From positions 602,679 through 666,678 of the forward strand of contig NZ_KZ987724.1 of the NCBI RefSeq assembly GCF_003614185.1: a stretch of DNA of 64,000 nt, read 5' to 3'. Under the pieces are notes generated by a model that saw only the letters and a program-made list of their open reading frames with translations, did no database searches and had not been told where the DNA came from. The stretch's first letter is position 1; each line of letters begins with the position of its first letter. Both the position numbers and the translations under genes were made by a program. Of this stretch, positions 1 to 64,000 are shown piece after piece. The DNA is from Paenibacillus aceti (GTDB taxonomy: Bacteria > Bacillota > Bacilli > Paenibacillales > Paenibacillaceae).

Positions 1-528
1 ATTTTGAATCCGTCTTTGGACTTGACCCAGGTTTAACATAACCTTTTCTCGATGATTCATGAGGATGCGTAAATCCGCATAAACGCTCTTTGGAAGCCGG
101 GGCTCCGAATAATGGCCGTTACGAACGAGATCTGCAATAACCTTGGCATCCTTGTAGTCGTTTTTCGTTGGTGAATTGTCTTCAAGTTCTTTACTCTTGC
201 TAACATGATGAGGGTTTACGATAACTAGTTTAATGCCCTCATGCTGTAGAAACTCAGCCAGGGTAAACCAGTAGTGTCCGGTTGGTTCGATGCCGAAGAT
301 GACGTCAGTCTTGGCATGTTGCCGTTGAAGTTCCTTCATCCACGATACTAGTTTTAACAAACCTGAACGGTCGTTTTTAAATACACAATCTTTTCCCAAT
401 TCGATCCCACGAAAATCGATCCCGCGTGCTACATGGGTTTCTTTGGCGATGTCTGCACCGATAACCAGTGTATTTTCGGTAATTTGTTCAATACGTTGAT
501 TCTGTTTCTTAGATTGTTTATACTTCAT
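1..528 (-). CDS. IS110-family transposase, N-terminal 176 residues (partial)
   Basis: Transposase with a RuvC-like DEDD catalytic domain. It starts at an ATG at 526-528 (minus strand) behind an AAGGAGG ribosome site and stays open to the window edge. Visible motifs are GADIAKETH (first acidic residue) near residue 24, GIEPTGHYW (second acid) near residue 80, and DYKDAKVIADL near residue 125, all typical of the DEDD_Tnp_IS110 domain. The C-terminal transposase_20 domain would lie outside the window. Family assignment rests on these motifs; the particular IS is not identified. Confidence 0.9.
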   Translation of the reverse strand, partial: MKYKQSKKQNQRIEQITENTLVIGADIAKETHVARGIDFRGIELGKDCVFKNDRSGLLKLVSWMKELQRQHAKTDVIFGIEPTGHYWFTLAEFLQHEGIKLVIVNPHHVSKSKELEDNSPTKNDYKDAKVIADLVRNGHYSEPRLPKSVYADLRILMNHREKVMLNLGQVQRRIQN

Positions 529-625
529 ATTGAGCGTCCTCCTTCTAACTTAGGGAATGAATGTCGACCATTCGGAACCCAGCATACAGGAGACGCTCTT
601 TTTATTCAAACCTCAAATTAATTCA
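1..625 (-). mobile_element. IS110-family insertion sequence, partial (runs off the left edge)
   Basis: The leftmost ~620 bp hold the 5' part of an IS110-type element whose transposase reads leftwards out of the window. The end of the element is not sharply defined here because IS110 elements often lack clear terminal inverted repeats. I place it near 600-625, where the neighbouring RiPP gene first becomes readable. The element appears to have removed the 5' part of that gene. Confidence 0.7.
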
Positions 626-633
626 TTACAGGA

Positions 634-1281
634 ATGGCTCCTATAGTTTTTGTTTTCGGTATGTTTGAGCATACCGAAAAACTGGATACCATTTTATATC
701 TGCATAAAGGCATACAAAAAGCCGGATATAAGGTAAAAACGATTCTTACCCGGAAAAATGAAACAGATGCTGAGGAGTTCCTTTCCTTCCCTAGTTTCAT
801 GTATGAGAAGCAGTATTCCGATACGGACAAGGTTTTCTTTTTCAACCATTTCATAAGAAGAATAGAATTGGAAGAGAAACCAGACATCATTGTGATAGGC
901 CTGCCAGGTGAAATGATGCCACTGGATGAAAAGCATAACGGGAATTTTGGAATATTTCCTTATCTTATTTCTAATGCTGTTCATTGTGATTATGCCGTTA
1001 TGAAATTATTCCATAATTTTTATGATAATACCTTTGCGGATAAGATGCAGGAAATAGTAAGGAGCAAGTTTGAAATTGATATTAACGCTTTTGTAGTGTC
1101 CAACAGTATATTGGATGTTACCAGTGTTTCAACGGCTACTCTTAGGTTTTATGAATCCGAGAAAAGGCCTACTGATTTACCACAAAATTATTACTTTAAT
1201 CATTTCGATGGTACTGGTGAGTCTTTGTGCAAGCATCTTATCAATACTTTACAGATGTTTGGAAATTACAGAACAGTCTAA
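634..1281 (+). CDS. TIGR04066-like peptide maturation protein, probably 5'-truncated
   Basis: 215-residue reading frame that I recognise as resembling the TIGR04066 'peptide maturation system' family of clostridial CLI_3235-type RiPP clusters. Supporting segments are PIVFVFGMFEHTEKLD near the start, FPSFMYEKQYS, KPDIIVIGLPGEMMP and the C-terminal NYYFNHFDG. Biochemical role is not established for the family. From memory the family is markedly longer, and the sequence that opens this frame looks internal. The frame opens at 622, immediately after the IS110 element, and there is no ribosome site before the ATG at 634. It is therefore best read as a 3' remnant. Fifteen bases separate its stop from the acyl-carrier-like gene. 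Family recognition is from memory of the sequence pattern. Confidence 0.6.
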   Translation: MAPIVFVFGMFEHTEKLDTILYLHKGIQKAGYKVKTILTRKNETDAEEFLSFPSFMYEKQYSDTDKVFFFNHFIRRIELEEKPDIIVIGLPGEMMPLDEKHNGNFGIFPYLISNAVHCDYAVMKLFHNFYDNTFADKMQEIVRSKFEIDINAFVVSNSILDVTSVSTATLRFYESEKRPTDLPQNYYFNHFDGTGESLCKHLINTLQMFGNYRTV

Positions 1282-1295
1282 AGAGGTGAAAATTA

Positions 1296-1550
1296 ATGGA
1301 TAATGATCAGAAATTAGATAATTTATTCCTTCAATTATTTTGCTATCCTTTTCCGAAAAATCTTAAAGACACTTTATTCTTTGAAGAACCGATTAATATG
1401 AAAGCGAGACATTTCGTGATGTTGTTATTAGAAGTAGAAAAAGTATTCGATATATGCATCCCGAATGAATTGATCGATGAAATGAAACTGGTAACGTATA
1501 ATGCCCTGCTTCGTGAAATTAACCGTTTAACTAGTTCATACGTTGTATGA
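1296..1550 (+). CDS. Acyl-carrier-related protein of a RiPP maturation system, lacking the carrier serine
   Basis: 84-residue acidic protein with an acyl-carrier-protein-like helix pattern. The segment LLLEVEKVFDICIPNELID matches the ACP helix-III region (LxxxLExxFxIxIPxE). Counting back from that anchor, the phosphopantetheine serine of ordinary carriers falls on Ala38 in NMKARHF, so it should not be a working thioester carrier. This agrees with the 'ACP-related' protein family (TIGR04069) known from CLI_3235-type peptide clusters. It lies between the TIGR04066-like gene and the ABC exporter, in the same direction, 16 bp before the latter. AGAGGTG at 1279-1285 is the likely ribosome site. 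Confidence 0.65.
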   Translation: MDNDQKLDNLFLQLFCYPFPKNLKDTLFFEEPINMKARHFVMLLLEVEKVFDICIPNELIDEMKLVTYNALLREINRLTSSYVV

Positions 1551-1566
1551 TCAATAAAAAAATTAT

Positions 1567-3372
1567 ATGGCGATGTTTATGAAGGATACTACAGGTTTTT
1601 TCCATGCCATTAAATATTCTTTACATATCTGCTGGATTGCCGCAAAGAGTTATACAATTTGCAATGTAATGATACAAATTGTCAATGCTTTGCTTCCTTT
1701 CATTACAATCCTATTAACAAAAAAATTGATTGACACCCTCTCTCTTTCTTTCGAGAGCCAGAACTCGAATTTCTTACTAATTCTAATCCTTCTCGGGGTC
1801 GTTAATCTAACCACGGCTATTTTATCTAAAATCCATGAATATACACAGACCATGCAAGAAAACTTACTTCAGAATTATATAAATGTAGAATTAATGCACA
1901 AGAAGCTTGGTATGGATATGGAATATTTCGATAGTCCGAAATATCAAAATATCCTTCATGCAGTAGAACGAGATGTGTATGCCTTAAATAGTGTGGCTTG
2001 GAATGTGTTTCAGTTTATTGGGGCTTGGGTAGCTTTGGTGAGCTCTTGGGTGCTATTTTCAAAAGAGAGCATCTTGTTTGCCGTTGTCGTTACTGTAACC
2101 ATTTTACCAACAGTCATTGCTAATCAAAAATACACTAGATTATTGTACATGTGGAGTTTGGAGCAGACGCCAAAGGAACGGCAAATGGATTATATTCGAT
2201 GGATATCGGGTGAAAAAACATTCTCGAGTGACATCAGGTTATTTCATTTGAAGGATTTGCTGATGAATAAATACAAAACTATTTGGAGTTTGCATTTTAA
2301 TGGGAAAAGAAAAGTATTAAAGGGTAAAACCGTAATAACCGTATTCTTGAATTTATTACCTGAGTTTGTTTCAGTTTTTATCCTGGTTTCCCTTTCAAGG
2401 GATATTTTATCGGGCCTACGGACCATTGGGGACTATACCTTGTATACTGGGTTGTTAACTCAATTGACAGGTGGGCTGTATCTGGTCATTCAAACGGGGA
2501 TGTCTATTTATGGAGACAAACTCAAAATTGATACTTTACAGCGATTTAACCAGTATCACAATCGTATTCTAGATAAGGGAGATAAAGATCTCGTAGGGCC
2601 TGTATCAATAGAATTTCGAGATGTAAGTTTTAAATACCCAGATACAGATGTGTATATTTTGCAGCATCTCAATTTTACAGTTCAAGCAGGAGAAAAGATT
2701 TGTCTAGTAGGAACTAATGGTGCTGGGAAAAGTACGATTATCAAGTTATTGCTCCGTTTTTACGACGTAACGGAAGGATATATCCTGTTAAATGGAGTAG
2801 ATGTTCAGGAATATAACTTACAAAGTTTGCGTAAACAGTTCAGTACCTTATTTCAACAGTATGTAAATTATTCATTTTCCTTACGAGAGAATGTAACAAT
2901 CTCTGATTCTCAAAAAACAATTAGTGATCAAGAAGTAGTAAATATATTGCATCAAGCAGGGGCGGATCATATTCTTCAGCATGCACCCGACGGGTTAGAA
3001 TCCTATGTGACCAAATTTTTCAGTGAGAAAGGTTTAGAATTATCAGGCGGTCAGAGACAAAAAATAGCCCTTGCACGTGCCCTTTACCGATCTTGTTCCG
3101 TAATTATATTCGATGAACCTTCCGCATCCCTTGATCCTGAAGCAGAACACACGATGTTTCAGAATATAAGTACTCTATGGTCAGATAAAACTGCCATTTA
3201 TACTTCACATCGTCTTTCTGCCGTACATTTAGCAGACCGGATTATTTTTTTAGAGGGAGGAAGGATTATAGAACAGGGAACACATAAGGAGTTAATGAAT
3301 TTGAATGGCGAGTACTCAAGATTGTACCATCTACAGGCTGACAAATATGATATAAAAAGTGGAGTGATTTAG
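1567..3372 (+). CDS. ABC exporter, fused membrane and ATPase domains (RiPP cluster)
   Basis: 601-residue half-transporter of the type IV exporter fold. About six membrane segments occupy residues 20-320. The nucleotide-binding domain has Walker A GTNGAGKST (about 381-389), the LSGGQ signature (about 491), Walker B IIFDEPSASLD (about 512) and the H-loop TSHRLS (about 547). There is no N-terminal C39 peptidase domain, so it does not itself cleave a leader; the S8 peptidase downstream could. Several Met codons follow each other at 1567, 1573 and 1579 with no good ribosome site, so the exact start is uncertain. It probably exports the peptide product of the locus; this is inferred from context. 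Confidence 0.85.
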   Translation: MAMFMKDTTGFFHAIKYSLHICWIAAKSYTICNVMIQIVNALLPFITILLTKKLIDTLSLSFESQNSNFLLILILLGVVNLTTAILSKIHEYTQTMQENLLQNYINVELMHKKLGMDMEYFDSPKYQNILHAVERDVYALNSVAWNVFQFIGAWVALVSSWVLFSKESILFAVVVTVTILPTVIANQKYTRLLYMWSLEQTPKERQMDYIRWISGEKTFSSDIRLFHLKDLLMNKYKTIWSLHFNGKRKVLKGKTVITVFLNLLPEFVSVFILVSLSRDILSGLRTIGDYTLYTGLLTQLTGGLYLVIQTGMSIYGDKLKIDTLQRFNQYHNRILDKGDKDLVGPVSIEFRDVSFKYPDTDVYILQHLNFTVQAGEKICLVGTNGAGKSTIIKLLLRFYDVTEGYILLNGVDVQEYNLQSLRKQFSTLFQQYVNYSFSLRENVTISDSQKTISDQEVVNILHQAGADHILQHAPDGLESYVTKFFSEKGLELSGGQRQKIALARALYRSCSVIIFDEPSASLDPEAEHTMFQNISTLWSDKTAIYTSHRLSAVHLADRIIFLEGGRIIEQGTHKELMNLNGEYSRLYHLQADKYDIKSGVI

Positions 3373-3426
3373 CCGATAAATATACTATAAAATTATCACC
3401 TAAAAATTTCATTAGGAGGTAAATAA

Positions 3427-4224
3427 ATGGACATACAGAATGTTTCTGCATTGCTGAATTATTCCAAAAACAATAATAATAGTTCGATGGCTGTTCTTGA
3501 TTTTCAAAAAATATTGAGTAACGCAACACAGAAAGCAGAAAAGCCAGAGAAAACAACTCCGTTTGTTAGCGCAGAGCAGAGTCTAAAAGAAATTTATCCG
3601 GATCTGAAATATCACGTACTGGATGCTTCTCAATTTAAATACTGGAATCGGCTGGATTTTCCAACTTCAAAGCTTTATGATGACAGGATCGATAGAAGTA
3701 CTATCAATGAATTAAGAGCTTGGAAACCTCAGACACAAACGGCTACTGGCTATGAACCGTGGGTACAACGTGATCTTGAAAAAATACAAAAGGGACTTCA
3801 TGTTGTCATGATTCATCCTACTGTTCAAGAGAAAATGGACAAGGATCCGGAATATGCAAAACAGATTGCATCTAAGATTCAAAAGTATTTTGAAGACGAT
3901 ATTAAACTGAATGCGGAAATTGATCCGGAATCTGTTAAAAGTATGTCCCAATTGGTCACAATTACAGTAGATGGTGAGATAGGATTTCATCATACCGTCT
4001 GTGATGGACCTTCCAAGCAAGAAAATGACTCCGAAGAAAAATTTGGAATGAAAAAGGATAAGAAAAAACAAAATCCATTAAGCGGATTGCAAACCATGGC
4101 GTTAACTTCTTCATTGCCATTACCAGAACAAATAAAAACGACAACACTTGAATATGGTTATAGTTACGCATATGGGCTATATAACTTATATCAAAAGCGC
4201 GAATCAGGAAACAACGAGGATTAA
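3427..4224 (+). CDS. Uncharacterised 265-residue protein of the RiPP locus
   Basis: Soluble protein with no signal peptide or membrane segment, preceded by a strong ATTAGGAGG site. The N-terminal 45 residues are Asn/Ser-rich and low in complexity. The middle has a helical stretch, MIHPTVQEKMDKDPEYAKQ (about residues 128-146), followed by a beta-like segment VTITVDGEIGFHHTVCDG (about 177-194). The HPxVxxKMxxDPEYA pattern recalls uncharacterised clostridial proteins of the DUF6033 kind, but I hold that only loosely. It starts 54 bp after the ABC exporter, in the same direction, and ends in a terminator shared with the convergent peptidase. It is too long and Cys-poor to be an obvious peptide precursor. 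Function unknown. Confidence 0.65.
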   Translation: MDIQNVSALLNYSKNNNNSSMAVLDFQKILSNATQKAEKPEKTTPFVSAEQSLKEIYPDLKYHVLDASQFKYWNRLDFPTSKLYDDRIDRSTINELRAWKPQTQTATGYEPWVQRDLEKIQKGLHVVMIHPTVQEKMDKDPEYAKQIASKIQKYFEDDIKLNAEIDPESVKSMSQLVTITVDGEIGFHHTVCDGPSKQENDSEEKFGMKKDKKKQNPLSGLQTMALTSSLPLPEQIKTTTLEYGYSYAYGLYNLYQKRESGNNED

Positions 4225-4243
4225 AAAGCCTCGTTGTTTTTTA
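4210..4243 (+). terminator. Rho-independent terminator
   Basis: Stem AACAACGAGG / CCTCGTTGTT around a short A-rich loop, followed by six T residues. It spans the stop codon of the 265-residue gene and ends 7 bp before the end of the convergent peptidase gene. Confidence 0.85.
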
Positions 4244-4249
4244 GGTAAT

Positions 4250-5680
4250 TTACTCACAAATGATATCACAAATGATTTGGAATATCTCTGTAGGGTCGCG
4301 ATGATCAGTAAATATAATATGGGTGTTGTCCTTTGGTATTTTGAGCAGGCGGTTTTTGCAGGTCTTATCATAAAGGATAATATCCGGTTTTAGTATATGT
4401 AAGTTTTCTAAAGTTGTATGTACAAGAAGTAATTCGGCGTTTAAAAGTTTAGCCATATTCATACAATGATATTGGTAAAATTCGGTATTGTCTATATATA
4501 CAGCTCCAACAAGAATGTCAATCGGATATTCAGAAAAAAACAGAGCGTAATGATCCCTTTGGTTAAACATCTCTTTCAACACTGCACTAAGAGGAAAATC
4601 GGAAAGTATGGTATCCTGGAGAATTGCTACTACAGGTCGTTCATTATGGATTCGTTGATTCGTGGCGTAATCATCTATTAGAGTAGGAATGAATATTCGC
4701 GTAGCATACTGTTGCCAATCTTGAACATTTACTCTATTCAGAAACACCAGCGGACGAGTTTTTATGGGGGTGAATTTTTTGATATCTAAGGAATTACTAA
4801 TACTAATGGCTATAGGTAAATCTCCCAATGAAGAATGAAGCAAGTCCTGTAAAGCTGAATTAGATTCAAGGGCTATTATTTCATCTATATTCCAATAATG
4901 CATATTTGTTGGAGAAACTGGAGATTCACCCAAAACCAGCAATTTAACATGGTGGACCCAATCTATACTCTTATAAACCATAGGGTAGTAAGATGGGATA
5001 ACCAGTTTACTGGTTTTATTTAATTCTTTTTTAATTTGATCAAATGTCATATAAGGATGTTCTGCCAAGATTGAATAAACTTTAGCAGTAATAACAGGAG
5101 CAGCATAGCTGTTACATATTGGTGTTAGTCCCTGAAAGGGAGTCGAAATGAGTTCTTTTATTTCATGCACTGCACTGGCAGAGAAGTCAATTCCATGATA
5201 ATTTGGTTCCCGTGCATAATAAGCATCGTTTTTAAGAGTAGAATCACATTGAACACCAATTACGTTGGAGAAAGCTGCCGGATAAGAGGTCTGGCTCCCA
5301 TTTTTACAGGCAGAAATAATAATGATACCATGCTCGTAAGCATTATTGATTGCTTTTAAAAGAGAAGGATAATCATAAACAGATACAGTACCTAAACTTA
5401 AGTGGATGATTTTTATATCGTGGTCAATACACCAATAAATCGCCCTTTCAAGATTAGTACAGTCTCCCCTCTTGGTTTCACTATCCAGTATCTTTATGCT
5501 CCCTATCAAAGCATGTGGAGCATACTTTTGAATAATGGCTGCACAAATACTACCGTGACTTAGAGCATCAGTATATACAGTGAAACTATTAATCATCTCA
5601 TGCTCATCAACTTGCAATGAGAATATTAAATTATTGGTCGTATGAGTACTAACACCATCATCAATAATTACTACTATCAT
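4250..5680 (-). CDS. S8-family (subtilisin-like) serine peptidase with an unknown C-terminal domain
   Basis: 476 residues. The catalytic set is visible: Asp7 in VVIIDDGV, His42 in SHGSICAAII, the oxyanion Asn127 in SACKNGS followed by YPAAF, and Ser191 in CNSYAAPVITAK. No signal peptide or propeptide precedes Asp7, so the enzyme is probably cytoplasmic. Residues ~240-476 are not peptidase. They include a predicted alpha/beta segment (PVVAILQDT, LLLVHTTLENL, PDIILYDK) I cannot assign. It converges on the RiPP operon. Comparable clusters carry an S8 peptidase, so leader removal from the peptide is the likely role; that is inference. Starts at ATG (minus) 5678-5680. Confidence 0.85.
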   Translation of the reverse strand: MIVVIIDDGVSTHTTNNLIFSLQVDEHEMINSFTVYTDALSHGSICAAIIQKYAPHALIGSIKILDSETKRGDCTNLERAIYWCIDHDIKIIHLSLGTVSVYDYPSLLKAINNAYEHGIIIISACKNGSQTSYPAAFSNVIGVQCDSTLKNDAYYAREPNYHGIDFSASAVHEIKELISTPFQGLTPICNSYAAPVITAKVYSILAEHPYMTFDQIKKELNKTSKLVIPSYYPMVYKSIDWVHHVKLLVLGESPVSPTNMHYWNIDEIIALESNSALQDLLHSSLGDLPIAISISNSLDIKKFTPIKTRPLVFLNRVNVQDWQQYATRIFIPTLIDDYATNQRIHNERPVVAILQDTILSDFPLSAVLKEMFNQRDHYALFFSEYPIDILVGAVYIDNTEFYQYHCMNMAKLLNAELLLVHTTLENLHILKPDIILYDKTCKNRLLKIPKDNTHIIFTDHRDPTEIFQIICDIICE

Positions 5681-5880
5681 GATATCTCCATAGAAATATG
5701 TGTATTTATTTGTTGGACATTACTTTGTAGTTACTATTCCAGGGTGTTTCCATATTATAGCATAAAACGTGATCCAATAAGGATTACATAGTAGGAAAAT
5801 TTAAAGTAATCTGGAATAAGTCGGTTTGAGGAGTTCTCTTTAACCAAACATACTCTAGATGCACTTTATTAGATAATAAA

Positions 5881-5922
5881 AGGGTAGTCCCGCAGAAGTC
5901 ATTTCAGCGGACTACCCTTATT
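5881..5922 (-). terminator. Rho-independent terminator of the membrane glycosyltransferase gene
   Basis: Stem AGGGTAGTCC / GGACTACCCT with an A/T run on the minus-strand exit side, 20 bp beyond the stop of the minus-strand gene ending at 5943. The 200 bp between this and 5680 hold no gene that I can support. Confidence 0.8.
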
Positions 5923-5942
5923 TTCTTATCGATGAAACTGTT

Positions 5943-7376
5943 TTAATGGTCAGCAGAAGATCGGAAGATTCGAAGATTCACCAGTTGATATAACAGCCAT
6001 ACTACCGAAACAACAATCATCATATCGTAGCACACATTAAACAGGAACAGATGCTTGCCTATATCCGCCTGGCCATCGCCAAGGATAGGAACCATGAACC
6101 CGATGATCCCCGCCAAGCCAATCAGCATCATCAATTCCGTCCGAATCCGGCTGTTCCGGTCCGGGCAGCGAATGTACTCCCATATCGCTACAGCATAGTA
6201 GGCTGCATAGAAAAGGGTGATAGAGAGCAACGACCTTGGCATATGAGTATTCTTGAATTGACTCCAGCCGCTGTAGCTGAAGGCGAGAGTGCCTGAAGGC
6301 AGGTTCTCCTGCTTCAAATACGAGCCCAGGTAATAAGGCCGGATGTTCATGCTGTTGTTTGCAGCATATTCCATTTTGTCTATGAGTCTAGCCGGGTGCT
6401 TGAAATAAAACAATAAAATATCCGTATGTGAAATCCGGTCATAGAAATCGAGCTTCATGGCGGGGTCATCCTGCTTGATTGCCGTATCGGTCTGAAAATA
6501 GTTCGTGCCGGCCAGCACGGACAGATGTCCGGGCAGACCGAGCTCTTCCAGATCTTCCTTGACATCGGGAGAATCGTTCAAAATTCCGTAGAAGACGGTC
6601 TGATATAGATTGATATTCTTCAGCTCTTTAGGAGCGGCAATATACAAGACAACCGAAATGAGACATATCGAAGCTGACAGCCCGATCGTTAGACGGCGCC
6701 AGCTCAGGTTGTTACGGAGCGTCATAAAGCGCAGACCGAGCAGCGCGAACAAGATGCCGACCGGCGTATTTTGGATTTTGGAGCCGGTCAGGAAGAATAC
6801 CGAAATAAAAAATAGCCAAAGCACAAGCTTTGAGGGTTTCTCCTGATGAAGGAGACATAGGCCGAATCCTACTGACAGCAGCATGAATACAAGCGAGACG
6901 GGTTCTCCATACAGAGAATTGAAATAAGAGATGTAGCCTACATCATAGAACATAAACAGTAGACAAACGGCCAGCACGGCTCCCACCAGGGTCGATTTAT
7001 ATTTGTTATGACGAACGATGATATAAGTTGCCGCCAACAGAAGCAATGAGTATAGAGCCCCAAGCACGCGTATATCGAAGGATGACGGATGAACGGCATA
7101 CCCAATCAAGCGGGCAACGGCGACAACAATAATTTGTGTTGAAATATATAAGAGCTGAAAAAAATGATTATACGCAAAGTATTGGTGTGCATATCCGAAA
7201 AACCGGTCGCCGTAGGACTCGTCTGGAACTCCGTAATTCAGTCCGGCGGTTCCCATGACTCGCAGAAAGTCGCCATTGTCCGCTACTCCAATAAATGGCC
7301 TGGCGAACAGAATATATCCGATGATACATATACCTGCCAGCACGGCAAGCCATTCGACGGAAAGAAACTTTTTCAT
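5943..7376 (-). CDS. Polytopic membrane glycosyltransferase-like protein (WsfD-like)
   Basis: 477 residues with about ten to eleven hydrophobic segments. The first is at residues 8-28. An acidic extracytoplasmic loop, GVADNGDFLRVMGTAG (about 30-45), sits where GT-C glycosyltransferases carry their catalytic acid. A large soluble loop at about 250-350 contains the AANNSMNIRPYYLG segment. The pattern fits the WsfD hexose-transferase family of Bacillales surface-glycan synthesis; substrate cannot be read. It is a single gene with its own terminator, and the short ribosome site AGGAAGGA precedes the ATG. Nearby genes give no pathway context. Confidence 0.6.
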   Translation of the reverse strand: MKKFLSVEWLAVLAGICIIGYILFARPFIGVADNGDFLRVMGTAGLNYGVPDESYGDRFFGYAHQYFAYNHFFQLLYISTQIIVVAVARLIGYAVHPSSFDIRVLGALYSLLLLAATYIIVRHNKYKSTLVGAVLAVCLLFMFYDVGYISYFNSLYGEPVSLVFMLLSVGFGLCLLHQEKPSKLVLWLFFISVFFLTGSKIQNTPVGILFALLGLRFMTLRNNLSWRRLTIGLSASICLISVVLYIAAPKELKNINLYQTVFYGILNDSPDVKEDLEELGLPGHLSVLAGTNYFQTDTAIKQDDPAMKLDFYDRISHTDILLFYFKHPARLIDKMEYAANNSMNIRPYYLGSYLKQENLPSGTLAFSYSGWSQFKNTHMPRSLLSITLFYAAYYAVAIWEYIRCPDRNSRIRTELMMLIGLAGIIGFMVPILGDGQADIGKHLFLFNVCYDMMIVVSVVWLLYQLVNLRIFRSSADH

Positions 7377-7619
7377 GGGTAACGATATCCTTCCTTATAC
7401 CTTGATTTTTCAACGCCTCTTAAAAAGTTTACGCTGTAGCTAATCTCTTGTCTATCGTTCTTATATTTCAATGCCGCCGACTGGCTTTGCAGGTTCAAGA
7501 TTTCTTCAAAATTATTTATTTGAGTGTTTTGCATAATTCCGTTTCAGAGAAGAAGCGATAGCATATTCACTGTCGTTAAGGGGTAATTTTCGAAAATGGT
7601 ATTATATGGGTGAAGAAAA

Positions 7620-8912
7620 GGGCAGACTTGCAGAATTTTAGAACAGCTCGTTTTTTAAGCGGCAGCCCGTTTTGAATGATGAGAAACGGCGAGCGCAGAT
7701 GCAAGCAGAACAATGGCATTCAAATACTGGTGAGTTGTGACTTTCTGAATGCCCCGGACATGTGCGGCGTCTGCCGTCAAATAGGTTTTCAATCGGGAGT
7801 TGCAGCGTTCTACGCTGGTTCGTTCATTGTAAAGTTCCTTCCAACGCTTTGTATCCCGATGAGGGATGCTGTATCGCCGGAGATCATCCTTCGCATTTAC
7901 TTTGACGACCATTCCATAGTTTGAAGACGAGCAGGCAGCCATGCCAAGCGGACAGTCGACTTTACCCGTGGCATGCGGGCAGCGAAATTTATGCATATCG
8001 CCGTCAACTCCCCAGTATGTCATCGCATAACCCATGGAACAGCACGGTGTTCCGTTCGAGGTCATGCCAGCAGGCGGTTCCTTCTCCCCCCGCAGATTAA
8101 GGGGAATGATGGCTTGTGCCTTGACGTTGCGGGCGGCCTCATAAACTTTCATTTGGTCGTAGCCCGCATCGAGTATGAAAAATCGTGTGCTCGTCCTGGA
8201 CGCTGTTTTCTCGATCAGGCCCGGCGCCATTTCTCCATCATTGACATGCGCCGGCGTTACTTCCAAGGCGATCGGCAATTCACTTTTCGTATCGACCGCC
8301 AGATGAATTTTGTAACCAAACCATGTGATTTTATTGCCGAAGGAATCAATTTTTGCGCCCCAGTTCGCATTACCCGTTTGCTCGCTTTTGCGTTTGGGCT
8401 GCTTTTTCTCGTAAGCGCGGAGAGCGGCGCTGTCTATGGCGACGTTACTGCCTTCTATGATACCTTCCTGCTGACAGCGTGTGACCAAATCCTCAAAAAG
8501 CCGTTTTGCCAAGTCCTTTCTCGTCAGTTCTGAGAAAACTCGGCTTAATGTGGATATGGAAGGAGCTTCTCGATCCAGCGGAAGACCACACTGATAACGA
8601 AACCGGAGATCCGTATCCAAACGCTTATGCAACCCTGAAAAGGTACTTATTCCTTCAAGCGGCGCAGCCAAGAGTGCTCGTAGAATACCTTGTCTGCAGT
8701 ATCCCTCAGCGCCTCGGGGTGAACGGCTTCTCAGTTCCTTGGCATACGGTCTCAGATCGAGAGAACTGAAGAAGATCGGCAATCTCTCCTTGGGTTGAAT
8801 TTTTAAAAGTTCTTCGAAGGAAAACAGACATTCTTGGAGAATATACAAAGTGACTTCCTCCATCCTTGAGGTTTTTGGGTTTGGTCACTTGAAAACTTCT
8901 CCAAGTTGGGGT
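7620..8912 (-). mobile_element. DDE insertion sequence of IS5/IS1182-like type
   Basis: About 1.3 kb with a single transposase gene. Imperfect inverted ends are visible: ACTTGCAGAATTTT at 7625-7638 against the complement of AAAACTTCTCCAAGT at 8892-8906 (ACTTGGAGAAGTTTT). The exact ends and any target duplication were not settled. Confidence 0.65.
7655..8863 (-). CDS. DDE transposase (IS5/IS1182-like)
   Basis: 402-residue transposase. An N-terminal DUF772-type helical domain (residues ~10-115, with GYCRQGILRALLAAPLEGIS) is followed by an RNase-H-like DDE domain. Catalytic-type motifs are AIDSAALRAY (first Asp, about 142), FFILDAGYD (second Asp, about 220) and YNERTSVERCNSRLK (Glu, about 350). 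The frame is intact with no internal stop, so it may be functional. Family placement between IS5 and IS1182 is uncertain without comparison to a reference collection. Confidence 0.85.
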   Translation of the reverse strand: MEEVTLYILQECLFSFEELLKIQPKERLPIFFSSLDLRPYAKELRSRSPRGAEGYCRQGILRALLAAPLEGISTFSGLHKRLDTDLRFRYQCGLPLDREAPSISTLSRVFSELTRKDLAKRLFEDLVTRCQQEGIIEGSNVAIDSAALRAYEKKQPKRKSEQTGNANWGAKIDSFGNKITWFGYKIHLAVDTKSELPIALEVTPAHVNDGEMAPGLIEKTASRTSTRFFILDAGYDQMKVYEAARNVKAQAIIPLNLRGEKEPPAGMTSNGTPCCSMGYAMTYWGVDGDMHKFRCPHATGKVDCPLGMAACSSSNYGMVVKVNAKDDLRRYSIPHRDTKRWKELYNERTSVERCNSRLKTYLTADAAHVRGIQKVTTHQYLNAIVLLASALAVSHHSKRAAA

Positions 8913-9085
8913 GAAGTCCCTTTTTTATGTCCGAAAATCCTTACGGCTCAAGGCCTCAGATTACTGCAAAACGCTCATTTAAAAAAGCGATCTGACGAGG
9001 GACAGGATATAGGCGGGATTTAAGCGCTTTTTCTCCTAATCTATAACTTTTCACAGCCGGTTTGGGACGTTTGTGCGGATTGACA

Positions 9086-9101
9086 ATACTATATATAGGT
9101 G
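9086..9101 (+). promoter_or_regulatory. NrdR box 1 (nrdIEF promoter)
   Basis: The core CTATATATAG (9089-9098) fits the NrdR-box core CWATATATWG at every position. It lies between the -35 and -10 elements, where a repressor would block RNA polymerase. Its centre is 32 bp from the second box, close to three helical turns, as for known NrdR box pairs. Confidence 0.75.
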
Positions 9102-9117
9102 GTAAATTGATTTAGCG

Positions 9118-9133
9118 CAACAAGATGTTGTTT
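9118..9133 (+). promoter_or_regulatory. NrdR box 2 (nrdIEF promoter)
   Basis: The core CAAGATGTTG (9121-9130) matches the NrdR consensus at eight of ten positions and lies just downstream of the expected transcription start. Together with box 1 it predicts repression of nrdIEF by NrdR when dATP is abundant. Confidence 0.65.
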
Positions 9134-9209
9134 GTTTATAGGTTTTTAACCTTTATATTTGAAATATAGGAAAGAGATAGATTGCAAGGGGAAAAGTGAG
9201 GGAGTATCG

Positions 9210-9569
9210 ATGCTAATTGCGTATGATTCCAAGACAGGGAATGTAAAACGGTTCATTCAGAAGCTTGACTTGCCTGCTGTACAAATTGACGAGGGAATGA
9301 CGCTTGAGGAGCCGTTTGTGCTGATTACATATACGACCGGGTTCGGTCAGATACCGCCAAGAGTCTCAGCATTTCTGGAACATAATCATGGTCGGATGCT
9401 CGGTGTGGCGGCCAGCGGCAACCGCAATTGGGGAGAGAGATTTGCGAAGAGTGCGGATTTAATCTCCGAGCGTTACCAAGTGCCAGTTGTGGCCAAATTT
9501 GAGCTGTCCGGGACGAAGAGGGATGCTGAAGACTTCAAGCAGGAGGTGAGCCGGGTTGCGGCATATTGA
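9210..9569 (+). CDS. nrdI: Ribonucleotide reductase flavodoxin NrdI
   Basis: 119-residue flavodoxin-like protein that supplies oxidant to assemble the dimanganese-tyrosyl cofactor of NrdF. It opens with LIAYDSKTGNVKRF, the FMN phosphate-binding loop of the NrdI family, and has TYTTGFGQIPPRV and VAASGNRNWGERF, both family signatures around FMN. The ATG at 9210 has the ribosome site GAGGGAG, and the protein then begins exactly at the family start; an in-frame upstream ATG at 9159 would add a non-conserved tail. It overlaps nrdE by 14 bp, so translation is probably coupled. Confidence 0.95.
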   Translation: MLIAYDSKTGNVKRFIQKLDLPAVQIDEGMTLEEPFVLITYTTGFGQIPPRVSAFLEHNHGRMLGVAASGNRNWGERFAKSADLISERYQVPVVAKFELSGTKRDAEDFKQEVSRVAAY

Positions 9570-11640
9570 ACTGAACAATCAATTGATGCAGCGTGATGAG
9601 AACGGGTTCTTCCAATTAGAGAAGGACCGGGAAGCTGTTGCTGAGTTTATGAAGGAAGTAGCGGGTAGAACAATGACCTTCCCGACTACGGCCGATAAAG
9701 TACGATATATGATCGATCATGACTATTATGAAAATGTGTACGAACGGTATACGGCTGATGAAGTCGATCAAGTATTTGCTATTACCCATAGCTATCGATT
9801 TGAATTTCCGTCTTACATGGCTGCATCGAAATTTTACACGGACTATGCATTGAAGACGAATGACAAGTCCAAATATTTGGAGCATTATCCCGACCGGGTG
9901 GCCATCGTAGCACTACATCTTGGCCGAGGAAATGCAGATACGGCCAGCACGCTGGCACGATCGATGATGGAGCAACGGCTGCAGCCAGCCACTCCAACGT
10001 TCCTGAATGCGGGCAAGAGCCGGCGCGGCGAGATGGTCTCCTGCTTCCTACTGGAAATGGACGATTCGCTGAATTCAATCAACTATGTGCTAAATACATG
10101 CATGCAGTTGTCCAAAATCGGCGGAGGTGTCGCAGTTAACCTGTCGAAGCTGCGTGGACGCGGCGAAGCGATCAAAGGCGTGGAAGGTGCGGCCAAAGGA
10201 ATTATGCCGGTGCTGAAGCTGATGGAGGACGCTTTCTCCTACGCAGATCAGATGGGACAGCGTAAAGGCTCGGGCGCAGGGTATTACAACATTTTCGGTT
10301 GGGATGTCGCAGAGTTTCTGGATAGCAAGAAGATCAACGCCGATGAGCGGATCCGCTTGAAAACTTTGTCGATCGGTTTGATTGTACCGAACCGCTTCTA
10401 TGAACTGGCCAAGGCTAACGAACCGATTCATGTGTTCGGTCCATATAGTGTATACAAAGCTTACGGAACACATCTGGACGATATGGATCTGGACGTGATG
10501 TATGACAAGCTGCTAGCTGACGACCGGGTGAAGAAGAAGAAATTGATGAGCGCACGGGACATGTTGACGAAGATCGCTATGGTTCAGCTAGAATCCGGCT
10601 ATCCATATATCATGAACAAGAGCAACGCGAACAACCAGCATGCCTTGAAAAATATCGGGCAGGTCAAAATGTCCAACCTGTGTACGGAAATTTTCCAACT
10701 GCAGGAGACATCGGAGATCAAGGATTACGGCCAGGAGGATATGATCCGCCGCGACATCAGCTGTAACCTTGCCTCATTGAACATCGTGAACGTGATGGAG
10801 CGGAAGAAGGTCCGTGAATCCGTACATGAAGGCATGGTAGCCTTGACGGCTGTTAGTGACATGACGAGCATAGCGAACGCTCCAGGTGTTGCCAAGGCGA
10901 ACCGGGAGATGCATTCCGTTGGTCTTGGGGTCATGAATTTGCACGGATTCCTGGCCAAGAACAAAATTGCATATGAGAGCGAAGAGGCGAGAGATTTTGC
11001 CCGCACTTTCTTTGCGATGATGAATTATTATTCGCTGGAAAAAAGTATGGAAATTGCTGTACAGACAGGCGAAGTTTTCGCCGGTTTCGAGCAGTCCGAA
11101 TATGCGACAGGTGAGTATTTCAGTCGTTATGTGGATACGGATTACCGTCCACGCACTGATAAGGTGGCTGGACTGTTTGAAGGTATGTACATCCCTTCTC
11201 CTGAGGATTGGGCAGAGCTGCAGCAATCCGTGATGAAGAATGGACTATATCATGCCTACAGGTTGGCAATCGCGCCGACCGCAAGTATTTCCTATATTCA
11301 GAATGCGACATCCAGTGTGATGCCTGTCGTGGAACAAATCGAGACCCGTACTTATGCGAATTCGACGACTTATTACCCGATGCCATACTTGAGCGCGGAA
11401 AATATGTTCTTCTATAAATCGGCTTATCAAATGGATCAGTTCAAGGTCATCGATCTGATCGCGGAAATTGCACCGCATATTGACCAAGGTATCTCGACGG
11501 TTCTGCATGTGAACAGTAATGTGACGACTCGGCAGCTGGCGCGCTATTATTTATACGCCGCACATAAAGGGTTGAAATCGTTGTATTATACGCGGACGAA
11601 GAAGCTGTCTGTGGAAGAATGCCTTACCTGCTCGGTGTAA
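9556..11640 (+). CDS. nrdE: Class Ib ribonucleoside-diphosphate reductase large subunit NrdE
   Basis: 694 residues. Reduces ribonucleoside diphosphates to deoxy forms, using the radical from NrdF. Start is TTG at 9556, directly behind AGGAGGTGAG (9541-9550), inside the end of nrdI. Visible are MVSCFLLEMDDS with one active-site Cys, SKIGGGVAVNLSKLRG, KMSNLCTEIF with the Asn/Cys/Glu radical site, ISCNLASLNI, the PTASISYIQNATSSVMP loop, and the redox Cys pair in the C-terminal ECLTCSV. No ATP-cone is present at the N-terminus, as expected for class Ib. No nrdH gene is nearby. Confidence 0.97.
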   Translation: MRHIELNNQLMQRDENGFFQLEKDREAVAEFMKEVAGRTMTFPTTADKVRYMIDHDYYENVYERYTADEVDQVFAITHSYRFEFPSYMAASKFYTDYALKTNDKSKYLEHYPDRVAIVALHLGRGNADTASTLARSMMEQRLQPATPTFLNAGKSRRGEMVSCFLLEMDDSLNSINYVLNTCMQLSKIGGGVAVNLSKLRGRGEAIKGVEGAAKGIMPVLKLMEDAFSYADQMGQRKGSGAGYYNIFGWDVAEFLDSKKINADERIRLKTLSIGLIVPNRFYELAKANEPIHVFGPYSVYKAYGTHLDDMDLDVMYDKLLADDRVKKKKLMSARDMLTKIAMVQLESGYPYIMNKSNANNQHALKNIGQVKMSNLCTEIFQLQETSEIKDYGQEDMIRRDISCNLASLNIVNVMERKKVRESVHEGMVALTAVSDMTSIANAPGVAKANREMHSVGLGVMNLHGFLAKNKIAYESEEARDFARTFFAMMNYYSLEKSMEIAVQTGEVFAGFEQSEYATGEYFSRYVDTDYRPRTDKVAGLFEGMYIPSPEDWAELQQSVMKNGLYHAYRLAIAPTASISYIQNATSSVMPVVEQIETRTYANSTTYYPMPYLSAENMFFYKSAYQMDQFKVIDLIAEIAPHIDQGISTVLHVNSNVTTRQLARYYLYAAHKGLKSLYYTRTKKLSVEECLTCSV

Positions 11641-11669
11641 CAGAGAAGAAGAAAGGATGAGAAACAGCG

Positions 11670-12629
11670 ATGTGCGCATTACAAGCAGTTAACTGGAACC
11701 GTCCGGATGATGATTTTACGATGATGTTCTGGAATCAGAATATTATGCAGTTCTGGACCGATGATGAAATCCCGTTGTCCGATGACAAAATGTCGTGGAT
11801 GACGTTGAACGAAGATGAGAAAGAAGCATATATGAAGGTGCTTGGTGGGCTGACACTGCTTGATACAGTGCAGGGCGGCGTCGGCATGCCGCAGATTATG
11901 GAGCATGTGGAGGGGCTGCAGCGTAAAGCAGTGCTTGGCTTTATGGGTATGATGGAGCAGATCCACGCCAAGTCGTACAGCAGCATTTTTACTACGCTAG
12001 CTTCTAATGAAGAGATTGATGAAATTTTCCGCTGGGTGGAGCAGAACCCGATGCTGCAGACGAAGGCTGCGACCATTCGCGAATACTATACAAGCATCAA
12101 TTCACCACGTGAACTGTACTTGGCCATGGCGTCATCCGTTCTCCTGGAGAGCTACTTGTTTTATAGTGGATTTTTCTATCCACTCTATCTGGCGGGTCAG
12201 GGCAAGATGACCTGTAGCGGTGAGATCATCGACTTGATTCTGCGCGACGAGAGCATTCATGGTGTGTATGTCGGTGTACTGGCGCAGGAAGTTTTCGCAC
12301 AACTCGATGAAAAAGAACAGAAGGATGTATCCGATACGCTGCAGGGGCTGTTGAAAGATCTTCATGCTAATGAAGAGCAGTATACGGAGCTGATATATAC
12401 GAAGATTGGCTTAGTGGACGAGGTTAAGACGTTCTTGCGCTACAATGCTAACAAGGCATTTATGAATCTGGGCCTGGAGCCACCGTTCGAGGACGAGGAG
12501 ATCAATCCGATCGTACTCAATGGTATCCGCACGAATACGAAGCAGCATGACTTTTTCTCCAAAAAAGGTAACGGCTACGTACGTGCGCTGAACGTTGAGC
12601 CGCTCACGGACGAAGACTTCAATTTCTAA
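11670..12629 (+). CDS. nrdF: Class Ib ribonucleoside-diphosphate reductase small subunit NrdF
   Basis: 319-residue radical-generating subunit. The metal ligands are in place: Asp65 (LTLLDTVQ), Glu96 and His99 (EQIHAKSY), Glu160, and Glu194 with His197 (DESIHGVY). The radical tyrosine is Tyr103 in AKSYSS. With nrdI in the operon, a dimanganese cofactor is likely in vivo. Start is ATG 11670 behind AGAAAGGATGAG, 29 bp after nrdE. A strong terminator follows at 12662. Confidence 0.97.
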   Translation: MCALQAVNWNRPDDDFTMMFWNQNIMQFWTDDEIPLSDDKMSWMTLNEDEKEAYMKVLGGLTLLDTVQGGVGMPQIMEHVEGLQRKAVLGFMGMMEQIHAKSYSSIFTTLASNEEIDEIFRWVEQNPMLQTKAATIREYYTSINSPRELYLAMASSVLLESYLFYSGFFYPLYLAGQGKMTCSGEIIDLILRDESIHGVYVGVLAQEVFAQLDEKEQKDVSDTLQGLLKDLHANEEQYTELIYTKIGLVDEVKTFLRYNANKAFMNLGLEPPFEDEEINPIVLNGIRTNTKQHDFFSKKGNGYVRALNVEPLTDEDFNF

Positions 12630-12661
12630 GATTAACCGCTTGAAATGAATTTCTATATAAG

Positions 12662-12710
12662 AACAGGGTGCTTCTCACTTGTTAAGGTGAGGGGCGCCCT
12701 GTTTTGTTTT
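12662..12710 (+). terminator. Rho-independent terminator of nrdIEF
   Basis: Long stem with arms beginning AACAGGGTGC and ending GCGCCCTGTT around TGTTA, followed by a T-rich tail. The IS200 copy begins within that T tail. Confidence 0.85.
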
Positions 12711-12798
12711 TATTATGGCTTTAGCCAGTTGAGTGCGTGAAACGCGCGAAACAAAAAACCACCCGCTATGCGGGTGGAGGGATCGAGGGTTTGACCAA

Positions 12799-12854
12799 TA
12801 AGACCATCCCGATAGAATTGAGATGTTCAGGCTCAATTGAAAGGAATGGTCTTA
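12799..12854 (+). promoter_or_regulatory. IS200 5'-leader hairpin that sequesters the tnpA ribosome site
   Basis: TAAGACCAT (12799-12807) pairs perfectly with ATGGTCTTA (12846-12854), which abuts the tnpA ATG and overlaps its ribosome site AAGGAA. An inner stem AATTGAG / CTCAATT lies at 12816-12822 and 12832-12838. A translation-repressing leader stem is known for IS200. The identical structure lies at 18426-18481 in copy 2. Confidence 0.75.
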
Positions 12855-12855
12855 G

Positions 12856-13329
12856 ATGGCAAACAAGAGCTATAGTCTAGCTCACACGAAGTGGATGTGC
12901 AAATACCACATTGTGTTCACCCCGAAGTATAGACGGAAAGAGATCTATAATCAAGTGAGGAAAGACTTAATCGAAATTTTCAAACGTTTATGTAAGTATA
13001 AGGGAGTGGACATCCTGGAAGGTCATATGATGCCAGATCATGTACACATGCTGGTAGCGATCCCCCCAAAGATAGCCGTGTCCACATTCATGGGATATCT
13101 GAAGGGGAAAAGTTCGCTAATGATCTTTGAAAAGCACGCGCAACTAAAGTATAAATATGGGAATCGAAAATTTTGGGCAGAAGGCTATTATGTAAGTACA
13201 GTGGGCCTAAATGAAGCAACCGTAGCAAAATACATTCGTGAACAAGAAGCACATGACCAAGCAATAGATAAGTTGAGTGTAAAAGAGTACGAAGATCCGT
13301 TTAGCAGTAACAGGAGCAAAAAGAAATAA
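12856..13329 (+). CDS. tnpA: IS200/IS605-family Y1 transposase TnpA (copy 1)
   Basis: 157-residue HUH single-strand transposase. His-Val-His lies at residues 62-64 in PDHVHMLVAIPP and the likely nucleophile is Tyr126 in VAKYIREQ. KYHIVFTPKYRR near the N-terminus and FWAEGYYVSTVG are IS200-group signatures. No tnpB accompanies it, so this is a one-gene IS200-type element. The protein is identical to the copy at 18483. Confidence 0.95.
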   Translation: MANKSYSLAHTKWMCKYHIVFTPKYRRKEIYNQVRKDLIEIFKRLCKYKGVDILEGHMMPDHVHMLVAIPPKIAVSTFMGYLKGKSSLMIFEKHAQLKYKYGNRKFWAEGYYVSTVGLNEATVAKYIREQEAHDQAIDKLSVKEYEDPFSSNRSKKK

Positions 13330-13492
13330 ACCAGTTTAACTGGTTAGTGAAAGTGACAAATTACACTGAGCCTGAACAGATTTGTGGTCAGGCTAGCGTC
13401 TTTAGGCGCAGTTTGGCAACAGGGGGTTATACCCCAAGTGCAAACCACCCGTTGGACGGGTGGTCATGATTTCAGCGACAAGAATAGGCTGA

Positions 13493-13521
13493 TTGACAAG
13501 TGATGTAAGAGCCTGTAAAAT
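13493..13521 (+). promoter_or_regulatory. Promoter of the Zur-controlled rpmG operon
   Basis: -35 TTGACA at 13493-13498, spacer of exactly 17 bp, -10 TAAAAT at 13516-13521. The -35 begins 21 bp after the right end of IS200 copy 1, so the insertion left the promoter intact. Confidence 0.8.
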
Positions 13522-13522
13522 A

Positions 13523-13547
13523 CTTAATCGTAAACATTACGATTAAG
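13523..13547 (+). promoter_or_regulatory. Zur box
   Basis: Perfect inverted repeat with 11-bp arms (CTTAATCGTAA and TTACGATTAAG) and a 3-bp centre. It fits the Bacillus Zur operator TCGTAA-N3-TTACGA and overlaps the expected transcription start, so zinc-loaded Zur should repress the operon. Confidence 0.85.
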
Positions 13548-13561
13548 GAGAGTTGCTTGAG

Positions 13562-13711
13562 ATGAGAGTTGTCATTACTTTGGCATGTACCGAGACAGGA
13601 GACCGTAATTACACGACTACCAAGAATAAGAAGACGCATCCTGAGCGTATGGAACTGCGCAAATATTGCCCGCGGTTGAGAAAATATACGCTGCATCGAG
13701 AAACTCGTTAA
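13562..13711 (+). CDS. rpmG: Ribosomal protein L33, zinc-independent paralogue
   Basis: 49-residue L33 with the family core [21 protein letters not shown]. Zinc-binding L33 has two CxxC pairs. Here the first reads CTET (Cys9 only) and the second CPRL (Cys36 only), so the zinc site is lost. Such Cys-depleted copies replace the zinc-containing form during zinc starvation in Bacillus. The Zur box directly upstream and the CobW-type GTPase downstream fit this. The ATG at 13562 lies 11 bp behind GGAG in the edge of the Zur box. Confidence 0.9.
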
Positions 13712-13731
13712 TCTGCTGAAGGAGGTAATAT

Positions 13732-14949
13732 ATGTTTGCAGACCAAGGAACAAGAGAGAAAATACCGGTAACGGTGCTGAGTGGTTATTTGGGAGCCGGG
13801 AAAACGACGTTACTGAATCATATCCTGCACAATAAAGACGGGCTAAAGGTTGCAGTAATTGTGAATGACATGAGCGAGGTAAATGTTGACGCCAATCTAG
13901 TAAAGTCGGGGAATGCATTGTCCCGAACAGAGGAGAAGCTGGTGGAAATGTCCAACGGCTGCATCTGCTGCACACTGCGTGACGATCTGCTGCGTGAGGT
14001 TCAGAAGCTGGCTGCTGAGGGACGCTTTGAATATATTCTGATCGAATCGTCTGGAATCAGTGAACCTGTCCCGGTTGCTCAGACCTTTACTTATGCCAAC
14101 CCGGATCTGGATATTGATTTAACCTCCCTGTCCCGCTTGGATACCATGGTTACTGTCGTGGATGCGAACCGTTTCTGGCATGATTTTGCCTCGGGAGAGA
14201 GTCTGCTTGATCGGGATCAGGGGGCAACGGAGGCTGACTATAGGGATATCGTTGACCTTCTCATCGACCAGATCGAGACCTGTGATGTTCTACTGCTGAA
14301 CAAATGCGATCTGGTTGAAGAGGAAGAGCTGGTTAAGCTGGAGGCGGTGTTACGAAAGCTTCAGCCATCGGCCAAAATCATTCGTACAGTGAATGGAGTT
14401 GTCGACCCCAAGGAAATTTTAAACACCGGCTTGTTTGATTTTGAAAAGACGAGCATGTCCTCGGGCTGGATCGCTGAGCTTACCAAGAAGGAGCATACCC
14501 CAGAGACTGAGGAATATGGAATTGGATCATTTGTGTACCGCAGCAGGATCCCATTTCATCCGCAGCGTCTCAGTTATTTCTTCAGCAATTGGCCTGAAGA
14601 GGTTGTGCGGGCCAAAGGGCTGGTATGGATTGCTGCTCATGGTGATTATGCGGCATCCCTTAGCCAGGCCGGAACTTCCATTCAGTTCGGTCCTGCCGGC
14701 TATTGGCTCGCTTCATTGCCGGAGGATCAGCAACGTGAAGTATTGGAGAGCGAGCCTGAGGCTCGGGAGCGCTGGGATGATAAATGGGGCGATCGAATGA
14801 CTGAGCTCGTCTTCATCGGCATCGATATGAATCGAGAGGACATCGAGAAGAGATTGGCCCGCTGCTTACTGAGTGACGATGAAATGAAGCAAGACTGGAG
14901 TCGATTCAATAACCCGCTGCCTTGGGTGGTGGAGGAATTCCATAACTAG
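13732..14949 (+). CDS. CobW/ZagA-type zinc metallochaperone GTPase
   Basis: 405-residue G3E-family GTPase. Walker A is GYLGAGKTT (residues 18-26). The metal-binding motif is GCICC (Cys77, Cys79, Cys80). The guanine-specificity motif is NKCD (about residue 198), and a CobW_C domain follows from about 275. It is 20 bp downstream of Cys-depleted rpmG and under the same Zur box, matching B. subtilis ZagA (YciC), which delivers zinc to essential enzymes during starvation. Ribosome site GAAGGAGG lies 8 bp before the ATG. ZagA-like function is inferred from regulation and motif. Confidence 0.85.
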   Translation: MFADQGTREKIPVTVLSGYLGAGKTTLLNHILHNKDGLKVAVIVNDMSEVNVDANLVKSGNALSRTEEKLVEMSNGCICCTLRDDLLREVQKLAAEGRFEYILIESSGISEPVPVAQTFTYANPDLDIDLTSLSRLDTMVTVVDANRFWHDFASGESLLDRDQGATEADYRDIVDLLIDQIETCDVLLLNKCDLVEEEELVKLEAVLRKLQPSAKIIRTVNGVVDPKEILNTGLFDFEKTSMSSGWIAELTKKEHTPETEEYGIGSFVYRSRIPFHPQRLSYFFSNWPEEVVRAKGLVWIAAHGDYAASLSQAGTSIQFGPAGYWLASLPEDQQREVLESEPEARERWDDKWGDRMTELVFIGIDMNREDIEKRLARCLLSDDEMKQDWSRFNNPLPWVVEEFHN

Positions 14950-14965
14950 TAAAAATCGAATATAT

Positions 14966-15008
14966 GAGCTCTTGAATCTCCTTTGTGGAGGTTCAGGAGC
15001 TTTATTTA
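14966..15008 (+). terminator. Rho-independent terminator of the rpmG-cobW operon
   Basis: Arms GAGCTCTTGAATCTCC and GGAGGTTCAGGAGCTT with a five-base loop and a following T-rich stretch. Confidence 0.85.
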
Positions 15009-15120
15009 TTCTGTAAGGTTGGATTTGGATTGCTCTGAATTGATAGCTTTGGATATTTCTATTCACTCCAATCATTGATAAACTTACCCAATAATATTTC
15101 AATAATATAGGAGTGATAGT

Positions 15121-15657
15121 ATGGATGAATTACGCTACAAGACAAGGGAAGTGTTGGACAGGAGCAAGATTGAGACATTTTTGTTGCAGGCTCGAATTGG
15201 ACATCTTGGAATGGCTGATGGTCATCTGCCGTATGTAGTTCCGCTTAATTTTGTCTGGACAGATGGCAAGCTTTATTTCCATGGAGCGACAGGCGGGAGA
15301 AGAAATCGTGTGATGGATGCTAATCCAGAGGTCTGTTTTACGGTTTGTGAAGAATATGGAACTATTACTGATCCGGTGCCAGCCAAGACGGACACAGCGT
15401 ATATGAGTGTCATGATTTTTGGTAAGGCAGAACCTGTCATTGATCTGGACGAAGCTACACATATGCTGCAAGAAATGATTAATAAGTATGTGCCTGGTTA
15501 CTATAATCGTCCTTTACCTCAGCAACACGTAGACAGGTACCGATCAGCCGTATTTGGTGGTCCGGTTCAGGTGTATCGAATAAATCCACATCATATCACG
15601 GCGAAAGAAAATCCGATGGAAACTGAAAAAATGTTCAGACCGGGGAAAACCGTGTAA
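15121..15657 (+). CDS. Pyridoxamine 5'-phosphate oxidase-like flavoprotein
   Basis: 178-residue FMN-binding split-barrel protein. IGHLGMADGHLPYVVPLNFVW and LYFHGATGGRR are the flavin-binding strands of the NimA/PNPOx-like group, and VRDPVP-type loops follow. The reaction cannot be told from sequence; relatives include nitroimidazole reductases and general flavin reductases. It has its own promoter region after the preceding terminator and the ribosome site AGGAG. It converges on the MocR regulator gene at 15804, which may or may not control it. Confidence 0.85.
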   Translation: MDELRYKTREVLDRSKIETFLLQARIGHLGMADGHLPYVVPLNFVWTDGKLYFHGATGGRRNRVMDANPEVCFTVCEEYGTITDPVPAKTDTAYMSVMIFGKAEPVIDLDEATHMLQEMINKYVPGYYNRPLPQQHVDRYRSAVFGGPVQVYRINPHHITAKENPMETEKMFRPGKTV

Positions 15658-15676
15658 GTCCAAAATCATCTCTTTA

Positions 15677-15718
15677 AAAAATAATGCTGCCACTACTGAT
15701 GCGGCAGCATTATTTTCA
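15677..15718. terminator. Bidirectional rho-independent terminator
   Basis: Stem AATAATGCTGCC / GGCAGCATTATT with A-run on one side and T-run on the other, between the convergent PNPOx-like and MocR genes. Confidence 0.85.
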
Positions 15719-15803
15719 ACTATCATTTTCGTTAGCTTATATTCTATAAGTGTGCGTTCAAAAAGTCAGACTTTCAGCACCGAAGCAACTATTTGAACAG
15801 CCT

Positions 15804-17234
15804 CTATAAGATCATTTCAGCAAGGCGGGACATTCCTTCCTCAATAAGTCCCTCATCTACCTTAGCAAAACCCAGCACCCATCCTTTTCGATCACTTTCC
15901 AAGCAATATGTACTCAGCGGATATACACGGATTCCCTGGTCGAGCGCTAGCTTCGTCACTGCTTCTTCTCCAAACGATTTATCAGCCTCAAGAAGCATAT
16001 GAAGCCCCGTTTCTGCGCCGCTTAGAGTAAAGTGTTCACTAAGACCTGTTGTGTTAATGGCTTTCGTCATGACTTCGTGTCTGCGCCGATATACATTGCG
16101 AACTCGTCTCATATGACGCATAAAATGACCATGTTCGATAAAATGAGTAAGCGTTAATTGCTCCATAATCGGGAGATGGCGATAGGTTAATTCATGGACC
16201 TGGGCAATCTGACGAATGGCCTCTTTGGGGCCAACGATTGCTGATATTCGGATACCAGGAGCGATCATTTTGGAAAAACTCATCATATACAATGTGTTCT
16301 GAGGTTGCTGACTGAACAAGGTTGGAAGCGGGTCACCGCGATACCGGAATTCACTGTCGTAATCATCCTCAATAATCCAGCAACGCTGTTCAGCAGTCAT
16401 ATGTAACAATTGTTGCCTGCGAGGCTCCGACATAATAACTCCAGCCGCACACTGATGCGATGGCGTAACATATACAAGTTTGGACCCAGGATGAACGCGC
16501 TCTACGCATAGTCCGTGTTGGTCGACCGGAACGGATGCGACTTGCATGCGCCGATTTTTCATCACCATCCAGGCAGCAGGAAAGCCGGGATCCTCAACCG
16601 AAACCATATCTCCTTCATGTAGCAGGGCTTGAGCGATTAAATCAATGCTATGTTGTGCGCCAGAAGTTAAAATGATTTGGTCGATATCCACATGAACTCC
16701 TCGTTCAAGCGACAGGTAGCGTTGAATCTGCTCTCGCAGCGGCAGGAAGCCATAGGGGTCGCCATAAGCCCAACTGTCCAAGCTTGCTTCTGTAGAGGCA
16801 TGCAAAAAGGATTTTCTCCAATTCCTATGAAAATGCTCGTCTAAATAAGGCTCATGAGGACAGAAATCGATCTCTGCTGTTCGGTTATCTTTATTGCCAA
16901 ACCAATGGTGTAAATGGTCAACTCCAATGTTTAGCAGAGGTAGCTCAGGAGGGAGGGGACCAGGTAGGGCAGCATTTTCGGAAGGTGGAGCTGTGTATGT
17001 CCATTCGCTAACTCTTGTCCCGCCGCGACGGGAGGTCACGGTATATCCGCGGCTGAATAACTCTTCATAAACGATCTGTATGGTGGAACGGGAAACGCCG
17101 ATCAATGAAGCGAGTTCACGGGAAGGGAGCAGTAATTCACCGGGTGGCCATTTTCCGGTCGTAATATTATGAATCGCTTGATCCAGAAGCTGCTGCCAGA
17201 TGGGGCGTTCGTCATCACGATTTACCTTTAGCAT
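15804..17234 (-). CDS. MocR/PdxR-type regulator (GntR wHTH plus aminotransferase-like domain)
   Basis: 476 residues. A GntR winged helix at the N-terminus (residues ~10-75, LPSRELASLIGVSRSTI) is followed by a fold-type I aminotransferase-like domain. The PLP lysine is Lys322 (SFSKMIAPGIR) and the ring-nitrogen aspartate lies in IEDDYDSEF (about 290). Such proteins usually control vitamin B6, GABA or amino-acid genes, and often the neighbouring gene. Here the neighbour is a PNPOx-like flavoprotein, but in convergent orientation. Target unknown. Confidence 0.9.
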   Translation of the reverse strand: MLKVNRDDERPIWQQLLDQAIHNITTGKWPPGELLLPSRELASLIGVSRSTIQIVYEELFSRGYTVTSRRGGTRVSEWTYTAPPSENAALPGPLPPELPLLNIGVDHLHHWFGNKDNRTAEIDFCPHEPYLDEHFHRNWRKSFLHASTEASLDSWAYGDPYGFLPLREQIQRYLSLERGVHVDIDQIILTSGAQHSIDLIAQALLHEGDMVSVEDPGFPAAWMVMKNRRMQVASVPVDQHGLCVERVHPGSKLVYVTPSHQCAAGVIMSEPRRQQLLHMTAEQRCWIIEDDYDSEFRYRGDPLPTLFSQQPQNTLYMMSFSKMIAPGIRISAIVGPKEAIRQIAQVHELTYRHLPIMEQLTLTHFIEHGHFMRHMRRVRNVYRRRHEVMTKAINTTGLSEHFTLSGAETGLHMLLEADKSFGEEAVTKLALDQGIRVYPLSTYCLESDRKGWVLGFAKVDEGLIEEGMSRLAEMIL

Positions 17235-17412
17235 TTATTTTCACCCCCGGTTATATTTGCTATAAATAGACTATACCGTTTTTATTGAATAGGAGATTGC
17301 TCCATATTTTCACAGAGGGAGGCGGGTAGTCATAGCAGATGATTATGATAGCCGTATTTTTTACGGCGATAGTATTGAGATACATAGGCAGGATGAAGAG
17401 TGCACGATATTT

Positions 17413-18324
17413 ATGATGAAGGATGATAGCGGTACAGGCATCATGACGAGCTATGATGTGTTTCCCGGTATCAAGCTAATGTACAATCATTTTCAAATGG
17501 AAAGCTGTTTCTCCGAGTTCCGGTCGAACATACAGATGCTTACGATTAATCATTGTCGTGAAGGCCGGATTGAATGTGAGGTTCAGAATGGTTCCTATAT
17601 GTACCTGGATGAGGGAGATTTGCGAATCAGCATGAAGCATCATCCTGATCAGATGTTTGGATTTCCGCTGAATGAGTATAGAGGCATGACGATTAGTATT
17701 TACCTGGATGAAGCCTTGGGCCCATCTGCTTCTATATTTGAGCCATTTTCAGTTGATCTTCGTTTGCTGTGTGCAAAGTTTTGCAATGAAGATCGCTCAT
17801 TTCTGATGCGAGCGAAAGAGCCCATCCGACAAATTTTCTCAGAGCTGTATGCTGTCTCGGAACCGATCCAAATTCCGTATTTTAGAATCAAAATTATAGA
17901 ATTGCTGCTCATTTTAAGCGCTATAGATGTTTCCGAAGACGGTGAGAGCCGCCCCTATTTTCCTAAGAAGCAAGTAGAAACGGTAAAAGCGATTATGGAA
18001 TATATTCGTACTCATTTGGATCAGCATATGACACTACAAGACTTATCAAGTCGATTTAATATTTCACAAACAGCGATGAAGCTATGCTTCAAGGCTATTT
18101 ACGGGCAGTCCATCTATGCTTATTTACGAAATTACAGAATGGAAAGGGCTGCCTATTTATTGAGGCACAGTGACGATACAATAACGATTATCGCAGGAAA
18201 GGTCGGCTATAGCAATCCGAGCAAGTTTGCAGCGGCATTTAAAGCGATTAAAGGGATGACGCCGGTCAGGTATCAGCAAGACGTTGTCCGAATGGAGCAT
18301 ACTCAGACGGATTGGAGCGGTTAA
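17413..18324 (+). CDS. AraC-family regulator of PchR/siderophore type
   Basis: 303 residues from the first ATG. The C-terminal double HTH covers about 195-295 (MTLQDLSSRFNISQTAMKLCFK, AGKVGYSNPSKFAAAFK). The N-terminal part has GIMTSYDVFPGIKLMYNHFQM, typical of PchR-like ferric-siderophore sensors. The frame stays open upstream to 17293 and reads plausibly homologous sequence (DSIEIHRQDEECTIF) before the ATG. A good GGGAGG site at 17317-17322 precedes only the codons GTA, GTC and ATA. The real start may thus be non-canonical or lost. It probably activates the ABC pair at 19187, now separated from it by an IS200. Confidence 0.85.
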   Translation: MMKDDSGTGIMTSYDVFPGIKLMYNHFQMESCFSEFRSNIQMLTINHCREGRIECEVQNGSYMYLDEGDLRISMKHHPDQMFGFPLNEYRGMTISIYLDEALGPSASIFEPFSVDLRLLCAKFCNEDRSFLMRAKEPIRQIFSELYAVSEPIQIPYFRIKIIELLLILSAIDVSEDGESRPYFPKKQVETVKAIMEYIRTHLDQHMTLQDLSSRFNISQTAMKLCFKAIYGQSIYAYLRNYRMERAAYLLRHSDDTITIIAGKVGYSNPSKFAAAFKAIKGMTPVRYQQDVVRMEHTQTDWSG

Positions 18325-18338
18325 ACCGCTCTTTTTTT
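18315..18338 (+). terminator. Rho-independent terminator of the AraC gene
   Basis: Stem GAGCGG / CCGCTC with the TAA stop inside the loop, then seven T residues. IS200 copy 2 begins in this T tract. Confidence 0.85.
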
Positions 18339-19099
18339 ATTATGGCTTTAGCCAGTTGAGTGCGTGAAACGCGCGAAACAAAAAACCACCCGCTATGCGG
18401 GTGGAGGGATCGAGGGTTTGACCAATAAGACCATCCCGATAGAATTGAGATGTTCAGGCTCAATTGAAAGGAATGGTCTTAGATGGCAAACAAGAGCTAT
18501 AGTCTAGCTCACACGAAGTGGATGTGCAAATACCACATTGTGTTCACCCCGAAGTATAGACGGAAAGAGATCTATAATCAAGTGAGGAAAGACTTAATCG
18601 AAATTTTCAAACGTTTATGTAAGTATAAGGGAGTGGACATCCTGGAAGGTCATATGATGCCAGATCATGTACACATGCTGGTAGCGATCCCCCCAAAGAT
18701 AGCCGTGTCCACATTCATGGGATATCTGAAGGGGAAAAGTTCGCTAATGATCTTTGAAAAGCACGCGCAACTAAAGTATAAATATGGGAATCGAAAATTT
18801 TGGGCAGAAGGCTATTATGTAAGTACAGTGGGCCTAAATGAAGCAACCGTAGCAAAATACATTCGTGAACAAGAAGCACATGACCAAGCAATAGATAAGT
18901 TGAGTGTAAAAGAGTACGAAGATCCGTTTAGCAGTAACAGGAGCAAAAAGAAATAAACCAGTTTAACTGGTTAGTGAAAGTGACAAATTACACTGAGCCT
19001 GAACAGATTTGTGGTCAGGCTAGCGTCTTTAGGCGCAGTTTGGCAACAGGGGGTTATACCCCAAGTGCAAACCACCCGTTGGACGGGTGGTCATGATTT
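18334..19099 (+). mobile_element. IS200-type insertion sequence, copy 2
   Basis: Matches copy 1 (12707-13472) with a constant offset of 5627 bp, including end hairpins and leader stem. It separates the PchR-like AraC gene from the Fur box and ABC transporter genes. Confidence 0.9.
18483..18956 (+). CDS. tnpA: IS200/IS605-family Y1 transposase TnpA (copy 2)
   Basis: Protein identical to the copy at 12856 over all 157 residues, with the same HVH motif (62-64) and Tyr126. Identity of the whole element, including non-coding ends, points to recent transposition or recombination. Confidence 0.95.
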   Translation: MANKSYSLAHTKWMCKYHIVFTPKYRRKEIYNQVRKDLIEIFKRLCKYKGVDILEGHMMPDHVHMLVAIPPKIAVSTFMGYLKGKSSLMIFEKHAQLKYKYGNRKFWAEGYYVSTVGLNEATVAKYIREQEAHDQAIDKLSVKEYEDPFSSNRSKKK

Positions 19100-19118
19100 A
19101 TGATATGAATCATGTAAA

Positions 19119-19133
19119 TGATATTGATTATCA
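19119..19133 (+). promoter_or_regulatory. Fur box
   Basis: TGATATTGATTATCA differs at one of 15 positions from the 7-1-7 Bacillus Fur operator TGATAATNATTATCA. It lies 20 bp beyond the IS200 right end and upstream of the ABC genes, predicting iron repression. Confidence 0.75.
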
Positions 19134-19157
19134 ATGAGAAAGAAGTGAGGGAAAGAC

Positions 19158-19190
19158 ATGGAGAAAGATTTACGAGGCAGGATATTATGA
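19158..19190 (+). CDS. Possible 10-codon leader peptide coupled to the ABC gene
   Basis: ATG at 19158 behind GTGAGGGAAAG encodes MEKDLRGRIL and stops at TGA 19188-19190. That stop overlaps the ATG (19187) of the ABC gene as ATGA. This may be a translational-coupling leader. It could be chance. Confidence 0.3.
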   Translation: MEKDLRGRIL

Positions 19191-20983
19191 AAAATTCGAA
19201 TTGGGTTTCTATTGTCTGGTCGTTCGCCGCTGGCTGTAAAAGCAGGCTGACGCTTTCTGTAGCGTGTGCGATTATTAGTGTGGCTGGAGGAATGATCCCG
19301 TATCTGGGCGTCTACCAGCTTATTCATTTATTTATGATTCATGAAGTTCAGCTTCGCAACATTGTTTTTTGGTCTGGTGTTTGTCTTGGAGGCTATGGAT
19401 TGAAGATTATTTCTCATGCTGCTTCAACGACGCTAGCCCATCATTCGGCTTATCAAATCTTAGAATCCATGCGTGTTCGGATTGCTGAACGACTCATGAA
19501 GGCTCCGTTAGGAACTGTACAGAACGAATCGGTAGGCAAGCTGAAGAATGTCATGATTGATCGGGTAGAGACGATCGAACTGCCGCTTGCACATATCATC
19601 CCTGAGGGGATCTCAAACCTTTTATTACCGATTTGCGTGTTTGCGTATTTGCTGTTTATCGATTGGCGGATGGCATTTGCGGCTCTGATAACCGTGCCTA
19701 TTGCGGCCATTTCCTTCGCTTATTTGATGAAGTCCTTCAATAAACAATATGCGTCCTATATGGAATCCAGCAATCACGTCAATAGCGTCATTGTAGAGTA
19801 TGTAGAAGGAATTGAAGTCATCAAGACATTCAATCAATCCTCATCCTCTTACGAGAAGTTTGAGCAAGCGATTCAAGCTTTTAAAGACTATACACTGGGC
19901 TGGTTCCGCAGTACATGGAAGCTGATGAATTTCTCCAATGCTGTCTTGCCTTCGACCTTGCTCGGCACTGTGCCCATCGGGATGTATTTATATCAGACAG
20001 GGATATTGGGTCCTTCCGAGCTGGCGATGTGCTTTATTTTATGCTTGGGAATTGTTGGGCCGCTAACAAGCTTCACCTTATTTGTGAATAACGCGAAGAC
20101 GATCGAATATGCCGTTATGGAAGTGAGTGAATTTTTACAGTTGGAAGCGCTGGAGAATGCGTCAGAACAAGTCCAATTCGATCATTACGGAGTAATCTTT
20201 CACGATGTTTCTTTCTCGTATTCGACGCCTCCGCAAGACGCGGGCTCTGCACAGAACAAGGTACTTCGTTCGATCAATCTAACGTTTCCGGAAGGAAGCT
20301 TTACGGCACTTGTAGGCCCTTCGGGGAGCGGGAAATCGACCATTGCCAAATTGATTGCGAGGTTCTGGGATGTAACAGAGGGGGAGATTTCGATCGGGAA
20401 TGTTCCGCTCAAGCAAGTTCCCTTGGATCAATTAGCAAATACCATCAGCTATGTATCACAGGACAATTTTCTGTTCAATTGCTCTTTGATGGACAACATT
20501 CGGCTTGGTAATCCGGATGCGACAGATGAAGAGGTGATTGCAGCGGCTAAGGCTGCTTGCTGCCATGATTTCATCGAGCAATTGGAGCATGGCTACGATT
20601 CTCTTGCCGGAGAGGTAGGGGGGAAGCTGTCAGGAGGAGAGAAGCAGCGCGTGGCTATTGCCAGAGCAATGCTGAAGAATGCTCCCATTATTATTTTGGA
20701 TGAAGCGACTGCCTTCACAGATCCCGAGAATGAAGAGAAGCTGCAGCAGTCGATTGCCGCTTTAACCAAAGAAAAGTCTTTATTCGTCATTGCCCATAGA
20801 TTATCAACGATTCAGCATGCGGATCAAATTATTGTACTCAATTACGGACAGATTGAATCCACAGGAAGCCATAACCAGCTTCTTCAAACATGCGAATTGT
20901 ACCGACATATGTGGGAAGCCCATATCGGGGCCAAAGCATGGTCAGCGAGCAGCAATGCCAAGGAGGTGCATGCCAATGGTTAA
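19187..20983 (+). CDS. Siderophore-type ABC half-transporter (YbtP/IrtA-like), first subunit
   Basis: 598 residues from ATG 19187, chosen because the protein then begins with the conserved SWVWSF-like amphipathic stretch (NSNWVSIVWSF). Six membrane segments cover ~20-300, with the nucleotide-binding domain after that: Walker A GPSGSGKST (about 375), LSGGEKQ (about 481), Walker B IIILDEATAF (about 502), H-loop IAHRLS. Paired half-transporters with an exporter fold that act in ferric-siderophore uptake (YbtPQ, IrtAB) look like this. The Fur box and the PchR-like regulator upstream support iron uptake. Membrane location is predicted. Confidence 0.85.
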   Translation: MKNSNWVSIVWSFAAGCKSRLTLSVACAIISVAGGMIPYLGVYQLIHLFMIHEVQLRNIVFWSGVCLGGYGLKIISHAASTTLAHHSAYQILESMRVRIAERLMKAPLGTVQNESVGKLKNVMIDRVETIELPLAHIIPEGISNLLLPICVFAYLLFIDWRMAFAALITVPIAAISFAYLMKSFNKQYASYMESSNHVNSVIVEYVEGIEVIKTFNQSSSSYEKFEQAIQAFKDYTLGWFRSTWKLMNFSNAVLPSTLLGTVPIGMYLYQTGILGPSELAMCFILCLGIVGPLTSFTLFVNNAKTIEYAVMEVSEFLQLEALENASEQVQFDHYGVIFHDVSFSYSTPPQDAGSAQNKVLRSINLTFPEGSFTALVGPSGSGKSTIAKLIARFWDVTEGEISIGNVPLKQVPLDQLANTISYVSQDNFLFNCSLMDNIRLGNPDATDEEVIAAAKAACCHDFIEQLEHGYDSLAGEVGGKLSGGEKQRVAIARAMLKNAPIIILDEATAFTDPENEEKLQQSIAALTKEKSLFVIAHRLSTIQHADQIIVLNYGQIESTGSHNQLLQTCELYRHMWEAHIGAKAWSASSNAKEVHANG

Positions 20984-22721
20984 ATCGATCCAGCGGTTGT
21001 TGAATTGGACGGGAAATCGGCGAAAGCGTATCTATATCGGATTTGTCTATTCTTTTTTTCATACGATCTTCACCGCTTTGCCTGTCATCATTGCCGTTTA
21101 TAGTTTGAAGCTGATTCTGGATGATATGAATGGCCGGGAGCCGCTTGCAACCAGCTCTATCGGGTATATTGCCATGGCTATGGTGGTCGCTGTAGCCGGC
21201 CGTTTTATATTTGGCTATCTTCGTGCTTCCACGCAAGAAAGTGTAGGGTATGATGTGACGGCTGAGCAACGGATTCAGATTGGCGGATTGTTAAAGCGGG
21301 TATCTTTGGGCTTTTTCCATCGTAAAAAAGCGGGAGATATTACTTCGGCTGTCACGACAGATTTATCCTTTATCGAAATGTATGGTATGAAGATGATCGA
21401 TGTCATTGCCAACGGCTACATCAGTGTATTTACCCTAGTTCTGTGCCTGGCTTGTTATCATTATGCCATTGCAATGGTGGCCTTCGCAGGTATTGCGTGT
21501 TCTGCCCTATTCTTAAAATTGCTGCGCAACAAAAGTAAAGAGAACGCGCCGATTCATCAACAGGTTAAGGATCGCATGATTTCAGCAACGATTGAGTATA
21601 TCCGGGGAATGCCTGAAGTAAAAGCCTATCATCAGCAAGGCGTTACGAAGGAAAGTATTCATAAAGCGTATAAAATGAGCAAAGAGATCAATATCAAAAT
21701 TGAAAAGGATTATATGCCATACAATGGCCTGCATCTGTTCTCTCTTCACGCTGCTTCCATTGGCATCGTTGCTGTCTCGGCCTGGCTGGCTATGAATGAA
21801 AGCATTTCGTTATCGACGATGATCATGATGCTCATATTTTCATTCGTGATCTTTAATCAGGTTGAAGCGATGAATAACGCCTCCCATGTATTGGAGGTAA
21901 TTGATGCAACGCTGGATAAGTTGGAGGAGATAAAGGAGACGGAGGTTCTGGATAGGCATAGTCAAGAAGTCCAGTTGGAGAAATTTGATATACAATTCAG
22001 GAAGGTATCGTTTGGCTATGAGGAGCGGCAGGTGATTCGGGATATTTCCTTTACGGTTCCGGAGCATACAACGACAGCCATCGTAGGACCTTCCGGAAGC
22101 GGGAAAACAACGCTGTGCAAGCTGATCGCGAGATTTTATGATGTAGACCGGGGGCAGATTGAAATCGGCGGAGTAAATATCCGCGAGATTACGAGTGAAA
22201 GCTTGTTGAAAAATATGAGTATCGTATTCCAGAAGGTATATTTATTTCATGATACTATATTGAACAATATCCGCTTCGGGAAGCCGGATGCTACCTTGGA
22301 GGAAGTAGTAGAGGTATCTAAAAAGGCACGCTGTCATGAGTTTATTATGGCACTGCCGGATGGCTATGACACGATGGTCGGGGAAGGCGGATCAACGTTG
22401 TCGGGCGGTGAGAAACAACGGCTTTCTATTGCAAGGGCGATGCTGAAGGATGCGCCTATTATTATTCTGGACGAGGCAACAGCGAGTATTGATCCGGAGA
22501 ACGAGCATGAAATCCAAGCAGCGATCAGTGCGCTAGTCGCAGGCAAGACGATTCTTATTATTGCGCATCGTTTGGCGACCATCCAAAATGCGGATCAAAT
22601 TATTGTGCTTGATCATGGTGAGATCGCTCAGAGGGGAGCGCATGAAGAATTGATAAAAGAAGACGGAATTTATAAACACTTTTTGCAAATAAGACAAAGA
22701 GCAGAGGGCTGGAGTTTATGA
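20976..22721 (+). CDS. Siderophore-type ABC half-transporter (YbtQ/IrtB-like), second subunit
   Basis: 581 residues from ATG 20976, which is 9 bp behind AAGGAGG; the in-frame ATG at 20970 is too close to it. It overlaps the first subunit by 8 bp, so the two are translationally coupled and likely form a heterodimer. Six membrane segments (to about 290), then Walker A GPSGSGKTT (about 370), LSGGEKQ (about 474), Walker B IIILDEATAS (about 495), H-loop IAHRLA. Both partners keep catalytic motifs. Substrate is inferred from context as a ferric siderophore. Confidence 0.85.
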   Translation: MVKSIQRLLNWTGNRRKRIYIGFVYSFFHTIFTALPVIIAVYSLKLILDDMNGREPLATSSIGYIAMAMVVAVAGRFIFGYLRASTQESVGYDVTAEQRIQIGGLLKRVSLGFFHRKKAGDITSAVTTDLSFIEMYGMKMIDVIANGYISVFTLVLCLACYHYAIAMVAFAGIACSALFLKLLRNKSKENAPIHQQVKDRMISATIEYIRGMPEVKAYHQQGVTKESIHKAYKMSKEINIKIEKDYMPYNGLHLFSLHAASIGIVAVSAWLAMNESISLSTMIMMLIFSFVIFNQVEAMNNASHVLEVIDATLDKLEEIKETEVLDRHSQEVQLEKFDIQFRKVSFGYEERQVIRDISFTVPEHTTTAIVGPSGSGKTTLCKLIARFYDVDRGQIEIGGVNIREITSESLLKNMSIVFQKVYLFHDTILNNIRFGKPDATLEEVVEVSKKARCHEFIMALPDGYDTMVGEGGSTLSGGEKQRLSIARAMLKDAPIIILDEATASIDPENEHEIQAAISALVAGKTILIIAHRLATIQNADQIIVLDHGEIAQRGAHEELIKEDGIYKHFLQIRQRAEGWSL

Positions 22722-22846
22722 TTATTTATGATTAGTAGTTTAATAGGTTATCTGAGGGGGAGGCGGACTGTGCAATAGTTGTACAGAAAATGCAAAGTAA
22801 TTAGGTATGATCTGCTGTAAAATACAATTCGTAAGGAGGTATTGGC

Positions 22847-23761
22847 ATGGAAGTGATGGATCAAACACAGCAGGTTATCGATTTGCTTGAAGCAGACATC
22901 ATGCACGTGGATTATGAGAAAATTGCAAAATTGACAGGAGTTCCACTGGGACTCTATCAGCGTATTTTTACTTATCTATGCAATATGAGTCTGACAGGAT
23001 ATGTGCGAAAGAGGAAGCTTACCCGCTCAGCGGAAATGCTTCTTTCAGGAGGTAAAAGTGTGACTGATGTGGCGCTGGAATGTGGCTATGAGAGCAACTC
23101 CTCCTTCTCAAGAGCCTTTAAAGAACTGTTTTCTGTGCCACCGGCGATGATCACAAGGGAACTCTATGAAGAAAAGGCATTCCCCCCGCTTTCTTTTACA
23201 AATACGGATACCTATTATGTGCTGAAAGGCAGGAGAGTTATGGCTGATATCGAGAGACTGGAATATGCAGATATGGATGATATGCTCCTTATTGGTATAA
23301 GTAATGAAGACTATGGGGTGACGACCCATGAGCTGTGGAAGGTTTTTTGGGAGCAGGGATTTGATCAAAAGCTGGCTGAGCTTGCAGAGTATCAGTTGGG
23401 TATGGAAGATTGTATTGGTGTCGGCTATATGACTGATTTCGCGAATGAGAGTGGCCTTGGGGATACTTATATTGTCGGTAAGTATTTTAAACCGGGTACG
23501 CCGATCCCTGACGGCATGACGGGCAGGCTAATCCAAGGCGGGATGATTGCAAAGGCACAGATTAGTGCTGCGAATCTCGACGAAATTATTAATAATGCCT
23601 ATATTCTTATTTCCGATATGGTACGCAAAAATGGCTATACGCTTGATTATGACCGTTTCTATTGGCTGGAATTCTACACAGTCAGCCGATTCTGTGACGC
23701 TGTAGAGAGTGGGGCAGAGCGAGTGATCCTTGATTGGCATATGCCCTGCAGGAAAATATGA
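22847..23761 (+). CDS. AraC-family regulator with GyrI-like effector domain
   Basis: 304 residues. An N-terminal AraC double HTH (about 20-105; KSVTDVALECGYESNSSFSRAFK is the second motif) joins a C-terminal GyrI/BmrR-like ligand-binding domain (about 125-300). Such proteins sense small hydrophobic or cationic compounds. Strong ribosome site AAGGAGG. It follows the ABC genes by 125 bp with no terminator visible in between, so co-transcription is possible. Target unknown. Confidence 0.85.
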   Translation: MEVMDQTQQVIDLLEADIMHVDYEKIAKLTGVPLGLYQRIFTYLCNMSLTGYVRKRKLTRSAEMLLSGGKSVTDVALECGYESNSSFSRAFKELFSVPPAMITRELYEEKAFPPLSFTNTDTYYVLKGRRVMADIERLEYADMDDMLLIGISNEDYGVTTHELWKVFWEQGFDQKLAELAEYQLGMEDCIGVGYMTDFANESGLGDTYIVGKYFKPGTPIPDGMTGRLIQGGMIAKAQISAANLDEIINNAYILISDMVRKNGYTLDYDRFYWLEFYTVSRFCDAVESGAERVILDWHMPCRKI

Positions 23762-24087
23762 TTGTCTGCGGGTTCTCGTAGCTTTATTTTGAAAAATAGC
23801 CCATCTTATCTCAATGTAAGGGGATAAGTGCAAATATGCAACTATATGCCTCATTTATACGGTTCGCAGGAGGAATAACTGCTTTTATACAACTAATTGG
23901 CTGGATTTCCCTCAGAATGTGGCTTAGATCAGGAAATAGTTGCACGGGTGCAGTTATTTTCCAACCTAGAGACAAATTTGTCGATGACGTAAAATAAGTT
24001 GTGTACCATGATTTGGAGTCTATCCAAAACATAAAAAAGTAGGGTATCCTCGAGATTGCGAAATCACCAAGAAAGGAACCCTACTCG

Positions 24088-25278
24088 ATGACTATGATAC
24101 CCGAAAATTCAATCAAAAATCTATTTGAAAATCTTGTCACTCAATTTATAAAAGAAAATCTGGAATCCATCATGAAAGCAGAGATTAAGCACTTCATGGC
24201 AGATGATAAGAATGAACATAACAGCCGAAACGGCTACTACAAACGTGCGTTGCACACGAAATACGGACACATTACCGATTTGGAAGTCCCACGGGATCGC
24301 AACGGTGTGTTTCAAACCCAGGTATTTGAGCCCTACCAGCGTCGAGATGGCTGGCTAGAGGAGGCCGTTATTCAAATGTACAAAAGCGGCATGGGTACGC
24401 GTGATGTCGCTCGATTTATTGAAAGTATGTTTGGCAGCCACTACTCACCAACGACGGTTAGCAACATTACGGCCACCGTTCTGGAGGATATCCAGAATTG
24501 GCAAAAGCGTTCGTTAAAGAAACGCTACAGCGTCATCTACCTGGATGGCCTATACGTCAAGCTCAAACGCAGTACGGTAAGCGGAGAGGTCATCTACTTT
24601 GCCATGGGAATCGATGACGAAGGACATCGTCAGATTCTAGGTTTTTACGTAGGCGGTCAAGAGAGCTCAAATGGCTGGAAGAGTGTCCTTACGGACCTGT
24701 ACAGCCGTGGTGTTCACGAAGTGCTGCTGGGCGTGTTTGATGGGCTACCGGGACTGGAGCAAGCCTTTAAAGAAGTCTATCCCCAAGCTGATGTTCAGCA
24801 CTGTGTGGTGCATAAGGTGCGTTCCACTTTTCCGAAAGTTCGTGTCCAGCACAAGACCGATTTCATTGAAGATCTCAAAACGATCTACAACGCTCTTGAC
24901 CATGACTGTGCTCTTGCTGCCTTTGATACCTTTAAAAGCAAATGGAACAGATTGTACCCCAAGGAAGTGAAGTCGTGGGAAGAACAACTGTCGACGCTTC
25001 TGACGTTCTATCACTATCCCGCTTTAATCAAGGAGGCGATCTATACATCCAATCCGATTGAACGAATGAACAAAGAGATTCGTAAGCGCCTGAAACCGAT
25101 GAACAGCTTAACGAATATGGATGCGGCTGAGAAGATTGTCTACTTGGATGTGATCGCCTACAACGAGCGTTTTGAGAGCCGTGTGATTCGTGGTTTCGGT
25201 GATCCACGAGTACGGGAGGAGCTGAACCAAATGTTTGAAGAACGTTATCCGAGCTCAGACGCACTGAACGAAAACTAA
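24088..25278 (+). CDS. IS256-family (mutator) transposase
   Basis: 396 residues with the Transposase_mut domain. Catalytic positions appear as VIYLDGLYVKL (first Asp, about 153), VFDGLPGLEQAF (second Asp, about 220) and NPIERMNKEIRKRLK (Glu, about 325). CVVHKVRSTFPKV is the family's conserved His-containing block. The frame is intact. ATG 24088 follows AAGAAAGGA; the in-frame ATG at 24094 is an alternative. Confidence 0.93.
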   Translation: MTMIPENSIKNLFENLVTQFIKENLESIMKAEIKHFMADDKNEHNSRNGYYKRALHTKYGHITDLEVPRDRNGVFQTQVFEPYQRRDGWLEEAVIQMYKSGMGTRDVARFIESMFGSHYSPTTVSNITATVLEDIQNWQKRSLKKRYSVIYLDGLYVKLKRSTVSGEVIYFAMGIDDEGHRQILGFYVGGQESSNGWKSVLTDLYSRGVHEVLLGVFDGLPGLEQAFKEVYPQADVQHCVVHKVRSTFPKVRVQHKTDFIEDLKTIYNALDHDCALAAFDTFKSKWNRLYPKEVKSWEEQLSTLLTFYHYPALIKEAIYTSNPIERMNKEIRKRLKPMNSLTNMDAAEKIVYLDVIAYNERFESRVIRGFGDPRVREELNQMFEERYPSSDALNEN

Positions 25279-25296
25279 CCAAATACTGTACGGCCT

Positions 25297-25336
25297 GGGT
25301 TGGGTGGGGGCGGAGGCCTCCGCCCCCACCCAACCC
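25297..25336. terminator. Perfect 40-bp GC-rich palindrome after the IS256 transposase
   Basis: The sequence is self-complementary with no loop, centred between 25316 and 25317 in GGAGG/CCTCC. It lies 18 bp past the transposase stop and inside the IS. No T run follows, so transcript termination is possible but not certain. It could instead act as a cruciform or block read-through into the IS. Confidence 0.6.
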
Positions 25337-25480
25337 TCTCGCAACTCCATCTCAGATGGATACTTTACTGGCTTACACAAACTTCTTGACGCTACCAATT
25401 TGTCAGGAATAATTGTACTTCTGCAACTATTTATCCCATTCTAGCTCCGACGTTCGCAGGATACGGTCAGTTCCATGTTC

Positions 25481-25503
25481 TAACGAAACACCATATCGCT
25501 ATT
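25481..25503 (+). repeat. Single family-1 repeat unit with a degenerate second unit
   Basis: TAACGAAAC-N5-ATCGCTATT, identical in pattern to the units at 32677, 34767 and 40623. A weak match (TAGCGGTACAATGC) begins exactly 50 bp on, at 25531. The reverse half is missing; the DJ-1 terminator and gene follow. It looks like a decayed or half element. Confidence 0.6.
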
Positions 25504-25548
25504 TCCCAAAATTCAGCGGTAAAATAATTCTAGCGGTACAATGCAAAA

Positions 25549-25578
25549 AAGTCATCTAGACCCCATCTAGATGACTTT
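25549..25578 (-). terminator. Rho-independent terminator of the DJ-1/PfpI gene
   Basis: Stem AAGTCATCTAGA / TCTAGATGACTT around CCCCA, with an A run at 25545-25550 that becomes a U tail for the minus-strand gene ending at 25596. Confidence 0.85.
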
Positions 25579-25595
25579 CTTTCAACTTAATTACC

Positions 25596-26114
25596 TTATT
25601 TCGACGCTTGAACGAGGCTTTGGCCGAATTCCTTCGCACCGTCTGGACCGTCGCTGGTAATAATATCATTGTAGGCTACGACATGCTGCTCCACATACTC
25701 GACATGATGGGACTTCAGCTGTTCCTTCTGCACATCAACGGGGTAGCACGCCGCTTGTCGACCATCGAGCAGGCCCGCTTTAGCTACAGTTACAGAACCG
25801 GCGCAAATCCCGCCTACAAGAACCTTCTGCTCATGGGCTTGTTGCAGATAGCTGCGCAGCTCTTGATTTTCCCACAGAAAATCATTTGTACCGGATCCGC
25901 CGATCACCGCAAGGACATCATAATCAGTGACTGCTGCCTCCGAGAAAATGACTTCTGATGTAGCTTTTCCTTCATAATCACCGGTGATTTCACCTGTGAC
26001 GGTACTTGCGATAGTTACTTCAACTCCTGCATTCTCAAGAACCTGTTTTGGCTGAAATAATTCATCTTCATTGAACCGTTCTGGTGGTATAATGAACAGT
26101 GCTTTTTTATTCAT
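25596..26114 (-). CDS. DJ-1/PfpI-family protein
   Basis: 172 residues with a class I glutamine amidotransferase-like fold. The nucleophile-elbow cysteine is Cys104 in VGGICAGSVTVA, and AVIGGSGTNDF is the usual preceding loop. Family members act as glyoxalases, chaperone/deglycases or peptidases; the sequence does not decide. It is divergent from an HxlR regulator (190 bp between starts), which is a common pairing for oxidative or electrophile stress genes. Confidence 0.88.
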   Translation of the reverse strand: MNKKALFIIPPERFNEDELFQPKQVLENAGVEVTIASTVTGEITGDYEGKATSEVIFSEAAVTDYDVLAVIGGSGTNDFLWENQELRSYLQQAHEQKVLVGGICAGSVTVAKAGLLDGRQAACYPVDVQKEQLKSHHVEYVEQHVVAYNDIITSDGPDGAKEFGQSLVQASK

Positions 26115-26202
26115 CAGGTTGGCCTCCCAAACTTATAGTAAACAGAATCTGTCCCGAAGGACTAACCTTATTCTACGGGCGGCGGGGTGGATTGTGAAGA
26201 AT

Positions 26203-26236
26203 GCACTTTTCAGTGCGGAGGTTACCAAAGGGTAAC
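26203..26236. promoter_or_regulatory. Two short inverted repeats in the DJ-1/HxlR divergent promoter
   Basis: GCACT-TTTC-AGTGC at 26203-26216 and GTTACC-AAAG-GGTAAC at 26221-26236. Position between divergent genes makes them candidate HxlR operators; this is inference. Confidence 0.45.
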
Positions 26237-26304
26237 TTATACGATATGATGATACTTTACGCAGTACACAGTTATACAGATTTACCGTGAAAGGGAGAGA
26301 TACC

Positions 26305-26901
26305 ATGTCAGATACTTTTAGACAAGAGATTAGAGAGAGAATACAGAATCACGACTATCATTGTGAAAAAGAATATACCTTATCGGTGATCAGCGGCAAG
26401 TGGAAAATAGTCATCCTATGGCATTTAGGCGTCGAAGGACCGCATCGTTTCAGCGAGTTGCAGAAGCTGTTTCCGAAAATATCCCACAAGATGTTGACGA
26501 ATCAATTACGTGAGCTGATGGAGGATGGGATCGTCCATCGAGAGGTGTATCCTGAGGTTCCGCCCAAAGTTGAATATTCGATGACAGAGGTCGGGATGAC
26601 CTTGCTGCCGATTGTGGAGATGATGTATGAATGGGGGCTGAACCGGATTAACCAGCTCAAACAGGAGCTTGGACAGAACTACAGGCCCTTAAACTACGAA
26701 AATAAACTACGAATTCGTACTTTGCAGGCCTGCCGCTTAAATCACTTGCTGCAATTCGGATATATCACGCTTCAAGCGCTCGAGAAATTGACGGGATATG
26801 ATGGAGGGCGTACGGTCCTTCCGCTGGATAACCCCCAGATATACCGGGCTTTGCTGGGGAAGATCCAGATCCATAATGACGGTATCGTATTCGGTGAATA
26901 G
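26305..26901 (+). CDS. HxlR-family regulator with an antisense-overlapping C-terminal tail
   Basis: 198 residues from ATG 26305 (ribosome site AAGGGAGAG). Residues ~15-115 form the HxlR winged helix: [39 protein letters not shown] and [12 protein letters not shown]. Family members usually end near residue 110-130. Here about 75 extra residues follow and the last 165 bp of the gene lie antisense to the end of the convergent LysR gene. The tail has no recognisable domain, so an ancestral stop was probably lost. Likely controls the divergent DJ-1 gene. Confidence 0.85.
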
Positions 26902-27651
26902 AGGCTCCGTTACAAAAGAATAATTGAGTCCTAACGTAACCGCCAGATAGTTCATACAGGCCCGGCTGATCAGTGCACGGTTATTGGTCGTATAGACGAT
27001 GTCGGCAGCTCCGTATTCCTCCTGAAATTCATCCATGAACCATTTCACATAATCATCGTTATACAGAACTACAGGTTGCCCCAGCAGTTCTGCCGGAGTA
27101 ATGATCTTCTGAAAAGCAAGCGGGGATTGAATACTGGTGGCTGCTACCATTCTTACTTTTAACAGGCGCTCGAATTCCAGTCCCAAATGCTCAACCAGCC
27201 GATTCTTGAACAGAATGATGATACCGAGATCGCATTTATCATTCAGAACATCGTCGATAATGTCCTGCGAGCCCTGCTCCACGATTTCAATCTTGACCTG
27301 CGGATGCTGCTTCTTGAAATCCAGCACAGCCTTCTCCAGCAGGAACATAGGGCTGGGAATCGTCGCCACGCGCAGTCTTCCCTCGACGATTTCGGAACAG
27401 CTTTGTGCGGTTTCTTTTAATTCGGTGTACTTTTGCAACAGCTCCGCCGCCTTCTTGATAATCGCCTCTCCTTCGAAGGTAGGAACAGCCCCTGTCCGCG
27501 ACCGCTTGAGGATGGTGACACCCAGCTCTTCTTCGAGACTTGAAATCGACTGACTGATGGCTGAGATCGTGACATGCAAATTTTGGGCCGCCTTTGACAT
27601 AGAGCCTGTCCTAGCTGCCTCCACTAAATATTCCAGTCTGTCAATATTCAT
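26737..27651 (-). CDS. LysR-family transcriptional regulator
   Basis: 304 residues. N-terminal winged HTH (residues 1-60; [27 protein letters not shown]) and a periplasmic-binding-like effector domain (about 90-300). It is divergent from two short-chain dehydrogenase genes with a 154-bp AT-rich gap, the usual arrangement for a LysR protein and its target. Effector unknown. Confidence 0.92.
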
Positions 27652-27805
27652 GAGTTCCGCCCTTTATGTTTAAGAAAAATTTAAATTAAATTCAAAACAA
27701 TTAAATTCTTTTAAATCAGTTTTGATGATACCATAGAAATGAAAGTTAGGGTATCCGCACGATAGAAATTTTTCATTACTAATTAATGGGAAAGGAAGTT
27801 ATCGC

Positions 27806-28561
27806 ATGAGATTGGAAGGTAAAGTGGCATTGATTACAGGGGCAGGGGCAGGTATTGGAAGAACGACAGCATTTCTCTTTGCAGAGGAAGGCGCAAAAGT
27901 CATTGTCACTGATATAAATTTTGAGAGCGCTACCAATACGGCTGCCGAGATCGAAAAAGCAGGGGGGACAGCTCTAGCGTTCAAGCATGATGTGAGCAAC
28001 GAAGAAGATTGGACAAGCATCGTTAAAGAATCGTTAAATAAATTGGGCTCCATCGATGTATTGTTCAACAATGCAGGCATCTATTTCATTAAGCCAATTG
28101 CAGATATTGGTCTGGATGAGTGGAACAGAATGCTATCCATTAATGTGACAGGTGTGTTCCTTGGTATGAAGCATGTTCTGCCAGTCATGGCCAAGCAAAA
28201 GGGCGGATCGGTCATCAACGCTTCCTCTATTGCTGGCCTGATGGGGGCATCGGGACACTTGGCGTACGGAGCTTCCAAAGGTGCGGTGCGGATTATGACC
28301 AAGGATGCGGCGATCGAATATGCTTCGGCTAATGTCCGTGTCAATTCGATCCACCCGGCATATATCAATACAGCTATGGGCGACTATGCGGCGAAGATGA
28401 CGCAGATGTCCCAGGCTGAACTCGGCAAGCGGGTGGCTCCATTGGGCAGATTCGGAACAACTGAAGAAGTATCCAGGATGGTACTGTTCCTGGCCTCCGA
28501 CGAGTCGTCTTATTCGACAGGAGCGGAATTCATAGTAGATGGCGGCGCTACAGCGAACTAA
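27806..28561 (+). CDS. Short-chain dehydrogenase/reductase (first of a pair)
   Basis: 251-residue classical SDR. Cofactor loop TGAGAGIG (11-18), acidic Asp36 in VTDINF (suggesting NAD preference), NNAG (88-91), and catalytic Ser141, Tyr154 and Lys158 (YGASK). The C-terminal FIVDGG is the family end. Substrate cannot be read. It is divergent from LysR and 47 bp ahead of a second SDR, probably one operon. Confidence 0.92.
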   Translation: MRLEGKVALITGAGAGIGRTTAFLFAEEGAKVIVTDINFESATNTAAEIEKAGGTALAFKHDVSNEEDWTSIVKESLNKLGSIDVLFNNAGIYFIKPIADIGLDEWNRMLSINVTGVFLGMKHVLPVMAKQKGGSVINASSIAGLMGASGHLAYGASKGAVRIMTKDAAIEYASANVRVNSIHPAYINTAMGDYAAKMTQMSQAELGKRVAPLGRFGTTEEVSRMVLFLASDESSYSTGAEFIVDGGATAN

Positions 28562-28608
28562 TACTTCATTATATTCATGCAGTAACGAGAATAAGGGGAG
28601 GGTCATCC

Positions 28609-29352
28609 ATGAGATTTGAAAATAAAGTAGCCATCGTGACAGGCGGAGCCAGCGGAATTGGCGAAGCTACCGTAAGATTATTTGCAGCTGAAGGAGCCAA
28701 AGTCGTAATTGCAGATTTCTCCGATCGTGGACAAACCGTATCCGATGAACTGAACGGACAGGGCTTCGATACATTATTTGTGAAAACCAACGTAACGAGT
28801 GAACAGGATGTTATCCACATGGTAGAACGTACTGTAGAGAAATTCGGCAAGCTGGACATTCTCTATGCGAACGCTGGCATCGCTAAGGACGCTCCTGCAG
28901 ATCAGCTGTCGTTCGAGGACTGGAAGCGGACGATTGACATTAATTTGACCGGCGTGTTCCTCTGCGATAAATATGCGATCAAGCAAATGCTGGCGCAAGG
29001 CACGGGCGGTGCTATCGTAAACACCGGCTCAATTCACAGCCATGTCGGCAAATCAAGAGTTACCGCTTATGCTTCGGCCAAGGGCGGCGTGAAGCTGTTG
29101 ACCCAGAGTCTCAGTGCAGATTATGCGACCCAGGGCATCCGCATTAATGCAGTATGTCCGGGATATATCGATACTCCGCTGATCCAGGGCAGAACCGAGG
29201 AGATCACGAAGCATCTGGTCGGTTTGCATCCGATGGGTCGTCTGGGCAAACCGGAGGAAGTCGCGAAGGCCGTTCTATTCCTTGCTAGCGATGATGCATC
29301 GTTCATTACAGGCACTAGTCTGCTTGTCGATGGCGGATATACCGCTATATAA
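28609..29352 (+). CDS. Short-chain dehydrogenase/reductase (second of a pair)
   Basis: 247-residue classical SDR. TGGASGIG (11-18), Asp36 in IADFSD, NAG at 88-90, Ser141, Tyr154 and Lys158 (YASAK). It ends in LLVDGGYT. Strong ribosome site AAGGGGAGG. It is clearly a diverged relative of the preceding gene, with which it probably forms the LysR-controlled operon. Substrate unknown. Confidence 0.92.
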   Translation: MRFENKVAIVTGGASGIGEATVRLFAAEGAKVVIADFSDRGQTVSDELNGQGFDTLFVKTNVTSEQDVIHMVERTVEKFGKLDILYANAGIAKDAPADQLSFEDWKRTIDINLTGVFLCDKYAIKQMLAQGTGGAIVNTGSIHSHVGKSRVTAYASAKGGVKLLTQSLSADYATQGIRINAVCPGYIDTPLIQGRTEEITKHLVGLHPMGRLGKPEEVAKAVLFLASDDASFITGTSLLVDGGYTAI

Positions 29353-29379
29353 GTTTGGTTTGAGTTAGATAGAGTAAGG

Positions 29380-29425
29380 AATGCCGTATCGTACCCAGCT
29401 TCTGGTGTGCGATGCGGTATTTTTG
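29380..29425 (+). terminator. Rho-independent terminator of the SDR operon
   Basis: Arms AATGCCGTATCG.. and ..CGATGCGGTATT around a short loop, followed by five T residues. Confidence 0.8.
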
Positions 29426-29468
29426 TGTGGCTTGACGTTGACGGTCCATATTGGCAGTGCTAATATAT

Positions 29469-29487
29469 ACACAAAAGACCCAAAAAC
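29469..29487 (+). repeat. Left arm of a perfect 19-bp inverted repeat around the winged-helix gene
   Basis: ACACAAAAGACCCAAAAAC. Its exact reverse complement lies at 30243-30261. The pair encloses one complete gene (29548-30225). No target duplication is seen outside the arms. Confidence 0.8.
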
Positions 29488-29547
29488 GTATTTTCCAATG
29501 GTCGATCTTCCGATTTGGAATGCTTAACTAAAATGAGGTGAACGCCA

Positions 29548-30225
29548 ATGAAGCTTACGAAACGACGGCTTCAATTTTTGGATAAATTGGTTGAATTATA
29601 TCAGCGCACGAGGTTGCCAATCCATTATGAGACATTGGCTCTATCTTTGGGGGTCAGTAAATGGACTGCATATGACATGATGAAGGAAATGGAGAAGCAG
29701 GGCTTCGTAAGCCGGAGCTATGAAGTGAATTCCAAGGAGACAGGCCGATCCCAAGTGGTGTTCGCTCCTACGGATCAAGCGACGGATTTATTCAGCGCGA
29801 GCCGGGCGGATCATTATGACCCGACGGACTGGGAGCATACGGTAACTCAGATCAGAAAGCTGTTGAACAGTGTCAAGGACAGCAACGTAAATGAGGTCAT
29901 CCGCAAAGTCATGAATGAGATTTCCTCGAAAGCATCGAATATGGAGTTCTGTGGCTACATACTCGGGCTGCTGCTGGTTTATATTAAGAAGCTGGGTGCC
30001 AAGACGGAATCCCTGATTTCCTTGCTTGTAACCAAGAAGCTTCATACTCAAGGTGGAATTCTCCTGTTCGTCGGCACGGTTATGGGGACGGTGATCCAGA
30101 CTATGAATGAGGAGTTGGGGAATGAGCTTGCTGAGCTGGTCTCAAAATTCCTCGACACTTTGGATCGTTTGACCCATCAAGAGCAGCGTTTATTATCTGA
30201 TATGCTGCAGGAAGCTTTAGCTTGA
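29548..30225 (+). CDS. Uncharacterised winged-helix protein with hydrophobic C-terminal part
   Basis: 225 residues. An N-terminal wHTH (about 5-65) reads YETLALSLGVSKWTAYDMMKEMEKQGFVSRSYE. Residues ~85-225 are helical, with a hydrophobic stretch near 130-175 (FCGYILGLLLVYIKKLG, GGILLFVGTVMGTV) that may be membrane-associated or an oligomer core. Similar proteins are widespread and unnamed in Bacillales, with loose resemblance to Lrp-type DNA binders. The gene sits alone inside a 19-bp inverted repeat. Role unknown. Confidence 0.75.
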   Translation: MKLTKRRLQFLDKLVELYQRTRLPIHYETLALSLGVSKWTAYDMMKEMEKQGFVSRSYEVNSKETGRSQVVFAPTDQATDLFSASRADHYDPTDWEHTVTQIRKLLNSVKDSNVNEVIRKVMNEISSKASNMEFCGYILGLLLVYIKKLGAKTESLISLLVTKKLHTQGGILLFVGTVMGTVIQTMNEELGNELAELVSKFLDTLDRLTHQEQRLLSDMLQEALA

Positions 30226-30242
30226 TGCTAAGCTTTTCGATA

Positions 30243-30261
30243 GTTTTTGGGTCTTTTGTGT
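30243..30261 (-). repeat. Right arm of the 19-bp inverted repeat
   Basis: GTTTTTGGGTCTTTTGTGT, exact reverse complement of 29469-29487, starting 18 bp after the stop of the enclosed gene and ending 40 bp before the next start. Confidence 0.8.
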
Positions 30262-30301
30262 GTGGTGATTCATATTTCATATCGATGGAGGAGTGAAATT
30301 C

Positions 30302-30871
30302 ATGAGTAGCACATTAGCACAAAGAATGGTACTGTTTGCGATTTACGCCTTCGCCGGCTGGTTGCTGGAGACGTCCTATGCCAGCATTCGAGAGCGGCGC
30401 TTTGTGAATAGAGGCTTTCTTTGCGGGCCATTTTGCCCTATTTATGGATTTGGAGCGCTATTGATTATCGCCGTTGCAGAGCGGGTGGGAGCTCGGATGG
30501 ATACGCCCTGGACGCGCGGTCTCGTTATCGTCCTGGTGTCCGCTCTGCTGGTCACATGGCTGGAATATGCTACAGGCTGGATACTAGATCGAATTTTTCA
30601 TCGAAAATGGTGGGATTACCAAGGCAGAAGACTGAACATCGGCGGTTACGTCTGTCTGGAATACTCCCTGCTCTGGGGCGCCTTGGCATTCATGCTGGCC
30701 GAGCTGATTCATCCCGCCGTCCTCCTGCTGCTCACCCCACTGCCGGGCTGGTTCGATATGACGGCAGCCTGGATCATCCTGTTGTACTTCGCCATTGATA
30801 CAGGGGTCTCAGCCAGCAGGGAATGGCAGCGCAAGCATGCGGCTAGTCTACATAGACTTAAACTGCGTTAG
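30302..30871 (+). CDS. CmpB-family (PF06541) membrane protein
   Basis: 189 residues from ATG 30302, 8 bp behind GGAGGAG. About five to six membrane helices. Family signatures are AIYAFAGWLLETSYASI, NRGFLCGPFCPIYGFGA and KWWDYQGRRLNIGGYVCLEYSLLWG. The family is labelled 'putative ABC transporter permease', but no ATPase gene is adjacent and function is unproven. A paralogue lies at 48866. Confidence 0.85.
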   Translation: MSSTLAQRMVLFAIYAFAGWLLETSYASIRERRFVNRGFLCGPFCPIYGFGALLIIAVAERVGARMDTPWTRGLVIVLVSALLVTWLEYATGWILDRIFHRKWWDYQGRRLNIGGYVCLEYSLLWGALAFMLAELIHPAVLLLLTPLPGWFDMTAAWIILLYFAIDTGVSASREWQRKHAASLHRLKLR

Positions 30872-31054
30872 GTTATAAGTGAGCCGGGTCGATATGGATT
30901 ATGCTGTTTAATATGGTGGCTCAATAAGAAGGGATATGGAGTGCCCTCGTATGCTTTCCACCGATGGAGGGGAGCTATGCGAGGGCTGGACGCTACAGAA
31001 CCTGACTGCCGTAAAATGGCGGATGCTCTATGCAACGGACGTTCATCCTGCTAT

Positions 31055-32491
31055 TTAATCGGTCAAGCTATGCAGCGCCTCGGCGAATTTAGCGATACCA
31101 CTCTCGATCTCCTCGGTCTTCGCTCTGGCGTATGTGAAGCGGACGAAGCCGGAATCCGAGCCGTAGACGCTGCCGGGTACGAAGACGACACCCCTGCGGA
31201 TCGCTTCATCCAGCAGCCTGCCATCCGGTACCTTGGGGGCGAGCATGCACCATAAATGCAGGCCGCCTTGCGGAGTGACGAAGGAGATCTGATCGCCCAG
31301 CTCCCTCTGCAGGGAGTCGATGACCAGGTCCCGCTTGAATTGGAGCTGGATTTGCAGTCGATCCAGATGGGGCTGGAAATAATCCGATCTTATGAATTGG
31401 GCGGCGACCTGCTGCGGGATGACACTCAAGCCGAAATCCATCTGCTGTCTGGCATCAGCCAATCTCTGCACGATCGAATTCGGAGCGACCATCCAGCCGA
31501 TCCGCAGGCCTGAGGCGGCGATTTTGGAGAAAGAGCCGATGTAGAGAATATTGCCGTTCGAATCCATCGATTTGAGCGGTGCAGGCGCGCTTCCTTCAAA
31601 TGCGGTCAGGCTGAATGGGTCATCCTCTACAATCGGAAGCCCTAATTCACTGGCGACAGCGAACAGTTGCTGGCGACGTTCATCGCTGATGACAGCGCCC
31701 GTCGGGTTCTGAAAGTTGGGATTCAGGAATACCATTTTGATCCGATGCTTCTTGTATAACTCCCGTATGTCTTCAGGATGGACGCCATGCTGGTCAACAG
31801 GCAGTCTGAACAGGCGGAGCCCGGCCGATTGGAACATCGGCAGCGAGTAGCAGTAGGAAGGATCTTCGATCGCTACTGCATCCCCGGGGGACAGCAGGCA
31901 TTGTGTGATCAAATACAGCGACTGCTGGGAGCCCGAGGTGATCATGATCGATGATTCCGTCGCCTGAATGCCCCGGTACTTCTGCAAGTAATCGACCAGG
32001 GCTTGTCTGAGCGGCATATATCCCTGCGGGTTATCGTAGCCCAGATAGGAGGCATAAGTATGCTCTCGCATCAGAGCGGCGATTTCATCCAGCGGCGCTA
32101 AATCCGCAGCCAATTCACCGCTTGCCAAATCGATCAGAGAAGGATGCTGACTAAGCGCATCCCGGATTTTGCGCAGAAAAGGCAAATTGGGCAGGAAGCT
32201 CCCGCCTTCGGCATATCGGTTCCAATTCGGTGTATGCTTGGGCATCGCGCCCCATTTGGTGCGGCTTACCCGCGTCCCGCTGCCGGTACGGCTCTCAATG
32301 ATCCCCATCGCCCTTAGTTCGGCGAACGCCAGGATGACGGTGCTGCGATTCACGCCGAGCTGCTCCGCCAGCTTCCGCTCAGAGGGGAGCAGACTGCCTG
32401 GAGGGAACTCGCTATAGGCGATTCTCTGCTCCAGATGATCGGCAATTTGTTCATAGAGCGGTTTTTTGCTCTCACGGTCTGGTTTCCACAT
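31055..32491 (-). CDS. MocR-type regulator (GntR wHTH plus aminotransferase-like domain)
   Basis: 478 residues. The GntR HTH covers ~10-75 (LPSERKLAEQLGVNRSTVILAF). The PLP lysine is Lys323 in GSFSKIAASGLRIGW, with the ring aspartate in VEDDPFS (about 290). Closer in layout to the copy at 36451 than to that at 15804. It is divergent from the nitrilase gene, from which a family-1 repeat element separates it. Target unknown. Confidence 0.9.
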   Translation of the reverse strand: MWKPDRESKKPLYEQIADHLEQRIAYSEFPPGSLLPSERKLAEQLGVNRSTVILAFAELRAMGIIESRTGSGTRVSRTKWGAMPKHTPNWNRYAEGGSFLPNLPFLRKIRDALSQHPSLIDLASGELAADLAPLDEIAALMREHTYASYLGYDNPQGYMPLRQALVDYLQKYRGIQATESSIMITSGSQQSLYLITQCLLSPGDAVAIEDPSYCYSLPMFQSAGLRLFRLPVDQHGVHPEDIRELYKKHRIKMVFLNPNFQNPTGAVISDERRQQLFAVASELGLPIVEDDPFSLTAFEGSAPAPLKSMDSNGNILYIGSFSKIAASGLRIGWMVAPNSIVQRLADARQQMDFGLSVIPQQVAAQFIRSDYFQPHLDRLQIQLQFKRDLVIDSLQRELGDQISFVTPQGGLHLWCMLAPKVPDGRLLDEAIRRGVVFVPGSVYGSDSGFVRFTYARAKTEEIESGIAKFAEALHSLTD

Positions 32492-33174
32492 GCTTTCACC
32501 ACCAAAGAATGTAATTCACGCTTTATTGTGATTTTCATCATACCACTGATCTTCGGTGTGAATGGGCCGCTTTTCATCGTAACCTTGACAATTGTTTTGC
32601 GATTCTTTGAACATGAACGGGTCTTGAGGCGATAAATTGGCTGGTGCTGCCCGCGAAATAGAGACTACTCTGATTGTAACGAAACTACATATCGCTATTT
32701 GCCACAAAAGGAGCGATTTCAAATTCTAAACGAAACTATGTATCGCTATTGCAGCAAAAAAGGGGCCAAACGGCAGGTTTTGACCCGAATAGCAATATGG
32801 TGTTTCATTAGATTTGAATGGGGGCTGATTTGACTCGAATAACGATATGGAGTTTCGTTAGAGCTCCAGGAGATTTGCCAGACTTGCCCAATTTGTCAGT
32901 GCTTTTCAAAAGCCTGCATTTCTGCAGGAATTTACCTTTGAAGAGGTGGCGCTCCAAATCACTGTTTGCCGAGTAACCGCCAGTAGGCCCAGTATAACGA
33001 ATATCGTGAATAGAGTATCTAATGCCGAGTGGATGGCTGCACAAACCGTAAATTGGATGGTTACAATTCGTGCTCTATTGGAGGGTTCATTTTGATCCAG
33101 TCTCTTCTATCATAATGTTCAAGGTTCGGTACCTCAATCCAGTGTTGCACTCCATAATAGAGAGGGATGATAAA
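32492..33174. other. 683-bp intergenic region with a repeat element
   Basis: It contains the MocR promoter side, the family-1 element at 32677-32860 and about 300 bp before the nitrilase in which I see no gene. An in-frame extension of the nitrilase frame back to 33070 has no ribosome site and is not family-like. Confidence 0.6.
32677..32860. repeat. Family-1 four-unit element, copy B
   Basis: Units matching TAACGAAAC-N5-ATCGYTATT lie forward at 32677 and ~32728, and reverse at 32788-32810 and 32838-32860. Spacing is ~51, 60, 50 bp. The outer and inner unit pairs are complementary, so the element can form an interrupted hairpin with about 73-nt arms. Confidence 0.8.
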
Positions 33175-34125
33175 GTGAGAAATCGGCGTGTGAAAGTAGC
33201 GGTCGTCCAAGCCGCGCCGATCTTGTTCGATAAGCAGTCCGCCATGGACAAGATAGCCAAGATGACGAAGGAAGCAGTTGAACAGGGGGCGGAGCTGATT
33301 ATCTTCCCGGAAGTATTCCTGCCCGGATACCCGCGCGGTCTGAGCTTCGGAGCACGTATCGGAAGCCGCACTGCCGGTGGGAGGAAGGATTGGGAGCGCT
33401 ATTGGTCCAGCGCCATCACTGTTCCGGGGGACGAGACGAAGCAGATCGGCGAATGGGCCAAGGAATGGGGAGTTCATCTCGTCATCGGTGTCGTGGAGCG
33501 TGATCAGGAGTTCAGCACAGGCACCTTATTCAACACGGTCATCTATATCGGGCCTGATGGCAAGCTGCTAGGCAAGCATCGTAAGCTGGTTCCTACCGGC
33601 TCCGAGCGGCTACTATGGGGCCAAGGCGATGGCAGCACGTTGACGGTGATCGACACTCCGTTCGGCAGAGTAGGTGGACTGATCTGCTGGGAAAATTATA
33701 TGCCGCTGGCGCGGACAGCCATGTATGCCCAAGGCGTTGATATTTATGTTGCCCCGACGGCGGATGCGCGGGATTCCTGGCAGGCGACGATTCGCCATAT
33801 TGCCTGCGAAGGTCGCTGCTTTGTCCTCTCCTGCAATCAGTTCGCGACCAAGGAATCCTATCCAGCGGATCTGGCCTACTATTCGGATCTCGAGCAAGAT
33901 CCGGATGTTCTCAGTAGAGGGGGAAGCGCGATTGTCGGCCCGTTAGGTGATTATGTCGTCGAGCCGCTGTATGACCAGGAAGGGATGCTCGTGGCTACGC
34001 TGGATCTGTCCGAAATTGCGCGGAGCCGATTTGACTTTGATGCGGTCGGACATTACAGTCGCCCGGACGTCTTTCAATTAATCGTGAATGCGACGAAGCA
34101 GGACATTGTACGGAGAAATCAGTAG
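33175..34125 (+). CDS. Nitrilase
   Basis: 316 residues from GTG 33175, behind AGAGGGATGA. This start gives the usual nitrilase beginning KVAVVQAAPILFDK. The catalytic triad is Glu46 (FPEVFLPGYP), Lys137 (KHRKLVPT) and Cys171 (LICWENYMPLAR), with GSERLLWGQGDGS between. The CWENYMPLAR motif marks true nitrilases, which hydrolyse R-CN to carboxylic acid and ammonia, rather than amidases. Substrate unknown. Followed 20 bp later by an HD-domain gene, perhaps one transcript. Confidence 0.92.
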   Translation: MRNRRVKVAVVQAAPILFDKQSAMDKIAKMTKEAVEQGAELIIFPEVFLPGYPRGLSFGARIGSRTAGGRKDWERYWSSAITVPGDETKQIGEWAKEWGVHLVIGVVERDQEFSTGTLFNTVIYIGPDGKLLGKHRKLVPTGSERLLWGQGDGSTLTVIDTPFGRVGGLICWENYMPLARTAMYAQGVDIYVAPTADARDSWQATIRHIACEGRCFVLSCNQFATKESYPADLAYYSDLEQDPDVLSRGGSAIVGPLGDYVVEPLYDQEGMLVATLDLSEIARSRFDFDAVGHYSRPDVFQLIVNATKQDIVRRNQ

Positions 34126-34145
34126 ACATCTATATAGCATGAAGC

Positions 34146-34739
34146 ATGAAAAAGGGGATGGAGAGAGTGAACAATAGCTTGAGAGAACGGTTGGAGACGA
34201 TCCTGCTGACGACGGATGACATCGCCTTGGTGGAAGAAGAGCTGCTATCGATCGTGCCGGAGCTGATCGTCTGCAAAGCGTGTGCGCAGAATATGCCGGC
34301 ACATCGTCTGCCAGTGCTACTTCATACTTACGAGGTGGTGGATGGAGTAAGGAAGAATCTCGTCTTGAAGCTGGCCGCATTATTCCATGATATCGGCAAG
34401 CCTTACACGAAGGTCACACGAGATGGTGTAGACAGCTTCAAGGGGCATGAAGAGATCAGCGTCATTCTGGGAGATTTCATCCTGCAGCGTCTCGGCTTCG
34501 ACGATATGATTCGGCGGGAGGTCGGCATGCTCGTCAAATACCATGATACTGCATTATTCCCGAGCCCGGAGAGCATGGACGATATTACGGGTAAAATAGG
34601 CATAGATCTGGTGCTGCCTTTGCTGGAGCTGCAACTCTCTGATCTGCTGGCGCATTCCGAGCAGAAGGTGAAGGCTCTCTTGCCGCAAAGGGAGGACACG
34701 CTGAAATTTTTCCTCAGCAGTGTGGGCAGTAAGCTGTAG
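34146..34739 (+). CDS. HD-domain phosphohydrolase-like protein
   Basis: 197 residues. The HD metal motif reads HRLPVLLHTYEV (first His), ALFHDIGKP (His-Asp, about 75-76) and GHEEIS, with LVKYHDTALFP further on, resembling the HD part of tRNA nucleotidyltransferases. No nucleotidyltransferase domain is present. The start is uncertain: ATG 34146 or GTG 34167 are both possible. Substrate unknown. Confidence 0.8.
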   Translation: MKKGMERVNNSLRERLETILLTTDDIALVEEELLSIVPELIVCKACAQNMPAHRLPVLLHTYEVVDGVRKNLVLKLAALFHDIGKPYTKVTRDGVDSFKGHEEISVILGDFILQRLGFDDMIRREVGMLVKYHDTALFPSPESMDDITGKIGIDLVLPLLELQLSDLLAHSEQKVKALLPQREDTLKFFLSSVGSKL

Positions 34740-34766
34740 TGATCCTGCGGAACGGAGCTGGAGCTC

Positions 34767-34949
34767 TAACGAAACACCATATCGTTATTTTCGCTAAAAC
34801 AGCGATAAATAAAAATTAACGAAACACTATATCGCTAATCGGGTTAAATTCGACTCCAAATCCATTAAACCAGCTGAAGAACGATCTCCAGTTTCGTTAC
34901 ATTTCTCAGCCGCCCTTTTCGGCGCAAATAGCGATCCCCTGTTTCGTTA
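34767..34949. repeat. Family-1 four-unit element, copy C
   Basis: Forward units at 34767 and 34817; reverse units at 34877-34899 and 34927-34949. Spacing is exactly 50, 60, 50 bp. The first unit reads TAACGAAAC-ACCAT-ATCGTTATT. The 27-bp spacers in each half are weakly complementary too. It lies between the HD-domain gene and the ArsR-type gene. Confidence 0.85.
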
Positions 34950-35029
34950 GAATAAAGGGAGGCCCGAGCTCTTAGGGCTTCCCTTTTCCCATGTCACTTG
35001 CCCTATTTACGCTAGCGGTCGATCATGTT

Positions 35030-35053
35030 ATTATCATTTTATAAAATGATAAT
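35030..35053. promoter_or_regulatory. 24-bp perfect palindrome, likely autoregulatory operator
   Basis: Half-site ATTATCATTTTA followed by its complement, ending 17 bp before the ATG of an ArsR-type regulator. It overlaps the only plausible promoter position. Confidence 0.65.
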
Positions 35054-35070
35054 GGTTAAGGAGCAGTACA

Positions 35071-35613
35071 ATGACTAAAAAGGCCGATCTATTACTTCAT
35101 CCCGTACGTATGCGCATTATCCAACAATTGCTGTTAGGCAAACCGCTAACGATAGCTCAGCTTGCCGCATTGCTGGGCGATGTGCCCCAAGCCACTTTAT
35201 ATCGACATGTCAATCTTCTGCTGAAAGCGGAGTTGATCGAGATCGCCGACACGAAAAAGGTCAAAGGGACGGAAGAACGGCTATTTGCGGTAAAAGAAGA
35301 TAACCTGAAGATTCCCGAAAATGAGATTGAAACGACTTCGATTGAGGACCACATCCGTTATTTTTCCGTATTCCACGGTAATTTGCTGCAATTAGCAACC
35401 ACATATCTGTCGAATACGCCGCCCGATCAGTACAAAGCAGATGGGTTCGGATATTGGTCGACACCGTTCCATGCGAGTGATGAGGAATTCATAGAGCTTA
35501 TTCAAGCCATTAACCAATGCCTGGAGAAAGTCATGGATAATAAGCCAGCGCCAGAGCGGAAGCCGCGCCTATTTGCCGGCATGTTCATTCCGCAGAAATC
35601 GGAGCCAACTTAA
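35071..35613 (+). CDS. ArsR-like winged-helix regulator
   Basis: 180 residues. The wHTH spans ~8-75 (HPVRMRIIQQLLLGKPLTIAQLAALLGDVPQATLYRHVNLL). The C-terminal ~100 residues are helical and contain no metal-binding Cys cluster, so a metal sensor is unlikely. Ribosome site AAGGAG. A palindromic operator precedes it. It is 17 bp ahead of a small PH-like protein gene, its probable partner. Confidence 0.88.
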   Translation: MTKKADLLLHPVRMRIIQQLLLGKPLTIAQLAALLGDVPQATLYRHVNLLLKAELIEIADTKKVKGTEERLFAVKEDNLKIPENEIETTSIEDHIRYFSVFHGNLLQLATTYLSNTPPDQYKADGFGYWSTPFHASDEEFIELIQAINQCLEKVMDNKPAPERKPRLFAGMFIPQKSEPT

Positions 35614-35630
35614 AGAGGAGGAGAGCCATA

Positions 35631-35978
35631 ATGGGTATGCAAGTCGTGTTAGGTGAACGTGAGTTAAGTGTGAAGATTTCGGGTATGGAAGTCTACGCTA
35701 TTTTGAAAAAAGAGCTTAAAATCCCCTATGCTTCGATCGTGAATGTGCAGACGGGCAGCTTCGAGTTTCCTTTGACCGCGGTAAGAAGAACAGGGATTAC
35801 GACAATGGGTTATAAGGCGGGGAGCTTTGTAATCCATGGGGAGAAATATTTCCTATCCTATCACAATGCTCATCAAGTCGTCATTCTCAGCCTCAAGGGG
35901 GCTGAATTCGATAAAATCGTGTTGGAGAGCGAAGCTCCTGAGCAACTGGCGAACGATATTCGGGCACGCTGTTCATGA
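35631..35978 (+). CDS. Small PH-like domain protein
   Basis: 115-residue, mostly beta-strand protein ending in a helix (APEQLANDIRARC). The segments VKISGMEVYAILKKELKIPYASI and KAGSFVIHGEKYFLSY fit bacterial pleckstrin-homology-like domains. No membrane helix. Strong AGAGGAGG site; co-transcribed with the upstream ArsR-like gene. Function unknown. Confidence 0.7.
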   Translation: MGMQVVLGERELSVKISGMEVYAILKKELKIPYASIVNVQTGSFEFPLTAVRRTGITTMGYKAGSFVIHGEKYFLSYHNAHQVVILSLKGAEFDKIVLESEAPEQLANDIRARCS

Positions 35979-36051
35979 TATGAAGCGGCATGGTAGGGTG
36001 TAGGGTGCTTGATCATGCCGTAAAATCTATAAAAAGCAGGTGAGATGTTTA

Positions 36052-36424
36052 GTGCTGCATTATAAAGAATACGGTGATAAAAGGGCTTCCCTGCTGCTGT
36101 TTTTGCATGGCGGCGGAGTGAGCGGGTGGATGTGGGATGCCAGATCTACCCGGACATGGGGCGAGTAAGGATATCCCCTTCTCAATACAGGACAGTGCGG
36201 ACCGATTAATTCAGCTCATCGAGGAAAAAGCGGCGGGAAAGCCCGAGGGAAGCGAAGTCATCCTGATCGGGTTTTCTTTAGGTGCTCAAGTTATCATTCA
36301 ACTATTAAGCATGAGACCGGATCTAGTCGCTGTTGCCCTTCTCAATAGCGCGCTGGTCAGACCGAATGCTCTCATCCGCCAACTTATCCGGCCTACGGTC
36401 AGATTATCTTTTCCAGGAATGTAG
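36052..36424 (+). pseudogene. Alpha/beta hydrolase, broken by internal deletion and 3' truncation
   Basis: GTG 36052 opens LLLFLHGGGVSGWMWD, the oxyanion loop of an alpha/beta hydrolase, and then stops at 36166-36168 in frame 1. In frame 2, PDLPGHGASKD (from 36140) and the nucleophile elbow IGFSLGAQ continue until a stop at 36422-36424. About 17 residues between the blocks are missing and the frame shifts. The C-terminal third, with the catalytic His, is absent. Confidence 0.8.
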
Positions 36425-36450
36425 AGTAATCCGTTAAAAGACTATGTTCC

Positions 36451-37887
36451 TTATGTTCCTTCCACAATAGCTCCATATAGAAGGTTCAGGCCTGTCTCTA
36501 GCTGTTCAAAGCTGGCGTAGGCGTAAGAGAGGCGGATATGGTGAAAATCCTTGGCATCGTATATATACCCTGGATTAATGAGTACCTTCTGCTTCATGAG
36601 CTTGAGGAACAGGGCTTTGTTCACCAGCGGCTCATGGAGACGCAGCCAGATGTAGAATCCGCCTGTCGGCTCATGCCAGGTAGCGATGCGGCTGAAACGG
36701 CTCCGCAAAATTCCCGTAACGAAGTCGGCTCTCTGCTTAAGCTGTCCCCGCAGCTGAACGATATGTTGCTCATACAGCCCCGATTCCAGCCAATGCCTGG
36801 CGATCTGCTGCGAGAATGCGCTTGACCCGTAATCGGTCTGCATCTTGATGTCCGCCAGCCTGTCGATGACTGGCTCGGGAGCGATGACCCAGCCGATGCG
36901 CAGGCCAGGGCTTAAAGTCTTGGACATGCTGCCGATATAGAGCACTTGGCCGGAGGTATCCAGAGATTTAAGCGCCGGCGGGATCTCACCGAATGCCAGC
37001 TCGTGATACACATCATCTTCGATGATGGGAATTTGCTGGGCGGCGCCTATTTGCAGCAGCTCCCGGCGTTCCTCCAGGCTCATGATTGAACCGGTCGGAT
37101 TATGCAATGTCGGTACAGTATAGAACAGGGATTGTTTTTTGCCTTTCATAGCTCTGATTTGCTCAAGCCAATGGTTATCCCGCTCCCCTCTTTCCAAGGA
37201 GATGATTCTCATTCCCGCAGACTGGAAGGGACGGACTGAGTTTAAGTAGGAGGGGGATTCCTGAAAAACGGTCGAGCCCGGCTCCAGCAAACCTAGCGAA
37301 ATTAACTGCAGAGCCTGCAGCGCGCCGGATACGATCATAATACTGTCGGGTGTGACGTGAATTCCCCTCTGGATGGCATATCTGCTGAGAGCATGACGCA
37401 GCGGTCTGCTCCCCTTCGGTTCAGAGTAGCCGATATCCCGGGCGGTGAGCGAGATGTCCTGCAGCGAGCGCTGCAGGGCTGCTGTCGGCAGTAGCTCTGG
37501 GGATAGTTCCCCGGTTCCTAGCCGGATGATATCCTCCCGCTGCTCATATTCATTAATAAGCTGGATCGTCTGGAAATTCGGTTCATAAATGCTGGAGGAG
37601 ATATGCTTCTCCCAATCCGGATGATTGCTCTTCACCAGCACATTCCAGCTATTGTTGGATACATAGGTTCCATCGCCGACTCGCGCAGACAATATTCCAT
37701 CGGCCACCAGTTCTTCAATCGCATTAACGATGGTGCTGCGGTTAACCCCCATAGCTTCGGCCATTTTTCTCTGCGGCGGAAGCTTCGTATGGATCGGCCA
37801 TTCACCGCTTTGAATGCGCTGCTTGATCCAATCTATGATTTGCTGATGTATGGTCAGATGAGAGTGGCGGTTTGGCAGCCATTTCAT
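36451..37887 (-). CDS. MocR-type regulator divergent from a LysE-family exporter
   Basis: 478 residues from the ATG at 37887 (minus), behind GGAG. The frame is open further up to 38013, but that part is not conserved-looking. GntR HTH ~10-75 (LPPQRKMAEAMGVNRSTIV). The PLP lysine is Lys323 (GSMSKTLSPGLRIGW), with IIEDDVYHE before it. Its start is 113 bp from the divergent LysE gene, which it probably controls in response to an amino acid or amino-acid-PLP adduct; that is inference. Confidence 0.9.
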   Translation of the reverse strand: MKWLPNRHSHLTIHQQIIDWIKQRIQSGEWPIHTKLPPQRKMAEAMGVNRSTIVNAIEELVADGILSARVGDGTYVSNNSWNVLVKSNHPDWEKHISSSIYEPNFQTIQLINEYEQREDIIRLGTGELSPELLPTAALQRSLQDISLTARDIGYSEPKGSRPLRHALSRYAIQRGIHVTPDSIMIVSGALQALQLISLGLLEPGSTVFQESPSYLNSVRPFQSAGMRIISLERGERDNHWLEQIRAMKGKKQSLFYTVPTLHNPTGSIMSLEERRELLQIGAAQQIPIIEDDVYHELAFGEIPPALKSLDTSGQVLYIGSMSKTLSPGLRIGWVIAPEPVIDRLADIKMQTDYGSSAFSQQIARHWLESGLYEQHIVQLRGQLKQRADFVTGILRSRFSRIATWHEPTGGFYIWLRLHEPLVNKALFLKLMKQKVLINPGYIYDAKDFHHIRLSYAYASFEQLETGLNLLYGAIVEGT

Positions 37888-37999
37888 AGGCGTACAACTC
37901 CATTCTTTAAATTGGTTGGTTTCCTTGCCATCCAATTGGTCGTTCCTATTATGTATACCATATTTATAATAGAAAGAAAAAGAGTGGAGGACATCAAAA

Positions 38000-38623
38000 T
38001 TGCAGGCTTTCATCCATGGCGCGGTACTCGCCTTCGGTCTTATTTTGCCGCTGGGCGTTCAGAACATCTTCGTATTTACTCAAGGCGCAGAGCAGCCAGC
38101 GTTGCGGAAGGCACTGCCGGCTGCGATCACTGCGGCGGTCAGCGATACATTGCTTATTTTGCTCGCTGTGCTGGGTCTATCGGTTATTGTAGGAGAGGTG
38201 GAATGGCTTCGGATCACGCTGATATGCGGGGGGATTGTTTTTCTCGGGTATATGGGATATTCCTTATGGAGAACGAAGCCGGAGGCAGGGCACAGCCCCA
38301 ATCGAGGTGGACTATCTGTCAAAGAGCAGATTCTCTTCGCTCTCTCAGTCTCCCTATTAAATCCCCATGCCATTCTGGATACGATCGGCGTGATTGGAAC
38401 GAGCGCGCTGCGTTATACGGCGGCTGACAAGCTAGGGTTCACGGCTGCTTGCATCCTGGTCTCATGGTGCTGGTTCCTCGCCCTGACCATCGCCGGACGG
38501 CTATTGAAGCAGCTTGATGGAACGGGAAGAATCCTCGTTATCATCAATAAATGCTCAGCCGTCTTCGTCTGGCTCACGGCGGTCTGGCTGTTGCTTGACC
38601 TCATGGGTTGGAGTCCAAGCTAA
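38000..38623 (+). CDS. LysE/ArgO-family amino-acid exporter
   Basis: 207 residues with about six membrane helices. LILPLGVQNIFVFTQG near the N-terminus and SVSLLNPHAILDT in the middle are LysE-family signatures. Start is TTG 38000, 9 bp after GTGGAGG. It is divergently coupled to a MocR regulator. Family members export lysine, arginine or related cationic amino acids; the exact substrate is not readable. Confidence 0.9.
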   Translation: MQAFIHGAVLAFGLILPLGVQNIFVFTQGAEQPALRKALPAAITAAVSDTLLILLAVLGLSVIVGEVEWLRITLICGGIVFLGYMGYSLWRTKPEAGHSPNRGGLSVKEQILFALSVSLLNPHAILDTIGVIGTSALRYTAADKLGFTAACILVSWCWFLALTIAGRLLKQLDGTGRILVIINKCSAVFVWLTAVWLLLDLMGWSPS

Positions 38624-38837
38624 GCATGCTCTAAGGAGCATATGATACTAGTAATCTGACAATCCGAATGATCTGCTAGAGCAAGCAAAAATCTGGAAGA
38701 CAAAATTCAGGAATAATAGAACAAACGGTAGGAAGAAAACAGCCTAGGTGTTCTGTATGATAGACATATAGACACGTCACAGAATTTATAGTATGGACAG
38801 AACAATTCTGGGCTGAATGGGCAGGAGGAATCGAGCA

Positions 38838-39563
38838 ATGACTAGAGTAACGGTATGGAATGAATATCGACATGAGCAGACGGACGCTAAGGTCCGCGAA
38901 GTATATCCAGAAGGAATTCACGGTCAATTGGCCAGCTTCTTGAAGGAAGCAGGTATGGAAGTAAAGACAGCGACATTGGAACAGCCGGAGCATGGACTGA
39001 CTGAGGAAGTGCTTAAAGATACTGATGTACTGATCTGGTGGGGACATGTTGCCCATCAGGAAGTCAGCGATGAAATTGTAGATCGGGTGCATCGTCATGT
39101 TCTGCGCGGTATGGGGCTTATCGTACTGCATTCGGCGCATATGTCGAAGATCTTCATGAAGCTGATGGGTACGAGCTGCGATTTGAAATGGCGTGAAGCG
39201 AATGAGCGTGAGCGTCTGTGGGTCATGGACCCGAGCCATCCGATTGCGGAAGGTATCGGTGAATATATCGAGCTGGAGCAGGAAGAAATGTATGGCGCTC
39301 ATTTCGATGTACCGGCACCGGAGGAACTGATCTTCGTCGGCTGGTTCGAGGGCGGTAATGTATTCCCGAGCGGTTCGACTTATCGCCGTGGTAACGGGAA
39401 GATTTTCTACTTCCAGCCAGGTCATGAGACACATCCAACATATTACCATCCAGACATTCAGAAGGTGATCATTAACGGTGTGCGCTGGTGTGCGCCAGTG
39501 AAACGTGATTATCCGGTCTATGGCCATTCCGAAGCACTGGAGAAGATCAGCAAGAAGAATTAA
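38838..39563 (+). CDS. ThuA-like (trehalose utilisation) protein
   Basis: 241 residues from ATG 38838 behind GCAGGAGGAA. A class I glutamine amidotransferase-like fold. [44 protein letters not shown] and [21 protein letters not shown] are conserved in the ThuA family, which modifies sugars such as trehalose or related glycosides by an unclear mechanism. It begins the run of mannoside genes and is followed by its own terminator. Confidence 0.9.
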
Positions 39564-39583
39564 TCAGGGATTTATAGGAAGCT

Positions 39584-39630
39584 AACGGGCGGGCCTCGCG
39601 TGAATATCGCGGGTCCCGTCCTTTTTGTGC
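39584..39630 (+). terminator. Rho-independent terminator of the ThuA-like gene
   Basis: GC-rich stem ACGGGCGGGCCTCGCG / CGCGGGTCCCGT with a TGAATAT loop, followed by five T residues. Confidence 0.8.
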
Positions 39631-39703
39631 TGGTTTACAACCTATATCATATTGTCTAATATAGTCAGTGAGTCTAAGACAACCGAGAGTACGAGGGATG
39701 ATT

Positions 39704-40573
39704 GTGAGCATTTATTTGGAACTTCCGGAATTGAACAAGGATTTTTCGTTCAGGAGCTTTATTGATCTTGGCACCGGGTTATGCTACCCGCACTGGCACA
39801 AAGAGATCGAGATTATATATGTGACAAAAGGGAGCTTCGAGCTGGGCATTAACGATGTTCCGATTCGAATGCATGCAGGCCAGATTCAGTTCATCGCAGG
39901 CGGGGATGTTCATTATTTCCTGGCCGCGCCCGATGGCGAGCGGATCGTCATTCAATTTGATCTGAGCCTGTTCTATGATTCATCCACCGATGCGGAACGC
40001 AAAAAATCGATCAGTGATTCCTTCATGAAGATGGAGCATTCGAGCTGGAAGTGGCCTGAGCCTGTGGCGGAGCGGATGCGGGCGTTGGTGCAGGACATGC
40101 ATGAAGAGAATATAGCGCGTCAGGAAGGCTATATGTATATGGTTAAGGCCCGGTTATTTGAAATGCTGCCGATGATATTCAGGGATATTCCTCGCAATGA
40201 AATGGCCGAGTACGCCAGTAACGGGAATATCCAGTCGCGTGAGACGCTAGAGCAGCTGGAGCGGGTCTTCTCCTATGTGGAGGAGCATTATCAGGAATCG
40301 GTCACACTGAAGGAAGTGGCGGAGTATATGGGCTTCGATCCGTTCTATTTCAGCCGACTGTTCAAGAAGAATACAGGTAAGAATTTCATTACATTCTTGA
40401 ATGAATACCGCTTGAATAAGGCCAAATGGCTGCTGCTAACCGAGGAAGGCTCGATGGCTGATGTCGCCGAAGCCTCGGGCTTCGGCAGTGTGAAGACCTT
40501 TCACCATTTATTCAAGGAGGCTACGGGGCTCTCACCGCTGAAATATAGGAAGACACTGGCTGGAAAAGAGTGA
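39704..40573 (+). CDS. AraC-family regulator with cupin sensor domain
   Basis: 289 residues from GTG 39704, 7 bp behind GAGGGA; an ATG at 39698 is too close to that site. The N-terminal cupin (about 1-130; CYPHWHKEIEIIYVTKGSFEL) binds sugar-type ligands. The C-terminal double HTH is at ~190-285 (KEVAEYMGFDPFYFSRLFKKNTGKNF). It lies between the ThuA-like gene and GH92 and likely responds to a carbohydrate. Target inferred from position. Confidence 0.88.
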   Translation: MSIYLELPELNKDFSFRSFIDLGTGLCYPHWHKEIEIIYVTKGSFELGINDVPIRMHAGQIQFIAGGDVHYFLAAPDGERIVIQFDLSLFYDSSTDAERKKSISDSFMKMEHSSWKWPEPVAERMRALVQDMHEENIARQEGYMYMVKARLFEMLPMIFRDIPRNEMAEYASNGNIQSRETLEQLERVFSYVEEHYQESVTLKEVAEYMGFDPFYFSRLFKKNTGKNFITFLNEYRLNKAKWLLLTEEGSMADVAEASGFGSVKTFHHLFKEATGLSPLKYRKTLAGKE

Positions 40574-40622
40574 AGCTAGAGCCTGGGGTGCGACCGCCAC
40601 AGCTGGGGACACAGCTAACAGC

Positions 40623-40805
40623 TAACGAAACTGAGACACGCTATTTAGGCAAAAATGAGGCCGTGGGAAATGTAACGAAACACCATATCGTTATTAGGGA
40701 GAAAAAGCGGCCAATTCGCGTTAAATGAAGCAAATAGCGCTACCACGTTTTGTTAGAAAGTGAGAAGGCGTAAAATGGCCTCAATAGCGATGCACAGTTT
40801 CGTTA
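40623..40805. repeat. Family-1 four-unit element, copy D
   Basis: Forward units at 40623 and 40673, reverse units at 40733-40755 and 40783-40805, spacing exactly 50, 60, 50 bp. It lies between the convergent AraC and GH92 genes. Unit sequences differ from copies B and C mainly in the five central bases. Confidence 0.85.
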
Positions 40806-40822
40806 GAATAGGGAGCGTAATA

Positions 40823-40863
40823 AAACAGGGACAAGCTGAGTTAGATTCAGCCTGTCCCTGTTT
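40823..40863 (-). terminator. Rho-independent terminator of the GH92 gene
   Basis: Stem AAACAGGGACAAGCTGA / TCAGCCTGTCCCTGTTT, with A/T residues that give a U tail on the minus strand, 8 bp past the GH92 stop. Confidence 0.85.
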
Positions 40864-40870
40864 GGTGTTA

Positions 40871-43060
40871 CTATTTTGATATCGAGAAAGGAAGTTCTTC
40901 TGGCTTATAGTCGCGGTAGCTAGGAGCTAAGCCGAGACGGAAGTCGAGCGTCTTGCCTTCAATAATGTCTTCATGGGTGATGTACAGCTTGGTATAATCC
41001 TGTCCAGCCAGCTTGACACGAGATACGAAGTTGGACTGCGGATTATTGTTGTCCGTATGGATCTGCATCTGCTTGCCGTTAGGCAGCTCGATCGTCACCT
41101 CATCGAATAGCGGGATGCCGAGCACGTACTCGCCGCTGCCAGGGGATACTGGATAGAAGCCCATGGAGCTGAATACATACCAGCCTGCCATACTGCCGTT
41201 GTCCTCGTCACCAGGATATCCGTCAAAGCCGCTGTTGAACAGATGCGTGACGATCTGCTTGATCACGACCTGTGAAGAAGCCGGCTGTCCGACATAATTG
41301 AACAGATACGGAATGTGGAAGCTCGGCTGATTGGAGATGGCCACTTGCCCGAAATCGACCGCTGCCATTTCACTCATCTCATGAATCTCGAAGCCATAGC
41401 CGAGCACATCGAAATCTGGCGCCTTATTGCATAGCTCGGTGAGCTTATCGAAGAAGCGCTCCTTCGAGCCATAGGCATCGATCAGCCCTTGGAAGTCCTG
41501 GAATACGGCGAAGCCGTTCTGCCAGGCGCTGCCTTCGGCATAATCCCGTCCCCAGCTCGTATCGTTGAAGTCTGGACGGAACTGGCCGTTCTGATCCTTC
41601 GCCCGCATGAAGCCGAGCTCGGCATCGAAGATGTTGCGGTAGTTCCGTGCGCTCTCGCGATACTTGTCAGCGATATCTGTCTTACCGAGTAATTCGGCGA
41701 CACGGCTGATGCAATAATCACTATAGGCATAGTCCAGCGTGTGATTGACGCTCTCGTGATAGTTGCTCGGAACGTAGCCATATTTAATGTAGTCCAATGT
41801 GCCCTGACGGCCGTAGCAGCTCTGCTCGCTCTGGGTCGTCGCTGCCGTTAACATCGCTTCCAGCAGCTCAGGCATCATATCCATCCCGATCCCCTTGGTC
41901 GCGGCATCGGCGATTACCGCATCGATCAAGGTACCTGGCATCAAGCCGCGCTCATCAGGCGATAACCATTTCGGCAGGAAGCCGGTCTCGCGGTAAGAAT
42001 TCAGATAACCCTCCAGCATCTCGGCATATTCCTGTGGCGCGATGATGGAATAGAGCGGATAGACGGTTTTATAAGTATCCCAGAAGCCGTTATTCGTGTA
42101 TAATACGCCTTTCTTGACCGCTCTTGCTGTCGTATCGTAATGCACCGGCTCCATATTGGCATCGAGCTCATAGAACTTCTGCGGGAACAGGAACATGCGG
42201 TACAAGCAGGTATAGAAGGTGCGTAGATACTCTTCATTGGAATGAGACACCTGGATTTTATTCAAATAATGATTCCAGCTTTGCGCAGCCTTGTCTTTCA
42301 GCTCATCTATCGATAGCTCCAGCTCTCGTTTCAGGTTAAGCATAGCCTGTTCGCTGCTGATGAAGGAAGTCGCCAGCTTGACATGAAGAGCATCGGTCTC
42401 GCAATCCTTGAAGCGGATCACGAAGTGACGATCCTTGCCGCTGACGGATGCCTCGCTATAGAGCTTGCCCTCTTCATCATAGTAACCGGAGGTAGCAAGA
42501 TCGATCTCCTTGCTGAAGCTCATGGCGACATACATCCGGAATTGATCATCATGACAACCGGCAAAATTACTAACATATCCGGTAAGACGACGATTTGCAG
42601 CATCGAGATGCCATTCGCTGATATTCTTCACATTCAACACAAGCCCGGCCTGATGGCGGGAATTGTATTGGATGCGCAGGGCAGCTCCATAGCAAGAGGG
42701 AACGAGTTCGCTCGTAATGTTATAACGCTGCTGTTTCACCTTGACATAGTTCGGCTTGAAGACGGCCTCTTCCGGCCGGTATGAGCTCTGGCAGGTGAAG
42801 ACGGTGCCTCTAATTTTGTCATCCGCAATAGGTGTCATCAGGAAATGGGAGAAATCCCCCATCCAAGGACTTGGTTGATGGGTAAGACGGAAGCCCTGGA
42901 AGACACGGTCCAGCGGATTGAAGAACCAGCTTCCCTCATCATTCGTCTGAACGACATAATGATTCATGCCGAACGGTACGGCTGTATAAGGGAGTGTGTT
43001 CCCATTCGAATAAGAATGCTTGTTGTTGGAGCCTTGTCTAGTATCGATATAATGCAGCAT
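40871..43060 (-). CDS. GH92-family alpha-mannosidase
   Basis: 729 residues, cytoplasmic since no signal peptide is present. GH92 enzymes are calcium-dependent inverting exo-alpha-mannosidases. The N-terminal beta domain (about 1-240) contains SNGNTLPYTAVPFGMNHY. The (alpha/alpha)6 barrel has GFWDTYKTVYPLYSIIAP, HEMSEMAAVDFGQVAISNQPS and GDEDNGSMAGWYVFSSMGFYP, which carry the family's catalytic acids. Transcribed away from GH125/GH38, directly downstream of its GntR-LacI regulator gene, 39 bp apart. Confidence 0.93.
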   Translation of the reverse strand: MLHYIDTRQGSNNKHSYSNGNTLPYTAVPFGMNHYVVQTNDEGSWFFNPLDRVFQGFRLTHQPSPWMGDFSHFLMTPIADDKIRGTVFTCQSSYRPEEAVFKPNYVKVKQQRYNITSELVPSCYGAALRIQYNSRHQAGLVLNVKNISEWHLDAANRRLTGYVSNFAGCHDDQFRMYVAMSFSKEIDLATSGYYDEEGKLYSEASVSGKDRHFVIRFKDCETDALHVKLATSFISSEQAMLNLKRELELSIDELKDKAAQSWNHYLNKIQVSHSNEEYLRTFYTCLYRMFLFPQKFYELDANMEPVHYDTTARAVKKGVLYTNNGFWDTYKTVYPLYSIIAPQEYAEMLEGYLNSYRETGFLPKWLSPDERGLMPGTLIDAVIADAATKGIGMDMMPELLEAMLTAATTQSEQSCYGRQGTLDYIKYGYVPSNYHESVNHTLDYAYSDYCISRVAELLGKTDIADKYRESARNYRNIFDAELGFMRAKDQNGQFRPDFNDTSWGRDYAEGSAWQNGFAVFQDFQGLIDAYGSKERFFDKLTELCNKAPDFDVLGYGFEIHEMSEMAAVDFGQVAISNQPSFHIPYLFNYVGQPASSQVVIKQIVTHLFNSGFDGYPGDEDNGSMAGWYVFSSMGFYPVSPGSGEYVLGIPLFDEVTIELPNGKQMQIHTDNNNPQSNFVSRVKLAGQDYTKLYITHEDIIEGKTLDFRLGLAPSYRDYKPEELPFSISK

Positions 43061-43099
43061 GTAGACTCTCCTTTTATTTTTTTGATGATTGAATAGGTA

Positions 43100-44194
43100 T
43101 TATAGCTTCTTCACGGTCTGGCGTTCGATCAGCTGGATCGGTACGACCACATTGTCCCGCGGCCGCTTCTGCGGATCTTCAATGATCTCAACCAGATTCT
43201 TCGCAGCCATATAGCCCATTTGCGCAAAATCCTGAGAAATCGTAGTGAGCTTCGGCTCGACGAAGCTGGACAGATGGATATTATCAAAGCCTACGATCGA
43301 GAAGTCATCCGGGATGGACAGGCCCATATCCTTGGCAATCTGCATGATCTCGATGGCGATCAGGTCGTTCTCGGCCACAATCCCCGTAACTCCGCTGTCC
43401 ATCATCGCCTGAATGAACCGCTTGTAATATTCCTTGCCGTCATCATCCTCATGGGTTAAATAACGCTCCGTCAGATCGTTCACGCTATAATCGATCAGAC
43501 TATTATCGTACAGCGCTTGCAAATAACCGAAATACCGCTCCCGAATGGACGAGGATTTCTCAACCCTGGAAGAGGAGAGAAAGGCGATCTTCCGGTGATG
43601 GTTCTCGATCAAGTGCTTGCACGCTTGATATCCGCCATCAAAATTATCAGAGATGACCGCTGGAAACGGGATGCCGTCGATGATCTTATCCATCGTAACT
43701 AGAGGATATTTCGACTGATAGTATTGATACAGGATGCCGAGATCCTCATTGCTGCTGACCGGATACAGGATCAACCCCGAATTGTTGTTGTGGAATGCCG
43801 TCTCCAAGAGCTTGCGCTGCCCGATAATCGTATTGGATTGGATATTCAACGTGTAATCGGTGGTGGCTAAATATTCATTAATACCCTTCTCATAGTCGCC
43901 GAGTCCTGGATTGTGAGTGAATGGCAGAATGAACAGCATTTCTTTGCCGATCCTGGGCTGAGGGCGGAGAGGAGGAAGGTCAGAATTTACGAAGCTGCCC
44001 TTACCCTGCACCCGGTAGATCAAATTGGCGTTTTCCAGCTCCGTCAAGGCCCGTTTGGACGTAATCCGGCTCACTTTGAACTCTCTGGAGAGCTCTGCTT
44101 CGGTGGGGAGCTGGTCCCCGGGCTGCAGCTCTCCGGATTCGATTCTCGCTTTGAGCGTGTTGAAGATATGTTGATATAGTGGAATCTGTTCCAT
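43100..44194 (-). CDS. GntR-LacI type sugar regulator (AraR-like layout)
   Basis: 364 residues. The N-terminal GntR winged helix (about 1-72; PTEAELSREFKVSRITSKRALTEL) joins a LacI-type periplasmic-binding sensor domain (about 80-364; SIVGFDNIHLSSFVEPKLTT is the typical end). This is the AraR architecture. It probably represses GH92 with itself and the divergent GH125-GH38 operon until a mannoside or mannose derivative binds. Matching palindromes are in the 295-bp divergent gap. Confidence 0.9.
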   Translation of the reverse strand: MEQIPLYQHIFNTLKARIESGELQPGDQLPTEAELSREFKVSRITSKRALTELENANLIYRVQGKGSFVNSDLPPLRPQPRIGKEMLFILPFTHNPGLGDYEKGINEYLATTDYTLNIQSNTIIGQRKLLETAFHNNNSGLILYPVSSNEDLGILYQYYQSKYPLVTMDKIIDGIPFPAVISDNFDGGYQACKHLIENHHRKIAFLSSSRVEKSSSIRERYFGYLQALYDNSLIDYSVNDLTERYLTHEDDDGKEYYKRFIQAMMDSGVTGIVAENDLIAIEIMQIAKDMGLSIPDDFSIVGFDNIHLSSFVEPKLTTISQDFAQMGYMAAKNLVEIIEDPQKRPRDNVVVPIQLIERQTVKKL

Positions 44195-44214
44195 AAATTT
44201 CTCCTCACTAAATT

Positions 44215-44224
44215 TGGTATACCA
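44215..44224. promoter_or_regulatory. Palindrome TGGTATACCA, candidate operator of the GntR-LacI regulator
   Basis: Perfect 10-bp palindrome 21 bp upstream of the regulator start, in AT-rich promoter sequence. A near-copy (TGGTATATCA) occurs on the GH125 side. Confidence 0.5.
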
Positions 44225-44418
44225 TTTTTAAATTTGATATGTCAAGTGAATATGTTATTCGCAGTATAGCGATAGTAGTTATTATGTTGAATATACGATA
44301 GAACCGACTTTTGGGCAATAGATATAGGTAGAAGTCGTCTTGCGGTATGTAGCCTGGTTCTCAAGTATGCCCATTTTCAGGCCTGATAAAATATAAGAGG
44401 AACCGCTAGACAAATAAT

Positions 44419-44465
44419 ATGGTATATCATAAAATAGGTCTTGTAAGACAAATTGATATATCAAT
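44419..44465. promoter_or_regulatory. Two candidate operators upstream of GH125
   Basis: ATGGTATATCAT at 44419-44430 (one mismatched pair) and the perfect 14-bp palindrome ATTGATATATCAAT at 44452-44465, 25 bp before the GH125 ATG. They resemble the site at 44215. Between 44225 and 44418 I see nothing else. Confidence 0.5.
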
Positions 44466-44489
44466 TATCCGTATCAGGAATATGGATTT

Positions 44490-45812
44490 ATGATTTTAAG
44501 AGAGACTAAGGAGGCTATTACTTTGGGGTACAATGAAATTCCAGCATCGGTCAAGAGCTTCATGAACAAAATTACGGAGCTGTGTGGCCAAGAGCATGCA
44601 CGCTGGGCGGAGAACTTCAATGCCTGCTTCGCTAATACGCTGCTGACAACGGTGAAGCGTCAGCCGGACGGCACGACTTTCCTCTTGACTGGGGATATTC
44701 CGGCGATGTGGCTGCGGGATTCGACAGCGCAGGTGAGACCTTATCTTGTCATTGCCAAGCAGGATCGCGATCTTGAAGATATGATCGCCGGCCTTGTTGA
44801 GCGTCAGCTGCAGTACATTAATATGGACCCTTATGCTAATGCTTTTAATGAAGAAGCGAATAACGCCGGGCACCAGACCGACCATACGGAAATGACCCCA
44901 TGGATCTGGGAGCGCAAGTATGAGATCGATTCACTCTGTTACCCGCTCCAGCTCAGCTATCTGTTGTGGAAGTCAACTGGACGCACGGCGCAGTTCAATG
45001 ATACATTCCAGCAAGCGGTACAAAACGTATTGGAGGTATGGGAGACCGAGCAGGATCATAACCGTTCGCCATATACCTTCGTGCGTGATACTACCCGCTT
45101 AGAGGATACGCTGGTCAGAGACGGCAAGGGTTCACCTGTTGCCCCTACCGGCATGACCTGGTCCGGCTTCCGTCCGAGCGATGATGCCTGCCGCTATGGC
45201 TATCTTGTTCCATCCAATATGTTCGCTGTCGTCGTTCTTGATTATTTGCGGGAAATTTATGAGGATATCCTGAAGGATGACTCCTTGATCGCACGCATTA
45301 CCAAGCTGCGTGAGGAGATTGAACAAGGGCTTCACAAGCATGCCAAGGTAACGAATGCTAGCGGAGAGACGGTATACGCCTATGAGGTGGACGGACTAGG
45401 GAATTATAGCATTATGGATGATTCGAACGTACCGAATCTGCTGTCAGCTCCATATTTGGGCTATTGCGACAGCAATGATCCGCTGTATCTGGCTACCCGC
45501 AAAACATTGCTGAGTGCCGAGAACCCGTTCTTCTATGAAGGAAGCTATGCGCAGGGGATCGGTAGCTCGCATACGCCGGAGAATTATGTATGGCCTATCG
45601 CACTGGCGATGGAGGGAATGACGACTGAGGACAAGGCGGAGAAGGAACGCATCCTCAATCTGCTGGTGGAATGTGATGCTGGCACCAAGCTGATGCATGA
45701 AGGCTTTGATGTGAATGATCCAACGAAGTATACGAGAGAATGGTTCTCTTGGGCGAATATGATGTTCTGCGAGCTGGTCATGGATTATTTCGACATCCGT
45801 ATCGATAAGTAA
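44490..45812 (+). CDS. GH125-family exo-alpha-1,6-mannosidase
   Basis: 440 residues, no signal peptide. GH125 enzymes remove terminal alpha-1,6-mannose. Family signatures of the (alpha/alpha)6 barrel are GDIPAMWLRDSTAQVRPY, HQTDHTEMTPWIWERKYEIDSL, TGMTWSGFRPSDDACRYGYLVPSN and EGSYAQGIGSSHTPENYVWPIALAMEG. It is 99 bp ahead of GH38 in the same direction. The ribosome site (AGGAATATGG) is weak. Together with GH38 and GH92 it would trim alpha-mannan or high-mannose N-glycan fragments in the cytoplasm. Confidence 0.93.
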   Translation: MILRETKEAITLGYNEIPASVKSFMNKITELCGQEHARWAENFNACFANTLLTTVKRQPDGTTFLLTGDIPAMWLRDSTAQVRPYLVIAKQDRDLEDMIAGLVERQLQYINMDPYANAFNEEANNAGHQTDHTEMTPWIWERKYEIDSLCYPLQLSYLLWKSTGRTAQFNDTFQQAVQNVLEVWETEQDHNRSPYTFVRDTTRLEDTLVRDGKGSPVAPTGMTWSGFRPSDDACRYGYLVPSNMFAVVVLDYLREIYEDILKDDSLIARITKLREEIEQGLHKHAKVTNASGETVYAYEVDGLGNYSIMDDSNVPNLLSAPYLGYCDSNDPLYLATRKTLLSAENPFFYEGSYAQGIGSSHTPENYVWPIALAMEGMTTEDKAEKERILNLLVECDAGTKLMHEGFDVNDPTKYTREWFSWANMMFCELVMDYFDIRIDK

Positions 45813-45911
45813 GAGGTTGTTCGAAAAGTCCGCTTTTGATCACGAAGTGAATCAAGAAGTGGGTTCGGCATCGAATTCATAAGCGGTATTTCAATTAAGG
45901 AGACGATCAGA

Positions 45912-48596
45912 ATGAAAAAAGTATACATTGTATCTCACAGCCACTGGGATCGCGAATGGTATCTGCCGTATGAGCAGCATCATATGCGCTTGATCCAGCT
46001 CGTAGACGATCTGCTGGAGCTGTTCGAGACCGATCCGGAATTCAAGAGCTTCCATCTGGACGGCCAGACGATTATTCTCGACGACTATGTGCAGGTCCGT
46101 CCTGAGAAGAAGCCGCTGCTGGAGAAATATATTCGCGAAGGACGTTTTAAGATCGGCCCGTTCTATATTTTGCAGGATGACTTCCTGATCAGCAGCGAAG
46201 CGAATACACGCAATATGCTGATCGGATTTGAAGAGAGCAAGAAGTGGGGCGCTCCGGTGAAGCTCGGTTATTTCCCGGATACGTTCGGCAATATGGGGCA
46301 GACACCGCAGATTATGCGCGAAGCCGGGCTGGATGTCGCAGCCTTCGGACGTGGCGTGAAGCCGACGGGCTTCAACAATGTTGTAATTAATGATGAGAAA
46401 TATGCTTCGCAATACTCCGAGATGTGGTGGGAAGGTCCAGACGGCTCGAAGATCCTCGGTCTGCTGTTCGCTAACTGGTACAGTAACGGTAACGAGATTC
46501 CAGTGGACAAGGCAGAAGCCAAGCTGTTCTGGGACCGCAAGCTAGCGGATGCATCGCAATATGCCTCTACTGAGCATTTGCTGATGATGAATGGCTGTGA
46601 CCATCAGCCGGTACAGAAGGATCTGTCCGCGGCGATCCGGGTCGCCAATGAACTGTATCCAGATATCGAGTTCGTCCACAGCAGCTTCGAAGAATATATC
46701 GCTGCGCTGAGAGCGGATTTGCCAGAGGAACTAAGCACGGTATCCGGCGAGCTGACCAGCCAGGAGACGGATGGCTGGTATACGCTGGCGAATACGTCTT
46801 CGGCTCGTGTCTACTTGAAGCAGATGAACACTGAAGTAGAGCGCCAATTGGAGAATATCGCCGAGCCGCTCGCCACGATGGCTTATACGATTGCTGAGCA
46901 ATATCCGCATGACACTTTGCGCTATGCGTGGAAGACGTTGATGCAGAACCATCCGCATGACAGCATCTGCGGCTGCAGCATCGATGATGTCCATCAAGAG
47001 ATGGTCACACGCTTCAAGAAAGCGAAGGAAGTAGGTAAATTCGTTGCGGATGGAGCGGCTGAGGCATTGATGGCTCAGATCGACACCAGCGCTTTCCCTG
47101 ATGGTGCGAAGCCTTTCGTGATCTTCAACACAGCGGGCTCTGCGAAGACGGGTGTAGCTGAGGTTACGATTGAATGGATGAGGAAGCCATTTTCTGAAGG
47201 GGCTCCTTCCAAGCTGTATTTTGAACTGAAGGAGACGAAATTGCCGGAACTCGCGGTTGTGAATGCCGCTGGCAAGACCGTTACCGCTGAAATTATCGAT
47301 GAAGGGGTAACCTTTGGCTATGATCTTCCTAAGGATAAATTCCGCCAGCCTTATATGGGACGGTATGTGAAGGTTCGTATGTTCATGGAGCAAATGCCAG
47401 CTATGGCTTGGGAATCCTTCGCGCTAGTGGAAGGCTCTGCTGCAGATTTGCAAGCTGGCGAGGCGATCGTCAAGGAGCAAGGGCATGTGCTTGAGAACGA
47501 ATTCCTGAAGGTGCAAGTGGAGAAGGACGGTTCTCTGAACGTGCTGAACAAAGAGACTGGCAAGGAATACACGGGCTTGATGGTGTATGAGAATGTCGGC
47601 GATATCGGTAATGAGTATATTTTCAAGCAGCCTGAAGGCGATCGAGCGATTCTCTCTACTGGGAAGAATGCGGTTGTCTCGGTTCTGTCGGCCAATGCCT
47701 TCGCGGGAGAATTGTTGGTGGAACAGGAACTGGAAATCCCGGTTTCCGCAGACGAGCTGCTGGATGAAGAGATGAGAGCAGTCATCGAATTCCGCGGTCG
47801 GAAGGCCGGACGCTCCAAAGAGACCTCTATATTCAAGATTGCGACCAAGATTACGTTGCAAAAAGGCAGCAAGCAGCTTCAATTCGAGGCATCCTATAAC
47901 AACCAGATGAAGGATCACCGCCTGCGCGTACTGTTCCCAACTGGAATTGTGGCGGCATACCATGAAGCGGAGAGCATCTATGAAGTGGTACAGCGTCCTA
48001 ACAAGGTAGACCGTGCCTGGGAAAACCCGACGAATCCGCAGCACCAGCACTCCTTCGTCAATGTGCATGACGAACAGCATGGGGTGACGGTAGCTAACTT
48101 CGGATTGAATGAGTACGAGGTCCTGGCGGATAATGGAACGATTGCATTGACCTTGCTTCGCGCCGTAGGCGAGCTCGGCGACTGGGGTTACTTCCCAACG
48201 CCGGAAGCGCAATGTCTAGGTGAGCATACCGTTAAATTCGCTGTCTCCTTCCATGGCGATGAAGCGGATAAGCTGAGAACCTACCATGAAGCGATGAACT
48301 TCCAGATTCCGTTCAGCGCTTATCAGACGTCTAAGCATGCGGGACAATATGCAGCCGCTCATCAATACATGAAGATCGAAGGAGATGCCTTCGCGCTGAC
48401 TGCCTTCAAACGTAAAGAGCATTCGGACGAGATCATAACCAGAGGCTTCAATATGACGGTTGCCGAGCAGCCGCTTCGCCTGTCGATCGCCGAGCTTACA
48501 CCACAGCGCTGTAATCTGCTGGAAGAGCCAGTAGATGCCAAAGTGGCAGATACCCTTAAGCCAGCCGAGATCGTGAGCTATAGCTGGAGCAAGTAA
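45912..48596 (+). CDS. GH38-family alpha-mannosidase
   Basis: 894 residues, cytoplasmic. The N-terminal catalytic domain opens with VSHSHWDREWYLPYEQH (zinc His-Asp). GYFPDTFGNMGQTPQIMREAG holds the nucleophile Asp (about 120), and NHPHDSICGCSIDDVHQEM is the further zinc-site block (about 345). The GH38 C-terminal beta domains fill the rest. Retaining alpha-mannosidase acting on alpha-1,2/1,3/1,6 links. Good ribosome site AAGGAGA. Last gene of the mannoside operon, followed by a terminator. Confidence 0.95.
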   Translation: MKKVYIVSHSHWDREWYLPYEQHHMRLIQLVDDLLELFETDPEFKSFHLDGQTIILDDYVQVRPEKKPLLEKYIREGRFKIGPFYILQDDFLISSEANTRNMLIGFEESKKWGAPVKLGYFPDTFGNMGQTPQIMREAGLDVAAFGRGVKPTGFNNVVINDEKYASQYSEMWWEGPDGSKILGLLFANWYSNGNEIPVDKAEAKLFWDRKLADASQYASTEHLLMMNGCDHQPVQKDLSAAIRVANELYPDIEFVHSSFEEYIAALRADLPEELSTVSGELTSQETDGWYTLANTSSARVYLKQMNTEVERQLENIAEPLATMAYTIAEQYPHDTLRYAWKTLMQNHPHDSICGCSIDDVHQEMVTRFKKAKEVGKFVADGAAEALMAQIDTSAFPDGAKPFVIFNTAGSAKTGVAEVTIEWMRKPFSEGAPSKLYFELKETKLPELAVVNAAGKTVTAEIIDEGVTFGYDLPKDKFRQPYMGRYVKVRMFMEQMPAMAWESFALVEGSAADLQAGEAIVKEQGHVLENEFLKVQVEKDGSLNVLNKETGKEYTGLMVYENVGDIGNEYIFKQPEGDRAILSTGKNAVVSVLSANAFAGELLVEQELEIPVSADELLDEEMRAVIEFRGRKAGRSKETSIFKIATKITLQKGSKQLQFEASYNNQMKDHRLRVLFPTGIVAAYHEAESIYEVVQRPNKVDRAWENPTNPQHQHSFVNVHDEQHGVTVANFGLNEYEVLADNGTIALTLLRAVGELGDWGYFPTPEAQCLGEHTVKFAVSFHGDEADKLRTYHEAMNFQIPFSAYQTSKHAGQYAAAHQYMKIEGDAFALTAFKRKEHSDEIITRGFNMTVAEQPLRLSIAELTPQRCNLLEEPVDAKVADTLKPAEIVSYSWSK

Positions 48597-48630
48597 GGCG
48601 GCATCTGAAAATGTTGAACTAATATGAACC

Positions 48631-48673
48631 AGGCTCCTTGATTGCTATCGCAGCAGTCAGGGAGCCTTTTTTT
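48631..48673 (+). terminator. Rho-independent terminator of the GH125-GH38 operon
   Basis: Stem AGGCTCCTTGATTGC / GCAGTCAGGGAGCCT followed by seven T residues. Confidence 0.88.
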
Positions 48674-48865
48674 GTAGCTCTAAAGCTCCTACGGAAATCA
48701 CAGTCTCTATTTTGCGGATTACAACCATAACGGAAATGTAAGGGAATTGGGTGCCGCTGTTTGCCGCGCGCATAAACGAACAAAGGACAGTCATAATAGG
48801 AAGGATAACACCTGGCAGTTTTATGTGATCACAAGACTAAGACATCTATAGAAGGGCTGATATGT

Positions 48866-49384
48866 ATGGAACTGAATGAATGGATGTTCTATTTCCTCGT
48901 CTATTCTCTGTGCGGTTTTCTGCTTGAGAATGTGTACAGCTGGTTCACGACAGGAGTGTTCTGGAAGGAAGGGTACTTAAAAGGTCCTTACAAACCGATG
49001 TACGGCTTTGCGCCGTTGCTTCTGCTACTGCTATCCGGGGCTGTCCAGAACCGGGCGCTATTGTGGCTATTCTGTCTGCTGGTACCGACGATCGTTGAAT
49101 ATGTGAGCGGACTGCTGCTCTATAAGCTGTTCGGACGCCGCTGGTGGGATTATTCAGATAATCGTCTGCAGCTGGCAGGTCATATTTGCTTGCGTTTCTC
49201 CTTGTATTGGGGGGGTCTGTCCTTTGTATTTCTGCAGTATATTCACCCGGTAATACAAAATGGCTATGCACGAATTTCAGAACTATGGACGACAGCCGGA
49301 CCGCTGCTATTGCTTCTATTCATGCTGGATATGATGCTGACCTATCGCAGTCGGCGCAAAGCCTGGAAAGCGGACCTGATCTAA
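48866..49384 (+). CDS. CmpB-family (PF06541) membrane protein, second paralogue
   Basis: 172 residues with about five membrane helices. The same signatures as the gene at 30302 are present: LVYSLCGFLLENVYSW, EGYLKGPYKPMYGFAPLL and RRWWDYSDNRLQLAGHICLRFSLYWGG. Start ATG 48866. Genes around it concern the cell envelope, but no function is known for the family. Confidence 0.85.
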   Translation: MELNEWMFYFLVYSLCGFLLENVYSWFTTGVFWKEGYLKGPYKPMYGFAPLLLLLLSGAVQNRALLWLFCLLVPTIVEYVSGLLLYKLFGRRWWDYSDNRLQLAGHICLRFSLYWGGLSFVFLQYIHPVIQNGYARISELWTTAGPLLLLLFMLDMMLTYRSRRKAWKADLI

Positions 49385-49416
49385 ACAAATATTAGACATG
49401 GAGGCGTTAGAATAAA

Positions 49417-50301
49417 ATGAAGCTATTTATAAAAGTAAAATGTTGTGTGACGGCTGTGCTATTGCTCACGATGGTACTGATAGGGATGAGTCCTCAAAGC
49501 TATGCGTTAGAGGCACCGATAGAGCAGAATGTATTTGAAGGTCTTAATCCTGCCGCGGGGATGTTAGAGACGGAAAAGAAACAGCGGCTGGCGATCATTA
49601 TCGATGATTTCGGCAACGATATGAAGGGAACCGATGAAATACTCGATCTGCCCGTGAAGCTGACGGTCGCGGTGATGCCATTCTTGCGCACCAGTGAGCG
49701 GGATGCCCGTAAGGCCCATGAGAAGGGACACGATGTCATTATCCATCTGCCGATGGAGCCGAAGCAGGGGAAGCCGGAATGGCTCGGTCCCGGCGCGATT
49801 CTGTCGAATATGACGGATCGTGAGGTCAGGGAGAAGGTGGAGGCAGCGATTAAGAATATCCCTTATGCTGTAGGAATTAACAACCATATGGGGTCGAAAG
49901 TAACGGGCGATAAACGGATTATGGGCGTCATTCTGGATGTTTGCAAGGAGCATGGCCTATTCTTCGTCGATAGTAAGACGAATTACAGATCGGTGGTCGG
50001 TGAGCTTTGTGAAGAGAAGGGACTGCCGCAGCTGTACAACGATATTTTCCTCGATGATGTTCATACGGTAAACCATGTAACGACACAGCTTAGAAAGGTA
50101 CAGGAGCGGCTTCAGCAGCAGGAAACCTGTGTCACGATCGGGCATGTCGGGGTTGGAGGACTGATGACGGCAGAGGCTTTGAAACGACAGATTCCAGAGA
50201 TGAGGAAGCGGGGCATTCGGTTCGTAGGGATGCAGGATGTGGCGCAAGCCCGGGCAAAAGAAAATCCCGGAAGACCGGGATTCGGTGTTACATTACCGTG
50301 A
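49417..50301 (+). CDS. Secreted divergent polysaccharide deacetylase family protein (PF04748)
   Basis: 294 residues with an N-terminal signal peptide (hydrophobic 8-24, cleavage likely after SYA at residue 29). The core AIIIDDFGNDMKG, LTVAVMPFL, HDVIIHLPMEP and GINNHMGSKVTGD are typical of the YibQ-like divergent deacetylase family. Enzymatic activity in this family is uncertain. It is 32 bp after the CmpB-like gene. Its 3' end overlaps the convergent amidase by 14 bp. Confidence 0.88.
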   Translation: MKLFIKVKCCVTAVLLLTMVLIGMSPQSYALEAPIEQNVFEGLNPAAGMLETEKKQRLAIIIDDFGNDMKGTDEILDLPVKLTVAVMPFLRTSERDARKAHEKGHDVIIHLPMEPKQGKPEWLGPGAILSNMTDREVREKVEAAIKNIPYAVGINNHMGSKVTGDKRIMGVILDVCKEHGLFFVDSKTNYRSVVGELCEEKGLPQLYNDIFLDDVHTVNHVTTQLRKVQERLQQQETCVTIGHVGVGGLMTAEALKRQIPEMRKRGIRFVGMQDVAQARAKENPGRPGFGVTLP

Positions 50302-50977
50302 AAAATTGAACGATACCGGCGTAAATCGCCTCGGCAATTTTCTGTTGACCGCGCTTGCTAGTTAGCATGGCGCGGTCTTCATCATTACTGATGAACCCAG
50401 TCTCCACGATTACCGCAGGAGAATCGACATGTCTTAACAAATAGAAGGGCTCGCCAACCTCCGGCAGCCGCTGGCTGTTATAGAGCCGGTCGAGTGAATC
50501 CTGAATGGAGGTGGCCAGAAAGGCGCTTCGTCCTTCATTTTGATGAAGTACTAGCGGGCCGCGCCTGGATTTATTACGACCCCAATTGACGTGCATACTA
50601 ACGACGATGGAAGCGGGAACCTGTTCGCTCAGCTCTTTGCGTTGGGCGAGATCCCGGATATGACGCGATTTTGTCTTGAGCCAGCGGTTCTCTTCGCTTA
50701 GCGCATAATCACCAGTACGATTCATGATCGTACGATATCCATGACTTCTCAGTATCATATACAATCTACGGCTGATATCCAGATTGATATCCTTCTCAAG
50801 AATGTCTCCATGGGAAGTGCCTCCATCAATTCCGCCGTGTCCGACATCGATGAGAATGACCGGTTCGGGGAAGGCATATTTCAGATCTTTGACATCTGCC
50901 GAGGCCGGGCTGCAGTCGCCCCATAAACCGAAGAGCATGAGAGCAGCGGCAAGCAGAATAGGTAATTTTCTTCTCAT
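50288..50977 (-). CDS. N-acetylmuramoyl-L-alanine amidase (Amidase_3, CwlD-like)
   Basis: 229 residues with a signal peptide (hydrophobic 5-20, cut near ASA at 27). Zinc ligands: His47 (DVGHGG), Glu61 (ILEKDINL) and His129 (SMHVNW). The catalytic Glu is Glu192 in VIVETGFISN. It cleaves the bond between muramic acid and the stem peptide. Size and lack of extra cell-wall domains resemble CwlD, which forms muramic-lactam in spore cortex; whether this is the cwlD orthologue cannot be settled here. Usual ribosome site AGGTGAGA. Confidence 0.87.
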   Translation of the reverse strand: MRRKLPILLAAALMLFGLWGDCSPASADVKDLKYAFPEPVILIDVGHGGIDGGTSHGDILEKDINLDISRRLYMILRSHGYRTIMNRTGDYALSEENRWLKTKSRHIRDLAQRKELSEQVPASIVVSMHVNWGRNKSRRGPLVLHQNEGRSAFLATSIQDSLDRLYNSQRLPEVGEPFYLLRHVDSPAVIVETGFISNDEDRAMLTSKRGQQKIAEAIYAGIVQFFTVM

Positions 50978-51113
50978 GATCTCACCTTTCAGGCTTTCCG
51001 TTTTTCTTCTTCTATGTTGAACGTTATTGGAGCAATCTATTCAAGTTTATTTGTCCGCATAATGGTGCAAACTATGCATAGAAGGCAATTCGCGAAAAAG
51101 GGAGGTGGCAGCA

Positions 51114-51368
51114 GTGGCCGCAAAAGGGGATGAACTGGTTAAATACATTACGGAGAGAGTGGTCGATTACGTGGAGACGCCGAAAGAGGTGAGGCGCGAG
51201 CGCTCACGTGGCAAGCAGAGCTGGTCGCAGACCTGGTTCGGCATGATTCCGTTCTCGATATCGCTCTGGCTGCGTCAAATGCCATTCGATCGAATTCGAG
51301 CCAGGGAATGGCACGTGAAGGGATTTCGCATCAAGGGGTTACGCAGGGGTACGTCTCGAAACATATAA
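51114..51368 (+). CDS. YqzE family protein
   Basis: 84 residues from GTG 51114 behind AGGGAGG; a GTG at 51105 sits inside that site. It contains GDELVKYITERVVDYVETPKEVRRERS, which closely resembles the small Bacillus YqzE, followed by a tryptophan-rich WFGMIPFSISLWLRQM stretch that may be a membrane-associated helix. In Bacillus yqzE lies at the end of the comG competence locus. That operon is not here. Function unknown. Confidence 0.75.
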   Translation: MAAKGDELVKYITERVVDYVETPKEVRRERSRGKQSWSQTWFGMIPFSISLWLRQMPFDRIRAREWHVKGFRIKGLRRGTSRNI

Positions 51369-51427
51369 CTATATAACATGGTAACTAGCGCAAGCTACCT
51401 GATCATGGGCAGCCCCGCGCTTCATTA

Positions 51428-51470
51428 GCCTCCCCCCTATCGCCAGGAATCGCGGCAGGGGGGAGGCTTT
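51428..51470. terminator. Strong GC-rich terminator between yqzE and the convergent gene
   Basis: Stem GCCTCCCCCC / GGGGGGAGGC with an inner TCGCC/GGCGA-like extension, followed by T-rich sequence. It can serve both flanking genes. Confidence 0.8.
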
Positions 51471-51475
51471 CCTAT

Positions 51476-52483
51476 TCAAAAGGCGATAAATTTACCTGCA
51501 TCCAACAGGGCTTCAAGGGCGATCCAGCGCGGTGCTTCTGCGGTGCCACTCTGCACATAGATCGAAGCGGCTTCTTCGGTGGTTCTCACGGCCGTATCCG
51601 TAGCTGCATGCTCCCAGAGCTGATAACCGAATACAGGTAAAGGAACGGAATAAGTGCGTTCTCCACCGGAGGAAACATAGATCAGTCGCTTGGCGGTAGA
51701 GAGAATTCGGGCAAATGAGGTTGGAGTAACGTCCATCGGTTTTCGGGTCATCCATTTCACATTGTCATAAGGGTCAAAATGGGTGGCGGTCTGCACGGCT
51801 TGAGCGGCAGGTGCGATCTTCTTCATCGTGCGGCTCCCGGCGGCTGAGCCAGGAGGGGTATACTTGGCGGCTTGCTGGGCGAAGCTCTGCTGTGTCTCTG
51901 GTAAATCTTCCCCGTTCAGCGCGTTTATAAAATGGGCAAATCCCTCCTTGCTGCTAATCGCGATGCCCCATTCAGCCAGTGTTGGTCCCGCATAGAGCGG
52001 TACGATAGTATGGTCTGGAATCGCAGCAGGCTCCATCCCGATGTTATCCAGGCCTGATTCCAGGACGGAACGGGAGAAAATGGAGTCATCTCCGCTTCCA
52101 TATTCGATCAGCTTATACTCGCCTTGTTCTGTTGCGGAAATGATCAGATATCCGGCAGAAGCCGGGTTGCCTGTTGATTTATCTTGTTTCGTAGAGCGTA
52201 CCGTTACTAGCCAGCTATGCGTTCCCGGCCCCAGCGGCTCGATGTTTGACGTCGCGCCTTCCCAATGGGCGAATGGCTTGGTCTTGGCGAGCCGCTTGAT
52301 CGTATCCTCCGCGAAGCGCTGCAGCTCGGTCGGGGCGGTCCCATGGATCGACGCGGATAAGCCCGGGGCAGCCAGCGTGCGAGCCAGGAACACCTGAGCT
52401 TCAAATCCAGCCGGAAGCAGTATGCCCGTGCATAGCAATATTTTGAGTACAAGTGAGATCGGTTTGCGGATATTTATCTTCAT
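51476..52483 (-). CDS. Secreted uncharacterised protein
   Basis: 335 residues with an N-terminal signal sequence (hydrophobic ~10-30). Likely exported, perhaps surface-bound. The body is predicted as alpha/beta with TKPFAHWEGATSNIEPLGPGTHSW near 70-90 and SAGYLIISATEQGEYKLIEYGSG near 108-130, the latter resembling a beta-sheet propeptide or cystatin-like layout. I do not recognise a family. No partner gene adjoins it in the same direction before 52657. Function unknown. Confidence 0.75.
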   Translation of the reverse strand: MKINIRKPISLVLKILLCTGILLPAGFEAQVFLARTLAAPGLSASIHGTAPTELQRFAEDTIKRLAKTKPFAHWEGATSNIEPLGPGTHSWLVTVRSTKQDKSTGNPASAGYLIISATEQGEYKLIEYGSGDDSIFSRSVLESGLDNIGMEPAAIPDHTIVPLYAGPTLAEWGIAISSKEGFAHFINALNGEDLPETQQSFAQQAAKYTPPGSAAGSRTMKKIAPAAQAVQTATHFDPYDNVKWMTRKPMDVTPTSFARILSTAKRLIYVSSGGERTYSVPLPVFGYQLWEHAATDTAVRTTEEAASIYVQSGTAEAPRWIALEALLDAGKFIAF

Positions 52484-52656
52484 CAGACACAGATCACCCC
52501 TGTTAAATATTTAAGTGCATTTCATCCTATTTGCTTGTCCATTGTACTAGAGTGCCCGTAAAAAGACTGTTGCAACCTGTCAGAAGGGCAGGCTGCAGCA
52601 AGCTTCTATTTTTGCGGCCTTTTAGCGAGAAGCGTCTATTCCTGGTCGGTCCAGAG

Positions 52657-53637
52657 TCAGCGCGGCGAACGTAGGTGAAAGATGCCGTAGTTAACGACAG
52701 ATACGACAATTCTCGGCTCGTACTGCCAGCGGATTTCTCCCCGCCTCGATTCATACTGCGCGGCGGCTTCCTGTTTTCGCTCTTCATCAGGGTCGTTCAG
52801 CAGCTCTTTATAGTAAGCATCGATGAGCTCCAGCTCGTCATTCAGCCGCTCCGATGCAGCTTCCGCCCAGGAGATATCATAGGAGCTGATCTTGTCCCGA
52901 AGTCTTCTTTCAAGAGCTTCCTTGCCTTCGGCGACAGAAAGGCTGGAGGGTTCGATGCTTACGTTCTCCGGTAAGCGGGGAAGGAGCTGCTTGCCCTGCA
53001 GTCGGCTGGAGAAAGCTTCGTCGATGTGTCCGCTCAGCAGGGAGATACCCATAAAATGCAGTTCTTCCCGCTTAATATCGCAGCAGAACTCCAGCTTAAA
53101 GCAGACCCCGAGCCAGGGCTCGTAGGTCGCCGGAAAAAGTGTGGTGCGCTGGCGAAGACCTGGGTCCTCGAACAGGAAGACGCAGCGTCCGCCTTGTTTG
53201 GCTGCGGCGAAGATCTGCTTGAGGCGTGAACACCCGAACGTCAGCACTTCCTTCTGAATCCGTCCAGGCCCTAATACAGGCAGGGGACGGATCGTGCCGA
53301 AATAACGACCCAGTATGCTGTCGTCGGCTGCCCCGGCAACGCCGGGCTGACCGCTGGCGGGAGCAGTTGTGGTCTTGGCGCCTTCTTGCGCATTTTTACG
53401 TTCCTGCATCGCTTCATACGCCTCGGCATCGAAAATAAAGGCGAAGCTCATCGTCTCCGGCTCTACACCGGTGCGTTCAATAAAGCCCCAATAATAAGGG
53501 CGGTTCGTCAGATCACGATCCGCCTGGGGCGAGAGTTTTACGGTGACATGGTAAGGGGATTTCTCAAGGATCTGGCAGTCTGTCACGTCGAGGTAGGTCA
53601 TGACATACTGTTGAATTTGCGTTTGCGTCATTGTCAT
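52657..53637 (-). CDS. yqhG: YqhG-family protein
   Basis: 326 residues, soluble. It begins MTMTQTQIQQYVMTYLDVTDC and contains NRPYYWGFIERTGVEP (about 41-56) and LTFGCSRLKQIF, which match the Bacillus YqhG family of unknown function. Residues ~90-110 are an Ala/Gly-rich insert. The gene is 6 bp after yqhH in the same direction, as in B. subtilis, so the two are co-transcribed. Confidence 0.85.
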   Translation of the reverse strand: MTMTQTQIQQYVMTYLDVTDCQILEKSPYHVTVKLSPQADRDLTNRPYYWGFIERTGVEPETMSFAFIFDAEAYEAMQERKNAQEGAKTTTAPASGQPGVAGAADDSILGRYFGTIRPLPVLGPGRIQKEVLTFGCSRLKQIFAAAKQGGRCVFLFEDPGLRQRTTLFPATYEPWLGVCFKLEFCCDIKREELHFMGISLLSGHIDEAFSSRLQGKQLLPRLPENVSIEPSSLSVAEGKEALERRLRDKISSYDISWAEAASERLNDELELIDAYYKELLNDPDEERKQEAAAQYESRRGEIRWQYEPRIVVSVVNYGIFHLRSPR

Positions 53638-53643
53638 ATGCCG

Positions 53644-55407
53644 TCAACCTCCAAGTAGCTGCTCCAAATTTCCGTCCTGTTCCTGGTCTGTATTTTCCAG
53701 ATTCAGCGTCGATTTGATCGTATTCAGGGAGTTGCCGATCGAGTCTACCCCTTTGGCGATGTCCTCGTCATTATCCGATTCCAGTAGGAGCCGGTAGATG
53801 CTCTTCTCCAGTGACCCGCTCTTCTCGAAGCGTTCCAAAATAACGTCCAACTGACCGATGACCGACTCGAACAGATTTATTTTCTCATGCAGCAATTTCA
53901 CGATATGTTCCTCGATGGTGCCCTTGGTTGAAAGATTATATATATTCACGTCATTCTGCTGACCGAGCCGGTGTACCCGCCCGATCCGCTGCTCGACTCG
54001 CATCGGATTCCACGGCAGATCAAAATTGATCATATTGTGGCAGAATTGCAGATTGATTCCTTCCCCACCGGCTTCAGTGGCGATCATGACCTGCGCTTTG
54101 CCGCGGAATAGATCCATCATCCAATCCTTCTTGCCGCGGTTCATTCCTCCCCGGTAAGGAACGGAGATCAGATTGCGGTCGCTGAAATATTTTAATAAAT
54201 ATTCCTGGGTGGCCCGATATTCGGTGAATACGATCACCTTCTCATTCATTTCGCGGATGAGCTGCAGTGTCTTCTCCGCCTTGCTATTCGCCTGAATCGT
54301 CTTGATAATGCCGACCAGGTCCCAGATATCGTCGCGCAGAGGAGAATCCGGGGCCAGCTTCTTGGCCAGATTCACCAGTGTGACGAAGACGGCGTCACGG
54401 CTGCTGCATACCTCCCTCTGCAGGGTGACGAGTGAGAACATGCTGCCCAGATCGCCCCCAGCCGCCCGGTACTGGTTCTTGATGAAGGAAGTTACACCAT
54501 TGTACAGATTCTTCTCCTCCGGGGAGAGCTCGACATGCACATTGCGTACGATTCTCTTCTTGAAATTAAGCTGACCATCGCCGCGGCGGTTGCGAATCAG
54601 CACCTTCGACAGCTCGCCCTTCAGCGCTTGCTCATTCTTGGCAATCCGCTTGTCGACGACAAAGTTAGCTGCGAAGTCATTCTGTCCTCCCAGTTGACCC
54701 GGCTTGAGCAGGGTAATCAGATTAAATAACTCGCTTAGATCATTCTGGATCGGGGTTGCGGTTAGCAGCAGACAATATTTTTTGCGTAATTGCAGCATGA
54801 ACTGGTAGTTCGTCGATTTCTTATTCTTTAATTTATGGGCTTCATCGACGATGACCATGTCATATTCATAATTGGTCAGGATCGTCTTATGGGGGTCACG
54901 CTTGGCGGTATCCATGGAAGCAACGACGATATCGTTATGCCAGGAATGCTCCTTCTTCTGTGCAACGGCAGGGATACCGAACTTCTGGTTTAATTCTCTC
55001 ACCCATTGCAGAACCAGCGAGGCGGGAACGAGAATCAGAGCTCTCTTGACCAGCCCGCGGATAATATATTCTTTCAGGATCAGTCCGGCTTCGATCGTCT
55101 TGCCGAGGCCCACTTCATCGGCCAATATAGCCCGGCCGCGCATCTCGAACATCACCTTCTGCGCCGTATCGATCTGATGCGGAAGCGGGGTGAATTGATT
55201 GAGGTGACCCAGGCATAGCATCTCTTCAAAACTGGTAACGAGCAGGGAAGCTTCGGCCTCTATGGCCATATTAAATAATCTCCAATCATCCCATGGGCCG
55301 CCTTTATTTAATCTCGTATCGAGATCTTCATACCAGCTCCGGTCGAATTCAATCGGAACACCGGATATGTTATGTGTAACGTCCGGTTTTGGGGGATGAG
55401 AGTTCAT
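53644..55407 (-). CDS. yqhH: YqhH, SNF2-family DEAD/DEAH helicase-like ATPase
   Basis: 587 residues from the ATG at 55407, behind AAGGGAGG; an open stretch up to 55521 lacks a ribosome site. SNF2 motifs: Walker A DEVGLGKT (97-104), DEAH (188-191), LLTATPIQNDLSELFNL (motif III), and in the C-terminal helicase lobe FTEYRATQEYLLKYF, IATEAGGEGINLQFC and EQRIGRVHRLGQ (motif VI). It is the RapA/HepA-like short form. Its partner yqhG follows directly. Biological role unproven. Confidence 0.92.
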   Translation of the reverse strand: MNSHPPKPDVTHNISGVPIEFDRSWYEDLDTRLNKGGPWDDWRLFNMAIEAEASLLVTSFEEMLCLGHLNQFTPLPHQIDTAQKVMFEMRGRAILADEVGLGKTIEAGLILKEYIIRGLVKRALILVPASLVLQWVRELNQKFGIPAVAQKKEHSWHNDIVVASMDTAKRDPHKTILTNYEYDMVIVDEAHKLKNKKSTNYQFMLQLRKKYCLLLTATPIQNDLSELFNLITLLKPGQLGGQNDFAANFVVDKRIAKNEQALKGELSKVLIRNRRGDGQLNFKKRIVRNVHVELSPEEKNLYNGVTSFIKNQYRAAGGDLGSMFSLVTLQREVCSSRDAVFVTLVNLAKKLAPDSPLRDDIWDLVGIIKTIQANSKAEKTLQLIREMNEKVIVFTEYRATQEYLLKYFSDRNLISVPYRGGMNRGKKDWMMDLFRGKAQVMIATEAGGEGINLQFCHNMINFDLPWNPMRVEQRIGRVHRLGQQNDVNIYNLSTKGTIEEHIVKLLHEKINLFESVIGQLDVILERFEKSGSLEKSIYRLLLESDNDEDIAKGVDSIGNSLNTIKSTLNLENTDQEQDGNLEQLLGG

Positions 55408-55579
55408 GATGACGTACCTCCCTTTGTGAATGACGCTTTCATCGTCTAGTTGTTGTAGGTAGTATGGACGAAAAACAAAAAGGATATAACTTGGGCCGAA
55501 ATAGATAGGTATTTGAAGCAATCCGAAGTATGGAGGATAAGGATTCGCTTTAATAGCCCAAATTTAAAAAAACTCCGAT

Positions 55580-55607
55580 GTGACAACCATATGTAGTGTA
55601 GTATAAT
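55580..55607 (+). promoter_or_regulatory. Promoter of nrdJ
   Basis: -35 GTGACA at 55580-55585, 16-bp spacer, perfect -10 TATAAT at 55602-55607. The predicted transcript starts near 55614, leaving a leader of about 410 nt. Confidence 0.65.
55584..55599 (+). promoter_or_regulatory. NrdR box 1 (nrdJ promoter)
   Basis: Core CCATATGTAG (55587-55596) followed by TGT. It matches the NrdR core at eight of ten positions and lies between -35 and -10, as in nrdIEF. Confidence 0.55.
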
Positions 55608-55616
55608 GTAATGAGC

Positions 55617-55632
55617 ACACAACATATTGAGA
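55617..55632 (+). promoter_or_regulatory. NrdR box 2 (nrdJ promoter)
   Basis: ACA followed by the core CAACATATTG (55620-55629), a nine-of-ten match to the NrdR core. Its centre is 33 bp from box 1, just after the expected start of transcription. Confidence 0.65.
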
Positions 55633-56026
55633 TTTGTACATATAATTGTAACAATTCCAGTTGTGTATTTTCATTCATTTTCATAACAGGAACAGCTATT
55701 TCTATGGTTCAATCTCGTAATCGCTACTTGATTTAAGAGCTCGGCAGAGCAGGAGTCCAGGGTTAGGAACAGCATCCGGGGAAGCTAATGAGGGCATCTA
55801 CATACCACGGAATGAATATTCCTGATCTGATCCTGTAAATCAGAAATATTCTTTGTCTGTCGGTAGCTCGGTTAAGTGCCATTACTATATTGAGCTTGTT
55901 TTTTTGTGTTTTTGTTGAAATTAGCTAACACTATATCAGTCGTTATTATTCAGGATTCGGTGGGAATCGGTAAGAAATCGGCTGAGGGTAGTTACAACAG
56001 TTCTAATAATTAGGAGGGTGTTTTCT
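55633..56026 (+). other. Long untranslated leader of nrdJ
   Basis: About 400 bp between promoter and coding start with no supported reading frame. The stretch 55735-55830 is richer in G and C and could fold. I looked for the B12-box and GCCACTG-type core of a cobalamin riboswitch and did not find them in the right order. Confidence 0.4.
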
Positions 56027-58687
56027 TTGAAAACAAAGCAAAAACAGCGCCTGGAAGGGCTTAGCGAGAAAATCTTCTTGGATCGGTACGCTTGGAAGAA
56101 TCCGGATCCCAGTGATGCCAAGGTGGGGGATGTTGTTCTCGTCCTGACCAAGGATGATCCGAAATTTCCTACGAAGGAAGTTGGCGAAGTGGTCGCTCGC
56201 GACGGCCAAATGGTTACCGTCAAGACACGCAGCGGCGAGCTGGTGCAGTCTGATGTTGAGAAGCTGACGCTGAATATCGAGAAGACACCTGAAGAGATGT
56301 GGGACCGTCTGGCTGATGCGATGGCCTCGGTGGAAGAGACACCGGAGAAGCAAGCAGAGTGGTCGCAGAAGTTCCGCGGTATATTGGAGGATTGGAAGCT
56401 CGTACCGGGTGGTCGGATCGCTGCTGGTGCGGGAGCGAGCGATGAATTGACACTGTTCAATTGTTATGTTATCCCTTCTCCGAAGGACAGCCGCGGCGGT
56501 ATTATGGAGACCTTGAGTGAAATGACTGAAATCATGGCTCGCGGCGGCGGTGTCGGAATCAATCTGAGCTCGCTTCGTCCACGCCGGGCTGTAGTCAAAG
56601 GCGTTAACGGGTCATCGAGCGGTGCGGTATCCTGGGGCGGATTGTTCAGCTATACGACAGGATTGATCGAGCAGGGCGGCAGTCGTCGCGGTGCGTTGAT
56701 GTTGATGATGAATGACTGGCATCCGGATGTGCTTGATTTCATTACCGTCAAGCAAACGATGGGACAAGTCACTAACGCGAACCTGTCAGTATGTGTCAGC
56801 AATGCGTTCATGAAGGCTGTCAAAGAGGATCTGGATTGGGAGCTGGTCTTCCCGGATACGACGGATGAAGACTATACCGAAGTATGGGATGGCGATCTTG
56901 ATAAATGGAAGGCGGCCGGGCGTAAGGTCGTGCATTTCCGCACGGTGAAGGCGCGTGAAATCTGGCATACGATTATTGAATCCGCCTGGAAATCGGCCGA
57001 GCCAGGCGTCGTATTCATGGAATACTACAATCAAATGTCTAATAGCTGGTACTTCAACCCGATCATCTGTACGAACCCATGTGGTGAGCAAGGCTTGCCT
57101 GGCTGGGGCGTATGTAATCTGTCGGCCATCAATCTATCCCGCTTCTATGATGAAGAGCAGCATGATGTCAATTGGGAGGATCTGGCGGTTACAACGCGCT
57201 ATTCCGTGCGTTTTCTCGATAATGTCATCACCAAGACACCTTATCATTTTGAGGAAAATGAGGAGAATCAGAAGAAGGAACGCCGCGTAGGTCTGGGAAC
57301 GATGGGGCTTGCCGAGCTGATGATCAAGCTTAATATCCGCTATGGCAGTCCGGAATCGCTGGAATTCCTCGATAAATTATATGGATTCATTGCCAAGGAA
57401 GCTTATTTGGCCTCGGCTGAAATTGCGGCCGAGAAGGGGGCCTTTCCTGCCTTCGATGCAGACAAGTATCTGCAGAGCGGCTTCATGAAGGTGATGACTA
57501 AGGTATATCCGGAGGTTGGCGAAGCGATACGTGAGCAAGGAATTCGTAACGTAACTCTGATCACCCAGGCTCCGACGGGCAGTACGGGTACGATGGTAGG
57601 GACATCTACAGGGATTGAGCCCTACTTCGCCTTCAAATATTATCGTCAGAGCCGGCTCGGCTTCGACGAACAGTTCGTTCCGATCGCTCAAGACTGGATG
57701 GATGCGCATCCGGGTGAAGAGCTGCCGGATTATTATGTCACCGCGATGAGCCTGTCTGCGGAGGATCATATCCGTGTCCAAGCGGCTATTCAGCGCTGGG
57801 TAGACAGCTCGATCTCCAAGACGGCGAACTGCCCGTCCGATTTCACAGTGGAGGATACGAAGCGGTTGTACGAGCTTGCCTTCGATCTCGGCTGTAAAGG
57901 AGTTACGATCTATCGTGATGGTAGCCGTGATGTTCAAGTATTGCAGACGGAGAAGAAGGAAGACAAGGAAGCGAAAGAAGCGAAAGAGGCTAAGGATGCT
58001 AAGGCCTCGGCGGCAAGTGAAGCTGCATCGACAGAGGAACCGGCTGATAACGCTAATCAGAGTGGGAATACCAGCATCACAGCCAGCCAGAAGCCAGTTG
58101 AAGATAAACAGTATAAGAAACGTCCGCAAGTGCTGCACGGCGCTACGTATAAGATCAACACACCGTTTGGCATGGCCTATATTACGATCAATGATCTGAA
58201 CGGAATTCCGAGTGAAATCTTCCTGAACGTCGGCAAGGCCGGATCTGACGTATTCGCCATGGCGGAAGCTTTAGGCCGCGTCTGCTCTTTATTCCTGCGT
58301 TACGGGGATCATGGTCACAAGGTCGAGCTGCTGATCAAGCATCTGAAGGGCATCGGCGGCTCCGGCGCGATCGGCTTCGGTCCGAACCGCGTCGAATCGA
58401 TCGCTGACGCCGTCGCCAAAGCGCTGGAAATCCATGTGCAGAGCGATCATTTCGGCGGCGATCATGATCCGGCTCCGGTTGCGGCCACGGTAGATCATCA
58501 CCAAGAGGAGCATGCCGCTCATGATCATGAGCATGGGCATGATCACGACCATGATCACGGGATCGACTTGTGCTATAGCGCCCCGGCCGCATCCCGCGAC
58601 CTATGCCCATCCTGCGGCTCCGCCTCGCTGATCAATATCGAGGGCTGCAAGACCTGCAGTAATTGTGGGTATAGCAAGTGTGGATAA
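56027..58687 (+). CDS. nrdJ: Class II (adenosylcobalamin-dependent) ribonucleotide reductase
   Basis: 886 residues from TTG 56027, 8 bp after AGGAGGG; a GTG at 56018 lies inside that site. The catalytic barrel has TLFNCYVIPSPKDSRGGI (Cys), the ARGGGVGINLSSLRPR loop, NPCGEQGLPGWGVCNLSAINL (Asn-Cys-Glu site) and APTGSTGTMVGTSTGIEPYF. A charged Lys/Glu/Ala linker (~640-700) leads to the TSCPD domain. A His/Asp-rich tract (~825-850) and a zinc-ribbon end (CPSCG, CKTCSNCGYSKCG) with redox Cys follow. It works without oxygen or NrdF, complementing nrdIEF. Confidence 0.95.
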   Translation: MKTKQKQRLEGLSEKIFLDRYAWKNPDPSDAKVGDVVLVLTKDDPKFPTKEVGEVVARDGQMVTVKTRSGELVQSDVEKLTLNIEKTPEEMWDRLADAMASVEETPEKQAEWSQKFRGILEDWKLVPGGRIAAGAGASDELTLFNCYVIPSPKDSRGGIMETLSEMTEIMARGGGVGINLSSLRPRRAVVKGVNGSSSGAVSWGGLFSYTTGLIEQGGSRRGALMLMMNDWHPDVLDFITVKQTMGQVTNANLSVCVSNAFMKAVKEDLDWELVFPDTTDEDYTEVWDGDLDKWKAAGRKVVHFRTVKAREIWHTIIESAWKSAEPGVVFMEYYNQMSNSWYFNPIICTNPCGEQGLPGWGVCNLSAINLSRFYDEEQHDVNWEDLAVTTRYSVRFLDNVITKTPYHFEENEENQKKERRVGLGTMGLAELMIKLNIRYGSPESLEFLDKLYGFIAKEAYLASAEIAAEKGAFPAFDADKYLQSGFMKVMTKVYPEVGEAIREQGIRNVTLITQAPTGSTGTMVGTSTGIEPYFAFKYYRQSRLGFDEQFVPIAQDWMDAHPGEELPDYYVTAMSLSAEDHIRVQAAIQRWVDSSISKTANCPSDFTVEDTKRLYELAFDLGCKGVTIYRDGSRDVQVLQTEKKEDKEAKEAKEAKDAKASAASEAASTEEPADNANQSGNTSITASQKPVEDKQYKKRPQVLHGATYKINTPFGMAYITINDLNGIPSEIFLNVGKAGSDVFAMAEALGRVCSLFLRYGDHGHKVELLIKHLKGIGGSGAIGFGPNRVESIADAVAKALEIHVQSDHFGGDHDPAPVAATVDHHQEEHAAHDHEHGHDHDHDHGIDLCYSAPAASRDLCPSCGSASLINIEGCKTCSNCGYSKCG

Positions 58688-58746
58688 GGGAAGGTAATGA
58701 GTAATCGAAGGAACTTCTGAATTGATATTTCTGGGGTATGAAGAAG

Positions 58747-58790
58747 AACCGGTAAACAAGGCTTATAACCTTTGTCTACCGGTTTTTTAG
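58747..58790. terminator. Rho-independent terminator of nrdJ
   Basis: Stem AACCGGTAAACAAGG / CCTTTGTCTACCGGTT followed by a T run. Confidence 0.88.
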
Positions 58791-58814
58791 ATGACTAGAA
58801 GCATTATTGCTCGA

Positions 58815-59504
58815 TTAATTGCTCTGGCTTGAGTGAAGGTGCTTGTCGTTGCGAGATATCATTTGATGATAACGATAAACACTTGATTCCGACATTCCCA
58901 TGATTTCAGCAACTTCATTTATGGTGCCTTTAATTTCAAATATCCCGTATTCTTTTAGTTTGGAGATAGCGAGTCTCTTTTGTTCAGGTGATAATTGAGC
59001 ACCGGATTCTAATATATCCTTATCTATTACAGAATAAATGATATTGCGAATATTATCTGTAAGTTTTTCTACGGGTTGCTCCTGATCCGTTTTCTTTTCG
59101 ATCAGTTCTATATCTGAGCTTAGATTGACCAATTTTAATATATCCTTTACGACTTTCCTATAGACATCCGCATCAAAATTTATACATAGAAGACCTTGTA
59201 ATTGCCCCTCATGATCTTTGATAAATAAAGTGGATGAACGGAATTTTTTACCTTTTGGTCCTTCTCCAACATAATCGACAACATAATCCTGATTTAAATA
59301 TACTTTTTCGCTGATTAATTTTTTTGCATAGTTAGTTAAAGGGCTATTTAAAGATCTTCCACTTAAGTCTCCATTGACGATGTGGCCGATATAAGAGCCT
59401 CCATCAGGTTTTAAAACATGTAATACAAATTCATAATTAGCTCCCAAAATTTCCCCGAAATAATTCATTATATTTTGATAGTGTCGAAATAGTTCATTAT
59501 CCAA
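58815..59504 (-). CDS. YheO/DauR-type PAS-HTH regulator, divergent from serine catabolism genes
   Basis: 229 residues. The N-terminal YheO-like PAS domain spans ~5-115 (GANYEFVLHVLKPDGGSYIGHIVNG, LQGLLCINFD). The C-terminal HTH_22 domain (~165-220) contains LSPEQKRLAISKLKEYGIFEIKGTINEVAEIMGMSESSVYRYHQ. This is the DauR layout known from D-amino-acid catabolism control. It is divergent from the sda operon with a 513-bp gap and probably controls it. Effector unknown. Confidence 0.88.
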   Translation of the reverse strand: MDNELFRHYQNIMNYFGEILGANYEFVLHVLKPDGGSYIGHIVNGDLSGRSLNSPLTNYAKKLISEKVYLNQDYVVDYVGEGPKGKKFRSSTLFIKDHEGQLQGLLCINFDADVYRKVVKDILKLVNLSSDIELIEKKTDQEQPVEKLTDNIRNIIYSVIDKDILESGAQLSPEQKRLAISKLKEYGIFEIKGTINEVAEIMGMSESSVYRYHQMISRNDKHLHSSQSN

Positions 59505-59737
59505 CTAAGTATTCCTCCTTATAAGAATAACCAATTATACCCAATTTCCTATTTATCATGAGACTGCTCGTTAGTTCCGTGTTCATACTAAGATCAACCC
59601 TATTATAACAAGGTTTTTGGAACTTTACAGAGAGAAAAAATAAATGTATTGTCACATAATGTTATAATAATAAATTTTAGTGAAAATAATTTCTTATTAT
59701 TTATTTACACCAAGATCATTCATGTGGTATTCTGTAG

Positions 59738-59765
59738 TTACAGTAATAAAAAATAATTACTGTAA
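59738..59765. promoter_or_regulatory. Inverted repeat, candidate operator upstream of the sda operon
   Basis: Perfect 10-bp arms TTACAGTAAT and ATTACTGTAA with an 8-bp A/T spacer, in the middle of the 513-bp gap between the divergent regulator and sdaAB. The rest of 59505-60017 is AT-rich without other clear features beyond the small reading frame at 59891. Confidence 0.55.
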
Positions 59766-59890
59766 TAAATTATTCTAAAATATTCTATTTTATTCAAAGA
59801 AGGATCAGATTCAAATGATCGTTGATTTGATGGCATTGATTGCAAAGTTAACTTATACAAGTGTTCAAATTAGTACTAAGAAAAGGGGTG

Positions 59891-59977
59891 ATGATTGTTA
59901 CTGTCACTTTTGAAAACCTTTACATGGCAGGTGATAGTATTCCTTTAGTTGGAATGACGCCGGAAAATGGAATTTAG
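59891..59977 (+). CDS. Possible 28-codon leader reading frame before sdaAB
   Basis: ATG 59891 behind AAAAGGGGTG begins MIVTVTFENLYMAGD and stops at TAG 59975-59977, 40 bp before sdaAB. Two serines and several Thr/Val codons are present, but no attenuator stem is obvious. It may be a leader peptide, a decayed gene fragment or chance. Confidence 0.3.
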   Translation: MIVTVTFENLYMAGDSIPLVGMTPENGI

Positions 59978-60017
59978 TAATCATTGTTTATCTGGCAACT
60001 AGGAGGAGGAATGTTAT

Positions 60018-60716
60018 ATGAACATGAACGTAGTGCCTATTAAGGAAAAAAAGGTTATTAATTATAAAAGTTGCTTTGATGTGATTGGACCGGTTATGAT
60101 CGGCCCCTCCAGTTCACATACTGCAGGTGCCTTAGCAATTGGAACAGTCGCCAATAAATTATTTCAAGGTCTTCCCCAAAAAATCGTGATTAGGTATTAT
60201 GAGTCATTTGCTGAAACCCATAAAGGACACGGAACTGATTTTGCCATTATTGCCGGTATATTAGGATTTTCTACCGATGATAGTAGAGTGCCTGGTGCTA
60301 TTGAGATCGCGAAATCTAAAGGAATTGATATTACCTTTTTAGAAGAAGCAGGTGATAGTCCTGCGGGTCATCCGAATACTGCAGATATTTATCTGGAGGA
60401 TGGAAATCGGAGTATTAGAACAATGGGTACTTCCGTCGGTGGCGGATTAATTGAAATCAAGCATGTAGAAATTGACGGTTTTAGTTTAAAGCTTCAAGGC
60501 CCCTTGCCAGTGATTATAGCGATTTCCGAGAGAGATGACCTTGAATTTATATTACGCAGGATCCTTAAACAATATAATGTGGAAATTAACAATTTTAATA
60601 GCATAGAAAAGTCTGGGAAATATTTATATCAATTTGATTTAGATTCGCAATTATCTAGTGATGTTCAGAAGGAATTGCGGAATTCCAGCGGTACAGCTAA
60701 TATCATAATTCTTTGA
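60018..60716 (+). CDS. sdaAB: L-serine dehydratase, iron-sulfur-dependent, beta subunit
   Basis: 232 residues. Deaminates L-serine to pyruvate and ammonia together with the alpha subunit. Signature blocks are FDVIGPVMIGPSSSHTAGALAIG (~13-35), RYYESFAETHKGHGTDFAI and GHPNTADIYL. The C-terminal ~75 residues have an ACT-like beta-alpha pattern (LPVIIAISERDDLEFILRRIL), usually a serine sensor. Ribosome site AGGAGGAGG. Next gene follows after 18 bp. Confidence 0.94.
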   Translation: MNMNVVPIKEKKVINYKSCFDVIGPVMIGPSSSHTAGALAIGTVANKLFQGLPQKIVIRYYESFAETHKGHGTDFAIIAGILGFSTDDSRVPGAIEIAKSKGIDITFLEEAGDSPAGHPNTADIYLEDGNRSIRTMGTSVGGGLIEIKHVEIDGFSLKLQGPLPVIIAISERDDLEFILRRILKQYNVEINNFNSIEKSGKYLYQFDLDSQLSSDVQKELRNSSGTANIIIL

Positions 60717-60734
60717 TTAGATGAGGGGTGAAAC

Positions 60735-61610
60735 ATGATGTACATGACTATAAAGGAAATAATCGATGCGGCTAATCAAAGACAAAAGCCAATTTATGAA
60801 TTAGCAATAGAGCAGGAAATCGAGCAAACTAAAGCTTCTTATGAAGAAGTTTGGAGCAAGATGGAAAAAAACCTGATCACGATGGAAAATGCCGCAAAGA
60901 AAAGTACTGAGGGCGACGGAGTATTTTCTCCGACCGGTTTATCCGGAGGGGATGCCGTTAAAATAAAACAATATCGCGAAAGTGGAAAAACCCTTTCTGG
61001 AGATTTGATGATGTTCGGGGTCCAAAACGCTATCGGAGTTAATGAAGTAAATGCATCAATGGGAGTAATTTGTGCAACTCCAACAGCAGGCGCAAGTGGG
61101 ACGATCCCGGGAGTACTGTTTACTATTGAGGATAGTTTACAGCTAAGCCATGAAGACAAGATCCATTTTCTATTTACTTCAGCTTTATTTGGAATGGTAG
61201 TCGCCAATAATGCTTGTATTTCCGGAGCCTTCGGAGGATGTCAAGCTGAAGTAGGCAGTGCCTCAGCCATGGCTGCAGCTGCAGCGGTAGAAGCCGCTGG
61301 AGGAACACCTCAGCAATCTTCTGAAGCTTTCTCAACGGCACTACAAAATTTACTAGGTTTAGTTTGTGATCCGGTTGCAGGTTTGGTAGAAATCCCTTGT
61401 ATCAAGAGAAATGCTATTGGAACGGCTAATGCCTTAGTGGCTGCGGATATTGCATTAGCGGGCGTAACCAACATCATCAATGCTGATGAAGTAATTGAAG
61501 CGATGTTCAAAGTAGGGAGACAGATGCCTCGCGAATTAAGAGAGACAGGTTTAGGCGGAATTGCAGGCACACCTACAGGAATTGCCATTAAAAACAAAAT
61601 TTTCGAATAA
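60735..61610 (+). CDS. sdaAA: L-serine dehydratase, iron-sulfur-dependent, alpha subunit
   Basis: 291 residues. The [4Fe-4S] ligands are likely Cys169 (GAFGGCQAEVG), Cys211 (LVCDPVAG) and Cys222 (EIPCIKRN). Other family blocks are ATPTAGASGTIPGVL (substrate loop) and GTANALVAADIALAG. The tail ETGLGGIAGTPTG is conserved. Translation from ATG 60735 (AGGGGTG site); an in-frame ATG at 60738 and 60744 are alternatives. Oxygen-sensitive like its relatives. Confidence 0.94.
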   Translation: MMYMTIKEIIDAANQRQKPIYELAIEQEIEQTKASYEEVWSKMEKNLITMENAAKKSTEGDGVFSPTGLSGGDAVKIKQYRESGKTLSGDLMMFGVQNAIGVNEVNASMGVICATPTAGASGTIPGVLFTIEDSLQLSHEDKIHFLFTSALFGMVVANNACISGAFGGCQAEVGSASAMAAAAAVEAAGGTPQQSSEAFSTALQNLLGLVCDPVAGLVEIPCIKRNAIGTANALVAADIALAGVTNIINADEVIEAMFKVGRQMPRELRETGLGGIAGTPTGIAIKNKIFE

Positions 61611-61785
61611 AAGAGCACTAGAAAACAAGGTGATAATATATTATTAATAAAATAAAAAATTATAATAATCGGATTGAATTACAAGAGTGGTGGGCATGAC
61701 AAATATGCCTTGTGAAAAAAATAACAATTCCAGAATTTTGTAAACGCAAACAGATTAACAGCTGCATACAAGGAGGAATTATTAC

Positions 61786-63108
61786 ATGAATGTAAACACA
61801 GCGGAAAGACTTAAGTTTACAGCTGAAAATACAGCAGAAACTGATGAAAAATATTTAGACCCGAAGAAATGGAATAAACAAGATACTACCTGGGCATTGA
61901 GCCTTTTTGGAACAGCGATTGGAGCAGGCGTACTCTTTTTACCTATTAATGCGGGAGCAGGAGGTTTGCTATCATTACTGTTGATTACAATTCTTGCACT
62001 TCCCGTCATGTACTACTCGCATAGGGCGCTTGCTAAAATGATATATGCTTCCAATTCTGCTGATGAAGGGATTACAGGTACGATCAGAGAGTATTTCGGT
62101 TCTAAGGCAAGTGTAATTTTTAACATCGTTTTTTTCTGCTCTATATATATTATCGTGCTGATGTATTCGGTTGCCCTAACAAATACTGCAAGTAGTTTTA
62201 TCGTGAATCAGTTGCATATGAATGAGCCGCCAAGAGCCATTTTATCGCTTGTATTAGTACTCGGTCTCATCGCTATACTGAATTTTGGTCAGGACATTAC
62301 TGTAAAGGTAATGAGCATGCTGGTATATCCTTTCATAGCTTCACTGCTCTTTATCGCAATATCTTTAATTCCACAGTGGAATACGTCGATGCTTAGTTTC
62401 TCAAGTGCTTCTACAGCTTCAACAGGATTAGGAGGATATCTCAGCATGATATGGTTGATTTTGCCGATCATCGTATTCTCATTTAATCATTCTCCTATGA
62501 TCTCGTCATTTGTGATTAAACAGAAACAAACTTACGGACTACAAGCTGTTGACGCCAAATGTGCACAAATACAAAAAGTTTGTTATATCATGACATTCGT
62601 CGTAGTGATGTTCTTTGTTTGGAGCAGTGTCTTGAGTTTGACTCCAAATGATATTGTTATGGCTAAAGAACAGAATTTATCGATTCTTTCATACCTGGCC
62701 AATCGACTTAATTCACCTTTAATCGCTGTTGCCGCTCCTATTATTGCTTTTGTGGCGATAACAAAGTCCTTTCTGGGTCATTATATAGGAGCATATGAAG
62801 TGATGCGTGATATGATCATCTCGGCCGGTAAAGCGCGCGGAAAAAACCTGAAAGAGAAAACAGTTAAGAGAGCGATCCTTGTTTTTGTAGTATTAACATG
62901 CTGGTATGCCGCTTATGCCAATCCAAGCATTCTTGAAATTATAGATACGCTCAGCGGTCCACTAGTTGCTGCTATCTTATGTGTTCTGCCAATGTATGCG
63001 ATCCGTAAAGTTCCTGCACTAGCTAAATACAAAGGAAAACTTAGCAATGTATTCGTCATTATTGTAGGTGTTCTAACTGTCCTGGCAAGCTTGAAATCAT
63101 TATTCTAG
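61786..63108 (+). CDS. Serine/threonine-type amino-acid permease (HAAAP family, SdaC-like)
   Basis: 440 residues with about eleven membrane helices after a 40-residue polar N-terminus. TWALSLFGTAIGAGVLFLPINAGAGG is the classic first-helix motif of HAAAP transporters, and FSFNHSPMISSF lies mid-protein. SdaC and DlsT of enteric bacteria have the same layout and import serine with protons. Position after sdaAB-sdaAA makes serine (L or D) the expected substrate. Strong AAGGAGG site; 175-bp gap from sdaAA. Confidence 0.9.
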   Translation: MNVNTAERLKFTAENTAETDEKYLDPKKWNKQDTTWALSLFGTAIGAGVLFLPINAGAGGLLSLLLITILALPVMYYSHRALAKMIYASNSADEGITGTIREYFGSKASVIFNIVFFCSIYIIVLMYSVALTNTASSFIVNQLHMNEPPRAILSLVLVLGLIAILNFGQDITVKVMSMLVYPFIASLLFIAISLIPQWNTSMLSFSSASTASTGLGGYLSMIWLILPIIVFSFNHSPMISSFVIKQKQTYGLQAVDAKCAQIQKVCYIMTFVVVMFFVWSSVLSLTPNDIVMAKEQNLSILSYLANRLNSPLIAVAAPIIAFVAITKSFLGHYIGAYEVMRDMIISAGKARGKNLKEKTVKRAILVFVVLTCWYAAYANPSILEIIDTLSGPLVAAILCVLPMYAIRKVPALAKYKGKLSNVFVIIVGVLTVLASLKSLF

Positions 63109-63254
63109 TTTAAAGCATTATCTCTAATTAAATAATTTAATCTAGATCTATTGAGCTTGATCAGGTGACTTGTCATTGGCATCTGAAAAAGCTCTCTTTT
63201 TATTCAATTAGGGCTTCAAGCAAGAGTTATCCATAGAAGGGAGGAAGAACAATT

Positions 63255-63962
63255 ATGAAGCATATGAATTTTACGGAATGTGATCGGGCGATATTGCAAT
63301 CCTATGATTCTATCGTGGAAGGTCTGGCCGATTATTTGGGAGATGCCTGCGAGATTGTGCTGCATAGCTTGGAGGACTATCAAAGCACCGTCATCAAAAT
63401 CGCGAACGGGCATCATACGGGCCGAGAATTAGGAGTCCCGATTACGAATGAGGCTTTGCAGATGTTGAGTGAGATCAAGGATTCAAACTCGAAGCAAGCG
63501 ATCCATTATTTTACCAAAAGTAAGAAGAACTGCTCGATGAAATCAAGCACGATAGCCATTCGTGGTGAAGCTGGAAAAATGATTGGCTTTCTGTGTATTA
63601 ATATAAACTTGGATGAATCGTTTTCCGGATTTCTTCAGAGTTTTTTACCACAGCCGGGCCTTGAAACAAGAGCACAGAAGGGAAATTGTGCATCATCCAT
63701 TGAGGATATGATTCTTGAAACGATCGAGCGGACGATTGAAGCGGTGGATGCTTCTCCTGACATAACGTATGCAAATCGAAATAAGCATATTATCGGTCTT
63801 TTGTATGATCGGGGGGTGTTTAATATGAGAAATGCGGTGACAATCGTGGCAAATACGTTGAAAATCACGAAACATACCGTTTATTTGCATTTGCGCAAAT
63901 CTACTCCCAGAAACGAGCAGGGAAACTGTAAAAGCGGTAAACAGGCCTTATACGATGCTTAG
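63255..63962 (+). CDS. YheO/DauR-type PAS-HTH regulator, second copy
   Basis: 235 residues. The PAS-like YheO domain (~10-125) has DACEIVLHSLEDYQSTVIKIANGHHTGRELG and MIGFLCININLD. The HTH_22 domain (~175-225) has NRNKHIIGLLYDRGVFNMRNAVTIVANTLKITKHTVYLHLRK. Same family as 58815 but distinct in sequence, and with higher GC. It lies 146 bp after the permease in the same direction. Start ATG 63255 behind GGGAGGAAG. Confidence 0.88.
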   Translation: MKHMNFTECDRAILQSYDSIVEGLADYLGDACEIVLHSLEDYQSTVIKIANGHHTGRELGVPITNEALQMLSEIKDSNSKQAIHYFTKSKKNCSMKSSTIAIRGEAGKMIGFLCININLDESFSGFLQSFLPQPGLETRAQKGNCASSIEDMILETIERTIEAVDASPDITYANRNKHIIGLLYDRGVFNMRNAVTIVANTLKITKHTVYLHLRKSTPRNEQGNCKSGKQALYDA

Positions 63963-64000
63963 AATTTAAGTGATTCTATCGGCAATTGTAATAGTTAGGC

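What the first reader, a model, noticed from the sequence alone, without database searches (positions are those of the whole stretch)
32677..40805. Four-unit inverted elements with fixed 50/60/50-bp geometry in three intergenic regions
At 32677-32860, 34767-34949 and 40623-40805 the same ~23-bp unit (TAACGAAAC-N5-ATCGYTATT) occurs four times, two forward then two reverse. Start-to-start spacing is 50-60-50 in two copies and about 51-60-50 in the third. The five central bases and the 27-bp spacers vary while outer unit sequence and geometry are kept. That suggests selection on a structure (a ~183-nt hairpin with paired outer and inner units, or a protein-binding array) rather than simple copying. 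I know of no named element with this layout.
Basis: seen in the sequence. Interest (0 to 1): 0.75.

Follow-up and report, generated by a model that had tools for sequence, protein, structure and literature searches.

The report
Four-site DNA arrays scattered across Paenibacillales
Scattered through the gaps between genes of Paenibacillus-like bacteria are about 183-base elements carrying four copies of one recognition sequence at fixed distances, which look like docking sites for an unknown DNA-binding protein rather than RNA hairpins or ordinary jumping-gene remnants.

Summary
In detail: three complete FFRR elements (51/60/50, 50/60/50, 50/60/50), plus a decayed copy at 25481. The genome holds 642 unit matches, against 2 for a reversed control, and 87 elements with exact ends. 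The two-unit signature (spacing 50 +/- 1) occurs in 115 of 247 Paenibacillales genomes, control zero, and in 2 of 272 genomes elsewhere in the class. Bases 6-9 differ by lineage; geometry stays, except 50/70/50 (+10 bp) in one genus.

At five orthologous sites outer arms changed 2/180, outer spacers 75/269 (p about 1e-16), so arms and spacing appear selected in place. One probable orthologue has decayed, and most resolvable sites are empty in relatives.

The hairpin reading fails: partner units agree no better than non-partners (p = 0.74). No target duplication, transposase neighbour, RAYT dependence or Rfam match was found; element 2 has no phage or plasmid BLAST match.

Best reading: a symmetric four-site double-stranded-DNA array for an unidentified lineage-specific protein, probably chromosome-structuring, spread by an unknown copying process. 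Protein and function are inferred, not shown.

The parts
32677..32860 (+). Element 1, FFRR 51/60/50 (184 bp), in the gap between divergent ORFs 31055-32491(-) and 33070-34125(+). Units 32677-32699(+), 32728-32750(+), 32788-32810(-), 32838-32860(-).
   Evidence: no element detected at the syntenic place in G008, a differently built one in G003
34767..34949 (-). Element 2, FFRR 50/60/50 (183 bp), between two ORFs on the + strand (34146-34739 and 35071-35613); B-half first, so polarity minus. Units 34767-34789(+), 34817-34839(+), 34877-34899(-), 34927-34949(-).
   Evidence: orthologous element with identical geometry in G003 and G008, outer arms 0/36 changed in each of the three pairings
40623..40805 (-). 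Element 3, FFRR 50/60/50 (183 bp), between convergent ORFs 39668-40573(+) and 40871-43060(-); polarity minus. Units 40623-40645(+), 40673-40695(+), 40733-40755(-), 40783-40805(-).
   Evidence: orthologous element in G008 (one copy) and G003 (five tandem copies)
25481..25503 (+). Truncated further copy: one perfect forward unit; what looks like a decayed second unit arm lies 50 bp on (near 25531), the rest is missing.

Best explanation
Each element is a two-fold symmetric double-stranded-DNA assembly site. A lineage-specific DNA-binding protein, not identified, recognises the 23-bp unit TAACG-x4-N5-NNCGYTATT. It reads TAACG and the YTATT side in all lineages seen and the four bases x4 differently in each lineage. 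Four units placed F-F-R-R at 50/60/50 (one genus 50/70/50) let it form one nucleoprotein complex over about 183 bp, with sites and A/T tracts near one helical phase (about 10 bp). Shown: units, geometry, lineage distribution, lineage-specific bases, conservation of arms and spacing at five orthologous sites, no detected bias in gene context, lack of partner-specific base pairing. Inferred: that a protein binds, that it wraps or bridges the DNA, and that the role is chromosome structuring rather than regulation of neighbouring genes (no promoter or terminator bias). Copies are gained and lost over species time by an unknown duplication process for which no target-site duplication was found.
For: Outer arms 2/180 changed against outer spacers 75/269 at five orthologous loci, one pair per locus (3/396 against 148/593 over all 11 accepted pairs). 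Geometry unchanged in 10 of 11 accepted pairs (one 1-bp loss), while 17 of 18 comparisons of 100-bp flanks at three loci contain gaps, up to 44 columns. Geometry recurs across genera while bases 6-9 change. Two discrete lengths: 181-185 (mode 183) in 24 elements of 7 genomes, 187-194 (mode 193) in 15 elements of 6 genomes of one genus (coordinates typed from the partial lists). Partner units agree no better than non-partners (difference 0.005, p = 0.74). Position 3:19 is not a standard pair in 28 of 49 first and 21 of 49 second units, so the small unit hairpin is often broken. Context 16 tandem/8 divergent/7 convergent (31 of 34 elements) against 150/78/52 gaps of 220 bp or more, p = 0.86. A/T tracts share one phase at 10 bp in all three spacers.
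Against: No binding protein found. One probable orthologue has decayed arms (G000 C1:2030485, outer arms 6/36 changed against G003), and incomplete or irregular clusters are common (24 of 58). Most resolvable G000 elements are missing at the syntenic place in relatives (13 of 19 in G003, 10 of 15 in G008), which suits a mobile element at least as well. 132 of 247 genomes of the order show no match to the signature, so any function is dispensable or served by other sequences. Periodicity: 12.0 bp scores slightly higher than 10.0 when all spacers are pooled; the +10 geometry is probably one evolutionary event. Long-hairpin pairing counts are high on A1, partner agreement on the larger set of 153 elements is borderline (0.008, p = 0.06), and RNA folding of element 2 is strong (z = -4.8), as any inverted repeat would be.
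Confidence: 0.55

Rival explanations
1. Non-autonomous transposon (MITE-like): F-F and R-R are the two ends of a lost or rare transposon, each end carrying two transposase-binding sites as in Mu/Tn7-type ends (recalled); arms and spacing are kept because only copies with good ends multiply.
For: High copy number, inverted ends, no coding capacity; lineage-specific arms; syntenic sites often empty in relatives: G000 elements against G003, 6 with a full element in the interval/13 none; against G008, 4 full/1 partial/10 none; tandem arrays in G003.
Against: No target-site duplication signal in 49 element flanks, outward offsets 0-24; no FF...ORF...RR composite seen by eye in the 1.2 Mb listing; no recurrent transposase recognised by eye among the 25 largest protein groups near elements in 80 loci; no BLAST match of element 2 in phage or plasmid records and one signature match in viral contigs; arms conserved in place at five orthologous loci, which transposition alone does not explain.
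Confidence: 0.27
2. A structured RNA or single-stranded-DNA hairpin of about 183 nt.
For: 86.3% of arm cells pair and 195 cells show two-sided change against 105.8 in shuffles; folding z = -4.8 for element 2.
Against: The covariation is shared by all four units and is not partner-specific; in three P. ginsengihumi loci (L175, L201, L203) F2 has AAAC or TAAC where R3 has CTTG, CAAG or CTAA; unit centres do not pair in the AAAC lineage, mostly as composition predicts, with a mild further deficit at position 12; no Rfam match; no bias in gene context.
Confidence: 0.08
3. REP/BIME-type repeats moved by a RAYT (Y1 HUH) transposase.
For: Palindromic intergenic units in composite arrangements at more than 100 copies resemble BIMEs.
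Against: G003 (138 full elements) and G008 (57) have no Y1_Tnp match, while three same-genus genomes without a signature match have 7, 8 and 20 (G214, G009, G018).
Confidence: 0.03

Closest known systems
BIME / REP elements of enterobacteria and pseudomonads
   Same: Dispersed, high-copy, intergenic, composite arrays of short imperfect palindromes; lineage-specific sequence.
   Different: Four units F-F-R-R at 50/60/50; no dependence on a Y1/RAYT gene; no enrichment in 3' gene contexts. REP properties partly recalled.
Bacterial MITEs (bcr1, RUP, NEMIS, ERIC, EFAR: names from a passage of PMC3733652; details recalled)
   Same: Short, inverted ends, no coding capacity, intergenic, variable occupancy between relatives.
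   Different: No target-site duplication found; subterminal units alike to the terminal ones; arms conserved in place over species time at five loci; wide distribution in one order with changing arm sequence.
Transposon ends with several transposase sites (Tn7/TnsB, Mu/MuA; recalled)
   Same: Repeated ~22-bp sites, inverted between the two ends.
   Different: No transposase gene seen between or beside them; no 5'-TG...CA-3' ends; only about 37 bp between the innermost units.
Chromosome-organising sites (parS/ParB, matS/MatP, Noc sites; recalled)
   Same: Many chromosomal copies, bound as double-stranded DNA, not tied to gene orientation.
   Different: Those are single palindromes; here a four-site array; no regional clustering among 51 listed copies over 0-2.95 Mb (7-10 per 0.5 Mb).

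Membership tests
REP/BIME with RAYT | Cognate Y1 transposase (RAYT) in genomes with many copies | tested here: not met
   PF01797: 0 matches in G003 and G008, which hold 138 and 57 full elements
REP/BIME with RAYT | GTAG or CGTC tetranucleotide at the hairpin foot | tested here: not met
   The bases before the first unit are most often A, T/C, T, C in the 26-element flank table; defining tags from the title and abstract start of PMC3733652
MITE | Terminal inverted repeats, short, no coding capacity | tested here: met
   3 of 34 elements overlap short ORF calls
MITE | Target-site duplication | tested here: not met
   best excess 12 against 5.4 of 49, k = 2, over k = 2-10 and outward offsets 0-24 on each side: noise
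MITE | Parent transposon with the same ends | tested here: inconclusive
   none seen in 1.2 Mb of the own genome or near 80 loci; about 4.4 Mb of the own genome not read
Structured RNA | Partner-specific compensatory change | tested here: not met
   (p = 0.74 on 49, p = 0.06 on 153 elements), against the apparent covariation
Structured RNA | Match to a described RNA family | tested here: not met
   zero matches: window, gathering scores; 32600-35000, E up to 1
Protein-bound DNA array | Sequence-level conservation of sites and spacing in place | tested here: met
   (five loci; one probable counter-example)
Protein-bound DNA array | A protein that binds it | not testable with these tools
   needs DNA-affinity or ChIP

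The most novel reading that the evidence does not exclude
A previously undescribed chromosome-structuring system of Paenibacillales: up to hundreds of symmetric four-site arrays per genome, each wrapped or bridged by a protein whose DNA specificity at four bases has drifted from lineage to lineage together with all its sites, while the ~10-bp-quantised geometry stayed fixed.
Probability: 0.27. Interest if true: 0.85.

Novelty: new variant of a known kind. Interest (0 to 1): 0.62.

Why it matters
The element is widespread in one order, abundant and regular, and I found no description of it (searches; open-licence papers only). It offers a natural experiment: a site family whose recognition bases change between lineages while its architecture does not, so the cognate protein could be found by co-variation. 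If it organises chromosomes, it adds a class of multi-site nucleoprotein element; if it is mobile, it is a high-copy element without a detectable target duplication and without a known mover.

Tried and rejected
Rfam, window and element region: nothing. RAYT/Y1: rejected as a requirement. TSD search: nothing. Shared neighbour gene near 80 loci: the 25 largest protein groups shown were judged by eye only, mostly ABC-transporter permeases and histidine-kinase-like families common in Paenibacillus (no domain search). Terminus depletion suggested by the truncated list: rejected, because one search lists elements there. Polarity against gene direction: 7 same and 9 opposite in 16 tandem gaps, counted by eye; polarity along the chromosome: 22 plus and 29 minus among 51 listed copies, read by eye; neither tested formally. 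One search used a wrong unit length (N13 for N11) and therefore missed the own genome; it happened to find relatives with 25-nt units. Alignments of empty sites did not give an insertion point, because intergenic DNA has diverged too far. Phage and plasmid BLAST used only element 2, so they test only its own lineage of units; the viral-contig scan used the general signature and found one contig. One search (second synteny query) found no match in G003 or G008, so that region (2.7-2.9 Mb) was not compared. An attC-like unpaired centre was considered for the AAAC lineage and set aside, because other lineages do not show it.

Selections that matter: alignment A1 (49 rows: 47 of 48 loci found in 80, plus two window elements) was chosen for 183-bp geometry, so its lack of gaps is by construction; L226 was left out as doubtful and window element 1 because it is 184 bp. 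In one search, which fixed only the first 50-bp spacing (matches of other lengths dropped), 53 of 100 FF pairs had the reverse arms end at exactly +133 and +183 (45 directly, 8 more preceded by a hit at 71), and 5 at +143/+193; some elements are counted there from both strands. In one search, 4 of 15 candidate pairs were dropped for spacer-plus-middle divergence of 0.45 or more (635355, 134612 twice, 2030485). Of these 2030485 looks like a true decayed orthologue; 134612 has opposite polarity in G000. In one search spacers of unequal length were gapped or trimmed at the middle, and for tandem arrays the best-matching copy was used. The 'full' counts include any FFRR inside the syntenic interval, so they include 635355 and 134612, which are probably not orthologous. 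Sites called empty could hide copies decayed beyond detection where the interval is long.
Full report
Observation. Units exceed chance by about two orders of magnitude in the window (14 against 0.10 expected) and in the genome (319+323 against a reversed control of 0+2). The pattern with both 9-bp ends occurs 87 times, control 0. In 1.2 Mb of tiles, 34 of 58 clusters are FFRR of the expected geometry (lone units with 3 or 4 mismatches dropped); FF = 50 in 42 of 46, RR = 50 in 39 of 41, FR = 60 in 36 of 46. A further partial copy lies at window 25481.

Anatomy. The unit is a 23-bp imperfect dyad, TAACGAAAC-N5-ATCGYTATT. In the own lineage the element has a polarity: one half has G-rich centres (TGGGT, GTGGT), the other C-rich (ACCAT, TACAG) when read in unit orientation. 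By eye this polarity is unrelated to gene direction (7 same, 9 opposite in 16 tandem gaps). 31 of 34 elements lie outside called ORFs and 3 overlap short ORF calls; gap types match the background (p = 0.86). The gene calls are a simple longest-ORF heuristic. Copies of one subtype share further flanking similarity of some tens of bases, by eye, so the duplicated unit may be longer than 183 bp there.

Distribution. The two-unit signature is found in 115 of 247 Paenibacillales genomes, in 30 of 43 genera, with no reversed-control hit in any of them. In a class-wide draw of 299 genomes, 16 of 27 genomes of the own family matched, but only 2 of 272 genomes outside it. Bases 6-9 differ by lineage (AAAC, GACA, GACT, AATC, GTTG, GCGG, CTAG and others). 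Total length is 181-185 in 24 elements of seven genomes and 187-194 in 15 elements of six genomes of one genus, modes 183 and 193 (from partial lists). Five named loci (P. xylanexedens, P. amylolyticus, P. polysaccharolyticus) also have the 193 form. The signature fixes the first spacing; the second half was free, where 53 of 100 pairs had the exact 183 geometry.

Selection in place. Regions of G003 and G008 syntenic with three parts of the own genome were read. At five loci the element is orthologous in at least two of the three genomes. One pair per locus gives outer arms 2/180, inner arms 14/180, centres 22/100, outer spacers 75/269. Over all 11 accepted pairs the figures are 3/396, 31/396, 49/220 and 148/593. 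Geometry is unchanged in 10 of 11. Against this, four of 15 candidate pairs were dropped; one (2030485) looks like a decayed orthologue with 6/36 outer-arm changes, two (134612) have opposite polarity and are probably not orthologues, and one (635355) is built differently in G003. Random copies within G000 differ at 46% of spacer and middle positions on average, so orthologous pairs (15-39%) are closer but overlap with the low tail.

Turnover. Of resolvable complete G000 elements, 6 have a full element in the G003 interval and 13 none; at G008 4 full, 1 partial, 10 none. G003 to G000 6 full, 2 partial, 3 none; G008 to G000 4 full, 3 none; G003 to G008 5 full, 1 partial, 3 none; G008 to G003 5 full, 2 none. 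'Full' there includes non-orthologous elements. G003 carries tandem arrays of whole elements, one with 60-bp spacing between elements. No target duplication was found, and divergent intergenic DNA prevented a clean empty site.

Hairpin or double-stranded DNA. On A1 the long hairpin shows two-sided change in 195 cells against 105.8 in shuffles, which would normally be read as support. But all four units carry the same lineage-specific bases. If pairing were the cause, partners (F1-R4, F2-R3) would agree better than non-partners (F1-R3, F2-R4). They do not: difference 0.005, p = 0.74 on A1; 0.008, p = 0.06 on 153 elements. Inner arms agree more within an orientation than between hairpin partners (p = 0.0004 on A1). 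The small unit hairpin lacks a standard pair at 3:19 in 28 of 49 first units and 21 of 49 second units. Element 2 folds strongly (z = -4.8), as inverted repeats must. Sequence-specific recognition of double-stranded DNA fits better.

Phasing. A/T tracts in the three spacers share one phase at 10 bp, and the middle spacer alone peaks at 10.4-10.5 bp. Pooled power at about 12 bp is slightly higher, so this is suggestive only. The 183/193 difference is about one helical turn, but rests on what is probably one clade.

Mover. A RAYT is excluded as a requirement. No recurrent transposase was recognised near the elements (by eye). Element 2 has no BLAST match in 72,556 plasmid or 50,697 phage records, and the signature occurs in one viral contig.

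Conclusion. I commit to a protein-bound double-stranded-DNA array (0.55), with a MITE-like transposon-end origin as the main rival (0.27); the two are compatible if a mobile element was domesticated. The specific role, chromosome structuring, is inference. Literature: listings of seven searches and 'find' passages of PMC3733652 and PMC2267715 (neither mentions Paenibacillus in its main text) held no such element; most subscription papers are not covered.

Noticed in passing
window 12889-13245 and 18516-18872: Two IS200-type Y1 transposase matches (own-genome C1:615567-615923 and 621194-621550); the genome has 14 such matches.
   Followed up: partly
window 32913-32928: Palindrome CCTGCATTTCTGCAGG 53 bp downstream of element 1 (13 of 100 shuffles give one as well); similar hairpins recur in the flanks of several other copies, by eye.
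   Followed up: partly
L344, G003 C10 from 2604999: Tandem array of five complete elements with 60-bp spacing between elements, giving 20 units in a 50/60 rhythm.
   Followed up: partly
G000 C1:564532: A second unit type (TAACGGAAA...) with 50-bp spacing in the same genome, suggesting two coexisting lineages of the element.
   Followed up: no
L357 9541-9723: One complete element in a viral contig (IMGVR_UViG_3300002855_000222); possibly host DNA beside a provirus.
   Followed up: no
G000 C1:217994; G008 block G8b 133086: Solo units in intervals where G003 has a complete element, which look like deletion products.
   Followed up: partly
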